A stretch of 55,607 nt of DNA from Candidatus Falkowiibacteriota bacterium (GTDB taxonomy: Bacteria > Patescibacteriota > Patescibacteriia > Patescibacteriales > Patescibacteriaceae): positions 1 through 55,607 of the forward strand of contig CAIUCZ010000017.1 of assembly GCA_903897785.1 (NCBI GenBank), given 5' to 3'. Positions 1 through 55,607 of the stretch are shown here, piece by piece. The position numbers were made by a program, and so were the translations under genes. Position 1 is the first letter of the stretch. Each line of letters starts with the position of its first letter. The notes below the pieces were generated by a model. That model searched no databases. It saw nothing but the letters and a program-made list of their open reading frames with translations, and was not told the DNA's origin.

Positions 1-303
1 GCGGTTAGGGTTTTAAAAAAGAATGGTTTATTTATTTTTTTAGTGACACATCCGTTTAGACAATTATTAGAAAAGCAAAAGAAAAGTAAGGATTATTTTA
101 AACAGGTAATGGTTGAGTCTACAATATTTAATGAACAATTGGTAGTACAAGAGCCATCTCATACCTTAAAAGAGTATTTCAGTGATTATTTTCTTAGTAA
201 TTTTGAAGTAGTTTCTTTTGTTGAACAATTTGACCCGGCGGCCGAAAAAATAGATAACTATAAATATCCCGGCTTTATGATAATTAAAGCAAAGAAAAAA
301 TAG
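1..303 (+). CDS. Class I SAM-dependent methyltransferase, C-terminal part
   Basis: The frame is open from the first base of the window, so only the last 100 residues are seen and the start lies upstream. The visible part begins with a strand-turn-strand segment (RVLKKNGLFIFLVTHPFR) that matches the late part of Methyltransf_11-type class I methyltransferases, where the product of motif III is followed by a conserved HPF. It then runs through a Tyr/Phe-rich cap region ending in a Lys-rich tail. The SAM-binding GxGxG motif would lie outside the window. Substrate is unknown. A hairpin with a T-run (419-448) follows, and comF converges from the other side. An internal GTG at 43 is not the real start. 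Confidence 0.7.
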   Translation, partial: AVRVLKKNGLFIFLVTHPFRQLLEKQKKSKDYFKQVMVESTIFNEQLVVQEPSHTLKEYFSDYFLSNFEVVSFVEQFDPAAEKIDNYKYPGFMIIKAKKK

Positions 304-375
304 GACAATTATCGTCCGTTTAGTTTTCTGATAAGAGTATTGCCGTTCCAACTACATCCCACCCTCTCCGCCTTC

Positions 376-393
376 GCCACGCTGAAGCGTGGC
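376..393. repeat. Palindrome in a dispersed repeat unit
   Basis: This is an 18-base perfect palindrome (GCCACGCT/AGCGTGGC). It lies in a stretch whose GC-rich 'gctacggcg' and 'gtagct' words recur elsewhere in the window, for example at 33655-33690 and inside leuS, femABX and valS. Confidence 0.5.
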
Positions 394-418
394 TACGGCG
401 TGACGGAGTCCGCCAAGT

Positions 419-448
419 AGCCGCGCGAAAGCGGGCTTTATTTTTTTT
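419..448 (+). terminator. Intrinsic terminator after the methyltransferase gene
   Basis: A GC-rich hairpin with a GAAA loop (419-437) is followed by a run of T (441-448). It sits between two convergent genes. The preceding 360-416 stretch holds a repeat with an 18-base perfect palindrome at 376-393. Confidence 0.55.
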
Positions 449-450
449 AT

Positions 451-1164
451 CTACCCTTTCGCCACTACCATCACCAAAACCTCTCCGGCCCCGGCAATTT
501 TTAAAGCCCGCGCACAATCATTAACCGTCGCGCCGGTGGTCGCCACATCGTCGACCAAAATTATAACCTTATCAATTAAATTTTCGCCCGTCCACAAAAA
601 ATTATCTTGCTGCGAGCGCAGCCGCTGGGCGCCGGATAATTGCGCTTGCGGCTGCGTGTGGCGTAAACGCTGGAGACCGGCCATATATTTAATATTTAGT
701 TTGGTCGACCATTCTTGCGCCAACAGCTCGGCTTGATTAAAACCACGCCATTTTAAACGCCGGCGATGCAACGGTACGGCTGTCATAAAATCGGCTTGAC
801 CCAAGTCTTTTTGTAAATTTTCCGGCAAATTCGCAAAAGCCAGATCAGCCAAAGCCGGCGCCGCGCCATAAGCAAAATGATATTTAAAAATTTTAATCAA
901 GCGCGCGATCGCCGGTTGATCATAATCCAAGGGCGCGATCAGGCGCGAAAAAAAATATTTGTCCGCGCACTCGGGACAAATTTTTGCTTGCGGTGAATAT
1001 TTCTGACAGCTAAAACACATCGGCGGCAGACCGCGGATATTTCCGGCGCATCTGGCACACAGCCACTCGCCCACTCGACCACAGTTAACGCAGGCCGCGG
1101 GAAAAATAAAATCAAGCAAATATTTTTGCCAATGAGAAAACTTGAGTTGAAAGTCGTTAGTCAT
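451..1164 (-). CDS. comF: ComF family phosphoribosyltransferase-like protein
   Basis: ComF proteins are needed for transport of transforming DNA across the inner membrane in competent bacteria and carry a phosphoribosyltransferase (PRTase) fold. The 237-residue product has two N-terminal zinc-ribbon pairs (Cys25/28 with Cys36/39, and Cys50/53 with Cys63/66). A central RGFNQAELLA segment follows, then the PRPP-loop signature VDDVATTGAT near residue 205. Length and order match the family. It is the last gene of the secretion-like train, 60 bases after the 196-residue membrane protein. Its start codon lies inside a dispersed GACTAACG repeat, so the first eight residues (MTNDFQLK) are repeat-derived. 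A true start a few codons further in is possible but no better methionine is near. Confidence 0.9.
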   Translation of the reverse strand: MTNDFQLKFSHWQKYLLDFIFPAACVNCGRVGEWLCARCAGNIRGLPPMCFSCQKYSPQAKICPECADKYFFSRLIAPLDYDQPAIARLIKIFKYHFAYGAAPALADLAFANLPENLQKDLGQADFMTAVPLHRRRLKWRGFNQAELLAQEWSTKLNIKYMAGLQRLRHTQPQAQLSGAQRLRSQQDNFLWTGENLIDKVIILVDDVATTGATVNDCARALKIAGAGEVLVMVVAKG

Positions 1165-1228
1165 AAGTCGTTAGTCAACATCAAAAAAAAATTGACTAAC
1201 GACTAACGACTTTCGACTAATGACTTAT
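1145..1228. repeat. Inverted GACTAACG repeat cluster at a gene boundary
   Basis: Two copies of the AGTCGTTAGTC unit on the left face several GACTAACGACT units on the right, so the region can form a hairpin. It overlaps the comF start and abuts the stop codon of the 196-residue gene. It belongs to the family also seen at 4984-5066 and 51345-51373, and inside ileS, prmC and femABX. Confidence 0.8.
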
Positions 1229-1788
1229 TTCTGCCAGACCGCTTGATCCACCAGCCAATTGTCGCCAGTCTTAACCAGCTTGACCGCCAAGTCCTGGTAT
1301 GCCACTTTGTCGCCGGACTTGCGCTGGCAATGAACCGTCACATCGGCACTGGTTGTGTTTGACGATTTAACATCGGTGGAAACCGCCTTGGTGATTGTGC
1401 CTTGATAAGCGGTAATATTATTTTTTATTTTAGCCGCCGCGGCAATGGATTTTTCCGCCCAAGCGCGCAAGTTGGCGGTCATAAAAGCTTCCGCGTCTTT
1501 CAGGTTCTGCATGCCCGCCTGGTTGGAAAATGTGCCAAAGCGCTCGGCAAAATTGGCGGCCAATTGCGTCGCGTCAAACTGCGCGACCTCCACGACGGTC
1601 GGCGGCGTGCTGGAAACAACTTGACCGTTTTTTTGTTGCGTGTTGTTAGTGATTAAAGGAATGGTTTTTTTGACCGCCACCGGCGCGACTGTTTTTTTGC
1701 GGCCGAGAGTTAAGAATAAAATAATGCCGATGATGATTAGCACTAAAATCACAGAAATAATAGCAATAAGACGACGGGAGATATTCAT
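1225..1788 (-). CDS. Bitopic membrane protein, possibly VirB8-like
   Basis: The protein has 187 residues from the ATG at 1788; a longer frame adds nine residues that put the hydrophobic segment too far inside. There is one N-terminal membrane helix (about residues 5-27) after two arginines, then a Thr/Pro-rich linker. A soluble C-terminal domain carries a helical part and a strand-rich end (ADVTVHCQRKSG, then DNWLVDQAVW). A short N-terminus, one helix and an NTF2-like outer domain is the plan of VirB8/TcpC proteins. The gene directly follows virB4. That identity is an inference from architecture and position, as sequence similarity to VirB8 is not visible by eye. It could instead be a generic substrate-binding lipoprotein-like factor. 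Confidence 0.6.
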   Translation of the reverse strand: MNISRRLIAIISVILVLIIIGIILFLTLGRKKTVAPVAVKKTIPLITNNTQQKNGQVVSSTPPTVVEVAQFDATQLAANFAERFGTFSNQAGMQNLKDAEAFMTANLRAWAEKSIAAAAKIKNNITAYQGTITKAVSTDVKSSNTTSADVTVHCQRKSGDKVAYQDLAVKLVKTGDNWLVDQAVWQK

Positions 1789-1851
1789 AAATTTTAAAAT
1801 ATATTTTAAATCCAAAGGTCAAAATCCAAAAATTAATTTTGAATTTTTAAA

Positions 1852-3771
1852 TTAGGCCGGCGTTGCCGCTCCCGCCGCTTGCTGCGCTTCATTAGCCTGC
1901 TCGCGCGCAAACTCCTTTTTTGCTTCTTCGATTTCCAACAGCTGGCGCGGATCGGAGGTGATCAATTGATCTTCAATATATGACGCCACCACTTTGATGG
2001 CCGCATGTTTAGTGCCGGCAAAGAAAATTCCCTCGCCCACACCGCACTCCAGCAATAAATATTTTTCTCCTTCGGTTAACACAAATGTCCGTTGGACCAA
2101 ATCGATGGCCGCCGCCGATTGCTTCAATAAAATTTGCATGGCCGAGTTGGTGACAATCGCTTGGCCGTAGACCGAGCTCAAAAAATCGTTGACGTCTTGA
2201 GTAATCGTCGTCACGCCCAAATAATATTTGCGCGACCGTTTAACCAGCGAATAAATAAACTTGGCGCTGTCTTCGTGTTGCATCAGCCACCAGGCTTCAT
2301 CAATAATCAAAATTCTTTTCTTTACTTGACTGCGCACCACGTTCCAGATGTAGTTGACGATCATATAAATCGACATCGGCCGCAACTCGTCTTCCAGATC
2401 ACGCACGGAAAAAGCCACCAGCTGATTGTCCATTTCCACGTTGGTCAAATTATTAAACAAGCTGGCAAACGTGCCTTGGGTAAACTTTTTCAAGCGCAAT
2501 GCCAAAGAGGCGCCGCCTTCCATGCCTTCCAAAATTTCTTGCAGGTCGGCCATAATCGGCGGCTCAATTTTTGATAAATCCGCGTCCGGCGTAATATCTT
2601 TTTTGGCATAGGTTTCCAAAAGCGCCCGGTCCATAATCGAATCTTCGTCGTGCGTCATATCGCCGATCATCAGCTTGGTCAGGCCCTTGACCGTGATGAC
2701 GGCGCTGCGGATGATATCTTCCACGGTCGAACCGTCGCCGACGCTGCGCGGCAAATCAAACGGATTAATTTTTGATTTGCTGGACAAAGAAATATTGATG
2801 TAGGTGCCGCCGACCGCTTCGGTCAAATGCTGGTATTCATATTCCGGATCGATGATAATCACTTCCGTGCCCATCATCAAACTGCGCAAGACTTCCAATT
2901 TGATGGTATAACTTTTGCCGGCGCCGGAAGTGGCAAAAACAACGCTGTTGGGGTTGGGCAAAGAAAAGCGATCAAACAAAATCAAACTATTGTTATGGCG
3001 ATTGATGCCGTATAAAATACCGTTGTCGCTGGTCAGCTCGCTGGAGACAAAAGGAAACGACGAAGCCACCGGCGACGAATTCATATTAAAAGCCACGGAC
3101 AACTGATCATTACACAGCGGCAAAGTGGAATTAAAACCTTGCTCGGCTTGATAATAAACCCGTTTGGAATAAACCAAGCGTGAACCGAACATATCTTCCA
3201 CCACGTCCGACAATTTGTTTAACTCTTCTTTGCTTTCGGCATAAAGCGTGACATACAAAGCGAATTGAAAAAACTTTTCCGTGCCCTGGGTTAACGAATC
3301 GCGCAACGATTCGACATCGCGCAAAGCCGTTTCCATCAACGGATCGCGCGCCGCCCCCTTTTCCGCGTCGGAAACGATTTGCGCTTCCAGGGAGCCGACT
3401 TTTTTCTTCAGTTGTTTCAAAACCACTTCGGTGTTGACCGGATAGAAAAATAAACCGATGTCAAAATCGGAATTCAAATTGATAATCGGGGCAAACCAGC
3501 CGACGCTGATAAAGCGCGGATAGCTGATGACAAAAATCGTGCGCAAATATTTTCCCCCGAGGCGCAAAAAATCCGGATCAACTTCAAAACTGGCCGGCGA
3601 AATCAAATCGACCAAAGACAATTCACCGCGGCGATAAGTTTTTTCTTCGCTGACCAACTCTGTGGCCCGCGCCGCTTCTGCGTCAAACTGGCGCAAATTC
3701 ATTTCTTTGCTCAACGTCGTTTTTAGCGGCGCGTCAGTTTGGCTTATTTTTTGTTCGTTAGGATTGAACAT
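1852..3771 (-). CDS. virB4: VirB4-family type IV secretion ATPase
   Basis: Cytoplasmic ATPase that powers type IV secretion, conjugation or related transport at the inner membrane. In the 639-residue product, residues 60-260 match the VirB4/TraC N-terminal region. The P-loop is ATSGAGKS at 280-287 and Walker B is ILIIDEAW at 487-494. A TITQD segment that typically senses nucleotide state follows near 523. The C-terminus is Ala/Gln-rich. It is somewhat shorter than classic VirB4 (about 800), and a separate TraC-like protein is encoded 84 bases upstream. The intervening 3772-3854 contains a hairpin repeat with CAGTC and GACTG arms. No Shine-Dalgarno sequence is seen before the ATG. Confidence 0.92.
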   Translation of the reverse strand: MFNPNEQKISQTDAPLKTTLSKEMNLRQFDAEAARATELVSEEKTYRRGELSLVDLISPASFEVDPDFLRLGGKYLRTIFVISYPRFISVGWFAPIINLNSDFDIGLFFYPVNTEVVLKQLKKKVGSLEAQIVSDAEKGAARDPLMETALRDVESLRDSLTQGTEKFFQFALYVTLYAESKEELNKLSDVVEDMFGSRLVYSKRVYYQAEQGFNSTLPLCNDQLSVAFNMNSSPVASSFPFVSSELTSDNGILYGINRHNNSLILFDRFSLPNPNSVVFATSGAGKSYTIKLEVLRSLMMGTEVIIIDPEYEYQHLTEAVGGTYINISLSSKSKINPFDLPRSVGDGSTVEDIIRSAVITVKGLTKLMIGDMTHDEDSIMDRALLETYAKKDITPDADLSKIEPPIMADLQEILEGMEGGASLALRLKKFTQGTFASLFNNLTNVEMDNQLVAFSVRDLEDELRPMSIYMIVNYIWNVVRSQVKKRILIIDEAWWLMQHEDSAKFIYSLVKRSRKYYLGVTTITQDVNDFLSSVYGQAIVTNSAMQILLKQSAAAIDLVQRTFVLTEGEKYLLLECGVGEGIFFAGTKHAAIKVVASYIEDQLITSDPRQLLEIEEAKKEFAREQANEAQQAAGAATPA

Positions 3772-3854
3772 ATTTAATTATTTGTATTTTTATTCTTTAG
3801 ATTCTGTCTCGCCACAGTCTTCCTGATGTACTCGTCGGGAGACTGCGGCGTCTG

Positions 3855-4514
3855 TTATTGGTTTAGATTTAATTTACCGGTAGCAACCAGCTTTTCGTTC
3901 GCCGAAGTGTTGGGATTATAAGTACTATAAAATAAATCGACAATACTTTGCGTATCCATTTCCACGGCGTTCAAACCGACCGACGCCAAGCCGCCGATAA
4001 CACTGTCCACCCGGCGCGACAGCTCATGGCGCAGTTCCAAAAATCTTTCCCGTTTCATCTGCACCACGTTGGCCGGGTTGATCGCTTCCGACAGACGGGC
4101 AAAAAAATTCTTGCGGCTGTCCGACACCGGATTATACGGCACCACCACGTAAAACCGCTTGGTCATAATCTTGCCCAGATTGATCAGCTCTTCGATGTAG
4201 TTGATATACTCGGCCGTGTGCATTTTTAACAATTCATTGACTTGGGATTTTTCGCGCTGGCGCAAATCGGTCAAATAATTTTCAATATTCAGCTCGCGCG
4301 ACTGGATGACGATTTGCAAAGGAAAAGAAATATTATTCAAAAAACTGACATAAGCGGCGACAATGGCGTTTTGCTCGTCCTCGCTTTTCAAGGCAAAATT
4401 AATGCTGGAGACCATAATCATGGCCCGCAGAGTGCCGTCTTTCATTACCGCCGTGCCTTCTTTGATGCCGGCGATATCCAAATATTTTTGCGTCGATTCG
4501 CTGATTTTGCTCAT
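3855..4514 (-). CDS. TraC-like protein of the VirB4/PrgI module
   Basis: The 219-residue product starts at the ATG at 4514, one base after the stop codon of the PrgI gene, a spacing that favours translational coupling; the upstream frame extension would overlap prgI. It contains the sequence block LRAMIMVSSINFALKSEDEQ and then FPLQIVIQSRELNIENYL. These are typical of the TraC-like domain that in Gram-positive conjugative elements sits between PrgI and VirB4. No P-loop is present, so it is not itself an ATPase. It probably docks on VirB4 and the membrane part of the machine. Function is inferred from family and neighbours. Confidence 0.8.
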   Translation of the reverse strand: MSKISESTQKYLDIAGIKEGTAVMKDGTLRAMIMVSSINFALKSEDEQNAIVAAYVSFLNNISFPLQIVIQSRELNIENYLTDLRQREKSQVNELLKMHTAEYINYIEELINLGKIMTKRFYVVVPYNPVSDSRKNFFARLSEAINPANVVQMKRERFLELRHELSRRVDSVIGGLASVGLNAVEMDTQSIVDLFYSTYNPNTSANEKLVATGKLNLNQ

Positions 4515-4515
4515 A

Positions 4516-4977
4516 CTAATCAATTTTAATTTCTTCGGCTTGGGCGATATTGACGTTGGCATTTTGCTCGCCGCGATAATACCCGGCCGTATCGACAATC
4601 AAAGCCAGCTCGTTCAAGCGCGACGAACTGTAATGCGCGGCCGGCGCGGCGGTTTTTTCTGTGGCCGCGGCCTCGGGCGCCTCTTTGTTTATCATATCAC
4701 TAACTTGCCAAACTCTCAACCGCGGATTACGCAAAGTCTGAAGCAAATTCAAAATAAAAAAATGAAACGGCATGCCGTTGATTTTGACAAAGGCAAAGGT
4801 CAAACAGATTAAGGCGACGACAATGCTCGCAACTAAAAACAGACTAAAGTCAAAAATTTTATAAAACAAAACGATCAACAGCCCGCCGGACAATAAAATA
4901 ATAAACTGGCGCACCGTAATCGGCCCGATAATCCTGTCTTCCACTTCGATAAATTGGGGCACGGTGAATTGTTGCAT
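4516..4977 (-). CDS. PrgI family (VirB3-like) membrane protein
   Basis: The first 90 residues match the PrgI family: a start MQQFTVPQFI, then ITVRQF, two adjacent membrane helices (about 25-45 and 47-66), and the short FHFFILNLLQTLRNPR segment. These proteins are the VirB3 equivalents of Gram-positive-type T4SS and sit in the inner membrane next to VirB4. Residues 95-153 are an Ala/Glu-rich, probably disordered cytoplasmic tail that is longer than usual. The gene is one base from the TraC-like gene and 92 bases downstream of the 474-residue gene, with a repeat hairpin in that gap. Confidence 0.85.
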   Translation of the reverse strand: MQQFTVPQFIEVEDRIIGPITVRQFIILLSGGLLIVLFYKIFDFSLFLVASIVVALICLTFAFVKINGMPFHFFILNLLQTLRNPRLRVWQVSDMINKEAPEAAATEKTAAPAAHYSSSRLNELALIVDTAGYYRGEQNANVNIAQAEEIKID

Positions 4978-4983
4978 AGAAAA

Positions 4984-5066
4984 TAGTCAAAAGTCGTTAG
5001 TCAATAGTCATTAGTCAATGCCCGGTTATTTAAGGCTTCCGACTAATGACTAACGACTTTCAACTT
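4984..5066. repeat. Inverted GACTAACG/GACTAATG repeat cluster
   Basis: Left units read AGTCGTTAGTC and AGTCATTAGTC, right units GACTAATGACTAACGAC. The two sides are complementary, giving a hairpin between the 474-residue gene and prgI. It has the same composition as the cluster at 1145-1228. Confidence 0.8.
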
Positions 5067-5069
5067 GGT

Positions 5070-6494
5070 TTAGAATTTATACAGCGAATTTAATTTTAAT
5101 AACGCATTAAACTCATCAATGGTTAAAAATTGTCCATCCAGTGCCAGCTGTTCGCTAATCACGGCCTCGACCGCCCGGTTGCCGTCCAGCGCCTGCCGGC
5201 AAACGCGCAAATACAGTTGATTAACCGGACTCTGGCGCCAAGCTTTCAAGCCCAACAACCGCTTGTCATAGCCCTCGCGCTCCAGACTGGAAAATTTCTG
5301 GGTAATTTTTTGCACTGCTCGCTGCGGCTCTTTGTCCAGATAGCGAAACTTTTGCAAATTCATGTAACGCAGCTCGCCCACCGGCGACAAAACCGTCGGC
5401 GCCGGCGTAATATCATCCATGCGAATTTTGCCCGACGGCGTGCGATTCAGGTTGTCAATTATTGGATGAACTTCCGGCATGGCCGGTTTGTCATTGGCCA
5501 GAGGCATTTTCGGTTGCGCGGCCATGGCCCGCGCACGATCCGCCGCCATCAGTTTGGCCAGCGCCTCATCGGCCGCCGGAGGCGTTGTTGCAACCACAAC
5601 CGGTGATTCTTTTTGGCCTGCCCCGAGTTTATCGAGAGGTTTGAACTTTGCCAAATCATTCAAATCATATGCCGCGTCGCGCACGCCGATTTCTTTCGGC
5701 ACGGCCGGAATCTGCCCCGCATTTGCCTGCCCCAAATTCGTTGGAGGAATCGAGGCGGCCGAAAAAGGTTGCGGTTTTGGCGGCGCACCGGTCAACGGCA
5801 CCGAAGCGATGGTTGTCGGCGCGACCGGTTGATTGACTACGGTCGCCGAAATATCCATAATCTTGTCGGCAATTTTTTCACCCAATCCCATACCCCCGAC
5901 CTCCACCGGTTTCATCAAAGTTTGGCGCGTATCGGCTTTGTTGCGCACGCCGCGCAAATAAATCATCATCACTTGGCGAAACCGGCTGTCCAAGGCCGAG
6001 CTGGGCCAGGCAATATTGACCGCGGCTAATATTTTTTCCAATTTTTCATTCAAGTCTTTGGCTTGATCAGGCGGCGGAGTAATCGACGCTATCGAAGTCG
6101 GTTGATTGGTCGAAGACATCATGACGTTGCGCGGTGCTTGGTTAACGGTCGGGCTTAAAGGCAGCGCTGAAAGCCCCGAGCCTATCGAGGGGGTCGCAGG
6201 AGAAAAACGGGGTTTGGGCAAACCCAAATAATCGGCAATACAAATCAAAATCTTGTCGCACAAATCTTTGGCCAGGGCGGTTGCTTGTTCCGGCGCTAAT
6301 TTTAATTCTTGCGCCAAAAATCCGGGCAGATCATTGATCGCCACAATTTTGATCATCACTTTCATAATCACGCCGGCCAAAGACACATTATACATTTTTT
6401 CCAATGCCTTGATGCCGGCCACCGTATCCGGCGCAGAAATCTTGGCGCGCAGTTCGGGCGGCAACTGATTGTACTTTAGAAGATCGCTCAACAT
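5070..6494 (-). CDS. Conserved-looking cytoplasmic protein with Pro/Ala-rich linker
   Basis: I do not recognise this 474-residue protein. It has no signal peptide or membrane helix. Residues about 10-95 form a helical domain that aligns with the N-terminus of the neighbouring 407-residue protein (shared LP start, a Tyr-Asn pair, KI...DL, and IADYL/IKDYL at the end). Residues 100-370 are rich in Pro, Ala, Thr and probably flexible. Residues 380-474 are again helical and charged. Two short stretches of the linker (near 5620-5642 and 6176-6190) contain the word ccgag.ttatcgag of a dispersed repeat, so part of the linker may be repeat-derived. Its place between the VirB6-like and PrgI genes suggests a structural or regulatory part of that machine. 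Confidence 0.7.
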   Translation of the reverse strand: MLSDLLKYNQLPPELRAKISAPDTVAGIKALEKMYNVSLAGVIMKVMIKIVAINDLPGFLAQELKLAPEQATALAKDLCDKILICIADYLGLPKPRFSPATPSIGSGLSALPLSPTVNQAPRNVMMSSTNQPTSIASITPPPDQAKDLNEKLEKILAAVNIAWPSSALDSRFRQVMMIYLRGVRNKADTRQTLMKPVEVGGMGLGEKIADKIMDISATVVNQPVAPTTIASVPLTGAPPKPQPFSAASIPPTNLGQANAGQIPAVPKEIGVRDAAYDLNDLAKFKPLDKLGAGQKESPVVVATTPPAADEALAKLMAADRARAMAAQPKMPLANDKPAMPEVHPIIDNLNRTPSGKIRMDDITPAPTVLSPVGELRYMNLQKFRYLDKEPQRAVQKITQKFSSLEREGYDKRLLGLKAWRQSPVNQLYLRVCRQALDGNRAVEAVISEQLALDGQFLTIDEFNALLKLNSLYKF

Positions 6495-6512
6495 ATTATC
6501 TTATTATCTTTA

Positions 6513-6620
6513 TAATACGAATACTACAAATTATATTCGAATACTACGAACGCTACAAATGCTACAAATTTTTCAGAATCAACTATTCGTATGTTCGTAG
6601 CTTTCGTAGTATTCGTATTA
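6513..6620. repeat. Palindromic ATTCGTA/TACGAAT repeat region
   Basis: A 15-base perfect inverted repeat (6513-6527 against 6606-6620) encloses further units of the words TACGAA and CTACAAAT. It fills almost the whole gap between two genes of the train. Confidence 0.8.
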
Positions 6621-6624
6621 AATT

Positions 6625-7848
6625 TTAAGCCTGTTTTCTAATTTCTTCTTCAATCGCTTCTCTCTCCAAGCTCCCCGCCGGATACTGCTCGGCCAAGCTC
6701 GCCAAATCATCGGTCGGCGCTTCGTGATTTTCCGCTTGCCGCTGTAATTCTTCCTCAATCGCCATTCGCTCCAAACTGCCCGAAGCATATTGCGCGGCCA
6801 GCTGTTCCAGCTCGTTGACCGCCGGACTGTGCGCCAAATTTTCTTCGGCCTGCGTACTCACCCAGACGGCCGCCGGGACGGCCTCGTTTAATTCCGCTTC
6901 CGGCAAAATTTGCCACTGGTTCGGATTACTCTGGTCAAACCCTTGCGGGAAAAATTGCAAATTGCGATAGAGCTTAAAAAACCGATTCAAAATATTTTTG
7001 TCAACCGGAGTCAACCTCTTTACATTACTACTGTCGGACAAATATGTCGATAAAGCCAAAGCGTCAAACCGGCTCGAGCCGTTGATGCGGAAAAAATCTT
7101 GCAACCAATTGGCCGCCGTGCCCGGCACCGTCTTGTTATTCAAAACTAAATTTTGCTTGATGATTACCGCTTGATTGGCCGCCAGAGCCGCCGCCGCTTT
7201 GGCGCCGAACGCCGGATCGGCCGCCAAACAATCGACCGCCACATCGTTTAAAAATTGATACATCTCGTCGACCGCATCGATGTTTAAAATGTCGGATAGA
7301 TTACTGTTAAAGACGGTTAGCAAATTACTTTTTTTATCTTTGTCGTTCAGTTCGTCATCACCTAAATTTTCTTCTATCTCGGCTGGTTCCAATTCCGGTT
7401 TAAACTTGCGGTCATCCACATCTTCCCGATAATCCAACGCATCAAAGGTGCCGGCCGCTTCTTCGGCCACAGCTTTTTTTGTTTTTTCTACCTCCACGGC
7501 ATAATCGCTTTCCCTGCCGCCCAGCACAGACAAAACTCCCGGCACATTTTGCGCGGCCAAATAATCTTTGATCGGCAAAACGCGCCAGCCGATCAGGTCT
7601 GACAAAAATTTATTAGTGTCGGCCGGATTTAGATCGGGCAAATTGGTTTTAACGTAATCAGCCAAATCATTAAGCTTGATTTGCTGTGCATAAATTTTTT
7701 CCACCAAATCACTGATCGTGCCCAAGTCGTCAAATAAATTATATTTTTGCGACAATTGCAGTTCTTGCAGATAACCAACATCCGAATCAAGAATAAACTT
7801 AACATCGGCTGGCAATTGGTTGCTGATTGTTTGTTGTTTATCAGACAT
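6625..7848 (-). CDS. Cytoplasmic protein sharing a domain with its neighbour
   Basis: This is an unrecognised 407-residue acidic protein without a membrane segment. Residues about 10-100 align with the start of the 474-residue neighbour: both have LP near the start, a central Y-N, a KI...DL block and a closing I-DYL. A middle section (about 190-320) is helical with an AAAALAANQA stretch. The C-terminus has two copies of a roughly 26-residue charged unit (LEQLAAQYASGSLERMAIEE and LASLAEQYPAGSLEREAIEE). It lies 11 bases downstream of the VirB6-like gene, which argues for one operon. A cytoplasmic partner of the VirB6-like tail is a reasonable guess, nothing more. Confidence 0.7.
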   Translation of the reverse strand: MSDKQQTISNQLPADVKFILDSDVGYLQELQLSQKYNLFDDLGTISDLVEKIYAQQIKLNDLADYVKTNLPDLNPADTNKFLSDLIGWRVLPIKDYLAAQNVPGVLSVLGGRESDYAVEVEKTKKAVAEEAAGTFDALDYREDVDDRKFKPELEPAEIEENLGDDELNDKDKKSNLLTVFNSNLSDILNIDAVDEMYQFLNDVAVDCLAADPAFGAKAAAALAANQAVIIKQNLVLNNKTVPGTAANWLQDFFRINGSSRFDALALSTYLSDSSNVKRLTPVDKNILNRFFKLYRNLQFFPQGFDQSNPNQWQILPEAELNEAVPAAVWVSTQAEENLAHSPAVNELEQLAAQYASGSLERMAIEEELQRQAENHEAPTDDLASLAEQYPAGSLEREAIEEEIRKQA

Positions 7849-7859
7849 AAACTTTAATT

Positions 7860-10457
7860 TTAAATATTGTCATTGATGTCCGACCCGTCAGGATTAACCG
7901 TTCGATAGATCTCCTGCATTTTCTCCGCCGAATCGGCGGCAAGATCCCTATTGCCCAGCATTTTCACAAAATTCTTGTGTTTTTCATGCCCATTCTTGCC
8001 GCGCTTGTTTATATTTTTTGTATTAACAAACTGTTGTTCAAACGCGTCTTTGTAAACAAGGTCACTGTCGCGGCTGTCAAGACTCTCTTCGGCCATATTA
8101 ACGCGTTCGGTTGCCGTGCTATTCTTCCAGCCGGCGGTCACTAAATTATATTTTTGTTCATCATCTTTTACTCCTCTGACCGCCGTGGATAAGTCGCCGG
8201 TTACCCTGATGCCCGCGCCCAAAATTTTATTTAACCGGCCTTTATTATTAATCGCTCCGTCTTCAGTGCCATTTAAACTGGCGTCATGCGTCTGATTAAA
8301 TATTTCAGACGCCTTGTCCAAACCAACCTTGGCGGCTTTCTGATGCTTACTGTCCTTGTTGGCCACCCGACCACCTTCTTTAATGAATTCTTTATAAGTC
8401 ATGCTATCGGCCAGAGCTTGCCAGACATGAGCATTCTTATAAGCATCATCATTCAGAATATCAAACTTGCCTTCGGCTTTGTCTTTGGCAAAATCTCGCT
8501 TAGCCTTGGTATAATCTTTCGTGGGATCATCCGTGCCATCGCCTTTGCCCAAATCATAATAAAGATGGGCGCTCTTTTTGATGGCGTTATCTTTAAATTC
8601 TTTTTCCAGTGCCGTGCCTTTGACAGTCGCCTTGCCTTTGTCCATCGCTTCCTTGGTTTTGAAACCGTCTTTGATGGCCAAAGTCATAGCCGCCGCCATC
8701 TTTTCCGTTTGATTAGAAGACGCACTACTCAAAACCGCTAACAATTGATCATTACTCAACCCGGCATCGGTAAACTTCTTTTGTTGGTCTTTGACATCTT
8801 TTTCTTGCGCCGTCTTGGCCATGCCTTTGTATTCGGCCATGCCTCGATTCCACGCAGTCTTCAAGCCGTAAGTAGCCTCACTCATTCGGCCAAACTCTTT
8901 GCCGTTCGGATCCTTGGCAATCGTCTTAGTCTCAATACCGGTCTTTTCATCCTTTTTAGTGTTAATATAACGATCGGACTTTCTGTCGTATTCATATTTA
9001 TCGCCCTTGGCATCGGTGTAAACGCCACTGCCATGAGCGCCATACAAAGCCGCCGCATGTTCCTTCTTTGCCGTTTTTTCTTCTTCGCGTTTAACCAGTT
9101 TCTTCTGCCGTTTTTCTTGCCATCCGGCATGCCACTCATTTAATGCGCCGCCACTAAGTTTGTTAGCCTTATCCCAAGCAAAACCGGCGCCGGCCTCCCC
9201 GACCATTTTGACAGCTGTTTTGGGCGCCGCCGTGGCCATTGTATAACCGCGATTCAGCCAATCCGCCGACCGATCAACTTTTTCTTTACGCGCTTTCTCG
9301 CGGCGATTGCCAAACGCTTTGGCACGTTCGCTGACATATCTGGCGCCGGTCATCGTACTCAAAGTGCCTTGCGCCGTCTTTAAGGCGCTGCCGGCCACTT
9401 TGCCGCCGGCCGCGCCGATTTTTTGCGTCACAATCAACCCGCCCATCAACATACCGATGGAAATGACAAACTTGAACAAAAAAGCCGTACTGGCATCGCT
9501 TGGCGCCGAGCCGTTACCGCCGGAGGTGTTTGCATAAGCGCTGGTCGGGCTGGTGGAAGGCGCCGTATCAATCGCCATTTCCGTGGAAAAACTTGTGGCA
9601 TTCAAGGTAACAAAAGACAACCAAATAAAAAAGGCCAGCACCGGACCGGTAATCACCTCTTTGGTAAACTCTTCCCAGATCATGCTTGACCACTTGCCGG
9701 TTTTGGGGATGACGTTCAACAAATAAGCCAGGGGCGACAAAATAATGTAAATCCAAAGCATGACCACGCGCATTACCAAAATAATCACCATGGCAGTAAC
9801 GACAATCAAAGCCACTACCACATAAACAAAGGCCAGCAAATAACCGACCATTAAGGCCCAACGGTCAATCCCGGCATTGGCGCCGGACCGGTCCAGTACG
9901 ACGCCGTCGATAATCTGCGGCAAGCCCAAAACAGTAGCCAAACTTCCGCCGCCGATGGTTTTGAAGCCGTTGACAAAAGTCAGCATCACCACTTGCGAAA
10001 CGTCGATAATCAAGCCGCAAATCAAGCGGGAAAAATTAATAAAAATCGCCATCAAAATAAACTTTTTCAACAACCGCGTGGCGGAAAAATCATCCAGTTT
10101 TAAAATCGTGCCGATGGCGATAACCAAAAGAATTAGAACAAAAAACATGTTGCAAATGTCGCGGACAATCACCCAGCCGTTGGCCACGGCCGTGGAATTG
10201 GCAAAATTGTTGTATTGAGCGATCCAAATTAAGGCCATCATCACCATGGTCAACAAATAACCGACAAAATTAATCAAGCCGGCGATAATCGTGTCAACCA
10301 AATTAATGACAATATCCAAGAAACTATTCCCCGGTACTTCCGGGACGGTGGATGTGGCGGCGTGGACATGCCAAGCAAAAAAAACCAGAGCGATCAGCAT
10401 CACTCCCAAGGGCAAATATTGTTTGATTTTTGGGCTAAACCGCTTTTTATTTAGCAT
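7860..10457 (-). CDS. VirB6/TrbL-like polytopic membrane protein with long charged tail
   Basis: The 865-residue product starts at the ATG at 10457 (MLNKKRF); the longer frame overlaps the upstream gene and adds 34 residues without membrane character. The start carries a signal-like helix ending in HVHA. About six further hydrophobic segments follow within residues 45-350, including a long one around the WALMVGYLLAFVYVV stretch. From about residue 360 on, the protein is strongly charged (Lys/Asp/Ala-rich) and soluble for some 500 residues. Polytopic N-terminus plus long hydrophilic C-terminus is the plan of VirB6/TrbL channel proteins, and the neighbours support it. The tail is unusually long and I see no known catalytic domain in it. 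Confidence 0.75.
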   Translation of the reverse strand: MLNKKRFSPKIKQYLPLGVMLIALVFFAWHVHAATSTVPEVPGNSFLDIVINLVDTIIAGLINFVGYLLTMVMMALIWIAQYNNFANSTAVANGWVIVRDICNMFFVLILLVIAIGTILKLDDFSATRLLKKFILMAIFINFSRLICGLIIDVSQVVMLTFVNGFKTIGGGSLATVLGLPQIIDGVVLDRSGANAGIDRWALMVGYLLAFVYVVVALIVVTAMVIILVMRVVMLWIYIILSPLAYLLNVIPKTGKWSSMIWEEFTKEVITGPVLAFFIWLSFVTLNATSFSTEMAIDTAPSTSPTSAYANTSGGNGSAPSDASTAFLFKFVISIGMLMGGLIVTQKIGAAGGKVAGSALKTAQGTLSTMTGARYVSERAKAFGNRREKARKEKVDRSADWLNRGYTMATAAPKTAVKMVGEAGAGFAWDKANKLSGGALNEWHAGWQEKRQKKLVKREEEKTAKKEHAAALYGAHGSGVYTDAKGDKYEYDRKSDRYINTKKDEKTGIETKTIAKDPNGKEFGRMSEATYGLKTAWNRGMAEYKGMAKTAQEKDVKDQQKKFTDAGLSNDQLLAVLSSASSNQTEKMAAAMTLAIKDGFKTKEAMDKGKATVKGTALEKEFKDNAIKKSAHLYYDLGKGDGTDDPTKDYTKAKRDFAKDKAEGKFDILNDDAYKNAHVWQALADSMTYKEFIKEGGRVANKDSKHQKAAKVGLDKASEIFNQTHDASLNGTEDGAINNKGRLNKILGAGIRVTGDLSTAVRGVKDDEQKYNLVTAGWKNSTATERVNMAEESLDSRDSDLVYKDAFEQQFVNTKNINKRGKNGHEKHKNFVKMLGNRDLAADSAEKMQEIYRTVNPDGSDINDNI

Positions 10458-10467
10458 AGGCTGCTTG

Positions 10468-11157
10468 TTATAAAGTTGGGCCGACGGGATTGACAATGTG
10501 GCTGACTGTGTTAAAAATATTAATCCAAAACGCCGAAGTGGTCGGATCGAGCCGCTCAATAAACGCGTAAAGCAAATATATCGAGGCCAACAGCACTAAA
10601 ACGACACAAAAAACAATAATATCAACCAAAGCCAGCAAACTGTTTTCCACCGCCACCAGCCCGGCGCTTGACCGCTCGTCAACACTCGGCCATTCTTTGC
10701 CTAAAGTGCAAAACGCTTTTTCCCCCAGCACCAGATGCAAAAAAACATGCACATTCAAATACAACCAAGCGAACAAAATGGATATCCCGCCCGTGCCCAA
10801 AATCGATTCCCAAGCCCAGCGCGCCAGTTGGCTGCTGCCAAACCCGGACGATTTTAACTTGCCTGCCGTTGCGGTTGCCAGCTTCCGCGCTTGATTTTGC
10901 CGTGCCAGTTGGCGCAAGGTGTTAGCATTAACCGCTTCGCTTTTTCCGGCGCCGGCCGCCACTTTTTCCCCGATATGTTCAATCGATTCCGGTTCGGTCA
11001 AATCCGCTGTTTCAGCCTCGTCTTCATATTCTTCACTGTCTTCGTCTTCGTCATCACCAACCTCTTCCACTACAGTCTGCCGCGCTTGTCGCAACTGATG
11101 CGACCAATCAGCCGCTTGCATTTCCTGATCGTCTTGTTTTTCGGGCATACTGTTCAA
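10468..11157 (-). CDS. Acidic two-helix membrane protein of the secretion train
   Basis: Unrecognised protein of 229 residues (or 226 from the second Met). The N-terminal third is hydrophilic with a strongly acidic patch (about 33-60, Glu/Asp-rich). Two hydrophobic segments follow at about 120-145 and 170-200, separated by a loop with one Cys. It ends ten bases before the VirB6-like start, so the two are very probably co-translated. A small accessory subunit of the membrane complex is the simplest reading. Confidence 0.65.
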   Translation of the reverse strand: MNSMPEKQDDQEMQAADWSHQLRQARQTVVEEVGDDEDEDSEEYEDEAETADLTEPESIEHIGEKVAAGAGKSEAVNANTLRQLARQNQARKLATATAGKLKSSGFGSSQLARWAWESILGTGGISILFAWLYLNVHVFLHLVLGEKAFCTLGKEWPSVDERSSAGLVAVENSLLALVDIIVFCVVLVLLASIYLLYAFIERLDPTTSAFWINIFNTVSHIVNPVGPTL

Positions 11158-11177
11158 CTTAAATTATTATACCACAA

Positions 11178-11266
11178 GATGTAATGCTAATCTACAAATT
11201 GGCATGCAAATCTACAAATTGCTACGAATTTCACCGATATCGCTATTTGTAGATTCGCATTACATC
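11178..11266. repeat. Palindromic repeat with CTACAAAT units
   Basis: The arms 11178-11199 and 11245-11266 are complementary at 21 of 22 positions. Further CTACAAATT and CTACGAATT units lie between them. It abuts the stop codon of the giant gene (11268-11270). Confidence 0.8.
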
Positions 11267-11267
11267 A

Positions 11268-14200
11268 CTATTGTGTAACAACAATCCCCACTTTCGCCTG
11301 TGCTGTCGCCGTAAAACCCCAATTATCCTTAATCGTCACCGTAATATTTTTCACTTGCGTCCCACCACCTTGTGTCAACAAACTGTAATTATAATTTTGA
11401 CGGAAGGTATGCACGGCCGCGCCGCTTTGCGGCCGGTCATACATGCTGTTGTTATAGCTAACAGTTTTGACTTCCTGGCCGCGGCTGTCTTTGTAGCCCC
11501 AATCAATCACAAACCCGGTCAAAGGCAATTGCTCGACATCAACTTTGGAATTAAACGTCAGGGTGACAAAGCCGTTGGTTTGAATAGTAATGGCGCCGGC
11601 TTGCAAACCGTTGAGCGCGATGTTACTGATTTCCGGCAAAACATAACAAAAGTCATTGCCTGTGCGCGCCGCACCGCAATCTCTGGCCGGCACGGTCAGA
11701 TTATAACCGTTGTTGCGCAATTGATAAGTGCTGCCGTTCCACAAATAATCGCCTTGGCTGCGCACGAACAATTGATTAACCGCCGTGGCTGCCGCACTTT
11801 GATTGTCGGCCAGTTGATATTGTTTATCGTGATTATAACAAGCAAAACCGCAAGTAAAATCAGAATTATTAATCGGACTACCGCAAGAATGCTTAACTGC
11901 CGTGCCGGCAAATAATTTATTGCCATCGGCATCGACCGAAAAATTAACATGGCATTCCCCGGCCGGTATGGGGACAATCCCGTTACATATATTATCAGAG
12001 CTTAAACTGACTTGATAAGCCTTGGTTGCGTTATTATTGTCACCGGAAACTTGGGGATGGCTATAATAATACCAATTGTCACCGGCATTTTTTTCTTCGC
12101 CGTAAGTGGAACGCACAACATAGCATTCGTCATATTTTGCCGGATTAAACGTTTTACTCTCCTCGCCAACATTGGAAGCGGCTATATATTCGGTTTCATA
12201 ATGTTGCGGATTATCATTATTCCAACCGGGTTTACCCTGGCATAAATCTCGTTGATTATAAACTTTGCCATAATAACTGACAAACGGTTGAATCTTGTTA
12301 CCGACGGCATCGACACCGAACAAAGCCTCGGTGTTCGGGTCAAAGCTGGCCGGGAAATAAGCGCCATAATAACCGCTGGCCACACCGGAATTGATCGGCA
12401 CGGTTTTGTTGCCGCCGCCGTTAACACCAAAATCAACGGTCAAAGACTTGCCAAACGGAAAATAATCGGCGTTGGTCGGACTCAATCGATTGTGCCAAGA
12501 TTGTGTCTTGTCGACTTTAATAAATTCTTTACAAGCAAACCCCGGCGTGCTGTTAACCGCTTTGCCGCTGGTCAACAAATCGCTCAAACTGGAGGCGGCC
12601 GGCGGCAAGCACTTATCTTCGGCATCGATGCAATAATACAAATCATTGGCAATCGACCAAGCGGCGCCTTCTTCCGTGCCTTCGCTGACAATTTTGCTGA
12701 TCGGATACCACAGCAAACAAACATTGCCATTGGTCGGATCGGTTTGCAGACAATAGCCTTCCAAACCCTTGCGCGGCACGCCGGTGTCATCGGTGTAGCG
12801 GCACGACAAAGAATCGGCCTGGGGATAAAGGCGGCAAGTCGGGGCGATATATTTTTTATTGGCCGGATCATCGGCCGACAGCGAGCAGGTGCCGAGATTG
12901 TTGGCGGTCGCGTCATAATTACAGCGCGCCAACAGCGACGGTTCGATGCGAATGTCATTGAAAAACGCTTGGCCGTTGGTCCACAAATGAACGGTCATTT
13001 TGTCGCCGGTAGCCACAAACCCGCCGGAAACTTTGGTCCACGCGTTAAGCCCGGCCGGCACTCTTTGGCTGTTGACGATCACCAAACCGCTGCCATCCGG
13101 CAAGCTGACGCCGATGTCGGCCAATTGATTTTTGGTCCAAACATTGCCGGAAATAACATAGTTTTGTCCTTTGGTTAAAAGCACAGTTTTATCGGCCGAA
13201 GTACCTTTGGTTGTGCCGCCGGTCACCGCCAGCACCGCTTTGCCCGACGGCAAGAAATAAGCGTTATCAACAATCATGGCCGCTTGAATACTTTGCGGCT
13301 GATTCAAAATATTACCGTCGACCACAGTTGCCGGCACACCGTTGATCGACCACGGATTGGTCGGGTCGGAAAAATCACCGTTCAGATTATTGACCGCCAA
13401 AGATTGCCCCTCTTCGCTCATGTCGGCCAGATTGTATAAGTCAGCATGAAACCGACTGCCATACCAGCCAACCTGGCTGTAGCCGGTCAAGTTGGCGATA
13501 TTGTTCAACTGGATCGGTAAACTACTGTCGACTTTATTGATGTTGTCTTTGGTCGTTTGTTGAAATAAATAAGATTGATCAATCACCAGCGGTTTGTTCT
13601 GGCTGTCGCTGTACGGATTGATAAAATTATTGCACTCGCCGCGGCTGTCCAAACTGTCGCATAAACCCATTTCAAAACAAGTATTTTTTGACGGGTCATT
13701 CTGATCGTTGACCATATACGTTTTACAGGCCAGCCACTGGCTGCAATGGCGATCCGGCCGGACTTTAAGCAAAACATTGGCATCGAGCCGGCCGCTCGCG
13801 GCTGACGGGATTCTGGTCGAATCGGCGGCCGCGGCAATCGTCGCCGCGGACTCGTCGGTCAGGTTGGCGTTGTAAATTAGATTTGCTTTGCTGTCGCCCG
13901 ACTGGGCGCGCTCGTTGAACAAAACTTGGCCGTTATCGAATTTTACCAAACCGTTGGCCGAAACCTTGTCCAGATTTTGCGCCAATTCATAAGCGACAAT
14001 CGCCGGCCGCACCGTGACATTGGCGCCGCCGCTGATGGCGCAAGTGTCGCCGGTGGTAACAAACTCCAGCGAACTGGCGTCATCGGTAATATTTAAATTA
14101 TTAACCTGCGTCAGTTCATTGCTCGGACTGCCGATCTGCCACAACTGGGCCGCCGCGCCGCCAAGCGTGCAATTGTTGATGCCGGCGCCGTTGCCGCGCA

Positions 14201-17200
14201 AAATATACAGCTGGTGGGGCGACAAACTGACGGTCGTCGCTTTGGGCGCGTTAACCGTTGCGCTAAACCGCGACACCGGATCGATATATTCGGTACAGCC
14301 GGCCTGGTTATCCGGACACAAACCAGCCCAGCCGGCGGTCGGCTGGTAAGTCGCGTTGCCGTTGCCATAACCGATGGTTTTGAAGGCCGATACCGGGCAA
14401 TCAATCTCCGCCCCCAAATCCTCGCACACTTGGCCAGCCGCGCAATCGACCGAAGTCAAACAAGGCTGGCCGGGTTTTTGCGGATCTGGCGCGGTCAAGC
14501 TGTAACAATAATTAGCCGCTTTGCGCAGCCACGCGTAATCGTTGCTGTTTTTGCGCAAACGCCATTCGCACAACATTTTTCCCGGATCATGAGCATAAAC
14601 ATCGCCGTTTTGTGAATCAAAAGCCGTACAGCCGACCTGGCCGGCCGTGCAAGTCACTTGGCTGTAATTGTCCGGATCGTTTAACAAATAAGTGTCACGA
14701 TAAAGCGTAGTCGAACCGTAAACATAGGCCGCGCCCAGACGCTGGCAGCCTTTTTGCCCGGCGTCGCACAGCTTGGCGGGATCATAAACAACATTGATCA
14801 TCCGATGCGCCGGCAGGCTCAAGGCGACACTGCCTTGATAGATTGCGCTGTTGTTGGTGTCAATCATTTGCTCACAGCCGACGGCCGAGTCTTGGCACAA
14901 CTGGCTAAAGCTCTTTAAATAAGACGTTTCTTGGTGGCTGTTGGTGTAGGCGCGGCAACCGACCATGTAGCCGGGATGAGTATTGCCAAAAGCGTCTTGA
15001 TCGCAGACGGTTGGCGTTTGCCAAGAGTTTTTCAGCAAATAATACGTGCCGCTGGTTTGCACCAAACGCACTTCGTCCAGCAGAATATTGGTCGCGCCGG
15101 AAAAATACAAGCTGACCGGCGAGTTCTGGTTGCCGATGTTGTAACTCGGCAAAGAAAATTTATATGACTGCCAATCGACGCCGATAGTAACACTGCCGAT
15201 AAAGGCGCCGACATTGTTTTGCGCGTTGGCGGCATCAGCCAAAGTAATTGATGACAAGCTGGCATTATTATTACCCGGCGCGCGCTTGGCAAAGAAAGTC
15301 AAAGTATAAGCCTGATTGCTAACCAAATTGCCCAGCTGGCGTCCGGCCGGGCTGGCGGTGATCAAAGCCGCGGCTCCGCCCGCCTTGACCGAGTCATTGC
15401 TCAAGCCGACGTTGGTCCATTGGCTGATATCCTTGCTGTCAAAATTGTCATTGGCCAAGATTTGAATATTGGCGCCGGCGTTGCCGGTGTAAGCGGTGCA
15501 ACCGACTTCGGCCGCCGAGCACGCCACGCCCTGTCCCGGCACGGCGCGATAAACACAGGCTTGCTGGGTGTCATCCCATTGGCCGTTGTTGCGGCAAACA
15601 ACGCATTGATGGCGGCCGCTGTCCCAATGAGTGTTATTGCCGCCGGTCATTGCCGCCTGGCAAGCTCCGGCCGTGGTAATACCGGCCAAAAGGCTGTTGT
15701 CTGTTTTGCGATAAGGATGGCAATTAGCCGAGCAGGTGATAATGTTATCATAAAGATGATAAAAAATTTCGCCTTTTTGGTTGATAAACTGAATGCAATC
15801 GGGATTATAAAACGGATCGCTCGGGCTCTTGGCGTAAATCAAAGCATTGCAAGCGGCGCTGTCGTCTTGCAAAACCAACGGTTCGACGGTGTTGGCTTTG
15901 GCGTCGCCTTTCAAACGGAAAGCCGTCAGCTGGCCGGCTTGGCCGCCGGTCTGCCAGGCGTAAAAAGATTGGCAGGTGTTGTCGTCAGCCGCCACGCATT
16001 GATTGAGCGCGGCATAATATTCGGTTTGCTCGCCGCCTTGAGCGGGCTTATCCAAGTTGACGAACCGACTGCAACCGGCCACGTTGGCCGAGCAGGCATT
16101 GGCTGTTGACGGGATAAAATTGGCCGTGTCAATCGGATTAAAATAATCGGCTTGAGCGACATAAGAGGCATAACCGACGCAAGTCTGCGGACAATTGTCT
16201 TTGGGTTTGGCTTTGGCCGGAATGACCGAGCCGTCATCGGTTGAAGTGTAATAATCACAATCAACCTCGTCCAAATTGCATTGACGGACAAACTTATTAC
16301 ACACGACCGGCGCGTTTTTCTTTAGAGTGTAATCACTGCCCGGATTGTTATAGCAAGTCCCGGCCAAATATGACGGCAATAATTTTTCCGTAACGACATT
16401 GGCACCGCCATAAGCGACATAACCGGAAGAATAATTGCATGATTCAAATTTAATGTCATCCAAATAAAAATCCGCGTCGGCCGTCAAGCCTTTGATGTAA
16501 AAATAATTGGCGTTGACCGTGTTATCCAGCTCGACGTTGAGCATCTGCCAATCACTGCCGACAGAGGCTTGGACTGTCTGAAAACCGGCCGGCGCGCCGG
16601 CTTTACCAATACCAATCTCTACCGTGCCGGCATTGACTTTGGCCCCGACAAGCAAATTAAACGAATCCCCGGCCGGCATGACAAATCCGGCCGGCAGAAT
16701 AGTCGGTTGGCCGGAAATCGACGAATCATAAGAATAAAGTCCGCCCGCGCCGGTGACGTGCAAGCTTTGCTTGCCGTCCAAAAACTGATCGGTCGCCAGC
16801 ACGGCGGTCGCGCCGGCACTGATCGGCCAATGAGCCAAGGGCGCGTCTTCAAAACTGGAATCGGCCGCCAGATTAGTGCCCAAACAAGCTTTGGCGCGAA
16901 TGAATTGATGACAGCCTTCGTTGCCGGAATCGCAAGCGGCCACTTTTTTATTAAAATACAAAAACGGCGGCACGGTTGCGTTATTGACGGCCCAAGCCAT
17001 CGTGTCGGACGCCGCCAAATAAGCGCCGCCGGTGGCGTATTGGTTACAACCGACGGCGTCGATATTACAACTGCCGTAATTCAAAGTGTCGGCCAAAACG
17101 GAAAATGAACGGCCGGCGCTGTCGGTCAAAGCGGTACAAGTATTATAAAGCGGCTGGCAGTCGCCGGCGTTTTGACCGAACGACCAGCTGCGCGTGTCTT

Positions 17201-19148
17201 GGGTGCAATAACCGTAAGCCCCGCAATTACCGTTGCTTTTTTCTTGAATGCACGATTCTTGATCAGCGCAATAATTATTATCGCGTTGCACGACTAATTT
17301 GGTGTGTTTTTCGCAGGGACCGTAATAAACGATTTGCGTCTTGCCGTTCGTATCAATAGTCTGCAAATTACAATCATTATCTTGGCTACAAGCTGTAATT
17401 GCACGACTGTGGCAAACGCTACCCAAATCTTGCACCGTATTGGTTAAAAATTGCGGGCCGTAGCCTTGCGCTTTGCAATAAGTAGCCGGCAGTTTCAACA
17501 CCCAATTGGGATCGACCAAACCGGCGCACCATTTGCCGGTCCGATCGTTAAAACAATTCAGCAAATCGCCCAAAGTGACCGTGCCCTGCGTCGGGGCCAC
17601 TCCGCTAGAGCTGATAAAAGCGGCAATCGAACTGTTTTGTTCTTGAATCGCTTCGGCCGCCAGCTCCCAGCCGACAGGGATAATCGAATATTTTCGTAAA
17701 ATCAACAAAGAACGATAAGGATAGCCCTGATCAAAGGCCGGCTCATCGCCGCCGGACGAAAAACCGAACGGCTGATTAGCGTCGAGATAACCGGCGGCCA
17801 CCGCTTCGGCCACGGTCATTTGACTGGAAATCGCCGAAGCAAAGCCTTGACCGATCACACAACTGTCCGGTCCGGGATTGGTTTTGTCCGGACAAGACGA
17901 CAGACCGCCCAGAACATCGATGTTGCCGGAAGTGAACTGCGGCTCCAGCAGTTTGCTTATACTGTTTTGTAAACCGGTGATAGACGTGCCGGCTAGGCCG
18001 TTGAGATTTTGCAAACCGGAGACCGTACTGCCCAAGTTGCTCATCAAATGCTGGAACAAAGTAATCAAATATTGGGTCACAAAAATATTGGCCGCATCGG
18101 CAAAAATATCGGTGGTCGTTTTGCCCAAGTTGCTCCACACTTGGGTTTGCGCCAATTGATTTTGCAAGGCGGCATTGCCCGGCGTGCCTTGCAGTTGGCC
18201 GGCAAAATTGCGCGCGTCCTGCCAGCCGCCATTGGCCGCGGTTTGCGTTTTGGCATCCTCTTTACTCTGCAATTGCTCACCCAAAGCGTTAACACGCCAA
18301 ATCAAAGCCGCGCCCAAAGTGTTGCCGGTCGGGTTGAACGCCAAGGACAAATTTTTCATCCAATCGGCCTGGCTCATGGCCGCCAATTTTTGCGCCTGTG
18401 TTTTCCAGGTTTGTTGCATTTGCGTAAACGAGCAATTGGCTTTATAAGACGTGTCGCTGATTTGCGGCGTCAAACCCAAAGCAATAGCCACCGAAGCGCC
18501 CAAATTCGGACTGCAAAAATTAATCGGGAACAACGTGCCGGTGCGGGTGGATAAACTGACTTGACTTTCGCAGGCTTTTTCATTTTGGTTGCAGACATTA
18601 ACGCAGGTCTGATCATAAGCCTCGCCTTTCAGGCAGCTGTCCCAGCAAGTATTAGCCATAACTTGGCATTTTTGCACGGCACTGCCACCCATCAGATTAC
18701 TGGCAATAACGCCGGCATAGCCGTTAATCAAATCGCCCAAAGCGTTATCGCCCACTTGGGCAAAATAATCACCCCACTGGGCGGTTAAAAATTGCGGCTT
18801 TTGCCCTTTGGCGCCGGAACCGAGCCAGACGGCCGTTTTGGAAGCGATATCGGCCGTCACTTTACGCAAAGCCGAAGAAAATAAAACCGACCCGGTTTTG
18901 TTGAGCAAATCTTTAAGCGTACTCGGCAAATCGCTGACAATATTGGCCGGGATTGCCGCCGAACCGACCGCCGCCGAACCGGCTTTTAAGGTTGAAGCTT
19001 GGTCGCTAATCGCGGAGCCTATCGGCTGAAAAACACTGGCGGCCGCCGGTCGGGCTTGAGCTAAAACAACAAGAATCGCCGACAACGACAAACCAAAGAA
19101 CAAAAGCAAACTCAAAAAGCTTAAACCGATTTTTATTTTTAATTTCAT
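11268..19148 (-). CDS. Giant cysteine-rich secreted surface protein
   Basis: The product has 2,626 residues from the ATG at 19148, where a clear signal peptide begins (basic start, hydrophobic LSFLSLLLFFGLSLSAILVV, then AQARPAAA). I recognise no named family. The first 500 residues are helical with scattered Cys. From about residue 690 to 1620 a unit C-x5-[G/D]-C recurs at least nine times, for example CNIDAVGC, CDSGNEGC, CTAGQVGC and CPDNQAGC, usually followed within three residues by Tyr or Phe. Between them lie strand-rich segments that look like carbohydrate-binding-type beta sandwiches (around 770-900, 1250-1400 and 1900-2080). The last 120 residues resemble a PKD-type beta domain. The high Cys content implies disulfides outside the cytoplasm. 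It sits in the VirB-like train, so an adhesin, surface fibre or secreted substrate is plausible. Confidence 0.85.
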   Translation of the reverse strand: MKLKIKIGLSFLSLLLFFGLSLSAILVVLAQARPAAASVFQPIGSAISDQASTLKAGSAAVGSAAIPANIVSDLPSTLKDLLNKTGSVLFSSALRKVTADIASKTAVWLGSGAKGQKPQFLTAQWGDYFAQVGDNALGDLINGYAGVIASNLMGGSAVQKCQVMANTCWDSCLKGEAYDQTCVNVCNQNEKACESQVSLSTRTGTLFPINFCSPNLGASVAIALGLTPQISDTSYKANCSFTQMQQTWKTQAQKLAAMSQADWMKNLSLAFNPTGNTLGAALIWRVNALGEQLQSKEDAKTQTAANGGWQDARNFAGQLQGTPGNAALQNQLAQTQVWSNLGKTTTDIFADAANIFVTQYLITLFQHLMSNLGSTVSGLQNLNGLAGTSITGLQNSISKLLEPQFTSGNIDVLGGLSSCPDKTNPGPDSCVIGQGFASAISSQMTVAEAVAAGYLDANQPFGFSSGGDEPAFDQGYPYRSLLILRKYSIIPVGWELAAEAIQEQNSSIAAFISSSGVAPTQGTVTLGDLLNCFNDRTGKWCAGLVDPNWVLKLPATYCKAQGYGPQFLTNTVQDLGSVCHSRAITACSQDNDCNLQTIDTNGKTQIVYYGPCEKHTKLVVQRDNNYCADQESCIQEKSNGNCGAYGYCTQDTRSWSFGQNAGDCQPLYNTCTALTDSAGRSFSVLADTLNYGSCNIDAVGCNQYATGGAYLAASDTMAWAVNNATVPPFLYFNKKVAACDSGNEGCHQFIRAKACLGTNLAADSSFEDAPLAHWPISAGATAVLATDQFLDGKQSLHVTGAGGLYSYDSSISGQPTILPAGFVMPAGDSFNLLVGAKVNAGTVEIGIGKAGAPAGFQTVQASVGSDWQMLNVELDNTVNANYFYIKGLTADADFYLDDIKFESCNYSSGYVAYGGANVVTEKLLPSYLAGTCYNNPGSDYTLKKNAPVVCNKFVRQCNLDEVDCDYYTSTDDGSVIPAKAKPKDNCPQTCVGYASYVAQADYFNPIDTANFIPSTANACSANVAGCSRFVNLDKPAQGGEQTEYYAALNQCVAADDNTCQSFYAWQTGGQAGQLTAFRLKGDAKANTVEPLVLQDDSAACNALIYAKSPSDPFYNPDCIQFINQKGEIFYHLYDNIITCSANCHPYRKTDNSLLAGITTAGACQAAMTGGNNTHWDSGRHQCVVCRNNGQWDDTQQACVYRAVPGQGVACSAAEVGCTAYTGNAGANIQILANDNFDSKDISQWTNVGLSNDSVKAGGAAALITASPAGRQLGNLVSNQAYTLTFFAKRAPGNNNASLSSITLADAANAQNNVGAFIGSVTIGVDWQSYKFSLPSYNIGNQNSPVSLYFSGATNILLDEVRLVQTSGTYYLLKNSWQTPTVCDQDAFGNTHPGYMVGCRAYTNSHQETSYLKSFSQLCQDSAVGCEQMIDTNNSAIYQGSVALSLPAHRMINVVYDPAKLCDAGQKGCQRLGAAYVYGSTTLYRDTYLLNDPDNYSQVTCTAGQVGCTAFDSQNGDVYAHDPGKMLCEWRLRKNSNDYAWLRKAANYCYSLTAPDPQKPGQPCLTSVDCAAGQVCEDLGAEIDCPVSAFKTIGYGNGNATYQPTAGWAGLCPDNQAGCTEYIDPVSRFSATVNAPKATTVSLSPHQLYILRGNGAGINNCTLGGAAAQLWQIGSPSNELTQVNNLNITDDASSLEFVTTGDTCAISGGANVTVRPAIVAYELAQNLDKVSANGLVKFDNGQVLFNERAQSGDSKANLIYNANLTDESAATIAAAADSTRIPSAASGRLDANVLLKVRPDRHCSQWLACKTYMVNDQNDPSKNTCFEMGLCDSLDSRGECNNFINPYSDSQNKPLVIDQSYLFQQTTKDNINKVDSSLPIQLNNIANLTGYSQVGWYGSRFHADLYNLADMSEEGQSLAVNNLNGDFSDPTNPWSINGVPATVVDGNILNQPQSIQAAMIVDNAYFLPSGKAVLAVTGGTTKGTSADKTVLLTKGQNYVISGNVWTKNQLADIGVSLPDGSGLVIVNSQRVPAGLNAWTKVSGGFVATGDKMTVHLWTNGQAFFNDIRIEPSLLARCNYDATANNLGTCSLSADDPANKKYIAPTCRLYPQADSLSCRYTDDTGVPRKGLEGYCLQTDPTNGNVCLLWYPISKIVSEGTEEGAAWSIANDLYYCIDAEDKCLPPAASSLSDLLTSGKAVNSTPGFACKEFIKVDKTQSWHNRLSPTNADYFPFGKSLTVDFGVNGGGNKTVPINSGVASGYYGAYFPASFDPNTEALFGVDAVGNKIQPFVSYYGKVYNQRDLCQGKPGWNNDNPQHYETEYIAASNVGEESKTFNPAKYDECYVVRSTYGEEKNAGDNWYYYSHPQVSGDNNNATKAYQVSLSSDNICNGIVPIPAGECHVNFSVDADGNKLFAGTAVKHSCGSPINNSDFTCGFACYNHDKQYQLADNQSAAATAVNQLFVRSQGDYLWNGSTYQLRNNGYNLTVPARDCGAARTGNDFCYVLPEISNIALNGLQAGAITIQTNGFVTLTFNSKVDVEQLPLTGFVIDWGYKDSRGQEVKTVSYNNSMYDRPQSGAAVHTFRQNYNYSLLTQGGGTQVKNITVTIKDNWGFTATAQAKVGIVVTQ

Positions 19149-19227
19149 AAAGATTGAATTTGAATCTAAAATCTTGACTTTAGAATCTAGAAAATCTTTC
19201 TCTATTCTAAATTCCAAATCCCAGATT

Positions 19228-20109
19228 CTAATGTCCGATAATCGCTTTATATCCATTCACCAAGCTTTGGTCGCTGATCGCTTTTAATTGCTTGGGATCG
19301 GCGCCGGCTTGCAACAAATCTTGTCTGATGGCCGCCGCTTTGGGATTCTGACCCAAAGATTTTTGCAAAGCGCTGACTTGGGCGGCGGACAAAACATCGG
19401 CCGTCGCCGGCGTTGAAGTGCTGATGGTCGAGGTATCCACACCTACTTGCGTTTGATAAGCCGTGACCAAAGCGTCGTCGGGAATTTGCGCCAAAGAACT
19501 GGAATCGGCACCGGCGGCGACAAACAGCTGGCGCAAAGCGGCCGCGCTCGGGTTGGCACCAAATTGATTTTTCAAAGCCGTCAACTGCTCAATCGACAAA
19601 CCGTCCGTCCGGGTGGAGGTGGCCGTTGTCGCCGGCGTGCCGGTACTGGTGGAAACACCGTTAATGCAGATTTGACCTTGGGGACAAACCGGATCAATGC
19701 CTTCTTGAATCGACAGCTTGTCGTCGATGCCGTCGCCGTTGGTATCGGCCAAAAACGGACTGGTGTGATAAACATTCAGCTCATCCCAATCAGATAGACC
19801 GTCGCCGTCCGTGTCTTGATGGCGCAATTGGTATTCTTCTTGCGAACCGGCCTGGCTCCCGCTTTGCGCGGCAGCGGCCAGTTGATAAACTTCGTTGGGA
19901 TCGGCGCCGCCATAAAGCGGGTAAATCAAATTGACACGCATTTGCCAAGCAAAGAAAAGCAAAAAAACAATAAACACGACAATCACACCGGCCAAAGCCA
20001 GCTTTTGTTTTTTTTGCAAGTCAAGCGACCGCAAACTTTTCCACAGTGATAACCGCGGACCGACGCTAGCGGTCGGCACAACAACGGCTGGCGTTAATTT
20101 TTTTGGCAT
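19228..20109 (-). CDS. Membrane-anchored protein with thrombospondin type 3-like Ca-binding repeats
   Basis: The product has 293 residues from the ATG at 20109; the longer frame would read through the hairpin before it. One membrane helix lies at about residues 37-58. Then come DTDGDGLSDWDE and DTNGDGIDD, two acidic loops of the TSP3/EF-like type that bind calcium. The C-terminal half has two tandem copies of a roughly 52-residue unit (LSIEQLTALKNQFGANP... and LSAAQVSALQKSLGQNP...), each ending in a V.(A/G)Y motif, joined by Ser/Thr-rich linkers. The start codon follows a hairpin directly with no Shine-Dalgarno sequence. It precedes the giant gene by 79 bases and may lead the train. Role unknown; extracytoplasmic scaffold is a guess. 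Confidence 0.75.
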   Translation of the reverse strand: MPKKLTPAVVVPTASVGPRLSLWKSLRSLDLQKKQKLALAGVIVVFIVFLLFFAWQMRVNLIYPLYGGADPNEVYQLAAAAQSGSQAGSQEEYQLRHQDTDGDGLSDWDELNVYHTSPFLADTNGDGIDDKLSIQEGIDPVCPQGQICINGVSTSTGTPATTATSTRTDGLSIEQLTALKNQFGANPSAAALRQLFVAAGADSSSLAQIPDDALVTAYQTQVGVDTSTISTSTPATADVLSAAQVSALQKSLGQNPKAAAIRQDLLQAGADPKQLKAISDQSLVNGYKAIIGH

Positions 20110-20144
20110 ATAATAAAACCGCCAAACGAAGGCGGTTTTATTAT
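20110..20144. terminator. Bidirectional hairpin after rsmA, abutting the next start codon
   Basis: A 14-base perfect inverted repeat (arms 20110-20123 and 20131-20144, 7-base loop) has A/T-rich outer ends. On the minus strand it is a good terminator for rsmA, yet the ATG of the next gene (20107-20109) follows at once. Confidence 0.75.
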
Positions 20145-20169
20145 AACAAAATTTTAAAAAAAATGTAAC
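20140..20169 (-). promoter_or_regulatory. Possible promoter of the secretion train
   Basis: On the minus strand GTTACA (20164-20169), an 18-base spacer and TATAAT (20140-20145) lie just upstream of the TSP3-type gene. The -10 overlaps one arm of the terminator hairpin, so a transcript starting near 20133 would contain only half of it and have a leader of about 24 bases. Confidence 0.45.
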
Positions 20170-20195
20170 AGCACCCGAATCGGCGTCTCTTTTGT

Positions 20196-21056
20196 TTATC
20201 TGCTTGAATTTTTTATCGCCAGCCGCGCCAGCTCCCGCCATTGTTCCAAACTCAAATCTTGCGCCCGAATTTTGTCCGACACTTTTATTTTTTTCAACCA
20301 GCCGGTGGCCGTGGCACCATCGGTCGGCCAGCCGGACATCAAATTATTTTTCAATTGCTTTCTTTTGGCCGAAAAACCGATTTTCAATAACCGCCAAAAT
20401 TGTTTTTGCTCTTCGGCTGACAGTTGATCGCTGATGGTCGGCCGGTCATGTTCGAATACCACAATCGCGCTGGCGACTTTTGGTTGCGGCCAAAAATCTG
20501 TTGCCGGGACAAATTTTATAATTTTTGGCCGGCTATAAAACTGAGCCATTACGCCAAGCAAGCTCAATTCTCCGGCCGGCGCCACCAATCTTTCAGCCAC
20601 TTCTTTTTGCAGGAGCAAAACTATGGTTTGCGGCCGAGCGGTGGCGCTCAAAAAATTGCGCAAGAATAAAGCGGAAATATTATAAGGCAGATTGGCAACG
20701 ATTTTGTAAGCGCCTTTTTTATACCACAAAAAATCATTAAGATTTAAATCCAAGATGTCGTGGTTAATTAAATTCACGTTGTTTAATTTCTGCGCCAGCA
20801 ATTTTATGCGCAAAACTTCAGCCAGCTGATCGTCTAATTCTACCGCCTCCACTTCTTTGGCCGCCAAGGCTAATTTTTCGGTCAAAAATCCCAGGCCCGG
20901 CCCGACTTCCAAGACAATATCGTTGGAGCGTAAATCCGCCGCCGCGATGATTTCATTATAGACCGGCTCGTTAATTAAAAAATTCTGACCCTTTGATCGC
21001 GCCGGTTTGATGCCATACATTTGGCACAGATCTTTGGTAGCTTGAAGTAATGACAT
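20196..21056 (-). CDS. rsmA: 16S rRNA (adenine1518/1519-N6)-dimethyltransferase RsmA
   Basis: RsmA (KsgA) dimethylates two adjacent adenines in helix 45 of 16S rRNA late in 30S assembly. The 286-residue product shows the family start KSKGQNFL-like motif (here SKGQNFLINE at 21-30), SAM motif I EVGPGLG (50-56), an acidic residue in AVELDD, and the catalytic NLPY at 122-125. Length is normal. It stands alone between leuS and the secretion train, with a palindromic repeat element upstream (21062-21190) and a hairpin terminator downstream. Confidence 0.95.
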   Translation of the reverse strand: MSLLQATKDLCQMYGIKPARSKGQNFLINEPVYNEIIAAADLRSNDIVLEVGPGLGFLTEKLALAAKEVEAVELDDQLAEVLRIKLLAQKLNNVNLINHDILDLNLNDFLWYKKGAYKIVANLPYNISALFLRNFLSATARPQTIVLLLQKEVAERLVAPAGELSLLGVMAQFYSRPKIIKFVPATDFWPQPKVASAIVVFEHDRPTISDQLSAEEQKQFWRLLKIGFSAKRKQLKNNLMSGWPTDGATATGWLKKIKVSDKIRAQDLSLEQWRELARLAIKNSSR

Positions 21057-21061
21057 ATATA

Positions 21062-21190
21062 ATTAATGCGAAAGCCGCAAATTTTCATGCGAATACCGCA
21101 AATTACATAGCGAAAGCCGCAAATTCGAATTCGCATTTTTTGCGGTTTTAATTCGTGGTATTCGCATGTCAATTCGCATTTTTCGCATTA
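21062..21190. repeat. About 125-base palindromic element, copy 1
   Basis: The element is built from GCGAATACCGCAAATT and GCGAAAGCCGCAAATT units and their reverse complements, so it folds back on itself. A nearly identical copy in opposite orientation lies at 37262-37391. Its right end overlaps the last codons of leuS, whose C-terminal NAKNAN is therefore repeat-derived. Confidence 0.85.
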
Positions 21191-23730
21191 ATTACGAAGT
21201 TGATCAATTTATTCTTCACATAAATCACTTTCACAATCTTTTTATCCGCCAGCCAGTTTTTAACTCTTTCGTCCGCCATCGCCACTTCTTCAATATCTTT
21301 TTGCTCGGCATCGGCCGGCACGGACAAATTCGCCCGCACCTTGCCGTTGACTTGCACCACCATCGTCACGATTTCGTCTTTGAGTAAGGCTTCATCGGCG
21401 ACGGGCCAAGCACTGCAAAAAACACTGCTCGAATGGCCCAGCTCGTGCCACAATTCTTCACTCAAGTGCGGCGCCAGCGGCGCGATCAACTGCAATAAAA
21501 TTTCATAATCGCCTTGCGCAATCTGCTCTTCGTCACCCATCGCATTAACCAAAATCATCAAGGCACTAACGACAGTATTCAACGCCAAATTATCAATATC
21601 ATGACTGACCTTTTTTATAGTTTTGTGAAGCAAACTCTGAATGGGTGTTATTTCTTTTAACTTTAAACTTTTAACTTTTAACTTTAGATTATAAACCTTA
21701 TCCAAGAATTTTCTCGCCCCCGTCATACCATTCGTATTCCACGCCGTCGCCTGGCTGAACGGTCCCATAAACATTTCATAAACGCGCAAAGCGTCGGCGC
21801 CAAACCGCTCCACCATCTCGTCCGGATTGATGACATTGTTCCAGCGCTTACTCATCTTGCGGCCGTCTTCGGCTAAAATCAAACCGACCTGGCGGAATTT
21901 TCTAAACGGTTCGATATCAGAAACTACGCCGCTGTCATACAAAAACTTGTGCCAAAACCGGGCATAAATCAAATGACGCGTCGCGTGTTCGGCTCCGCCA
22001 ATATAAAAATCGATTGGATTCCAATATTTTTCCGCTTTTTTGCTGATTAACTCTTTGTCGTTGTGCGGATCGCAATAACGCAAATAATACCAAGACGAGC
22101 CGGCCCATTGCGGCATGGTATTGGTCTCGCGTTTGGCCGGTCCGCCGCAATGCGGGCAGGTCGTATTCACCCACTCGTCGATGTTGGCCAGCGGCGACTC
22201 GCCGGTGCCGGTCGGTTCATAATGATCCACCTCAGGCAAAGTTATTGGCAAATTTTCATCCACAAACCAGCCCGGATTTAGTTGTTCGCCTTTACTTTCA
22301 ACTTTTAACTTTGAACTTTTAACTTTTTCTGCGCAGCTCGCGCAGAAAATCAATGGTATGGGCTCGCCCCAATAACGCTGGCGCGAAAAAACCCAATCGT
22401 TTAGTTTGTAGTGCACTTGCCGGCGGCCGAGCTCTTTTTCTTCCAGCCAAGCCATCATTTTTTCTTTCGCCTCTGGCGTTTTCAGGCCGTTTAGAAAATC
22501 CGAATTAATAACAGTACCATCACCGCAAAACAATTCGTCTTCAACTTTATAAACTTTATGAACTTTTAACTTTATGAACTTTTTATCTCCATCGCTCTTG
22601 ACCGCCTGTCTGATTTCTAAACCATACTTTTGCGCGAATTCAAAGTCTCTTTCGTCATGCGCCGGCACGGCCATAATCGCGCCCGTGCCATAATCGGGCA
22701 AAACATAATCAGCCACGAATATTGGCAGCTCCTCGCCCGAGGCCGGATTAATTGCTTTCACCCCTTGCAATTCCACTCCGGTTTTATCTTTATTTAAATC
22801 CGTCCGCTCCAAATCTGATTTATTTTTAACGCCATCAATATATTTTTTGACTTCTTCCAGGTTCCAGATTCCAGCTTCCAAATTCTCAATTAATTTGTGT
22901 TCAGGCGAAACTACTAAATATGTACAGCCAAAAATTGTGTCCGGTCTTGTCGTAAATACTTCCAATTCGTAGTCTTTTAACTTCCCGCCCGCATCGCTAC
23001 GCGAAGCGTTTCGGGCGGGTGAACTTTTAACTTTGAACTTTATCGTCGCCCCTTCTGATTTACCAATCCAATTTTTCTGCATCTGCACAATCGATTCTTC
23101 CCACTCCGGCAGTTGATCCAAATCATTAAGCAAGCGCTCGGCATAATCGGTAATTTTGATTACCCATTGGCGCAGCGGTTTTTTCTCAACAACAGCACCG
23201 CAGCGCTCGCATTTGCCATCCTCCACGTCTTCGTTGGCCAAACCGGTTTGGCACGACGGGCACCAATTAATCGGCGCGTGGCTCTCATAAACCAAGCCCT
23301 GTTTAAACATTTGCACAAACGCCCATTGCGTCCATTTGTAATAAGCCGGATCGGTGGTGTTGACTTCACGGCTCCAATCATAAGTGCAGCCAAATTGTTC
23401 CAACTGTTTTTTGTAAATCTCGACATTCTTTTTTGTTTGCACTTGCGGCAAGGTTTTTGTTTTAATAGCGTAGTTTTCCGCCGGTAAACCGAAAGCATCA
23501 AAGCCCATCGGATGTAAAACATTAAAACCCTGCATTCTTTTTTGGCGGGCAATAATATCCGTGGCAACATAACCTTTGGGGTGGCCGACATGCAAACCGA
23601 CGCCGGACGGATAAGGAAACATGTCCAGGGCGTAAAACTTCGGCTTCTTGTTATCTAATTTTACCTGGTCGATTTTGGTTTTGTCCCAGATAATTCTCCA
23701 CTTTTTTTCAATTTCTTGGTGATTATACAT
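21169..23730 (-). CDS. leuS: Leucyl-tRNA synthetase
   Basis: Attaches leucine to tRNA-Leu; class Ia synthetase with editing domain. The product is 853 residues from the ATG at 23730 (MYNHQEIEKKW); the frame extends eight codons further up without family similarity. The HIGH motif is HVGH at residues 47-50 after FPYPSG. A zinc-ribbon CPSC...CERC lies in the first insertion, and the KMSKS motif appears as KMSKR in DGRKMSKRWNNV. Five stretches look repeat-derived and in frame: 21655-21688, 22295-22330, 22540-22583, 22855-22890 and 22980-23040. They encode Lys/Val/Leu-rich or PARNASRSDAGG-type peptides at probable surface loops. The gene ends in TGA. A palindromic element overlaps its stop. Confidence 0.95.
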   Translation of the reverse strand: MYNHQEIEKKWRIIWDKTKIDQVKLDNKKPKFYALDMFPYPSGVGLHVGHPKGYVATDIIARQKRMQGFNVLHPMGFDAFGLPAENYAIKTKTLPQVQTKKNVEIYKKQLEQFGCTYDWSREVNTTDPAYYKWTQWAFVQMFKQGLVYESHAPINWCPSCQTGLANEDVEDGKCERCGAVVEKKPLRQWVIKITDYAERLLNDLDQLPEWEESIVQMQKNWIGKSEGATIKFKVKSSPARNASRSDAGGKLKDYELEVFTTRPDTIFGCTYLVVSPEHKLIENLEAGIWNLEEVKKYIDGVKNKSDLERTDLNKDKTGVELQGVKAINPASGEELPIFVADYVLPDYGTGAIMAVPAHDERDFEFAQKYGLEIRQAVKSDGDKKFIKLKVHKVYKVEDELFCGDGTVINSDFLNGLKTPEAKEKMMAWLEEKELGRRQVHYKLNDWVFSRQRYWGEPIPLIFCASCAEKVKSSKLKVESKGEQLNPGWFVDENLPITLPEVDHYEPTGTGESPLANIDEWVNTTCPHCGGPAKRETNTMPQWAGSSWYYLRYCDPHNDKELISKKAEKYWNPIDFYIGGAEHATRHLIYARFWHKFLYDSGVVSDIEPFRKFRQVGLILAEDGRKMSKRWNNVINPDEMVERFGADALRVYEMFMGPFSQATAWNTNGMTGARKFLDKVYNLKLKVKSLKLKEITPIQSLLHKTIKKVSHDIDNLALNTVVSALMILVNAMGDEEQIAQGDYEILLQLIAPLAPHLSEELWHELGHSSSVFCSAWPVADEALLKDEIVTMVVQVNGKVRANLSVPADAEQKDIEEVAMADERVKNWLADKKIVKVIYVKNKLINFVINAKNAN

Positions 23731-23742
23731 AAATATATTTTG

Positions 23743-23779
23743 ATACGAATACAACGAATTAAAATCCGAATCTACGAAT
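23743..23779 (+). repeat. Left 37-base inverted repeat flanking the GxxExxY gene
   Basis: This 37-base stretch is the exact reverse complement of 24331-24367. Together with 24287-24323 (one mismatch) it brackets the GxxExxY gene. Confidence 0.9.
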
Positions 23780-23892
23780 AGTGAACCCCTGAATCGAAAC
23801 TAATAGCATCTTACAAACATTCAACAAAAAACACAAACTTATAAAAAATATTAAAAATATTTGCTAAAGTTAGGTAATAATTTTAACAAAAT

Positions 23893-24258
23893 TTAAAATT
23901 CTTTTGGGATTAAACGCGGTTGCCTAAAATTAATCAAAAGGCCTAACGGCAAATTTAACATGACTAAATATCTTTTTACTTGATAATAATCATCTATTCT
24001 CAAAAAGTCTTTATTTTTAAACTCCAAAACAATCTTATTGTCAATTAAAAAATCCACTATACATCTATCTTTTGTTTCGCTCTTTTCAAGGTCTTTAAAC
24101 CTAAACTCTCGTTGATAACTAATATTTTCTTGCTTCAAAATTTCTTCAAAATAATCACTATACTGTTTTTCGTTGCGATACCGTCCCAAATCTTTATGTG
24201 CCTTAAATAATAAGCCGGTTAATTGATAAGACAACTGCCCAAGAACAAAATCCTTCAT
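23893..24258 (-). CDS. GxxExxY family protein, nuclease-like
   Basis: The 121-residue product matches the GxxExxY family (FKAHKDLG, then the signature), though the signature here is G25-RYRN-E30-KQ-Y33, two residues longer between Gly and Glu. A later block has D69, E79 and K81 in a D-x9-E-x-K arrangement (VDFLIDNKIVLEFK), as in PD-(D/E)XK nuclease folds. The family is widespread in CPR and environmental bacteria, often in repeat-rich loci, and its function is not established. The gene is bounded by long inverted repeats and its base composition is more AT-rich than leuS and xth beside it, so it may be a recent arrival. Confidence 0.85.
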   Translation of the reverse strand: MKDFVLGQLSYQLTGLLFKAHKDLGRYRNEKQYSDYFEEILKQENISYQREFRFKDLEKSETKDRCIVDFLIDNKIVLEFKNKDFLRIDDYYQVKRYLVMLNLPLGLLINFRQPRLIPKEF

Positions 24259-24286
24259 ATCGTTATAAAATAAATAGGGTAGATTT

Positions 24287-24367
24287 ATTCGTAGCTTCGG
24301 ATTTTAATTCGTTGTATTCGTATCAAATTTATTCGTAGATTCGGATTTTAATTCGTTGTATTCGTAT
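24287..24367 (-). repeat. Tandem pair of 37-base repeats, inverted relative to 23743-23779
   Basis: Two direct copies, 24287-24323 and 24331-24367, differ at one base. The second is a perfect reverse complement of the left copy. Related shorter units occur at 29036-29080 and 33137-33255. Confidence 0.9.
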
Positions 24368-24390
24368 TAATAACTACTCAAGCTTTAAAC

Positions 24391-25149
24391 CTACTTTAGA
24401 ACCAACCCCACCGGACAATGATCAGACCCTTCCACTTCATTATATATCTCGGCAGATTTGACGCTCGCCTGCAGTTTTTTTGACACGAAAAAATAATCTA
24501 TCCGCCAACCGACATTTTTCGCCCGCGCGCCAAAACGATAAGTCCACCAAGAATACTTGACGGTTGTCGGATGTAAAAATCTAAAGCTATCAATCAAGCC
24601 GTGTTTGATAAATTTCGCCGCGTCATCGCGCTCCGGTTGGCTATAGCCCGGGGAACCGTCATTGGCCTTGGGGTTGGCCAAATCAATCGGCTCGCGCGCC
24701 ACATTAAAATCGCCGCAGATAACCACCGGCTTTTTCTTTTCCAATTTTTTAATATACTCCAAAATGCCGTGATTAAAATCTTGTTTAAATTTGAGGCGCG
24801 CCAGTTCGGGTTGCGAATTAGGAAAATATGTATTAATCAAATAAAATCTTTCCAGCTCCAAAGTCTGTACTCGCCCCTCGCCGTTTAACTTCTCATCCGG
24901 CAAATCATTGATCACCGCCAAAGGTTTGACTCGGCTTAAAATCGCCGTGCCGCTATAGCCGCGCCGCTCGGCCGGATTCCAATAAGCTTCATAGCCCAAA
25001 AATTCAAACTGATGCTTGGCAATGGCAATGTGATCAATTTTTATTTCTTGCAAACACAAAATATCCGGCTTCATTTCTGCCAAGGCTTGGGCAAAACCGT
25101 TTTTGACCGACGAACGCAAACCGTTGACGTTCCAGGAAATCAGCTTCAT
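24391..25149 (-). CDS. xth: Exodeoxyribonuclease III / AP endonuclease
   Basis: Base-excision repair nuclease that cuts at abasic sites and trims 3' ends. The 252-residue product shows the family start MKLISWNVNGLRS (Asn7), catalytic Glu35 in LQEIK, the GDFNVA metal/phosphate site in the middle, and the closing GSDHCPV with Asp243 and His244. Length is normal. No Shine-Dalgarno sequence precedes the ATG. It faces the divergent DsbA-like gene across a repeat-bearing gap of 160 bases. Confidence 0.95.
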   Translation of the reverse strand: MKLISWNVNGLRSSVKNGFAQALAEMKPDILCLQEIKIDHIAIAKHQFEFLGYEAYWNPAERRGYSGTAILSRVKPLAVINDLPDEKLNGEGRVQTLELERFYLINTYFPNSQPELARLKFKQDFNHGILEYIKKLEKKKPVVICGDFNVAREPIDLANPKANDGSPGYSQPERDDAAKFIKHGLIDSFRFLHPTTVKYSWWTYRFGARAKNVGWRIDYFFVSKKLQASVKSAEIYNEVEGSDHCPVGLVLK

Positions 25150-25160
25150 AAATTTAACGT

Positions 25161-25189
25161 TTTACTATACCGAAGAACTTTGTTATAAT
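25161..25189 (+). promoter_or_regulatory. Possible promoter of the dsbA-like/VirB2-like locus
   Basis: TTTACT (25161-25166), a 17-base spacer and a perfect TATAAT (25184-25189). It lies about 120 bases upstream of the first gene; the transcript would carry the 25231-25263 hairpin. Confidence 0.5.
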
Positions 25190-25230
25190 TAAAGCAGCTC
25201 ATGCTATGGTTCATAAAGTTAAAAATTCTT

Positions 25231-25263
25231 AAAGTTCATAAAGTCCGAAACTTTATGAACTTT
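25231..25263. repeat. Inverted AAAGTTCATAAAGT repeat
   Basis: A perfect 14-base inverted repeat (25231-25244, 25250-25263) is surrounded by more partial units up to 25292. The same family forms a 21-base perfect inverted repeat at 33598-33651 and occurs inside leuS at 22540-22583. Confidence 0.8.
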
Positions 25264-25309
25264 ATAACTTTATGAACTTTATAAACTATTTATAGTATAA
25301 ATAAATTCT

Positions 25310-26053
25310 ATGGCTTTAGCAACCAATAAATCGCCAATCTTTAACGCACCGCCGACTCGCCCTCCGCGCCGCTGGCACTATGTTTTAATTTCTCTCCTTC
25401 TTGTCGGCGGCATTCTGCTGGTGTTGACGATTTACGCCGTCATTACCGCCGGCTTTTCTATGAAACAAAACCTGCTATTGCAAGCTGCTTCAAGCACCGC
25501 CAATATTACTCATCCTTATTCGCGCAACCAGCTGGATTTGTTGCAGGGCAGTAATTATTATTTTTTGGGCGCCAGCTCCACCCCGCAACTGACGATTGTC
25601 GAGTTCGGCGATTTTGCTTGCCCGTTTTGCTTGGCTTCTTATGCCGGAGAAAAACAATTGCTGGAAAAATATAAAACCAAAGTCAAACTGATTTGGCGCG
25701 ATCAGCCGCGCCATGATTATTCGATTGCCTTGGCGCTGGGGGCCTATTGTGCCGGCGAGCAAAATAAATTCTGGCCCATGGCCGATTTGCTCTTTGCCAA
25801 TCAAAGCGACACCTTTGGCGCCAATGTCACCGACTTATTCAAACTGGCCGACCAGCTGAGTATTGATAACAGCCAATATCAAGACTGCGTTAATAATCAA
25901 AAATATTTGAACAAAATCCGCTTCAACTTTGGCGACAGCACCCAGCTGGGCGTCAACGGCACGCCGACTTGGTTTTTTAACGGCAACAAAGTCGAAGGCG
26001 CATTGACTGCCGATCAATTTGAAAAATTAATTTTGACCTATGTTAAGCCGTAA
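25310..26053 (+). CDS. Membrane-anchored DsbA-like thiol oxidoreductase
   Basis: The 247-residue product has a cytoplasmic Pro-rich start and one membrane helix at about 24-48. It then has an extracytoplasmic thioredoxin fold of the DsbA/DsbG type. The active site is C104-P-F-C107 in FGDFACPFCLAS, and the cis-proline loop is GVNGTPTWF near residue 217, both canonical. It should introduce or rearrange disulfides outside the cytoplasm. Two downstream genes on the same strand encode Cys-rich exported proteins, which makes them natural clients, along with the giant protein of the other locus. The start ATG has an AT-rich leader without a Shine-Dalgarno sequence. Confidence 0.9.
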   Translation: MALATNKSPIFNAPPTRPPRRWHYVLISLLLVGGILLVLTIYAVITAGFSMKQNLLLQAASSTANITHPYSRNQLDLLQGSNYYFLGASSTPQLTIVEFGDFACPFCLASYAGEKQLLEKYKTKVKLIWRDQPRHDYSIALALGAYCAGEQNKFWPMADLLFANQSDTFGANVTDLFKLADQLSIDNSQYQDCVNNQKYLNKIRFNFGDSTQLGVNGTPTWFFNGNKVEGALTADQFEKLILTYVKP

Positions 26054-26076
26054 ACTGCGCCGAGACCGACACCGCC

Positions 26077-26118
26077 CAGTCGTAGTCTCCCCGACTTCAA
26101 GTCGGGGGACTACGACTG
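26077..26118. repeat. 42-base hairpin repeat
   Basis: This is an almost perfect palindrome with CAGTCGTAGTC and its complement as outer arms and CCCCGACTT/AAGTCGGGG inside. A shorter relative (GTCGTAGTC...GACTACGAC) is at 38386-38416. There is no T-run, so it is probably a dispersed repeat rather than a terminator. Confidence 0.75.
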
Positions 26119-26189
26119 TCCTAAATTATTCACAAATTTTTAACCCGCCTGCCGGCGAGGCAGGTTCATAATTTTTAATTTTTAATTGC

Positions 26190-27257
26190 ATGGTTCGCCG
26201 CTTCTTTATTTTATTTTTTATCGGCCTAATTTTACCCCTGACCGCCATTCACGCCATCAGTAATATCACCTTTTCCCCCGCCGTTTCCATTCCCTCCGAT
26301 GGAAAGTTTATGGTCGGCCAAAATTATACTTTTACCGACAACTCCGACCGCGGCATTGCCGACTACACTATTTCTTTGTTTAAATATTTATTAATCGTCG
26401 TTGTCACTCTGGCCATTTTGTCGGTCATTATCGGCGGCGTGATTTATTTGACCGCCGCCGGTAATGCCAAAAGCGAAGCCGAAGCCAAGTCTTACATTAT
26501 GGCCGGCCTGTCCGGTGCCGCTTTGACCGTCTGCGCTTATTTGTTACTGGCAACGATTAATACGGATTTGGTAAATTTAAAATTAGATAGCATTAAAGAT
26601 TCATCGATCGTCACCGCGCCCGTCACCATGCCGGCTTGCTATTGGTGGACCAAAACCATCGCCAATACCGCAGGATCATGCCGCGACGGCTTTGCCGTGG
26701 CCGACAACAGCCGCTGTTCCGACACAAAAAATAATCAGATCGTGGATCTTTATAAAGGCGCCGCCTCAAACAATCTTAGCGATGCCCTTTGTTGTTGCTC
26801 CAACGACACCGCCTTATCCGCTTCCAACTACTGCGCCAAGCTGGGCGGTTCAACGCCAAGCACGCAAGACCAAGCACAAGGCAACACTTGCAAAACCAGC
26901 AGCGGCCAATGGGGTTATTGCGAAAATATTACCGGCCAAGGTTTGATTTGCCGGCCGTGTAAAAAAAAGCACTCGCAAGATTGGAACATCACCAGCGAGG
27001 ACGAAAAATGCTATCGCAATATCGAGGACTGGGAATGCCCTGATGCTCATGGCATTTGCGGCAACATAAGCAAGGGCGACTGCAACGCAGAAATAGAAAT
27101 AGCCGATTGGACAAATTTTATCGATGCCATACCCGGAACAAAATGGGCGCTGATACAAGCAAAAAACTATGCGAAAAACAGCATTGTCGATTGCTGGGGC
27201 AACGGCACAGGCATCAGCGGCCTTTTGGCGCCGAGCGGCAAATGCCGTTGTGAATAA
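26190..27257 (+). CDS. VirB2-like membrane protein with Cys-rich exported domain
   Basis: The 355-residue product begins with a signal peptide (about 1-22, ending AIHA). It has two membrane helices, 61-88 and 102-123, joined by a short polar hairpin (TAAGNAKSEAEAKSY). That helix-hairpin-helix is the layout of TrbC/VirB2 pilins. Instead of ending there it continues for about 205 residues that contain 18 cysteines, including a CCC triplet. The next gene, three bases on, repeats the same two-helix unit. A Cys-rich cap on a pilin-like base would need the DsbA-like enzyme encoded upstream. Specific function is unknown. Confidence 0.75.
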   Translation: MVRRFFILFFIGLILPLTAIHAISNITFSPAVSIPSDGKFMVGQNYTFTDNSDRGIADYTISLFKYLLIVVVTLAILSVIIGGVIYLTAAGNAKSEAEAKSYIMAGLSGAALTVCAYLLLATINTDLVNLKLDSIKDSSIVTAPVTMPACYWWTKTIANTAGSCRDGFAVADNSRCSDTKNNQIVDLYKGAASNNLSDALCCCSNDTALSASNYCAKLGGSTPSTQDQAQGNTCKTSSGQWGYCENITGQGLICRPCKKKHSQDWNITSEDEKCYRNIEDWECPDAHGICGNISKGDCNAEIEIADWTNFIDAIPGTKWALIQAKNYAKNSIVDCWGNGTGISGLLAPSGKCRCE

Positions 27258-27260
27258 TCT

Positions 27261-28754
27261 ATGTTTAAACAAAAAATAAAACTGGCTTCATTTTTTATCG
27301 TCGGCTTATCGCTCATCGCACCGCTGGCGGTGAGCGCCGGTTGTTGCCAAATCACCATTACCGCCGGTTCCGGCTCAGGTCTTACGACTACGGCCAGCTA
27401 CGTAGCCACGGCCGTCGCTGATCAAGCGGCTTGCGACAAGTCAACGGACGATCAAAAGAAACAACATCCGATGGACGATGTTTCCGGAAAATTTTATGTT
27501 GATCAACAAGTCTCGGGCAATAATTGCGTTGCTCCGGCTCCAATTTTTGCCGGTTGTTGTTGGCTAACAATCACCGGCGGCGGCGTCGGCGGCACGGGCG
27601 GTATCAGTCATCAAGCCAAAAATACAACCGATGAAGCGGCTTGCATGGCCAATCAAAAAAACAGCGCGGCCGATATTATGGTTTTGGGCGGATCAATCAC
27701 TGCAAAATATTTTGCCGGCAGCAGCGCCAATGCCGACGGCTCGTCTTGCGTCGACGCCAACGTCAAGGCTAACAACAATAACAATTCCTGGCTGCCCAAA
27801 ATCACCAACCCCTTTGACAATCTGCAAGTCAAAATCCCCACCCTGACCGGCCTGTCCAAGCCTGACTGTTCGGCCGGTGCCGGCGGCGGCACCAGCTGCA
27901 AAATCCCCTGGATTGCCGAATACATCACCGCTCTTTATAAATACGGCCTGGGTATCGGCACGATGCTGGCGATACTGTCTTTAATGATTGGCGGCGTGTT
28001 GTGGTTGATTTCCGGCGGCCAGCAAAATTTAGTCAAAGAAGCCAAGGCCTGGATTTTTGCGTCAATCTCCGGTTCGGTTTTGCTGTTCGGATCATATTTA
28101 TTACTGGAAACACTTAACCCCAATTTGGTTAATCTTAATGCCGTTGATGTGACTAACGTCGAAGCTCCAACCACTTTAACCGGTGCCACAACAAACCCGG
28201 ACAACCTTTCCGCCGGTACAATCAAACAAACTCGTCAAATGCCTTCCAACATCAGCCAAATCAGTCAGAATTATGATGGCTTTTTAAGACAGGCCGCGCA
28301 AAAATACGGCCTTGATTGTACTCAGCTAAAAGCGCAAATGTTGACTGAGTCCAGCGGTAATCCCAGTTACACAGACGGTTTATTGCAAGTCACCTCTGGT
28401 ACCGCCGGCTCTCTAGGCTGTGGCAGTAATTTGCGTGATCCGGCTACCGGCATCGATTGTGGCGCACACTACATGGCTACGATGAGACAAAAAGCTTGTA
28501 ACGGCCAATCCAGCAGTTCTGTTTGTAATGCTTCTTCTTGGGATTTTCAACTGGCCGCTTATAACGCCGGCCCAGGAGCCAATGCAATTTCCAGCCGTTG
28601 TAATGGTGGCACTGCTTGGCAATGCTTACTCAATGTCACTACTCCTGCCATGGCGGCTAATAAACAATACGGCTACGATTATGTCAGGGCTTATGTTAGT
28701 ATTACGGAAAATTTTTACAATCAACTAAAATCACAGGGGTTTGGTTGCAATTAA
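27261..28754 (+). CDS. VirB2-like protein fused to a lytic transglycosylase domain
   Basis: The 497 residues fall in four parts. There is a signal peptide (1-26, ending AVSA). Two homologous Cys-bearing repeats follow (27-90 and 97-165), each opening with AGCC and (L/I)TIT and closing with NCV/SCV. A VirB2-like pair of membrane helices lies at about 220-250 and 262-284, in the same LSLMIGG...GSVLLFGSYLLLETLNPNLVNL context as the upstream protein. The last part is an SLT-type lytic transglycosylase (340-490) with catalytic Glu363 in TESSGNPS and a LAAYNAGPGA motif. SLT enzymes cut peptidoglycan and, as VirB1, open the wall for T4SS. Fusion to a pilin-like part is unusual. A terminator at 28803-28836 follows. 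Confidence 0.85.
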   Translation: MFKQKIKLASFFIVGLSLIAPLAVSAGCCQITITAGSGSGLTTTASYVATAVADQAACDKSTDDQKKQHPMDDVSGKFYVDQQVSGNNCVAPAPIFAGCCWLTITGGGVGGTGGISHQAKNTTDEAACMANQKNSAADIMVLGGSITAKYFAGSSANADGSSCVDANVKANNNNNSWLPKITNPFDNLQVKIPTLTGLSKPDCSAGAGGGTSCKIPWIAEYITALYKYGLGIGTMLAILSLMIGGVLWLISGGQQNLVKEAKAWIFASISGSVLLFGSYLLLETLNPNLVNLNAVDVTNVEAPTTLTGATTNPDNLSAGTIKQTRQMPSNISQISQNYDGFLRQAAQKYGLDCTQLKAQMLTESSGNPSYTDGLLQVTSGTAGSLGCGSNLRDPATGIDCGAHYMATMRQKACNGQSSSSVCNASSWDFQLAAYNAGPGANAISSRCNGGTAWQCLLNVTTPAMAANKQYGYDYVRAYVSITENFYNQLKSQGFGCN

Positions 28755-28802
28755 AAACATCTCTGTCTCACCAGAAAAACATCGCGGCCATCTTTCTGTC
28801 TC

Positions 28803-28836
28803 GCCGTCCCGACGTTTTGTCGGGGCGGCATTTTTT
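28803..28836 (+). terminator. Terminator after the transglycosylase gene
   Basis: An 11-base-pair GC-rich hairpin (GCCGTCCCGAC/GTCGGGGCGGC, 28803-28829) is followed by six T. The same palindrome family is at 39149-39175 and 42428-42454. Confidence 0.8.
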
Positions 28837-28850
28837 GCACTAAACAAAAC

Positions 28851-28879
28851 GGCGCAGTCCCTTTGCGGGAGACTGCGCC
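28851..28879. repeat. Hairpin repeat
   Basis: Arms GGCGCAGTC and GACTGCGCC with a small inner stem. It resembles the hairpin in the gap at 3810-3853. Confidence 0.6.
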
Positions 28880-28892
28880 AAAACATAGTCTT

Positions 28893-28968
28893 GTCATCCC
28901 GAGCCTGCGAGGGATCTCTTGCGCCTCAAACTTTGCAGATTAAGAGATCCCTCGTTCCTCGGAATGAC
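28893..28968. repeat. REP-like palindrome (GTCATCCCGAG...CTCGGAATGAC)
   Basis: The outer arms GTCATCCCGAG and CTCGGAATGAC, and inner arms GAGGGATCTCTT and AAGAGATCCCTC, make a 76-base hairpin. This type of GTCAT-bounded palindrome is common in bacterial genomes. Confidence 0.8.
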
Positions 28969-28987
28969 AATAGCCATTACTTTCTGT

Positions 28988-29026
28988 AAAAAAATACCAC
29001 CAGCTACAAGCCGACGGTATTTTTTT
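28988..29026. terminator. Bidirectional terminator between converging genes
   Basis: AAAAAAATACC (28988-28998) pairs with GGTATTTTTTT (29016-29026). It lies between the plus-strand transglycosylase gene and the end of rpoC. The rest of the 28755-29080 gap holds only the repeats listed and a partial ATTCGTAGATTCGG unit at 29036-29080. Confidence 0.7.
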
Positions 29027-29080
29027 GTTCATTTCGTAGCGTCCGTAGATTCGGATTTTAATCCGTTCATCGTATTAAAT

Positions 29081-32000
29081 TTAAACCTGTTTATTTTCTT
29101 CGTCCTCTATCTGCTGTTTAGTCTTGTACCCCGTTCCGACCGGAATCGGTTTGCCGATAATGACGTTTTCTTTGAGGCCGGTCAAACGATCCATTTTGCC
29201 GGACACCGCCGCTTCAATCAAAACACGGGCGGTTTCTTGGAACGACGCGGCTGACAGCCAGCTCTCCGTGGACAAAGACGTCTTGGTCATACCCATCAAC
29301 ATCTGTCGGCCCTGAGCCGGTTCTTGACCAGCATCAATGGCCGTCTTGTTGGCATCGTCAAAAACGCCTTTTTCAATCACCTCGCCGGCGAGCATTTCGG
29401 TCTGGCCCGCTTTTTGAATATAAACGCGGGAGAACATTTGTTTGGCAATCACTTCGATGTGCTTATCGTTCAACGGCTGGCCTTGAGAAGAATAAACATA
29501 TTGAATTTCACGGACGATATAACGTTGGACCGCACCCGCGCCTTTTAATTCATACAACTGTTGCAAATCCAAACTGCCTTCGGTCAGCTGATCGCCGATC
29601 TCAACGGTCTGGCCGTTTTTTACCCAGATGGCAAAGCCGCGCGGAATAATATATTCCTGTTCTTTTTGGGCCATGGTGGCAATCTTGATCAATTTGTCGG
29701 CGATTTCCACTTTGCCCGGACTTTTGGCCTTCACTTCTTGGCCGCCGATCGTGAACAAAATCGTGCCCTCGCTGACTGTTTGACCTTCGCTGACCATGAT
29801 TTCCGGCTTAGCTTTTTTCTTCTTGCCCGTCGTAGCTTTAGCGAAGTCTGGGCCGGTTTTAGACTTGGCATCAGCATCAACCGGCAACATCGCTTCGGCA
29901 AAATAATATTTATCAACATCTTCGCCTTGATAGGCGATGCGAATAATTTTGTTATGAGAATTGGCCGGCAATAATTCACCGTCCTCGCCTTTGACGTCGC
30001 GCTGTTCGGTTTCAATGCTGACCGTCCCGGCCACCGCCGCCACAAACGCTTTACGTTTCGGCTGGCGCGCTTCAAAAATTTCTTCCACGCGCGGCAAACC
30101 TTGGGTAATATCGTCCGAACCGGCCACACCGCCGGTATGAAAGGTTCTCATGGTCAACTGCGTCCCCGGTTCGCCGATCGATTGGGCGGCAATAATACCG
30201 ACCGCCGTGCCCAATTTAACCAAGCGATTATAGGCCAAGTCAAAGCCATAACATTTCTGGCAAGTGCCGCGATGCAGGTGACATGATAACACTGACCGCA
30301 CGGTCGCTTCTTTGATATCTTCATTATCTTTAACAAACTTATCCATCAAATCTTCGGACAGCAATTCGCCGGCTTTGAGCAGAACTTTGCCGCCGGCATT
30401 AACCAAATCTTGCGCCATAAACCGGCCGGACAAACGCTTCAATAACGGCTTGCCGATAATATCGCTTTCTTCTTTGGTCAACACAATGCCCGTGGTATCG
30501 CCGCAATCTTCGGCCAAAACCACCACGTCTTGCGCCACATCGACCAAGCGACGGGTTAAATAACCGGCGTTGGACGTACGCAAAGCCGTATCGGACAAAC
30601 CTTTACGCACACCGTGGGTGGCGATAAAATATTCCAAAACGTCAAAGCCTTTTTTAAAGTTACCTTTGATCGGCAACTCGATAATATCGCCGGACGGAGA
30701 TGTTACCAAGCCTTTCATGCCCAAAATCTGGGTCAACTGCGCCCACGAACCGCGCGCGCCCGACTCAATCATGGAATAAACCGGGCCGGTCTTGTCTAAT
30801 TGCGTGGTACAAACCTTGGTCACTTTTTCTTTGGCCTCGGTCCAAATTTCAATAATCTTGGAATAACGTTCGCTTTCGGTTAATAAGCCGTTGGCATAAT
30901 GATCATCCACTTCTTCGGCTTGCTTTTCGGCCTTGCCGATAATTTCTTCCACCTCCGGAAAATACTGCAAATCGCCCATGCCCCAAGACAAGCCGCTCTG
31001 AGTAATATATTTAAAACTGGTATTTTTTAATTCATCGACAAACAACACCGTCTGTTCTTCGCTGTAATAGCGCAAACAAGCGGTCACCAAATTCTTGACC
31101 TTGCCTTTGCCCACCAATTCGTTGATGAAACGCAATTTTTCCGGCAAAATGTCGTTGAAGAAAATGCGGCCGATGGTCGTGTCAACTAAATCAGTACTGC
31201 CATATTCTTCAGTCAAACGCACCTTGATCAATTCTTGCAAACCGATGCGTTTCAGGCCGTAAGCTTGTTTGGCTTCCAGCGGCGAATAAAAACTTTTAAT
31301 TTTATTATCCGTAGGTGCGGCCAGGCCGGTCAAATAAAAAGTCCCCCAAACCACATCCTGCGACGGGGTGACAATCGGATCGCCGGTCGCCGGTTTTAAC
31401 AAGTTGTGCGTGGACAACATAATGTCGCGCGCTTCCGCTACCGCTTCGTCGGTCAACGGCACATGGACAGCCATCTGGTCGCCGTCAAAGTCGGCGTTAA
31501 AGGCGGTACAAACCAATGGATGAATCTGCAGGGCCAAACCCTCGATCAAGACCGGATGAAACGCCTGGATACCCAAACGATGCAACGTCGGGGCGCGGTT
31601 CAAAAAGACATAAGCGCCTTTGACGATTTCTTCCAAAATATCATAAACATCGTCATGACCGGCATCAATATAACGCGAAGCACTGCGCACATTGTGCACC
31701 ACTTCGCTGGCAATCAACTTGGAAATAATAAACGGCTTAAACAATTCCAAAGCCATACGTTTGGGCAAACCGCATTGGTCCAATTTCAAGCGCGGATTGA
31801 CGACGATGACGCTGCGACCGGAATAGTCGATCCGTTTGCCTAGCAAGTTCTGGCGGAAACGGCCTTGTTTGCCTTTGAGCGAATCGGCCAAAGATTTCAA
31901 ACTGCGTTTCTGGCCGGTGGAGGCGACGACAGTTTTGCCGTGGCGCACCGAGTTGTCAATCAAAGCGTCGACCGCTTCTTGCAACATGCGCTTTTCGTTG

Positions 32001-33100
32001 CGGCAGATGACTTCCGGCGCGTTCAAATCCATCAACTGCTTCAAGCGGTTATTGCGGTTAATAATACGGCGATACAAATCGTTCAAATCGGAGGTGGCAA
32101 ACCGACCGCCGTCGAGCGGCACCATCGGGCGCAAATCAGCCGGAATCACCGGGACGACCGTCATTACCATCCACTCGGGACGCAAATCATTTTTGCGCAA
32201 GTTGTTAAAAAATTTCAAACGTTTGACCAGCTTTTCTTTTTTCGATTCAACGGAAGTTTCCAATTCGGCGTTCAAACGAGTAATCTCGGCGTCCAAATCA
32301 ATGTTGGCCAACAAGGCATGCACCGCTTCGGCGCCAATGCCGGCGGAAAAAATATGGCCGTATTTCAAACTCAAGTTTTGATAAACATTTTCCGAGATGA
32401 CCGCCATCTTTTTCAAATCTTTCAATTCTTTTTGCGCCGTGGTAAACGTCTCATCCAGGTTGGCCAACTTTTCGGCGCGCAACTCGGCCAAAGATTTTAA
32501 TTCTCGTTCGGCCATGTCGCGGGCTTCAAACTCGCTCTTACCCTCTTTGACGGCCGCGGCTTGCTTGGCCTTGATATCGTTGGTTTGGCGTTCCAATTCG
32601 TTGTCCAACGATTTTTTCTTGTTTTTATATTCTTCTTTAATTTGCTCAATCGTGGCGCGCTTTAAATCTTCATTAACCTCGGTAATAATAAAACTGGCAA
32701 AATAAACCACTTTTTCCAGCGACTGCATGCCCAAATCCAAAGCCAAACCGATCTTGGACGACAAACCGCGCAAAAACCAGATATGCGTAGCCGGCGTTTT
32801 CAAAGCGATGTGGCCGAAGCGCTCGCGGCGCACCAAAGAGCGGGTTACTTCCACGCCGCACTTGTCGCAAACAATGCCTTTGTAGCGAATCTTTTTGTAT
32901 TTGCCGCAATAGCATTCCCAGTCTTTTGACGGACCAAAAATCTTTTCGCAAAACAGGCCGTCTTTTTCCGGCTTCTGGGTGCGATAATTAATTGTTTCCG
33001 GACGCAACACTTCGCCGTGCGACCACGACAAAATGTTTTCCGGCGAAGCCAATTTCAGCTTGATGGCTTCAAAATCGCTGGTTTTAATCGGATTAAGCAT
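29081..33100 (-). CDS. rpoC: DNA-directed RNA polymerase subunit beta'
   Basis: Catalytic large subunit of RNA polymerase. The 1,339-residue product has the N-terminal zinc site CYCGKYK...CDKCG and the universally conserved NADFDGDQM metal-binding loop of the active centre. The trigger loop/bridge helix region contains GARGSWAQLTQILGMKGLV, and a second zinc cluster is CHLHRGTCQKCYG. It ends with the usual conserved block (KENVIIGKPIPVGTG). Length fits the family. A Lys/Thr-rich piece near 29826-29870 (KTGPDFAKATTGKKKK) contains the same gtagctttagcg word as a piece of valS and is probably repeat-derived. A MazG-like gene separates it from rpoB. Confidence 0.97.
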   Translation of the reverse strand: MLNPIKTSDFEAIKLKLASPENILSWSHGEVLRPETINYRTQKPEKDGLFCEKIFGPSKDWECYCGKYKKIRYKGIVCDKCGVEVTRSLVRRERFGHIALKTPATHIWFLRGLSSKIGLALDLGMQSLEKVVYFASFIITEVNEDLKRATIEQIKEEYKNKKKSLDNELERQTNDIKAKQAAAVKEGKSEFEARDMAERELKSLAELRAEKLANLDETFTTAQKELKDLKKMAVISENVYQNLSLKYGHIFSAGIGAEAVHALLANIDLDAEITRLNAELETSVESKKEKLVKRLKFFNNLRKNDLRPEWMVMTVVPVIPADLRPMVPLDGGRFATSDLNDLYRRIINRNNRLKQLMDLNAPEVICRNEKRMLQEAVDALIDNSVRHGKTVVASTGQKRSLKSLADSLKGKQGRFRQNLLGKRIDYSGRSVIVVNPRLKLDQCGLPKRMALELFKPFIISKLIASEVVHNVRSASRYIDAGHDDVYDILEEIVKGAYVFLNRAPTLHRLGIQAFHPVLIEGLALQIHPLVCTAFNADFDGDQMAVHVPLTDEAVAEARDIMLSTHNLLKPATGDPIVTPSQDVVWGTFYLTGLAAPTDNKIKSFYSPLEAKQAYGLKRIGLQELIKVRLTEEYGSTDLVDTTIGRIFFNDILPEKLRFINELVGKGKVKNLVTACLRYYSEEQTVLFVDELKNTSFKYITQSGLSWGMGDLQYFPEVEEIIGKAEKQAEEVDDHYANGLLTESERYSKIIEIWTEAKEKVTKVCTTQLDKTGPVYSMIESGARGSWAQLTQILGMKGLVTSPSGDIIELPIKGNFKKGFDVLEYFIATHGVRKGLSDTALRTSNAGYLTRRLVDVAQDVVVLAEDCGDTTGIVLTKEESDIIGKPLLKRLSGRFMAQDLVNAGGKVLLKAGELLSEDLMDKFVKDNEDIKEATVRSVLSCHLHRGTCQKCYGFDLAYNRLVKLGTAVGIIAAQSIGEPGTQLTMRTFHTGGVAGSDDITQGLPRVEEIFEARQPKRKAFVAAVAGTVSIETEQRDVKGEDGELLPANSHNKIIRIAYQGEDVDKYYFAEAMLPVDADAKSKTGPDFAKATTGKKKKAKPEIMVSEGQTVSEGTILFTIGGQEVKAKSPGKVEIADKLIKIATMAQKEQEYIIPRGFAIWVKNGQTVEIGDQLTEGSLDLQQLYELKGAGAVQRYIVREIQYVYSSQGQPLNDKHIEVIAKQMFSRVYIQKAGQTEMLAGEVIEKGVFDDANKTAIDAGQEPAQGRQMLMGMTKTSLSTESWLSAASFQETARVLIEAAVSGKMDRLTGLKENVIIGKPIPVGTGYKTKQQIEDEENKQV

Positions 33101-33136
33101 ATTTTATTTATTATTATCAAAAATTCATGTTTTGTA

Positions 33137-33255
33137 ATTAATACGAATACTACGAATTAATATCCGAATCTACGGATATCGTGCTTTTATTTTGCGTATT
33201 TTAAAGATCGGCATTCGTAGATTCAGATTTTAATCCGTTATATTCGAATTAAATT
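33137..33255. repeat. ATTCGTAGATT/AATCTACGAAT-type inverted repeat region
   Basis: Left units TACGAATACTACGAATTAATATCC face right units ATTCGTAGATTCAGATTTTAA. It overlaps the extreme end of the MazG-like gene and fills the gap before rpoC. Confidence 0.7.
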
Positions 33256-33583
33256 ATCTGTTATCGCCATTCCCATGCAACTGGCCCCTGTCTTGACGAG
33301 AAAACAACTTATCAAGATTATTTTGGGCGACATCGTCTAAATCTAAATGCAGTTCCGTCGCCACTTGCGCCACATACCACAGGACATCGCCCAACTCTTT
33401 GCCGATTTCCATCCGAGATTCTTCGCTGATTATTCCGCCGGCATCGCGCAAAACTTTTTTAATCTTTTCCGCCACCTCGCCCGCTTCGCCGACCAAACCC
33501 AAAGTCGGATAGATAAAATTCTGATCGGCGCCGGGATAAATGGCTGTTTGACGGGATTTGATTTGGTATTCTTTAAAGTCCAT
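33254..33583 (-). CDS. MazG-like nucleotide pyrophosphohydrolase
   Basis: The 109-residue product has the all-alpha NTP pyrophosphatase signature: GEAGEVAEKIKK (Glu33, Glu36, Glu39) and EIGKELGDVLWYVA (Glu63, Asp66). These provide the magnesium-binding E-x-x-E and E-x-x-D sets. Such enzymes hydrolyse NTPs or dNTPs to the monophosphate and clear damaged nucleotides. It sits between rpoB and rpoC on the same strand, an uncommon place because those genes are usually adjacent. If co-transcribed, its supply follows that of RNA polymerase. The tail (residues 95-109) is polar and may be influenced by the adjoining repeat. Confidence 0.9.
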   Translation of the reverse strand: MDFKEYQIKSRQTAIYPGADQNFIYPTLGLVGEAGEVAEKIKKVLRDAGGIISEESRMEIGKELGDVLWYVAQVATELHLDLDDVAQNNLDKLFSRQDRGQLHGNGDNR

Positions 33584-33597
33584 AAAATTTAGTTATA

Positions 33598-33651
33598 AAG
33601 TTCATAAAGTTATAAAGTTGAAAGCAAGATACTTTATAACTTTATGAACTT
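33598..33651. repeat. 21-base perfect inverted repeat of the AAGTTCATAAAGT family
   Basis: Arms 33598-33618 and 33631-33651 are exact reverse complements. A GC-rich repeat piece (33652-33690) and one more arm follow before the rpoB stop codon. Confidence 0.85.
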
Positions 33652-33705
33652 CCCGCCAGTAACGCTTGAGCGTAGCTCTGCGGGCTGGTCAACTTTATGA
33701 ACTAT

Positions 33706-36700
33706 TTAGACCTCTTCACTCGTCGCAATCGGCTCTGCCTCTGTTGTCGGTAAACCCTCATCAACTTTAACCAACTCACTGGTGATCGCTTTGACTTCTT
33801 TTTCCAGCAACAAATCCATCGGCCGGCGCGGGCCCATCACATCTTCATCGTCTTTTAATTCAATCGGCAAACCTTTTTCGTTCAACAATTCCACATCCAA
33901 GCCCAAGCTCTTTAACTCGCGTACCAAAACGTTGAATGATTCCGGAATATTTAATTTCTTAATCGGCTCGCCCTTGATAATCGATTCATAAGTTTTACTG
34001 CGGCCGGTGACGTCGTCGGATTTAATCGTCAAAATTTCCTGCAAGGTGTGCGCCGCGCCATAAGCTTCCAGCGCCCAAACTTCCATTTCACCAAAACGCT
34101 GGCCGCCGAACTGGGCCTTGCCGCCAAGCGGCTGCTGGGTAATCAAAGAATACGGACCGATGGACCGCTGGTGAATTTTGTCTTCCACCATGTGGTTCAG
34201 CTTTAACATATATTTGTAACCGATGGTTACTTTGTTATCGAACAACTCGCCTGTCTTGCCGCTGGAGACGACAATCTTGCCATCCTCCGGCAAACCGGCT
34301 TTAACCAGCTCGCCACGGATTTGATCTTCGGTAATGCCGTTTAACGGCGGGGTGGCGACTTTGTAGTTTAATTTCTTGGCGGCAAACCCGAGATGGGTTT
34401 CCAGCAACTGGCCCAAGTTCATACGAGACACGACGCCCAAAGGAGACAGAATAACATCCAACGGCGTGCCGTCTTCCAAATATGGCATGTCTTCGGACGG
34501 GACGACGCGCGAAATAACCCCTTTGTTGCCATGGCGGCCGGCCATTTTGTCGCCGACGCGAATTTTGCGCAAATGCGCCACAGTGACTTGAATCGATTCA
34601 ATCACGCCGGCTTGCAATTTGTCGCCCGACTCGCGAGAAAAGACTTTGATGTCCACCACTTTGCCGTGTTCGCCGTGTTCCAAATACAAAGATGAATCAC
34701 GCACGTCTTTAGCTTTATCGCCAAAGATGGCGCGCAATAATTTTTCTTCGGCCGATAATTCGGTCTCGCCTTTCGGCGTAATTTTGCCGACCAAAATGTC
34801 ACCGGAAGAAACTTCGGCGCCGACGCGGACAATGCCGCGCTCGTCCAAGTTCTTTAATTTTTCTTCGCCGATATTCGGAATATCATTGGTGACAATTTCC
34901 GGACCAAGCTTAGTGTCGCGCACGTCAATCGTGTAATTCTCAATATGGACGGACGAGAATAGGTCCTCTTTGACCAACCGCTCGGAAATAATAATCGCGT
35001 CTTCGTAGTTATAACCTTCCCAGGTCATAAACCCGACTAGTACGTTGTTGCCCAAAGCCAATTCGCCTTGGTTGATGGAGGCGGCATCGGTAATGATTTG
35101 GCCGGCGCGCACCTTTTCGCCTTTCTGGACAATCGGCCGCTGGTTAATGCAAGACGAAGCATTGGAACGTAAATATTTATTTAATTTATAATTTTTTGTT
35201 TGGCCGTTGTCGTATTCAACCGTAATTTGCGTGCCGTCGACTTTGGTAATCTTGCCGGCAAACTCGGTGACCAAAGCATGGCCCGAATCTTTGGCGGCGC
35301 GAGCTTCCACGCCGGTGCCGACAATCGGCGCCTGCGGAAAGACCAACGGCACCGCCTGGCGCTGCATGTTGGTGCCCATCAAAGCGCGGATGCCGTCGTC
35401 GTGTTCCAAAAACGGAATCAACGACGTGGCAATCGACACAATTTGGTTGGCCGCCACGCCGATAAAATCGATACGGTCGGTATCAACGACGGTCGGTTCG
35501 CCAAACTCGCGGCCTTCAATTTTGTCCACGGTAAAGTTACCGTGCTCATCAGACGGCGCGGTGTAGGCAGTGGTCACATATTTTTCTTCTTCAAAGGCGT
35601 CAATATAAACAATCTGGTCGGTAATCACCGCCTTGATCGGAATTAACACATGATGAGCCAATTCTTTATGCAACAGCTCGGCGGCAGTTTTATCAATCGT
35701 TTCCCCGGCATGCACCAAAACTTTACCTTTTTCGTTTAAAATATCAACTCGTGCAATTTTACCGATGGTGATCGCCGGATCATTGGCCACATCGTGCAAG
35801 ACGCGGCGATAGGGCGTTTCGATAAAACCGTATTTATTTAATTTGGCGTAGCTGGCAAAGTGGCCGACCAAACCGATGTTCGGACCTTCGGACGTGGCAA
35901 TCGGACAGATGCGACCATAGTGGGTGGCGTGCACATCGCGCACTTCAAACCCGGCGCGTTCACGCGTCAGACCGCCCGGGCCCAAAGCCGACAAGCGGCG
36001 TTTGTGCTCCAACTCGGCCAAAGGATTATTCTGATCCATAAACTGCGACAATGGCGAGCTCATGAAAAATTCTTTGACCACGCTGATAACCGGACGGGCG
36101 TTAACCAGCTTGTTCGGCGTCAAAGATTCCAATTCCAAGACGCTCATCTTGTCTTTGATAATGCGTTCCATGCGCGCCAAACCGACCCGCGTTTTATTCT
36201 GCAATAACTCACCGATCGCCCGCACGCGGCGGTTGCCCAAATGGTCGATATCGTCTTCTTTGTCTTGAGTAATATTCAAACGAATGATTTCGCCGATAAT
36301 CGCCACCAAATCTTCCCGCCGCAAGACGCGGGTTTGCTTGTTGACCGGCAAATCAAAACCAAATCTCTTATTTAATTTATAACGGCCGACGCGATCAAAG
36401 TCGTAACGGTCAAAGCGGAAAAACATAGAATGGATCAGTTGACGCGCGTTGTCGGCCGTGGCCATGTCGCCCGGACGAATGCGTTTGTAAACTTCAATCA
36501 AGCCTTCGGCTTCATCTTTGGCCAAATCCTTGGCCAGCGTCGCGTCGATATAGCTGACATCTTCGGAAATATCGGTATTGGTAAACAAAGCTTTAATTTC
36601 TTCGTCAGAACTATAACCAAAAGCACGCAACAGCGACGTCACCGCCACTTTGCGTTTGCGATCGATGCGCGCCCAAATGACATTGGTGGCATCGGTTTCC

Positions 36701-37215
36701 AATTCAATCCAAGCGCCGCGGTTAGGAATAATTTTGGCGCCATAATATTTGCGGCCGCGAATCGGCTCAGCCGAGAAAATCACGCCGGCACTGCGAATCA
36801 ATTGAGAAATTATCGCCCGTTCAATGCCGTTAATAATAAAAGTGCCGTTCTTGGTCATCAAAGGAAAATCGCCCAAAAAAACTTCATTGGAAGTAACGGC
36901 GCCGGTTTTTTTGTTGAGCAAATCAATTTTGACGCGCAGAGACGCTTCGTAGGTGGTATTTTTGGCCTTGCTTTCGATTTCATCAAACTTCGGCTCATCA
37001 AACACATATTGACCGAACGACAGTTCCAAATTGCGGCCGGCAAAATCGGTCATCGGTGAAATTTCGTCAAACAACTCGGCCAAGCCCTCTTGCAAAAACC
37101 AAGCATAAGAATCTTTTTGCACTTCAATCAGGTCGGGCATGGGCATAACCGCCTCTTGTTCGATAAAGTAATGACGATTATTCAACTCGCGATCCGGCAT
37201 AAGGCTTTGTGGCAT
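33706..37215 (-). CDS. rpoB: DNA-directed RNA polymerase subunit beta
   Basis: The second large subunit of RNA polymerase and site of rifampicin binding. The product is 1,169 residues from the ATG at 37215 (MPQSLMPDREL); the frame continues 11 codons upstream without similarity. Landmarks are SSPLSQFMDQNNPLAELEHKRR and LSALGPGGLTRERAGFEVRD, which form the rifampicin pocket, GYNYEDAIIISE, and GRHGNKGVIS. The C-terminal block VWALEAYGAAHTLQEILTIKSDD contacts beta'. The Gln-Phe-Met-Asp-Gln-Asn stretch looks drug-sensitive in type. A strong promoter lies about 460 bases upstream, with a terminator in the long leader, and mazG-like and rpoC genes follow. Confidence 0.97.
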   Translation of the reverse strand: MPQSLMPDRELNNRHYFIEQEAVMPMPDLIEVQKDSYAWFLQEGLAELFDEISPMTDFAGRNLELSFGQYVFDEPKFDEIESKAKNTTYEASLRVKIDLLNKKTGAVTSNEVFLGDFPLMTKNGTFIINGIERAIISQLIRSAGVIFSAEPIRGRKYYGAKIIPNRGAWIELETDATNVIWARIDRKRKVAVTSLLRAFGYSSDEEIKALFTNTDISEDVSYIDATLAKDLAKDEAEGLIEVYKRIRPGDMATADNARQLIHSMFFRFDRYDFDRVGRYKLNKRFGFDLPVNKQTRVLRREDLVAIIGEIIRLNITQDKEDDIDHLGNRRVRAIGELLQNKTRVGLARMERIIKDKMSVLELESLTPNKLVNARPVISVVKEFFMSSPLSQFMDQNNPLAELEHKRRLSALGPGGLTRERAGFEVRDVHATHYGRICPIATSEGPNIGLVGHFASYAKLNKYGFIETPYRRVLHDVANDPAITIGKIARVDILNEKGKVLVHAGETIDKTAAELLHKELAHHVLIPIKAVITDQIVYIDAFEEEKYVTTAYTAPSDEHGNFTVDKIEGREFGEPTVVDTDRIDFIGVAANQIVSIATSLIPFLEHDDGIRALMGTNMQRQAVPLVFPQAPIVGTGVEARAAKDSGHALVTEFAGKITKVDGTQITVEYDNGQTKNYKLNKYLRSNASSCINQRPIVQKGEKVRAGQIITDAASINQGELALGNNVLVGFMTWEGYNYEDAIIISERLVKEDLFSSVHIENYTIDVRDTKLGPEIVTNDIPNIGEEKLKNLDERGIVRVGAEVSSGDILVGKITPKGETELSAEEKLLRAIFGDKAKDVRDSSLYLEHGEHGKVVDIKVFSRESGDKLQAGVIESIQVTVAHLRKIRVGDKMAGRHGNKGVISRVVPSEDMPYLEDGTPLDVILSPLGVVSRMNLGQLLETHLGFAAKKLNYKVATPPLNGITEDQIRGELVKAGLPEDGKIVVSSGKTGELFDNKVTIGYKYMLKLNHMVEDKIHQRSIGPYSLITQQPLGGKAQFGGQRFGEMEVWALEAYGAAHTLQEILTIKSDDVTGRSKTYESIIKGEPIKKLNIPESFNVLVRELKSLGLDVELLNEKGLPIELKDDEDVMGPRRPMDLLLEKEVKAITSELVKVDEGLPTTEAEPIATSEEV

Positions 37216-37261
37216 AAGCTTGTTGGTTAGAAGATAAATATATTGCAATGAATTGATTCAT

Positions 37262-37391
37262 TAATGCGAAAAATGCAAATTGGCATGCGAATACCACGAA
37301 CTAAAACCGCAAAAAATGCGAATTCTAATTCGCGGCTTTCGCTATGTAATTTGCGGTATTCGCATATAAATTCGCATTTTTTGCATTAATG
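37262..37391. repeat. About 125-base palindromic element, copy 2
   Basis: Its reverse complement matches 21062-21190 nearly throughout, including the run GCGAATACCGCAAATTACAT. It lies in the rpoB leader between the terminator and the start codon. Confidence 0.85.
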
Positions 37392-37397
37392 ACAACC

Positions 37398-37425
37398 AAA
37401 AAACCCCAACTGCAAAAGTCGGGTT
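37398..37425 (-). terminator. Intrinsic terminator in the rpoB leader
   Basis: In minus orientation a hairpin (arms 37417-37425 and 37402-37411, loop of five) is followed by six U. It lies between the promoter at 37678-37706 and rpoB, so it can end a leader RNA of about 270 bases. Confidence 0.7.
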
Positions 37426-37671
37426 GTAGACTAGTCTTATTGGATGGAAGCTTGTCTTTTGGCGGACATGGGCAAGCACTTAAAAGACTAAAAACAGGGC
37501 AAAGACCTGTCCCCAATTGGGCGGGACGACAAAATAGCCCCTGCGAGCTAAATAATGAAAACAGTTTAAAAATTATCAAAGCGTGGCTGGCCAAAATTTT
37601 GGTAAATTTTAGCTAAAATTAGCCACTGATAAAAGTTTTTCACGGAAAATTTAAAAATATTTTTAAACTTT
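37398..37671 (-). ncRNA. Candidate leader RNA or attenuator upstream of rpoB
   Basis: The stretch runs from the expected start of the 37678-37706 promoter to an intrinsic terminator. It contains local helices in minus orientation: GTGGCT with AGCCAC, GTCTTTT with AAAAGAC, GCTTG with CAAGC, and CAGG with CCTG. No convincing coding frame is present; an 89-codon open frame has no Met-rich or family-like start. It matches no RNA family I can recognise (6S, SRP, RNase P and tmRNA landmarks are absent). It may be an attenuator of the polymerase operon or an independent small RNA. This is the content of the 37249-37700 gene-free stretch. Confidence 0.5.
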
Positions 37672-37677
37672 GTCTGG

Positions 37678-37706
37678 ATTGTATCACCAGCAAGAGAAAT
37701 TGTCAA
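37678..37706 (-). promoter_or_regulatory. Strong sigma70-type promoter for the rpoB leader
   Basis: On the minus strand: TTGACA (37701-37706), a 17-base spacer, TACAAT (37678-37683). It diverges from the Nudix gene promoter beside it. Confidence 0.75.
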
Positions 37707-37709
37707 ATA

Positions 37710-37738
37710 TTTACAGGAATAAGTTTTAGTGCTATTGT
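37710..37738 (+). promoter_or_regulatory. Promoter of the Nudix gene
   Basis: TTTACA (37710-37715), a 17-base spacer and TATTGT (37733-37738), about 38 bases upstream of the ATG. Confidence 0.55.
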
Positions 37739-37776
37739 TTTATTAAATTTATTTGTTTTTTAAAAAAGGTGGATTT

Positions 37777-38211
37777 ATGTCGGGAATTATAGTTGCTTCA
37801 GGCCGTGTTATCGTCAAAGAAATTGAGCGTCTTTGTGAGTATAGTAACTGCGTATTGGAAAAATCTGTCTTACTAAATCTCCATGGCGCAACTGATTATT
37901 ACAAATTTTGCGGTGGTAAAGTTGAGAATGCCGACAAAAGTTTAATCGAGGCCGCTAGTCGAGAAGTCAACGAAGAGATGGGGTTCTATCCGAAAATCAT
38001 TGATCCCAAACCGTTCATATTCTTTATCAGAGAAGAGAATAGTGGCCAATCGACAGATATAATCTTGGTTCATTTTTTAGCCGAACAAACAGGCAAAATT
38101 AAGCCGGGCAAAGACATTCTAAAATGGGGCTATCAATATCTCAATGATTTGCCAGATAAACTAGCACCAAACATTGTGCCGGCCTTAACTTATTTCGGTT
38201 TTTTAAAATAA
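37777..38211 (+). CDS. Nudix hydrolase
   Basis: The 144-residue product starts at the ATG at 37777, preceded at good distance by AAAGGTGG, one of the few clear Shine-Dalgarno sequences in the window; the TTG start further up lies upstream of that site. The Nudix box is present as GGKVENADKSL...REVNEEMGF. The catalytic REVNEE core is intact, but there is one residue more than usual between the Gly pair and the core. Nudix enzymes hydrolyse nucleoside diphosphate derivatives; the substrate cannot be told. It has its own promoter and a strong terminator (38229-38265), so it is a monocistronic gene. Confidence 0.88.
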   Translation: MSGIIVASGRVIVKEIERLCEYSNCVLEKSVLLNLHGATDYYKFCGGKVENADKSLIEAASREVNEEMGFYPKIIDPKPFIFFIREENSGQSTDIILVHFLAEQTGKIKPGKDILKWGYQYLNDLPDKLAPNIVPALTYFGFLK

Positions 38212-38228
38212 TCACTACGATTTTTTGT

Positions 38229-38265
38229 GCCGAGTCTCATTAAAAGACTCGGCGCTCTTTTTTTT
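38229..38265 (+). terminator. Terminator of the Nudix gene
   Basis: A nine-base-pair perfect stem GCCGAGTCT/AGACTCGGC (38229-38253) is followed by eight T shortly after. Confidence 0.9.
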
Positions 38266-38285
38266 ATCGCTGTCTTTGCGTCTTG

Positions 38286-38370
38286 GTCATACCGGCGTAT
38301 GCCGGCCTGCCCGTTCGGGCGGGTATCCAGAAAATAATTAATCCTGGACCCCCGCATACGCCGGGGTGAC
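38286..38370. repeat. REP-like palindrome bounded by GTCAT and GTGAC
   Basis: Arms carry CGGCGTATGCCGG on the left and CGCATACGCCGGGGTGAC on the right, with an inner GCCCGTTCGGGC hairpin. It has the same type as 41694-41764 and the short piece inside prmC. Confidence 0.8.
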
Positions 38371-38385
38371 CGTTCTGTCTGCCGC

Positions 38386-38416
38386 GTCGTAGTCTCCCGT
38401 ACTCGGGGACTACGAC
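38386..38416. repeat. Hairpin repeat GTCGTAGTC...GACTACGAC
   Basis: Perfect nine-base arms with a CCC/GGG inner stem. It is related to 26077-26118. Confidence 0.75.
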
Positions 38417-38473
38417 GCTCTTCGGTTCAACCAAAAACAAACAAAAAACACTTCTTGTCGAGATGTCCTTTGT

Positions 38474-38555
38474 GTGGAGGTAAGGGGAATCGAACCCCCA
38501 CTTCCGAGAGTCGACCACAGAAGTCCACAACCAGTGATACCCCCGCGACCTCCAC
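38474..38555 (-). tRNA. tRNA-like gene, isotype not assignable by eye
   Basis: In minus orientation the 82-base stretch has an eight-base-pair end stem (GTGGAGGT with ACCTCCAC) and a canonical T arm (GGGGG-TTCGATT-CCCCT). The G at -1 paired with C at 73 and two possible T-GTG-G loops suggest tRNA-His. However, neither loop gives a proper five-pair anticodon stem, and the D arm is irregular. An alternative acceptor (GGGGGTA with TACCTCC) fits the T arm better but leaves the middle too short. CCA is not encoded. It may be a degenerate or unusual tRNA, or a tRNA-like domain as in tmRNA, whose 3' end it resembles. Confidence 0.45.
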
Positions 38556-38583
38556 AAAAAAATAATATCACATTTGAGCGTAT

Positions 38584-38614
38584 AAAAAAACCGAGCCCCT
38601 AAAAAGGGTCTCGG
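38584..38614 (-). terminator. Intrinsic terminator (minus strand)
   Basis: Arms CCGAGACCC and GGGGCTCGG (38591-38614) with a short U-rich loop and seven U after it. It ends the short transcript from the 38653-38681 promoter and lies just upstream of the tRNA-like gene. Confidence 0.8.
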
Positions 38615-38647
38615 ATTTTGGAATTCGATTGACTTCCGTGGTCGACC
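38584..38647 (-). ncRNA. Candidate 60-base small RNA complementary to the tRNA-like gene
   Basis: A consensus promoter and an intrinsic terminator enclose about 60 bases with no coding frame. The 5' segment (38631-38646) is complementary over 16 positions, with one G-U pair, to bases 38510-38525 in the middle of the tRNA-like gene. Both RNAs would be read from the same strand. Confidence 0.5.
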
Positions 38648-38652
38648 TTAAT

Positions 38653-38681
38653 AATATAGCAAATCAAAAAGAATCTGTCAA
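38653..38681 (-). promoter_or_regulatory. Consensus promoter (minus strand)
   Basis: TTGACA (38676-38681), a 17-base spacer, TATATT (38653-38658). It lies downstream of the DUF378 stop codon and points at the candidate small RNA and the tRNA-like gene. Confidence 0.8.
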
Positions 38682-38706
38682 GGTCGTGACTTACTAAATC
38701 GGTTGT

Positions 38707-38907
38707 TTATTTCATCTTCATCGGTGCGGTGACCAGCATATAGACCGCGGCCAAACCGACCAAGTCATAAACAATTTTGGCGATCATCGACATGCTGCCG
38801 AAGATATAGGCGACCAGGTCAAAGCCGAAAAAGCCGACCAAGCCCCAATTCAAAGCGCCGACAATCACCAAAACAAACGCAATCCAATCCAGGACATTCA
38901 TTTTCAT
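38707..38907 (-). CDS. DUF378 (YuzA-like) small membrane protein
   Basis: The 66-residue protein has two membrane helices and the family pattern LDWIAFVLVIVGALNWGLVGFFGFDLVAYIFG (about residues 5-36), then a second helix LVGLAAVYMLVTA. DUF378 proteins are short, inner-membrane and of unknown function, and very common in CPR and Firmicutes. It is monocistronic by its surroundings: a TATAAT-type promoter lies about 90 bases upstream. Confidence 0.9.
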   Translation of the reverse strand: MKMNVLDWIAFVLVIVGALNWGLVGFFGFDLVAYIFGSMSMIAKIVYDLVGLAAVYMLVTAPMKMK

Positions 38908-38993
38908 AAAATTAAAATTATTTTTATAATTTTTATAATTACCTGATTCAATAATCTTCGACCGCGACTATTGATGATTTAAAATCCTTTTTT

Positions 38994-39022
38994 ATTATAC
39001 CATAAAGCTTAACTATCACCAA
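38994..39022 (-). promoter_or_regulatory. Probable promoter of the DUF378 gene
   Basis: On the minus strand a perfect TATAAT (38994-38999), with TTGGTG (39017-39022) 17 bases upstream as a weak -35. Confidence 0.5.
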
Positions 39023-39052
39023 CAATAATCTTGCCGCTGTCCTTGCGACGTA

Positions 39053-39120
39053 GTCATTCCCGCGTATGCGGAAATCTCATTGATAAACAGCTGAGAGATT
39101 CCCGCCTGCGCGGGAATGAC
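39053..39120. repeat. REP-like palindrome (GTCATTCCCGCG...CGGGAATGAC)
   Basis: Outer arms GTCATTCCCGC and GCGGGAATGAC, inner arms with AATCTC and GAGATT. It is the same type as the copy embedded in ileS (46344-46393). Confidence 0.85.
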
Positions 39121-39139
39121 GTGCTATTTTTGTTATAGC

Positions 39140-39175
39140 AAAAAATACGCCGCCCCAACAAAATATCGGGACGGC
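39140..39175 (-). terminator. Terminator of the Mur ligase gene
   Basis: In minus orientation GCCGTCCCGA pairs with the GGGGCGGC arm (39149-39175), and six U follow after two bases. It is a member of the palindrome family also at 28803 and 42428. Confidence 0.75.
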
Positions 39176-39191
39176 AAAAAATTTTTAATTC

Positions 39192-40616
39192 TTAATTTTT
39201 AGTTTTTAATTCCTCTTTTAATTTCCCCAGTTCTTCCCGAACCACCGCTCGGTCATCCCACGCAATCTTTTTACCCCCGGCCACGCAAATCGCCTGCTCC
39301 GATCCCTTGCCGGTCAATAGCACAATATCATCAGCGCCGGCTAAGTCGAGCGCCTTGGCAATCGCCTCGCGTCGATCCATAATTTTAAATAGGTTATCAT
39401 TCAAACTCTTGCCCGATTTTTCCGCGCCGAGCATCACTTGATCAACAATAATTTCCGGATTGTCGTCATAGGGATCTTCGTTAGTGACAATCACAAAATC
39501 CGCGAGCTGCCCGGCCAGTTTGCCCAGCACCGGCCGCCGCGCCGTATCGCGTCCGCCGCCGGCCGAACCCAAAACATGAATCACCTTTTCGTGCGGAATT
39601 AATTTTATCGTTTCATATAATTTGCGCACCGCGTTTGGTTCAAACGCATAATCGACAATCACGGCAAAATTTTGCCCCTCGTTAATCAATTCCAATCGTC
39701 CCGGCACGCCGCTAATCGCCTGCAAGCCCTGCTTAATTTGTTCCGGCGTCAGTCGCAAATAAGTTCCGACCGTTGCCGCGGCCGCCGCATTGCCGGCATT
39801 AAACGCGCCCAGCAATTGCAAATTAATTTTTTGCTGCAAAATTTCCAGTCTTGTGCCGGTTGATGAAACAGAAACATAGCCATAATCCACTTGAGTAAAA
39901 TGATTTTCCGTGCGCAAGGCCTGCGGTTGGTCAACCAACTGATAACGGTATTTCTCTTCGGCCCAAAAATCGGCAAAATATTGATAATGCGCGTCATTAC
40001 CGTTGACGATGATCGCTTTTTTGACATGATGCAAACCGATTTTTTTCAAACCGGTTTGCGCTTTGCAGACGCGTTGTTGTTCATCGACATATTTGACTTT
40101 GCAATCATGCAAATGAGCGAACAGCATGCCTTTGGCTTCGCGATAATTTTCAAAACTGCCGTGCGCTTCAATGTGCTCCGGATAGAGTCCGGAAAAAAGC
40201 ACGGCATCATAATTAATAAAACGATGGCGATATTGCATAATACCTTCGGACGTGGTTTCCACAACAGCATACTGACAGCCATTTTTTACCATTTGGTTGA
40301 GCATCCGCTGGACGAAAAACCGGCCGGGCATACTCATCTTTTTATCATTCAACCAATCTTTATTTCCATCGGAAAAAATCGCCGTTGAGGTATAGCCGAC
40401 TTTATAGCCCGCCTGCGCCAGCATCTTGGCGATCAAATAAACGATCGTCGTTTTGCCGGTTGTGCCGGTGACACCAATGACAATTAATTTATTGCTCGGC
40501 CAGCCATAACGAATCGCGCCCAGCCAAGCCAGCACAAAATGATAAAGCGGCCAAATTGCTTTGTATAATTTCTTGGGAATAATTTTCTTAATCTTTGCCA
40601 GAATAGTGTCTAACAT
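39192..40616 (-). CDS. Mur ligase family protein (MurE-like)
   Basis: ATP-dependent amide ligase of the peptidoglycan pathway. The 474-residue product has the P-loop GVTGTTGKTT at 48-57, the VVETTSEG and SGLYPEHIEAHGS segments of the central domain, and a C-terminal domain with GSAGGGRDTARR and TNEDPYDDNP. The order matches UDP-MurNAc-tripeptide synthetase (MurE). The usual N-terminal UDP-binding domain of about 90 residues is missing; only a 40-residue hydrophobic start stands in its place. The amino-acid-selecting loop reads DPYDDNP rather than the DNPR of DAP-adding enzymes. So the added residue, and even the acceptor, are open. It is followed by its own terminator. Confidence 0.8.
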   Translation of the reverse strand: MLDTILAKIKKIIPKKLYKAIWPLYHFVLAWLGAIRYGWPSNKLIVIGVTGTTGKTTIVYLIAKMLAQAGYKVGYTSTAIFSDGNKDWLNDKKMSMPGRFFVQRMLNQMVKNGCQYAVVETTSEGIMQYRHRFINYDAVLFSGLYPEHIEAHGSFENYREAKGMLFAHLHDCKVKYVDEQQRVCKAQTGLKKIGLHHVKKAIIVNGNDAHYQYFADFWAEEKYRYQLVDQPQALRTENHFTQVDYGYVSVSSTGTRLEILQQKINLQLLGAFNAGNAAAAATVGTYLRLTPEQIKQGLQAISGVPGRLELINEGQNFAVIVDYAFEPNAVRKLYETIKLIPHEKVIHVLGSAGGGRDTARRPVLGKLAGQLADFVIVTNEDPYDDNPEIIVDQVMLGAEKSGKSLNDNLFKIMDRREAIAKALDLAGADDIVLLTGKGSEQAICVAGGKKIAWDDRAVVREELGKLKEELKTKN

Positions 40617-40666
40617 AAAAACGAATTTGGAATTTGGATTATTCTAAATTCCAAATTCAACTAAAT

Positions 40667-41677
40667 CTAAAACCAACGCCTAATTCTTCTTAAGACATTA
40701 TACAGCCGATAATAACCCGTTTTAAACACCAAGTCAAACGTACCCGGATATTCTAGAATATTACCGCCAAAGCCCAATTTAAAGCGCGTTACGCCCGGCC
40801 ATTTATGCTCATCGATACCAAAAAAATCATAATATTTAAAGCCGGCAATTTTAGCGTCCAAAATTGCTTGCCATTGCACTAAATATGGGGCCATAACTTC
40901 GCGCTGCCGGTTGGCCGAACCGCCGTGCAAATAAGTGGCCGTGTCGCCAAAATAACTGACCATCGCCCCGGCAATCGCTTGGCCGTTTAGTCTTGCCAAA
41001 TACAGCCGAACACAATTCTTGTCCAGCTCCATTAAATTTTGATAATGCTCTTTGGGATGCAGTCTAAATTGATCACGTTTGTTGGTTTGATTTAATAATT
41101 GCCAAAACTCATCCAGCAGCTCTTTGCCGCCGACACTGACCACGACGCCCTTTTTCTCGGCCAGCCTCAGATTGTATCTGGTTTTATGATGCATTTGAGC
41201 CAACAACTCTTTTTCTGATTTATTTAAATCTAAAATTAAAGTTTTTGCCGGTTGAAGATTAATTGTTTTTTGAAGCTGGAAGCTAGAAGCTTGAAGCTGG
41301 AATTTAAAGTCTGGTTCAAAACGCAAAAATATTATATTCTCTTTTTCTGCTTTATTTCTTAGTTCTTTAAATAAAAAATTTAAAATTTCTGACTCACGAC
41401 TAACGACTAACGACTTTTCGACTGGACCTTTGGGGCAATACCAATACACAAATCCTAACGCTTTTGTTTCGATGATGCTGGCACTGGCGATAATTTGGCT
41501 CGCCTCGCCGTAGCTCTGCGAAGGCGGGTTATTGTCTTGCACCGCCCAGCGTCTAATTTTTTCGCCCTCGCGTTCAACCAACTCGCCCCATTGCCAAGAC
41601 TGCGTCAGCTGGCTGTGTGGCTGGCTGGCGACAAAGGCGTCTAGTTCTGCTTTTTTTGTTACTTCTATTAATTTCAT
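40667..41677 (-). CDS. FemABX family peptidoglycan bridge aminoacyltransferase
   Basis: FemABX enzymes use aminoacyl-tRNA to add residues to the stem peptide of lipid II in the cytoplasm. The product has 336 residues from the ATG at 41677 (MKLIEVTKKAELDAFV). Two GNAT-like halves are visible. Family landmarks are QSWQWGELVEREG, YWCPKGP-type YWYCPKGPVEK, KTRYNLRLAEKKGV, the AGAMVSYFGDTATYLHGGSA stretch, and KYYDFFGI followed by GVTRFKLGFGG. Three stretches in the first half appear repeat-derived: 41270-41310, 41391-41422 (a GACTAACG tandem) and 41505-41535. It lies next to the Mur ligase on the same strand with a 50-base gap. Confidence 0.9.
   Translation of the reverse strand: MKLIEVTKKAELDAFVASQPHSQLTQSWQWGELVEREGEKIRRWAVQDNNPPSQSYGEASQIIASASIIETKALGFVYWYCPKGPVEKSLVVSRESEILNFLFKELRNKAEKENIIFLRFEPDFKFQLQASSFQLQKTINLQPAKTLILDLNKSEKELLAQMHHKTRYNLRLAEKKGVVVSVGGKELLDEFWQLLNQTNKRDQFRLHPKEHYQNLMELDKNCVRLYLARLNGQAIAGAMVSYFGDTATYLHGGSANRQREVMAPYLVQWQAILDAKIAGFKYYDFFGIDEHKWPGVTRFKLGFGGNILEYPGTFDLVFKTGYYRLYNVLRRIRRWF
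41391..41422. repeat. GACTAACG tandem inside femABX
   Basis: Consecutive gactcac-gactaac-gactaac-gactt units lie within the coding frame, encoding KSLVVSRES near residue 86-95. The same units are intergenic elsewhere in the window. Confidence 0.85.
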
Positions 41678-41693
41678 TTTAGAAAATATTAGT

Positions 41694-41764
41694 GTCATGC
41701 CGGCGTATGCCGGTATCCAGTGTTTTGCCGCTCCGAACTGGATCCCGGCATACGCCGGGATGAC
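41694..41764. repeat. REP-like palindrome (GTCATGCCGGCGTATGCCGG...)
   Basis: Arms 41694-41716 and 41743-41764 are near-perfect complements, bounded by GTCAT and ATGAC. It lies between ruvA and the femABX start. Confidence 0.9.
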
Positions 41765-41790
41765 AGATCAAAAATTTTTACCAAAGACTA

Positions 41791-42351
41791 TTAATTTTTA
41801 ATTCCCTTAAGCGCTTGTCTAATCCTCTCGCCGCTATCCGTCACACTCGCATCGATCCCCTTCATTGCCTCGCGCGCTTGGGCCAAAGAATAGCCCAAAG
41901 CCACCAAAGCGTCAATTTCATCGGATTTGGCCGAACTGTCACCAACAGCCAGGCTGTCGACTTTATTGCGCAATTCCAAGACTAAACGCTCGGCGGTTTT
42001 TTGGCCGATGCCGGACACCTTGGTCAACATCGTATAATCGCCCAAAGCAATCGCGTCTTTCAACTCGCGCAAGGTAGCAATATTTAAAATATTTAACGCC
42101 GATTTTGGTCCGACGCCGGAGACCGACAACAACATTTCAAAAAATTCCAGTTCGTCCAAAGTTTTAAAACCGTACAAATCATCGCCGTCTTCTTTGATAT
42201 TTTCGTAAAGATAAACTTCGGCTGTCTGGCCGACGCTAAACTGCTCCAAAATCTTTTGGCTTAAAAAAACTTTGTAACCCAACTCATTGCCGCGGATGAT
42301 GGCAAAATTATTGCGCTTAGCTAAAATTGTTCCCTTGATATATGCAAGCAT
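41791..42351 (-). CDS. ruvA: Holliday junction branch migration protein RuvA
   Basis: RuvA tetramers bind Holliday junctions and guide the RuvB motor. The 186-residue product has the OB-fold start MLAYIKGTILAK, the LYGFKTLDELEFFEMLLSVSGVGPKSAL first helix-hairpin-helix, the second hairpin TKVSGIGQKTAERLVLELR, and a short C-terminal three-helix domain (residues 135-186, ALVALGYSLAQAREAM) that contacts RuvB. Length is typical. Neither ruvB nor ruvC is next to it. Confidence 0.95.
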   Translation of the reverse strand: MLAYIKGTILAKRNNFAIIRGNELGYKVFLSQKILEQFSVGQTAEVYLYENIKEDGDDLYGFKTLDELEFFEMLLSVSGVGPKSALNILNIATLRELKDAIALGDYTMLTKVSGIGQKTAERLVLELRNKVDSLAVGDSSAKSDEIDALVALGYSLAQAREAMKGIDASVTDSGERIRQALKGIKN

Positions 42352-42427
42352 ACCCTCTGCCTCGCCGTCCCGATGTTCTATCGAGGCGGCGTATTTAAAT
42401 TATTTCCCGATTTTTTATTGTTTAAAC

Positions 42428-42454
42428 GCCGTCCCGACGCAATATCGGGGCGGC
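42428..42454. repeat. GCCGTCCCGA...TCGGGGCGGC palindrome
   Basis: Near-perfect ten-base arms of the same family as the terminators at 28803 and 39149, but without a U-run on either side. A second, looser member lies at 42362-42390. GACTAACG units follow at 42459-42494. Confidence 0.7.
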
Positions 42455-42492
42455 GAAACGGACTAACGACTTGCGACTAACGACTTTTGACT

Positions 42493-44163
42493 TTAAAGGC
42501 TCGTCGGCATCTTATCCTGATTTTTCTCCAAAGACAAGGCCTGGTTGCAGGCTAAAGAAAATTGCGACAGTTTGTCCACCAACCGCACGGCATTATTTTC
42601 CGTATATGTCGGATCAATATACCACGTTAGCGGCTGATTGTAAGTATTCCTAAACTGGCGCGCCCATTCATTGGTTACGCCAAAAATCATGGCATAAGGC
42701 AAAAATTGTTCAAAATGCCACAATTCTTTGCCCGGGTCATTATGAAAAGTAACATTATCGGCGTTAGGCCTGGCCAAATATTGTCTAAAATTATAAATTC
42801 GATCTTTCATGGCAAGACCCAGCGGCCGTACTTGCGGCACAGTCAAGCCGAATACCAACAACAGCGCGGCGGCAACGACGGTGGCGATCATATCAAAATA
42901 ATTCAACATCGCCCACTGCGCATAAACGATATAACCGGCAAAAATTCCCAGCCCGCCCAAGGTGGCCAAAAGAAATCTCAACCAGCCGCCGGAACGGACA
43001 AAGTAGCCGCGCGCTCGCAAGTCCAAAGCCACGCTCTGGCTGATTTTTTCAAAATCATGCGCCAACACGCCGCGCAAATCGGAAACGCGCACTTCGGTGT
43101 GTCCGTCAAAAATCATCATCATCAGCTTTTGATGAAAAACATCGTTAATCTCCTCGTTGGGCTTTAGCTTGATTAAAAGATAATCCGGCACCTTGAAAGT
43201 CAAGTTTTGCAAATCGGTGCGGCGAATCGACAACACGCCGTCCAAAGCCAGATGAATCAACTCGGCGGCCATATCCAAACGCGAAGCATGCTCATTTAAC
43301 AAAGTGTCAATCTCCATGGGCGACAAATTATCCGGCACGCCGTCTTCAAGCTCCGAGCCGTAGCTGTATTTTCGCCGCCGCCAGCCGATCAGCCAGCAAA
43401 CGGCCAAAACAAAAAACAAGCCGACATCCGCCCATAAAATCTGATGGCTCAAGACTGCCCACCACAACCGAAACCACCAAGCCGGTTGATGAACTATATT
43501 TTTCAGCAAATCAATCGTCAAAGATACGCCCTGGTCCGACGACAAACCGCCGGTTGGTTTAAACATCAGAGTTGTCGGACTGCTGGAAGCGGCCGCGCAA
43601 GCGTTTCGGTTGTCGGCCGAGCCATAAGAACAATCAACCGTACCGTCGCCCAAACGGCTGTTGGCCGGCAAATTAACCGTCACCTGCGCCGCGTCCAAAA
43701 TATAATCGCGCCGGTTGCTGACGACAGGCAGAAGCGCCTCGTCAAAACTGCCATAAAACAAAATACCGCTCTGAACGGTGTAACTGACCAGGTAATTATA
43801 AATACCGGGCTGGCCTTCGTTTTTGGCGACAATCGTTAACAACAAATCGCCGGCTTGGCGGCTAGTGTTGACTTTGTAAACGATACTTCCTCCGTCCGTC
43901 GCTTTGATATCGGAAATGTATAAATCATAAGCGTTTTTGTCATTGTGATAAAACAGCGGCAAACGCAAAGTCAGATCATGCGCTCCGGCCAAACCAAAAT
44001 CATAAGTCAACTGCTGGCTGACTGTCAGGCTGGCGTCGGCATTAACATTCACCGCAATGATGTCATTAGTCATTTCTTCGGCCCGCGCCGCGCTTACACC
44101 AAAAAACAACATTGCGCCGATAATCGCTGTTGCCAAAAAAATAAATCCCCCTTGCTGTTTCAT
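42493..44163 (-). CDS. DUF2207 domain membrane protein
   Basis: The 556-residue product has a signal peptide (1-28, ending ARAEE) and an outer beta-rich domain of the DUF2207 type (residues 30-210, with VNADASLTVSQQLTYDF and the NRRDYILDAAQVTVNLP block). Membrane helices lie near 240-262 and 395-445, with a cytoplasmic part between. DUF2207 proteins (YciQ-like) are predicted membrane proteins of unknown role, frequent in CPR. It ends two bases before the ileS stop-to-start boundary on the same strand, so it is probably co-transcribed with ileS. Confidence 0.88.
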   Translation of the reverse strand: MKQQGGFIFLATAIIGAMLFFGVSAARAEEMTNDIIAVNVNADASLTVSQQLTYDFGLAGAHDLTLRLPLFYHNDKNAYDLYISDIKATDGGSIVYKVNTSRQAGDLLLTIVAKNEGQPGIYNYLVSYTVQSGILFYGSFDEALLPVVSNRRDYILDAAQVTVNLPANSRLGDGTVDCSYGSADNRNACAAASSSPTTLMFKPTGGLSSDQGVSLTIDLLKNIVHQPAWWFRLWWAVLSHQILWADVGLFFVLAVCWLIGWRRRKYSYGSELEDGVPDNLSPMEIDTLLNEHASRLDMAAELIHLALDGVLSIRRTDLQNLTFKVPDYLLIKLKPNEEINDVFHQKLMMMIFDGHTEVRVSDLRGVLAHDFEKISQSVALDLRARGYFVRSGGWLRFLLATLGGLGIFAGYIVYAQWAMLNYFDMIATVVAAALLLVFGLTVPQVRPLGLAMKDRIYNFRQYLARPNADNVTFHNDPGKELWHFEQFLPYAMIFGVTNEWARQFRNTYNQPLTWYIDPTYTENNAVRLVDKLSQFSLACNQALSLEKNQDKMPTSL

Positions 44164-44165
44164 AT

Positions 44166-47144
44166 TTATAGTTTAACCAAAGCGATCTCTATCGCTTGGC
44201 CGTTTTGTTCAATCGTAATTTTTGCCGGCAAATCGTCCGGCATTTCCCAAAGCAAAGCTTGGGCCAGAGTATCTTTGATTATACCATTTTTTTGCCCTTC
44301 CAGCCAAGCCTGAGTTTTGGCGTCAGTTTTTGCATAAATTGTAATCCGATCATCGATGGTTAACCCTGTTTGTTTGCGCAAAGCATTAATCGCCCGCACC
44401 ACGTCGCGCGCCGCGCCTTCGGCTTTAAGCTCGTCAGTCATGGTTGTGTCGTGCCCGACATCCTCACCAAATTTAATTTCTTTGACATTGTCTTCGTCTC
44501 TAATTAACTGTAAATACTCATCAGCCAATTTCAAATCTGGGATTGTAGCAGCTTGCAACGGTTGACGAACTTTTAATTTAAGTTTGTCTCTATCGGCTAA
44601 AAGTTTTTCAATCAAAATTCTAGTTGCATGCATTTTACTTAAAGCTTCTTTATCTGTTACTTCCGGCAAATCACCAAGCTTGGGCCAAGCCTGCAAGTGA
44701 ACACTATTTTTATTATCACTAAAGCTATCGTGTAACTGTTGCCAAATACTCTCTGCCATAAATGGCATGAATGGCGCGATAATTATCGCCAACTTTTCTA
44801 GAACTAATTTTGTGGTCGCTAAAGCCGCTTGCTTATCAGCTTCGTCGTCGCCCTTGAAACGATCGCGCGAACGACGAATATACCAAGTGGAAAATTCATT
44901 GATAAAAAATCCAATCGGTCTAACAGCGCTTGGCAAATCATACTTGTCCATAGCCATCGTCACGCCAGAAATTAACTGCTCCAATAAAGCAACAATCCAT
45001 TGATCAAGAATATTCTGACTAACGACTAACGACTCACGACTTTCAACTTTTTCGTCCGCATACAACTGATAAAAATTCATCACATTGTTTAAAGTGATTA
45101 CATATTGACGAAGAACGTCCGCCACGCCGGCCTCGGAAAAATTCAAATTCTCCGCTTGCATCACCGGGCTGGACAGAAGATAAACGCGCAACGCGTCGGC
45201 GCCATATTTTTCCAACAATAAATTCGGATCAGGATAATTTTTTAATCTCTTGCTCATCTTTTTGCCATCCTCGGCCTGAACAATGCCGTTGACGATGACA
45301 TGATTAAACGCGTGCGTGTCGTTGATCGCTACCGAAAGCAGGTGCAAATAATAAAACCAACAGCGCGTTTGATCCACGCCTTCGGCAATAAATTCGGCCG
45401 GAAAATTGGCCTCAAACTTTTCTTTGTTCTCAAACGGATAATGCAACTGGCCATAGGGCATCGAGCCGGCCTCGAACCAGCAATCCAAAACATCAGGCAC
45501 GCGTTGCATCATCCCGCCGCATTTATCGCAAGCAAAGTTTACTTTGTCCAAATAATCTTTATGTAAATCTTCAATCTTCTGCCCGCTCAACTTTTCCAAT
45601 TCAGCCACACTGCCGACAACTTTGGTATTGCCGCACCCGACTAACGACTCATGACTAACGACTTTCGACTTGCCTGCACACCTCCAGATCGGCAGACAGC
45701 TGGCCCAAAAACGCTGGCGAGAAATCGACCAATCGCGCGCGCCTTCCAGCCAGTTGCCAAACCGGCCGTTCTTGATATGCGCCGGCGACCAATCAATCGT
45801 TTCCGCTTGCCCCAACAGCTCGCCTTTGATTTTTGTGACATCGACAAACCAAGAACTGGTGGCGTAATTCAATAACGGCGTGTCGCAACGCCAGCAGAAA
45901 GGATAGCTGTGCTCGTATTTGGCTTTGGCAAATAATAAATTTTTGCCGGCCAAGTATTTAATAATTGCCACATCAGTCGCACCATGGTCATCGATCGGCT
46001 TGACGTGCAGACCGGCAAACTCGCCCGCTTCCGGCTTGATGACGCCGTTCATGCCGACGTGCTGAATAAACGGTAAATTATATTGTTTACCCAAATTCAA
46101 GTCGTCTTCGCCAAACGCCGGCGCGATGTGCACCACACCCGTGCCGTCTTCGGTCGTCACAAAGTCGGCAGCATAAATTTGCCAACCGTTTTCTTTGTCT
46201 TTTATTTTTTCATCATGAATATAATAATCAAACAGCGGTTCATATTTTTTACCGACCAAGTCCGCGCCTTTAAATTCTTTGGTTATTTCAACCGCTTGAT
46301 CTTTAAAAATATCTTGAACTCTGGCTTTGGCCACGATGTAGCTGTCATTCCTGCGCATGCGGGAATCTGGATCCCCGCCTGCGCGGGGATGACACAGAAC
46401 GTAATCTATTTCGGAGCCAACCGCTAACGCCACATTGCCGATCAACGTCCACGGCGTTGTCGTCCACGCCAAAACAAAAGTGCCAGGCTGGTCGACCAGC
46501 TCAAATTTGGCAATGCAAGATAGGTCCTTGACATCGCGATAGCCCTCTGACACTTCCGACTGCGACAAAGTCGTTTCGCAGCGCGGACAAATATGCATTG
46601 AACGATAGCCTTCATAAACCAAACCTTTGTCCCACAATTGGCCGAACGCCCACCAGACCGATTCCATAAAATCTTTATCCATGGTTTTATAAGCGTGTTC
46701 CATATCCACCCAGCGCCCCAAACGGTTAATGGTTTTTTGCCACTCATCGACATAAGTCAAAACGCGAGCCCGACAAGCCTCGTTAAATTTATCCACGCCA
46801 AATTCGATAATATCTTTTTTGCCTTTGAACCCCAATTCTTTTTCCACGATATTTTCAATCGGCAAACCGTGGCAATCCCAGCCCCATTTGCGCTCGACAT
46901 GATAACCTTTCATCGTCCAATAACGCGGCACCGCATCTTTCATCACGCTGGCGACAATGTGGCCGTAGTGCGGCGTGCCAGTGGCAAACGGCGGACCGTC
47001 GTAAAAAACATAGTCACCATGAGGCGCGGTCTGTTCTAATGATTGCTCGAAAATTTTATTTGCTTGCCAAAAATCCAGCGTTTGATGTTCGCTGGCCACC
47101 GCCGCTTCGGCCGGAGAAAGTTTTTTATTTTGTTGATCATTCAT
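44166..47144 (-). CDS. ileS: Isoleucyl-tRNA synthetase
   Basis: Attaches isoleucine to tRNA-Ile and edits valine. The 992-residue product has the HIGH motif as HYGH in GTPHYGHIVASV, the WGWDCHGLP segment, and the editing domain with TTPWTLIGN. KMSKS appears as KMSKR in DGKKMSKRLKNYPDP, and the anticodon domain follows. The synthetase carries at least three in-frame insertions of dispersed repeats. One is a 50-base REP-like palindrome at 46344-46393, encoding HPRAGGDPDSRMRRNDS inside the editing domain. The others are two GACTAACG tandems at 45017-45050 and 45639-45670. These stretches have no counterpart in ordinary IleRS, yet the frame stays open. Confidence 0.96.
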   Translation of the reverse strand: MNDQQNKKLSPAEAAVASEHQTLDFWQANKIFEQSLEQTAPHGDYVFYDGPPFATGTPHYGHIVASVMKDAVPRYWTMKGYHVERKWGWDCHGLPIENIVEKELGFKGKKDIIEFGVDKFNEACRARVLTYVDEWQKTINRLGRWVDMEHAYKTMDKDFMESVWWAFGQLWDKGLVYEGYRSMHICPRCETTLSQSEVSEGYRDVKDLSCIAKFELVDQPGTFVLAWTTTPWTLIGNVALAVGSEIDYVLCHPRAGGDPDSRMRRNDSYIVAKARVQDIFKDQAVEITKEFKGADLVGKKYEPLFDYYIHDEKIKDKENGWQIYAADFVTTEDGTGVVHIAPAFGEDDLNLGKQYNLPFIQHVGMNGVIKPEAGEFAGLHVKPIDDHGATDVAIIKYLAGKNLLFAKAKYEHSYPFCWRCDTPLLNYATSSWFVDVTKIKGELLGQAETIDWSPAHIKNGRFGNWLEGARDWSISRQRFWASCLPIWRCAGKSKVVSHESLVGCGNTKVVGSVAELEKLSGQKIEDLHKDYLDKVNFACDKCGGMMQRVPDVLDCWFEAGSMPYGQLHYPFENKEKFEANFPAEFIAEGVDQTRCWFYYLHLLSVAINDTHAFNHVIVNGIVQAEDGKKMSKRLKNYPDPNLLLEKYGADALRVYLLSSPVMQAENLNFSEAGVADVLRQYVITLNNVMNFYQLYADEKVESRESLVVSQNILDQWIVALLEQLISGVTMAMDKYDLPSAVRPIGFFINEFSTWYIRRSRDRFKGDDEADKQAALATTKLVLEKLAIIIAPFMPFMAESIWQQLHDSFSDNKNSVHLQAWPKLGDLPEVTDKEALSKMHATRILIEKLLADRDKLKLKVRQPLQAATIPDLKLADEYLQLIRDEDNVKEIKFGEDVGHDTTMTDELKAEGAARDVVRAINALRKQTGLTIDDRITIYAKTDAKTQAWLEGQKNGIIKDTLAQALLWEMPDDLPAKITIEQNGQAIEIALVKL
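45017..45050. repeat. GACTAACG tandem inside ileS
   Basis: Units gactaac, gactaac, gactcac and gactttc lie in frame, encoding VESRESLVVS. Confidence 0.85.
45639..45670. repeat. Second GACTAACG tandem inside ileS
   Basis: In-frame units encoding KSKVVSHESLV between the catalytic-domain zinc region and the following segment. Confidence 0.85.
46344..46393. repeat. REP-like palindrome inside ileS
   Basis: GTCATTCCTGCGCATGCGGG on the left and CCCGCCTGCGCGGGGATGAC on the right form a hairpin like the intergenic copy at 39053-39120. It is read in frame within the editing domain. Confidence 0.9.
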
Positions 47145-47238
47145 ATTTTTCCAAATTTACCTTTTAACTATACCAAGTTTTTTATTACTTCAGCAAACAA
47201 GCACGACTATAACAAAAATTCCAAAAAATTCAACATTA

Positions 47239-47267
47239 TTGACAGCCGCCTGATAATTTGCTATATT
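47239..47267 (+). promoter_or_regulatory. Consensus promoter of the 47274 RNA
   Basis: TTGACA (47239-47244), a 17-base spacer, TATATT (47262-47267). It points into the gap between the ends of ileS and the nuclease-like gene. Confidence 0.8.
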
Positions 47268-47273
47268 TTTATT

Positions 47274-47412
47274 GTCAACTATGATTTTTTGCGGGGTTGA
47301 AATGCAGAAAGGCTCTACTGCGGAGCGCGAGTAGTTCCCGTTTACGGGACAACCAAAACGCTACGATGAAGGAACGCCACCCTTCCAACTCCACAAAAGC
47401 TCATAGTTTTTT
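47274..47412 (+). ncRNA. Candidate structured small RNA of about 140 bases
   Basis: A consensus promoter is followed by a sequence whose two ends pair over 23 positions (47277-47299 with 47386-47408: 19 Watson-Crick, two G-U, two mismatches) and which then runs into six U (47407-47412). Three perfect local hairpins lie inside: CTACT...AGTAG (47315-47334), TCCCGT...ACGGGA (47336-47349) and GAAGG...CCTTC (47368-47385). No coding frame is evident. It matches no RNA family I recognise. Its last 50 bases are antisense to the 3' end of the nuclease-like gene. Confidence 0.65.
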
Positions 47413-47903
47413 AAATACTTTTCGTCTCGTATCCGAAAAATTGTCACCACCATTATTTTACTGACCTCGTTTTCAGTTAAACATTGCAACGAGCATAGAT
47501 ATTCATAATTTTCAATCTTTTTAACCAGACAATAATCTCCGCTTTTGGAGATTTTATTTTTATACAGTCTGTCCGGATATTTAATAATCAAATGCAAATG
47601 TCGGACAACAAAATCAAATTCCTCAGCCGGTTTTCTGTCGTATAAATGTTTTAAAACTTTGGTATTTAAATAAACTTTGGCCTCAAAAAAATTAACTTCT
47701 TTCAAAACAACTTCTGTTAAACGGCAGACATAAACCTCGTCATTGGCCACAATTACTTTCGGCAAAGTATTTTCAACGTATTTATGAAAAAGGTTGTAAA
47801 CTACGCGCCTCCTTTTTGGCATAAAATATTTCAAAGTCAAAACATAAAGTCGAGGCGGGAACGATTGTCCTATTTTTTTTGTGGTTTGTTTGCATTCTTC
47901 CAA
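47361..47903 (-). CDS. Unknown protein resembling RelE-like (PBECR) nucleases
   Basis: 180 residues, or 153 if translation starts at the second Met (47822, MPKRRRV), which I think equally likely. The C-terminal 100 residues have the order LNTKVLKHLYDRKP, HLHLIIKYPDRLYKN, DYCLVKKIENYEYLC, IMVVTIFRIRD and LLWSWKGG. That looks like the phage-barnase-EndoU-ColicinE5/D-RelE-like nuclease group: a substrate strand pair, a conserved His, and a closing strand. This is a by-eye resemblance only. The gene stands between valS and ileS, with no partner antitoxin coding gene. Its last codons overlap the opposing structured RNA. It is AT-richer than its neighbours. Confidence 0.6.
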   Translation of the reverse strand: MEECKQTTKKIGQSFPPRLYVLTLKYFMPKRRRVVYNLFHKYVENTLPKVIVANDEVYVCRLTEVVLKEVNFFEAKVYLNTKVLKHLYDRKPAEEFDFVVRHLHLIIKYPDRLYKNKISKSGDYCLVKKIENYEYLCSLQCLTENEVSKIMVVTIFRIRDEKYLKNYELLWSWKGGVPSS

Positions 47904-47920
47904 ATTCTAGATTCCAGATT

Positions 47921-50659
47921 CTATTTCAGTCTTTGATTAATTTTGTTTAACTCCTCCTGCCACTTCATTAATTTTTCTTTTTCGATAGCCACAATTTTTT
48001 CCGGCGCGTTATTGATAAATTCTTCGTTGTCTAGCTTTGCCGCCAGCTGCGCAATAATTTTTTCCAAATTTATTTTTTCTTTTCGTAAACGTGCCGTTTC
48101 TTTTTCCTGAATTAACACTTGGCTCGCCGAAGCTTCTAGCGAAGACGGCAACAATAAATAAATTTCACAACCGGCCGCAGCCGCAAAAATACTGTTGTCG
48201 ATTTTCGCGCCGCTCTTTTTAATCTCGATTGATTTTAAGTTGGTGCGCAGACTCATTAACAAAACCTTCTGGCTTTCCAATAATTCAACTTTATCGCCCG
48301 CATAAATTACTGCCTCTAATTTTATCGCCGGCGCAATTTTATTTTCCGAGCGTATCTGTCGAATAGCTACCACGATTTCTTTTATCACCTCAAAGTCATC
48401 GCCATGTTTTTGACTTTTAACTTTGAACTTTGAACTTTTAACTTTCTCCGGCCACGGCTCAACCAACAACAATTTCGTCTCCCCCAGTGCTTGCCACAGC
48501 ACCTGCGTAATGAACGGCATAAACGACTGCCAGACAATCAATAGTTCTTGCAATAATTTTTTCAAGACCGCCGGCGTGCCCGCATTCTTTTGAAATTTCG
48601 TCGCTTCCAGATACCAATCGGCCACTTCGTTGATGGTAAAATCTTTCAGCAACTCGCCGGCCGCGCCAAATTCATATTCATCAAGCAAAGTCGTTACCGT
48701 GTTTTTCACTGTCTGCCAGCGCGACAAAATCCAAGCATCCGACATGGTTAAATTGTTTTCGTCAACTTCGCCCACCGTAGCTTTAGCGGAGGCCGGGTCT
48801 TTGACTTCAGCGGTTTGATCTAAAATAAAGCGCGCCATGTTCCATAACTTGTTGACGAAGTTGCGCGCCATCGCCACCTTGTCTTCAGAAAATCTGGTGT
48901 CATTGCCCGGTGTATTGCCGATCAACAAAGACAAGCGCGTCGCATCGGCGCCGTAAAGTTTAATCATGTCTGACGGATCGATCCCGTTGCCTTTGGACTT
49001 GCTCATCTTCTTGCCCTGCTTATCCAGCACCATGCCATGCAAATAAACTTTGGCAAACGGGATTTCGCCCAAAGCATAATAACTCATCATCACCATGCGC
49101 GAAATCCAAAGCGTAATAAGCTCGTAGCCGGTTTCCATCATTTGCGTTGGCTGAAACTTTTTTAAATCGCTCTCGCTCATAGTGGAAAAAGTCCACATGC
49201 CGCTGGAAAACCAAGTATCCAAAGTATCCGTGTCATGAATCCAGCCTTCACCCTCCGGCGCTGCCTTACCAACATAAATCTCTTCAACCTCGTCGTCAGA
49301 CGAGCTCCCTAATTTTTCATTTTTAATTTTTAACCTGCCTGCCGGCGAGGCAGGTTTTTCATTTTTTTTATACCAAACCGGAATCTCATGCCCAAACCAA
49401 ATCTGCCGCGAAATGCACCAGTCTTTCAAATTACTCATCCAGTCTTCATATTTTTTAACAAATCGTTCGGGCAAAAATTCTATCTTATGTTGTGTCGCCG
49501 CCTCGAGCGCCAAAGTCTTGAGCGATTTGTTTTGTAAACGCGCCAGCGGTTTATCAACAGCCACAAACCATTGTTTTGACGGCAACGGTTCAATCGCCGT
49601 GCCGCAACGATAGCAAACGCTCAAATTATTTTGCATGTCTTCAGTGCTAATCATCAAGCCCCGCTTTTCCAGTTCCGCCACAATCGCCTCGCGCGCCGCC
49701 AATGTGGTCATACCGGAAAATTCACCAAAGCCCGCCCGGATTTTGGCGTCCTCGTTAACTACTTTAACCAACGGTAAATCATTGGCTTGCGCCATTTGCC
49801 AATCGACAAACGAATGCGCCGGCGTGACACCCAAAGCGCCCGTGCCGAACTCCATTTCCACGTTGCGATCGGCAATAATTCTTAATTTTAAAGTTGTGCC
49901 GCAAAAATCAACCACAAATTCTTGGCCGATATATTTTTTATAACGCACATCCTTGGGATTAACCGCCACCGCCGTGTCACCCAATTTTGTTTCCGGCCGC
50001 GTTGTCGAAATCTCGATCGGAAAATTCGCATCGTATTTAAAAGTATAAAGTTTGGCCGCTTGCTCTTCGTGCTCCACTTCGTCATCAGCCAAAGTGGATT
50101 GACAGCGCGGGCACCAATTAATCACCCGCTCGCCGCGATAAATCAAACCGTCTTGATACATCCTGATAAACATTTCGCTCACCGCCGCCTTGCGCGGTTC
50201 GTCTAACGTAAACGCCAAACGGCTCCAATCCAAACTCGAACCCATTTTTTTGGTTTGTTCCAAAATGGTCGCTTGTGTTTCCTTAACAAAAAGATTAACG
50301 CGTTTTAAAAATTCCGGCCGGCCCAGAGTTTGACGGGTTTTACCTTCTTCTTTTAGAATCTTTTTTTCCACGACCGTCTGCGTGGCAATCGCCGCATGAT
50401 CGGTGCCGGGCAGCCACAAAGTTCTAAAACCCTGCTGGCGTTTGTAGCGAATAAACAAATCTTGAATCGCGAGCATGGCCGCGTGGCCGACGTGCAATTT
50501 GTCAGTGATGTTCGGCGGCGGCAGAATAATTGTGTAATTAGGAGCAGACTCGGGTAAATCCAGCCTATCCGGATTAAATAAGCCGGAATCAAGCCAAGTT
50601 TGATAGACCCGGTCTTCAAAATCTGCACTGTTATAAGTTTTTGCTAATTCTTGCGTCAT
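47921..50659 (-). CDS. valS: Valyl-tRNA synthetase
   Basis: Attaches valine to tRNA-Val and edits threonine. The 912-residue product shows PPPNITDKLHVGHAAML (HIGH as HVGH), the LPGTDHAAIATQ segment, TTRPETKLGDTAVAV in the editing domain, GKKMSKSKGNGIDP (KMSKS), and a C-terminal coiled-coil arm (RLRKEKINLEKIIAQLAAKL). Four in-frame stretches look repeat-derived: 48120-48150, 48411-48445, 48771-48801 and 49310-49370. The last contains the palindrome AACCTGCCTGCCGGCGAGGC also found between genes near 26145-26165. All would be extra loops relative to the compact family core. Confidence 0.96.
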   Translation of the reverse strand: MTQELAKTYNSADFEDRVYQTWLDSGLFNPDRLDLPESAPNYTIILPPPNITDKLHVGHAAMLAIQDLFIRYKRQQGFRTLWLPGTDHAAIATQTVVEKKILKEEGKTRQTLGRPEFLKRVNLFVKETQATILEQTKKMGSSLDWSRLAFTLDEPRKAAVSEMFIRMYQDGLIYRGERVINWCPRCQSTLADDEVEHEEQAAKLYTFKYDANFPIEISTTRPETKLGDTAVAVNPKDVRYKKYIGQEFVVDFCGTTLKLRIIADRNVEMEFGTGALGVTPAHSFVDWQMAQANDLPLVKVVNEDAKIRAGFGEFSGMTTLAAREAIVAELEKRGLMISTEDMQNNLSVCYRCGTAIEPLPSKQWFVAVDKPLARLQNKSLKTLALEAATQHKIEFLPERFVKKYEDWMSNLKDWCISRQIWFGHEIPVWYKKNEKPASPAGRLKIKNEKLGSSSDDEVEEIYVGKAAPEGEGWIHDTDTLDTWFSSGMWTFSTMSESDLKKFQPTQMMETGYELITLWISRMVMMSYYALGEIPFAKVYLHGMVLDKQGKKMSKSKGNGIDPSDMIKLYGADATRLSLLIGNTPGNDTRFSEDKVAMARNFVNKLWNMARFILDQTAEVKDPASAKATVGEVDENNLTMSDAWILSRWQTVKNTVTTLLDEYEFGAAGELLKDFTINEVADWYLEATKFQKNAGTPAVLKKLLQELLIVWQSFMPFITQVLWQALGETKLLLVEPWPEKVKSSKFKVKSQKHGDDFEVIKEIVVAIRQIRSENKIAPAIKLEAVIYAGDKVELLESQKVLLMSLRTNLKSIEIKKSGAKIDNSIFAAAAGCEIYLLLPSSLEASASQVLIQEKETARLRKEKINLEKIIAQLAAKLDNEEFINNAPEKIVAIEKEKLMKWQEELNKINQRLK
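49310..49370. repeat. Repeat with CCTGCCTGCCGGCGAGGCAGG core inside valS
   Basis: An in-frame copy, encoding KPASPAGRLKIKNEK, of the same unit (with TTTTTAATTTTTAA flanks) that is intergenic at 26140-26188. Confidence 0.85.
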
Positions 50660-50709
50660 AAACGATATTTTTATAACCCAAGCTTATCAAAAGCCAGATT
50701 TTTTGGCAA

Positions 50710-50738
50710 TTGACAAAAGACTAAAGAAACAGTATGAT
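50710..50738 (+). promoter_or_regulatory. Consensus promoter of the 157-residue gene
   Basis: TTGACA (50710-50715), a 17-base spacer, TATGAT (50733-50738), about 54 bases before the ATG. Confidence 0.8.
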
Positions 50739-50791
50739 ACAAGCAATGGATCTTTAAAAATCAATTTTATCATTAACCGCGGGAGTTTAAT

Positions 50792-51265
50792 ATGCAAGAC
50801 AAAGAATTGCAACATTGGGTCGAGGTTTTTATCGCCAAACAACCGAACTTAAACACAGAACAACAATCAGTCCTCATCGAGTTGGCCGAAATGGCCGAGG
50901 ATTTTAACAACTTTATTAAAAAATGCAAAAAAAGCGACAGTTTGACTTTAAAGCTATTCACGCGCGAAATTCGCTGTTCGTTGGTCGACAGATACCTCAA
51001 AGACTTGAGGCGGTTGCCGCTCAATGAACTATTCAAGTATGTTCAACGTTTTTCACACGATCCCAACTGGGGGCCGCAAACCAGAAAAGCTCTGGAAGAA
51101 AGAATTGATAAACTGACCAAAGGCGAGCTAAAAAAACTAAGGAAAATCGCCAAAAATGACAATAAAATCGTCGAGCACGTTGATTTGCAACTGTCCGGCT
51201 TCAAAAAATCCAAAGTCGTTTTTATGGACATTTGTTCTAATTTCCTCGGCTCTCTTGCCCGTTAA
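50792..51265 (+). CDS. Hypothetical helical protein
   Basis: I do not recognise this 157-residue protein. It is predominantly helical and charged, with no signal peptide or membrane helix. Features visible are a Lys/Cys-containing segment near 45-62 and a Trp in HDPNWGPQTRKALEE. A weak Shine-Dalgarno (GGGAG) lies seven bases before the ATG. It has its own strong promoter and a clear terminator, so it is a regulated, single-gene unit that faces away from valS. That is consistent with a small regulatory or nucleic-acid-binding protein, but nothing decides it. Confidence 0.7.
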   Translation: MQDKELQHWVEVFIAKQPNLNTEQQSVLIELAEMAEDFNNFIKKCKKSDSLTLKLFTREIRCSLVDRYLKDLRRLPLNELFKYVQRFSHDPNWGPQTRKALEERIDKLTKGELKKLRKIAKNDNKIVEHVDLQLSGFKKSKVVFMDICSNFLGSLAR

Positions 51266-51281
51266 TAATCTCAAACCAACC

Positions 51282-51313
51282 AAGCCTGATCTTTATAGTC
51301 AGGCTTATTTTTT
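51282..51313 (+). terminator. Terminator of the 157-residue gene
   Basis: Eight-base perfect stem AAGCCTGA/TCAGGCTT (51282-51306) followed by six T. GACTAACG units lie downstream at 51345-51373. Confidence 0.85.
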
Positions 51314-51445
51314 GTCTAATTTTTACCTAGAATTAACCATTTTCTGACTAACGACTAACGACTAACGACTTTCTACCGCCCTTCCCTTGCCAAATTCAAA
51401 TCATTATGTTAATCTCAACCATATTGATAAATAGCCTTATTTTTT

Positions 51446-51718
51446 ATGAAAGAAAAGATTCACCCCCAGTACAATTCCGAGTCCAAGGTCAGCTGCGCTT
51501 GCGGCAATACCTTTGTCACCGGTTCCACAATGCCCGAGGTTAAAACCGAGCTTTGTTCTGCTTGCCATCCTTTTTATACCGGCAAACAAAAATTAGTTGA
51601 CACCGCCCGCCGCGTCGAGAAGTTTCAAATCAAAACGACCAAGGTCAAAGCCGACTTGGTGAGCAAGAAAGTAAAACGCGCCGCCAAAGAAGCCAAAAAG
51701 ACCGACAAAAATTCTTAG
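51446..51718 (+). CDS. rpmE: 50S ribosomal protein L31
   Basis: The 90-residue product is the zinc-binding type of L31: Cys17, Cys19, Cys37 and Cys40 in SCACGNTF and [15 protein letters not shown]. It bridges the two ribosomal subunits at the central protuberance. The C-terminal 25 residues are very Lys-rich and longer than in most homologues. Terminator at 51733-51764; prfA and prmC follow on the same strand, an order (rpmE-prfA-prmC) known from other bacteria. Confidence 0.95.
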
Positions 51719-51732
51719 CTATTATTTCAAAA

Positions 51733-51764
51733 ACAGTTGTCGCTGTTGCGGTGGCTGTTTTTTT
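51733..51764 (+). terminator. Terminator after rpmE
   Basis: An 11-base stem with several G-U pairs (51733-51758, arms starting ACAG and ending CTGT) followed by a run of T. Confidence 0.7.
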
Positions 51765-51776
51765 GATACAATAATT

Positions 51777-51870
51777 ACTACAAATACAAATTTTTACAAA
51801 TATACAAATCCTAAGCCCACCGTTCATCGGTTTTGATATTTGTATATTTGTAAAAATTTGTATTTGTAGT
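51777..51870. repeat. Perfect 33-base inverted repeat upstream of prfA
   Basis: Arms 51777-51809 and 51838-51870 are exact reverse complements made of ACAAATA-type units, with a 28-base spacer. The right arm ends 15 bases before the prfA start. Confidence 0.95.
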
Positions 51871-51885
51871 CATTAAATTTAATTT

Positions 51886-52929
51886 ATGTACAACGATATA
51901 AAGGAACAATTCGAGGCCTTAGAAAAGCAAATGATGGACCCGGCGATACTTAATAACGCTACTAAGCTGGCGGCCATCGGCAAACAATATGCCGAAAGCA
52001 AAAATATTGTTAGCCTGATTACCGAGCTGGAAAAAGCGCAGGAAGAAATCAAACAGCATCAGCAAATCATCAAAGAAAAACCCGATCAAGAATTGGTTGA
52101 TTTGGCTATGGCCGAATTACCGGAATTAGAGGCGCAGGCCGCTCGCTTGAGTGAAGAAATTGAAACCGAATTGCATCCGGCCAATCCGCTGGACAAGAAA
52201 GAAGCGATCATGGAAATTCGCGCCGGCGCCGGTGGCGATGAAGCGGCTTTGTTTGCCGCGGAATTATTTCGCATGTATAGCAACTATGCGGCAAAAAATA
52301 AATGGAAAATTGAAGTAGTTGATTCCAGCCAAAACGGCTTGGGCGGATTTAAAGAAATAATTTTTGAAGTCCACGGCCGCGGCGCTTACGGCCAATTAAA
52401 ATATGAAGCCGGTACCCAGCGCGTCCAGCGCGTACCGGAAACGGAAAAAGCCGGCCGCGTCCACACCAGCACTGTCACCGTCGTTGTTTTGCCGGAAGCC
52501 GAAGAAGTCGACTTGGTGATCAACCCGGCCGATTTACGCATTGATACTTTTTGTTCTTCGGGGCCCGGCGGCCAGTCGGTCAACACCACCTACAGCGCCA
52601 TTAGGATTTTGCATCTCCCGACCGGCATGATTGTTTCTTGCCAAGATCAAAAGTCCCAACATCAAAACAAAGAAAAAGCTTTGCAGGTTTTGCGCTCTAG
52701 ATTACTCGCTCGTGCCGAAGAAGAACGCCGCAACAAAGCCGCGGTTGAACGCAAAGAGCAAGTCGGCGGCGGCGATCGCTCGGACAAAATTCGCACTTAC
52801 AACTTTCCCCAAGATCGCATTACCGATCATCGCATCGGCCTATCTTTGCATTCGATTAAAAATGTCATGGAGGGCGAACTCGATGAACTGATTGCGGCTT
52901 TGAAGAAAGATTTGAGCCAACAATACTAA
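51886..52929 (+). CDS. prfA: Peptide chain release factor 1
   Basis: RF1 reads UAA and UAG and hydrolyses peptidyl-tRNA. The 347-residue product has GAGGDEA near 114-120, the codon-reading tripeptide P-x-T as PET at 184-186 (RF1 type, not the SPF of RF2), and the catalytic GGQ at 228-230 in SSGPGGQSVNTTYSAIR. The Gln is the target of PrmC, encoded next. The start has an AT-rich leader with no Shine-Dalgarno sequence. Confidence 0.96.
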   Translation: MYNDIKEQFEALEKQMMDPAILNNATKLAAIGKQYAESKNIVSLITELEKAQEEIKQHQQIIKEKPDQELVDLAMAELPELEAQAARLSEEIETELHPANPLDKKEAIMEIRAGAGGDEAALFAAELFRMYSNYAAKNKWKIEVVDSSQNGLGGFKEIIFEVHGRGAYGQLKYEAGTQRVQRVPETEKAGRVHTSTVTVVVLPEAEEVDLVINPADLRIDTFCSSGPGGQSVNTTYSAIRILHLPTGMIVSCQDQKSQHQNKEKALQVLRSRLLARAEEERRNKAAVERKEQVGGGDRSDKIRTYNFPQDRITDHRIGLSLHSIKNVMEGELDELIAALKKDLSQQY

Positions 52930-52938
52930 AATCAAGAT

Positions 52939-53042
52939 GTCATTCCCGGCCGGAGCGCAGCGGAGGGGAAGGGAACCTAGGATTAATTAGCAAAAACTGG
53001 GTCCCCTTCACCCTCGGCCTCTAGGCCTCGGCCGGGGATGAC
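52939..53042. repeat. REP-like palindrome between prfA and prmC
   Basis: Bounded by GTCATTCCCGGCC and GGCCGGGGATGAC, with GGTCCCC and GGGGAAGGG-type inner arms. It ends nine bases before the prmC start. Confidence 0.85.
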
Positions 53043-53050
53043 ACAAAAAA

Positions 53051-53965
53051 ATGACTATCGAAGAACTCCTCCAATCTGCCTCTATTCCAAAAAATATCTC
53101 CCCCAACCCCGCCTTGGACGCAATTTTATTGTTGGCAAAAGTCACAAAAAAATCCAAAGAATTTATTCTCGCCCACCCGGAAAAAAAATTAACCGCTAAC
53201 CAAACAAAAACTTTTCAAAAATTGATTGCTCGCCGTCAAAAATCTGAACCCATGGCTTACTTGCTGGGTGAACAAGAATTTTATGGCCTGGCGTTTAAAG
53301 TGTCTCCGGCCGTGCTTATTCCCCGTCCTGAAACCGAGCTTATCGTTGATGAGATAATCAACACAGAAAAAAATCCAAATTCCAAATTCCAAATTCCAAA
53401 TTCCAGCATTATTGATGTCGGTACCGGCTCTGGTTGTATTATTATTAGTCTGGCCAAGCTACTGGCTGACAAAAATATTAAATTTTTTGGTTTAGATATC
53501 TCACCAAAGGCTTTAACTATCGCCAAAACTAATGCGAAAAAAATACTGGATACCGGCATACGCCGGCATGACCCAGTGGTAAAGTTTGTCAAAAGCGATT
53601 TGCTCAAAGCACTAGTGAGCCCGACTAACGACTTACGACTAACGACTAACGACTCCACGGTTATTATCGCCAACCTGCCCTATCTCACCGCCGCTCAAAT
53701 CAAAAACTCCCCTTCCATCAAATACGAACCGCGCTTGGCTTTGGCCGGCGGCCGTGATGGTTTGGTTTTATATAAAAAATTGTTAGAGCAAATTGCGGAA
53801 ATAAAAAAAACAAAGCCACAAACAAGTTTCACTGTTTATCTAGAAATCGATCCGCGCCAGACAAAATTAATCAGCGCCATGATTAAAAAAATCTTGCCCG
53901 CGGGCAAGATTGAGATTAAAAAAGATTTGAGCGGAAAAAATCGGCTGGTGATTATTGATCTATAA
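53051..53965 (+). CDS. prmC: Release factor glutamine methyltransferase PrmC
   Basis: PrmC (HemK) N5-methylates the Gln of the GGQ motif in release factors. The 304-residue product has a helical N-terminal domain, IPRPETELIVDEI, SAM motif IDVGTGSGCIIISLAK, LDISPKAL, and the catalytic tetrapeptide as NLPY instead of the usual NPPY. Three pieces are repeat-derived and in frame: 53367-53406 (NPNSKFQIPNSS), 53547-53572 (TGIRRHD, half of a REP palindrome) and 53621-53654 (SPTNDLRLTTNDST). The last two fall between the SAM-binding motifs and the NLPY. Whether NLPY and these insertions leave it active is open. Confidence 0.93.
   Translation: MTIEELLQSASIPKNISPNPALDAILLLAKVTKKSKEFILAHPEKKLTANQTKTFQKLIARRQKSEPMAYLLGEQEFYGLAFKVSPAVLIPRPETELIVDEIINTEKNPNSKFQIPNSSIIDVGTGSGCIIISLAKLLADKNIKFFGLDISPKALTIAKTNAKKILDTGIRRHDPVVKFVKSDLLKALVSPTNDLRLTTNDSTVIIANLPYLTAAQIKNSPSIKYEPRLALAGGRDGLVLYKKLLEQIAEIKKTKPQTSFTVYLEIDPRQTKLISAMIKKILPAGKIEIKKDLSGKNRLVIIDL
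53547..53572. repeat. REP half-palindrome inside prmC
   Basis: GGATACCGGCATACGCCGGC followed by ATGAC, the same words as the right arm of the repeat at 41694-41764, read in frame. Confidence 0.85.
53621..53654. repeat. GACTAACG tandem inside prmC
   Basis: Units gactaac, gacttac, gactaac, gactaac and gactcc, read in a different frame from the copies in ileS and femABX (here TNDLRLTTND). Confidence 0.85.
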
Positions 53966-53976
53966 AACCCCAAAAG

Positions 53977-54000
53977 ATTCCCGCATTCGCGGGAACGACG
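53977..54000. repeat. Short REP-type hairpin
   Basis: ATTCCCGCATTCGCGGGAACGAC, a shortened relative of 39053-39120. The following 54000-54110 holds loose units of the ATTCGCATTTTTCGC and ATTCGTAGATTCGCG type and no gene. Confidence 0.6.
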
Positions 54001-54116
54001 TGCTATTATTTTTATAGACTATTCGCATTTTTCGCGGTGCTATTCGCGGTATTCGCACCTGTCCTCCGCGTAGGGGGATGCAATTCGTAGATTCGCGTTA
54101 CATTACGCCCTTGAAT

Positions 54117-55217
54117 TTAAGTACGCGCTCTACTTATCACACTCTGGCACACCCCCATCATCATCAGATTGGCAATGACCGAACTGCCGCCATACGAAAT
54201 CAAAGGCAAAGCGATGCCGACCACCGGCACCAAGCCCATATTCATACCGATGTTGATAAACATTTCCAAAAATATCAGCGCCGCACAGCCGCTGACAAAA
54301 AAAGCGCCAAAATCATCTTTGACGCGCGCCAGTCCCAAAGTTAAACGATAAAGCATGACGCCAAAAAAAGACAAGATCAAGGCCACGCCGATAAAGCCCA
54401 ATTCTTCAGCCACGACGGAAAAAATAAAATCAGTTTTAGCTTCAGGCAAAAATTTCAATTGCGACTGCGACCCGAACGACAAACCCTTGCCATAAAGCCC
54501 GCCGGCGCCAATGGCGATCATCGCCTGATTGACGTTATATGACTGGCTGATGCTTTTGGCTTGCGGATTCCAAAATGTCAAAATTCGCTCTTTTTGATAA
54601 GGTTTAAAGAACAAAAACCACAAAGGCAAAATTAAAATTAAAGTTCCTCCCAGCAAAAACAATAAATAGCGCCGCGGCAAACCGGCCAACAGCACCATGA
54701 ATAACCAGATAAAAACCAAAATCACGGCCGAACCAAAATCCGGCTGAATCATCACCAGCAAAACCAAAGGCGCGGCAATCGCCCCGGAGATGAGCAAACG
54801 CCGGAGCGGATTGTGCGCGTCGCCGGACTCGGAAAAATACTTGGCCAAAGAGAGCAATAAAACCAGTTTGACAAACTCCACCGGCTGAATGCCAAAACCA
54901 AACAAACCGAGCCAGCCTTTGGTGCCGTTGATGGTTTGGCCGGCAAACAACACGATAATCAACGCCACCGCCACCGCCAAATAAAAATAATTAACAAAAC
55001 CGTAAAGCCGGTGATAATCCAGCCACGCCAAATAAAACAAACAACCCAACCCCAAAGCGGCAAACAACAGTTGGTGATTAAAATTAGTCAGGTCTTTAAC
55101 CTCGCCGGCCAAGCCGATACTATAAATTTCCACCAAACCAAAAAACAGCAGTAAGCCTGCCATTAAATTTATTAACCAATCGGTTGATCTTAGCTTTTGC
55201 CACCAACGACCGAGCAT
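54117..55217 (-). CDS. rodA: SEDS peptidoglycan polymerase RodA
   Basis: SEDS-family glycosyltransferase that polymerises lipid II for lateral wall growth with a class B PBP. The 366-residue product has about ten membrane helices. Family marks are the QPVEFVKL helix, MIQPDFGSAVI, a periplasmic loop with WNPQAKS, the LPEAKTDFIFSVVAEELGF signature, and the closing MGLVPVVGIALPLISYGGSS. These fit RodA rather than FtsW (short ends, no long cytoplasmic tail). A lysis-prone wall-building set (Mur ligase, FemABX, RodA) is thus spread over this window. No PBP gene is visible beside it. Confidence 0.92.
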   Translation of the reverse strand: MLGRWWQKLRSTDWLINLMAGLLLFFGLVEIYSIGLAGEVKDLTNFNHQLLFAALGLGCLFYLAWLDYHRLYGFVNYFYLAVAVALIIVLFAGQTINGTKGWLGLFGFGIQPVEFVKLVLLLSLAKYFSESGDAHNPLRRLLISGAIAAPLVLLVMIQPDFGSAVILVFIWLFMVLLAGLPRRYLLFLLGGTLILILPLWFLFFKPYQKERILTFWNPQAKSISQSYNVNQAMIAIGAGGLYGKGLSFGSQSQLKFLPEAKTDFIFSVVAEELGFIGVALILSFFGVMLYRLTLGLARVKDDFGAFFVSGCAALIFLEMFINIGMNMGLVPVVGIALPLISYGGSSVIANLMMMGVCQSVISRART

Positions 55218-55257
55218 GTAATCCTGGTATTATAAATTTTAAATTATTCGTTTTTTA

Positions 55258-55345
55258 GTTGGTAGTTTGTAGTGGGTAGTTGGTAGAAAATTATCTACAA
55301 ATTACTAATCACTAACCACAAACTAATTTGTGATTAGTAAAAAAT
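55258..55345. repeat. GTTGGTAGTTTGTAG/CTACAAATTAC-type inverted repeat region
   Basis: Units of AGTTGGTAG and TAGTTTGTAG face CTACAAATTACTAATCAC and ACCACAAACTAATTTG. It fills the gap between rodA and the next gene. Confidence 0.65.
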
Positions 55346-55355
55346 TTACTACGAA

Positions 55356-55607
55356 CTAGTTTGATGGTAAATTTGGCGTTTGAATGTAAGAATTGCTATT
55401 CAAAAGATCAATATTGGGCAGTATATCAATCTTGCCGACGCTTGGCAAATTGCCCGGCCAGCCCAAATTGACTTGTTTTTTGTCGCCCGACAAAAGTTTG
55501 TCGATGGTATAATTATTAAAACTGACCGGCACACCGGACAGATCATAAAGAATCAGCAAAAACTGCGGCTGGTAGTAATTATAAGCGGTTTGATTGGTAA
55601 TAATAAA
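55356..55607 (-). CDS. End of an unknown surface-type protein
   Basis: The frame is open to the window edge, so only the last 83 residues are seen; an internal TTG (55559) is not the start. The visible part is strand-rich (LLILYDLSGVPVSFNNYTID, GDKKQVNLGWPGN, then a Pro/Asn-rich end). It resembles the FxLYD-type beta domains found outside the membrane in CPR and Firmicutes proteins, where an I-L-Y-D motif is followed by a W-P strand. Not enough is present to name a function. Confidence 0.55.
   Translation of the reverse strand, partial: FIITNQTAYNYYQPQFLLILYDLSGVPVSFNNYTIDKLLSGDKKQVNLGWPGNLPSVGKIDILPNIDLLNSNSYIQTPNLPSN

Follow-up and report, generated by a model that had tools for sequence, protein, structure and literature searches.

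The window analysed here, a stretch of 55,607 nucleotides from a Candidatus Falkowiibacteriota bacterium, carries a plus-strand structured RNA of approximately 141 nt, preceded by its own promoter, and the minus-strand gene of a putative PBECR3-type nuclease converges on it and ends inside it. A preliminary description of this DNA had placed an unannotated structured RNA in a gap between genes. Homologues with compensatory changes firmly support the RNA; the gap is not empty, as a conserved gene on the minus strand (47361-47822), missed by that description, covers the 3' 52 nt of the RNA in antisense. The locus comprises the following features:

47239-47244, plus strand: -35 box TTGACA of the RNA promoter, sigma-70-like
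47262-47267, plus strand: -10 box TATATT, extended (TG precedes), after a 17-nt spacer
47272-47412, plus strand: structured RNA, skipping-rope-like, long form, supported by homologues and covariation; transcript ends predicted
47277-47299, plus strand: 5' strand of closing helix P1, pairing with 47386-47408 as 8+6+7 pairs; double changes in 16 of 21 pairs
47304-47321, plus strand: hairpin P2 (GCAG/CUGC) with loop AAAGGCUCUA and conserved motif AGAAA-GGCUCUACUGCGG, partly common with skipping-rope (GGAAAGGCUC)
47324-47362, plus strand: P3 (47324-47328/47358-47362) around hairpin P4 (47335-47340/47345-47350); double changes in 4 of 5 and 5 of 6 pairs
47363-47385, plus strand: ACGAUG motif and hairpin P5 (47368-47372/47381-47385), a 3' domain common with skipping-rope
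47386-47408, plus strand: 3' strand of P1, antisense to the C-terminal codons of the nuclease
47407-47412, plus strand: run of six U (six T in the DNA) at the RNA end, a possible terminator, unconserved in the family
47361-47822, minus strand: PBECR3-type BECR-fold ribonuclease, putative toxin, 153 aa, convergent, with its last 52 nt within the RNA

Promoter and conserved fold of the RNA

The promoter proposed earlier, TTGACA-17-TATATT, is present at 47239-47267 with 11 of 12 consensus matches and a TG before the -10 box. Upstream of the RNA in 23 loci, the mean best promoter score is 9.0 of 12; shuffles and the opposite strand both average 7.2. The score of a single locus is unexceptional in about half of the loci. 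The segment 47274-47412 has a minimum free energy (MFE) of -46.2 kcal/mol (z -3.80), which none of 200 shuffles equalled, in keeping with the earlier impression of more order than chance. The six U noted at the end of the closing helix are there, but they are not conserved, as the RNAs of several relatives end in, for example, CCTTT, GTTC or GCGA instead, and in the window the run doubles as antisense Lys/Asn codons of the nuclease gene; for both reasons the claim of a terminator is weak.

The fold was examined in an alignment of 23 sequences, each from a different locus of the candidate phyla radiation (CPR). A structure of 41 pairs leaves 91.3% of the cells in the 23 sequences paired, with double changes in 29 of the 41 pairs. 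Its covariation score is 0.512 versus 0.241 in shuffled alignments and at most 0.16 when the register is slid, and it holds 163 double-changed cells versus 57 in shuffles. The structure was picked by eye on the same alignment, which favours it to some extent in the slid control; such a choice accounts for neither the result of the shuffles nor the number of double changes. The preliminary description had staked its RNA on such compensatory changes in homologues. Its closing helix of 23 positions corresponds to the 21 pairs of P1 (47277-47299 with 47386-47408). Its inner hairpins fared less well: inner structure does exist, in the form of P3, P4 and P5 as defined by covariation, but it differs from the MFE fold, the MFE hairpin GCUCU/GGAGC and the helix GUAG/CUAC not being conserved by the family. 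P5 is paired in 100% of cases and has double changes in 4 of 5 pairs, whereas P2 is consistent with pairing and no more, since its GCAG/CUGC is invariant.

G-U cells greatly outnumber A-C cells (93 versus 19), which marks the plus strand as the RNA strand. The best conserved class of positions is the unpaired columns outside the overlap with the reading frame (1.32 bits; 1.96 for GGCUCUACUGCGG), and the variable parts are helix pairs; a spacer-like variable region is absent. Two loci (L053, L061) have loop insertions that can form hairpins themselves. We looked for tandem repeats within the RNA and found none, all 23 loci having a single unit. The motifs of the RNA are kept in four loci where the reading frame of the nuclease is changed (L003, L035, L046, L047), and the RNA is also kept in L063, where the overlap is approximately 6 nt. 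The RNA, its strand and its fold are thus well supported.

The nuclease and its pairing with the RNA

Among 15 relatives of the minus-strand protein, 13 match Pfam PF18812 (PBECR3), the best at 3.9e-12, and the window protein itself scores 27.2 bits, just below the 30-bit cut-off. Its AlphaFold model (pLDDT 85.9) matches in Foldseek the PBECR domains of phage minor-capsid/MuF-C proteins (probability 1.00, TM up to 0.64). An invariant histidine, H59, lies in helix 54-63 and an invariant threonine, T127, in the late strand 120-130, matching the histidine plus S/T active site that PBECR and colicin-D-like RNases have in the BECR fold (PMC5512222). Fold and active site suggest that the protein is an RNase, and it may be toxic. 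A sequence search of the PDB gave no real relative, and a fold search of the PDB gave none below E 0.001, the best being a toxin-antitoxin entry (probability 0.80). The CPR-type protein had no match in plasmids, phages or IMG/VR; a profile comparison links the CPR and phage PBECR3 proteins (E 5.3e-5, probability 67).

Among 61 genomes searched at the DNA level, G005 (89%) and G044 (70%, another family) hold clear relatives of the RNA, both of which have a promoter-like site and show compensatory changes. The covariance-model search of related genomes that had been suggested earlier, with a model built from three sequences, then yielded one further RNA from another family of the same class. In all four loci the RNA contains the end of the same minus-strand gene. 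When GTDB contigs were scanned with four of these proteins alone as queries, 17 loci were found, including contigs labelled Wolfe-, Gribaldo-, Moranii-, Collier-, Woese- and Nomurabacteria, and 15 of the 17 have a convergent RNA at E <= 1e-20. The overlap is mostly exactly 52 nt, and 82-100 nt in a few loci. The two loci lacking the RNA are a fragment match and L048, on an Ignavibacteria-labelled contig, where the nuclease gene (1453-1965) ends right after WSWK and we found no RNA beside it. In a phylum-wide search of 380 genomes, nine had the protein and ten the RNA. The nine are common to both; in the tenth, G435, the RNA is degraded and matched weakly, and we recognised no gene for the protein. 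Each of the eight protein loci new in this search also carries the RNA. As the protein queries were chosen for an adjoining RNA, these counts mean that the pairing is conserved while the proteins diverge (to 36% identity), not that PBECR3 proteins universally have such an RNA. With this scope, the pairing of the RNA with a PBECR3-type nuclease family is well supported. By inspection, the genes next to the cassette vary, from valS/ileS in the window to ruvA (L003), a gene for a RarA-like ATPase (L035), a ComM-like gene (L057) and metG (L062), which fits a mobile cassette.

Relation to the skipping-rope RNA of phages

No Rfam family reached the gathering score when the window was scanned, and searches for tRNA and tmRNA found none. 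By bits, the top weak match was RAGATH-18, a TnpB guide RNA, which was rejected at 17.4 versus a gathering score of 44.9 (E 1.5), as was a PreQ1 match on the minus strand, also below gathering score. In a permissive Rfam scan of the stretch the best E-value belonged to skipping-rope (RF02924; E 0.36), over most of the RNA. To our knowledge, skipping-rope has no known function. The window RNA scores 16.6 bits against this family, far below the gathering score of 36.7, and the best cassette genome reaches 22.6. Of the 23 cassette genomes, 13 nevertheless have their RNA matched by this model, always in one register, although a few of these genomes have a better-scoring place elsewhere.

In the viral sequences of IMG/VR, a pattern scan found 22 skipping-rope loci; we scanned 18 of them with Rfam, and every one reaches the gathering score. 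A model of the CPR RNAs (R2) gave seven matches in 235 kb of viral loci, each on a skipping-rope RNA and on the same strand, and conversely nine of the ten matches of a model built from skipping-rope (R3) fall on CPR RNAs, with E 0.008 for the window. The register is the same in Rfam, R2 and R3. GAAAGGCUC and the GAUG-stem-CGCC blocks are common to both RNAs and visible by eye, and the window RNA has the core architecture of skipping-rope: a closing helix, the GAAA-type hairpin P2 (GAAAGGCUC), GAUG with P5 and its CGCC-type loop, and an adjoining PBECR3 gene. It differs in length (approximately 141 nt versus 80 nt), as its closing helix is longer and P3/P4 forms an additional domain, and it is convergent with the nuclease gene and below gathering score, whereas skipping-rope lies in tandem downstream. 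Taken singly the scores are weak, and the CPR RNAs share ancestry with one another, so that the evidence that the CPR RNA is a longer, divergent relative of skipping-rope is good but not independent; we regard the kinship as well supported. The earlier statement that no family landmark was recognised thus holds for Rfam families at gathering score, but does not extend to this distant kinship. Bacteroidota were searched as a source of skipping-rope with no match in 198, a search in which the positive control was silent too. An exact scan of IMG/VR with the longer RNA motif found none, and six stretches with the shorter motif were discarded, as neither R2 nor R3 supported them.

The RNA of phages also adjoins the nuclease. 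A PBECR3-type gene lies just upstream, on the same strand, in five skipping-rope loci (L088, L091, L092, L093, L097); the four that were scanned all exceed the Pfam cut-off, and L088, a partial copy, was judged by sequence. Only these five of approximately 16 loci found through the RNA adjoin such a gene, and the RNA may therefore have other partners. It lies just downstream of an NYN gene in L086 and of a weak AbiQ-like gene (E 1e-3) in L084, not of a PBECR3 gene. Starting from the protein alone, a viral scan gave eight PBECR3 loci, on five contigs already seen and three new ones (L108, L111, L112), and all eight have a skipping-rope RNA at gathering level just downstream. Two Streptococcus prophages have the same arrangement; the gene is annotated 'spbA', lies between lysin and attachment site, and is followed by the RNA 20 nt past its stop codon.

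Skipping-rope was also seen within phage accessory RNA clusters, directly followed by a DUF3800-I RNA in L098 (198-405) and convergent with a 6A RNA in L113. A weak relative of the RNA (L072, 1501-1626; E 3.7e-9) has no nuclease gene and adjoins a gene for a 213-aa MIIYIDESGDSGF protein resembling DUF3800.

Proposed action of the RNA and alternative explanations

We consider it probable that the cassette is a type-III-like toxin-antitoxin pair of new architecture, in which the PBECR3-type nuclease is bound and inhibited by the RNA. The minus-strand gene of this two-gene cassette would provide a BECR-fold endoribonuclease, and the RNA on the plus strand, transcribed from a promoter of its own, would adopt its compact fold and act against the protein by direct binding and inhibition. 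If the supply of RNA dropped, as might happen once a phage has stopped transcription in its host, the enzyme would be released; the cassette may therefore have a role in phage defence. The layouts bear on this reading. The pair is convergent in CPR and in tandem in phages, and neither antisense pairing, impossible in the phage layout, nor a sense 3'UTR element, impossible in the CPR layout, explains both. It is simplest to suppose that the RNA meets the protein, and the comparison points to an action of the RNA on it.

Convergent 3' overlap is known from type I pairs of Bacillus, and here the last 52 nt of the gene (82-100 nt in a few loci) lie opposite the 3' part of the RNA. The RNA could accordingly pair with the nuclease mRNA at its 3' end and block translation or trigger RNase III cleavage, but we find this quite unlikely, given that the RNA is kept in L063 with hardly any overlap, that its most conserved motifs lie outside the overlap and that the phage relatives have no antisense. 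Strict pairing with a structured RNA would also suit a ribonucleoprotein effector, and a relation has been discussed between the RNAs that accompany AbiF-type RNases and the origin of Cas13 (PMC12373285). That the nuclease uses or processes the RNA as a cofactor, guide or natural substrate nonetheless appears unlikely, as its variability consists of helix pairs with no spacer-like region. We know of no need for an RNA cofactor among BECR toxins. As BECR proteins are typical toxins and a spacer-like region is absent, we prefer inhibition.

Its site at the gene's 3' end, together with the terminal U's of the window copy, would also suit a 3' stabiliser or a bidirectional terminator between convergent genes, with no role in trans. 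Such an element is very improbable in view of the unconserved U-run, the separate promoter, the conserved unpaired motifs and the excess of G-U over A-C cells, which marks one strand only. Finally, the 3' half of the RNA is coding on the other strand, and the conservation could be due solely to this, or the fold to chance; covariation already refutes this reading, with compensatory changes in the 5' strand outside the reading frame and a motif that survives both frame changes and the near absence of overlap.

Inhibition of the nuclease by the RNA would resemble the logic of the type III systems ToxIN, CptIN and TenpIN (PMC5086642), which likewise combine an RNase with a neighbouring structured RNA. 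In those systems, however, the toxin is of the ToxN type rather than PBECR3/BECR, the antitoxin consists of tandem repeats rather than a single unit, and it precedes the toxin within a single operon, separated from it by a terminator, rather than lying convergent or, in phages, downstream. Type I toxins are small and hydrophobic, unlike this 153-aa globular nuclease fold, and their RNAs are antisense to the toxin mRNA, whereas the overlap here, usually 52 nt, falls to approximately 6 nt in L063. Another likeness is AbiF, a prophage-borne toxin that the conserved structured RCd22 RNA neutralises through direct binding (PMC12373285); in the cassette such binding is a proposal, AbiF is a HEPN protein with its RNA motif (RF03085) upstream of the gene, and we saw no sequence relation. 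The PBECR domains of phage polyvalent/MuF-type proteins, proposed to be injected effectors, have the same fold and H + T/S catalytic pair as the window protein (PMC5512222), which differs from them in being a solo protein of CPR chromosomes with an RNA partner.

In the openly accessible papers searched, no RNA antitoxin is named for CPR, and neither PBECR nor skipping-rope is tied to an antitoxin. The cassette adds a candidate RNA-protein toxin-antitoxin architecture, present in CPR; skipping-rope gains a testable function through its tie to one nuclease family in two distant settings, and the contrast in orientation between CPR and phages separates the idea of an RNA binding protein from antisense control. 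It is conceivable, and we suggest it tentatively, that skipping-rope and its CPR relatives form one RNA-antitoxin superfamily, found both in ultra-small bacteria and in phages, that guards several RNases of unrelated fold (PBECR3, NYN, AbiQ-like). This would constitute a new RNA-protein toxin-antitoxin class in which gene orientation is free, and some of the phage copies that lack a nuclease may then act as decoys against host toxins.

Elsewhere in the window, GACTAACGACT-type heptad repeats occur in eight copies, including 45003-45047 and 45625-45669. Two of the eight lie within the ileS frame, with peptides like KVESRESLVVSQ, and are thus apparently inserted in frame into IleRS. Also within ileS (46345-46395) is a palindromic repeat, TCATTCCTGCGCATGCGGGAATC...CCCGCCTGCGCGGGGATGAC, where the protein reads CHPRAGGDPDSRMRRNDS.
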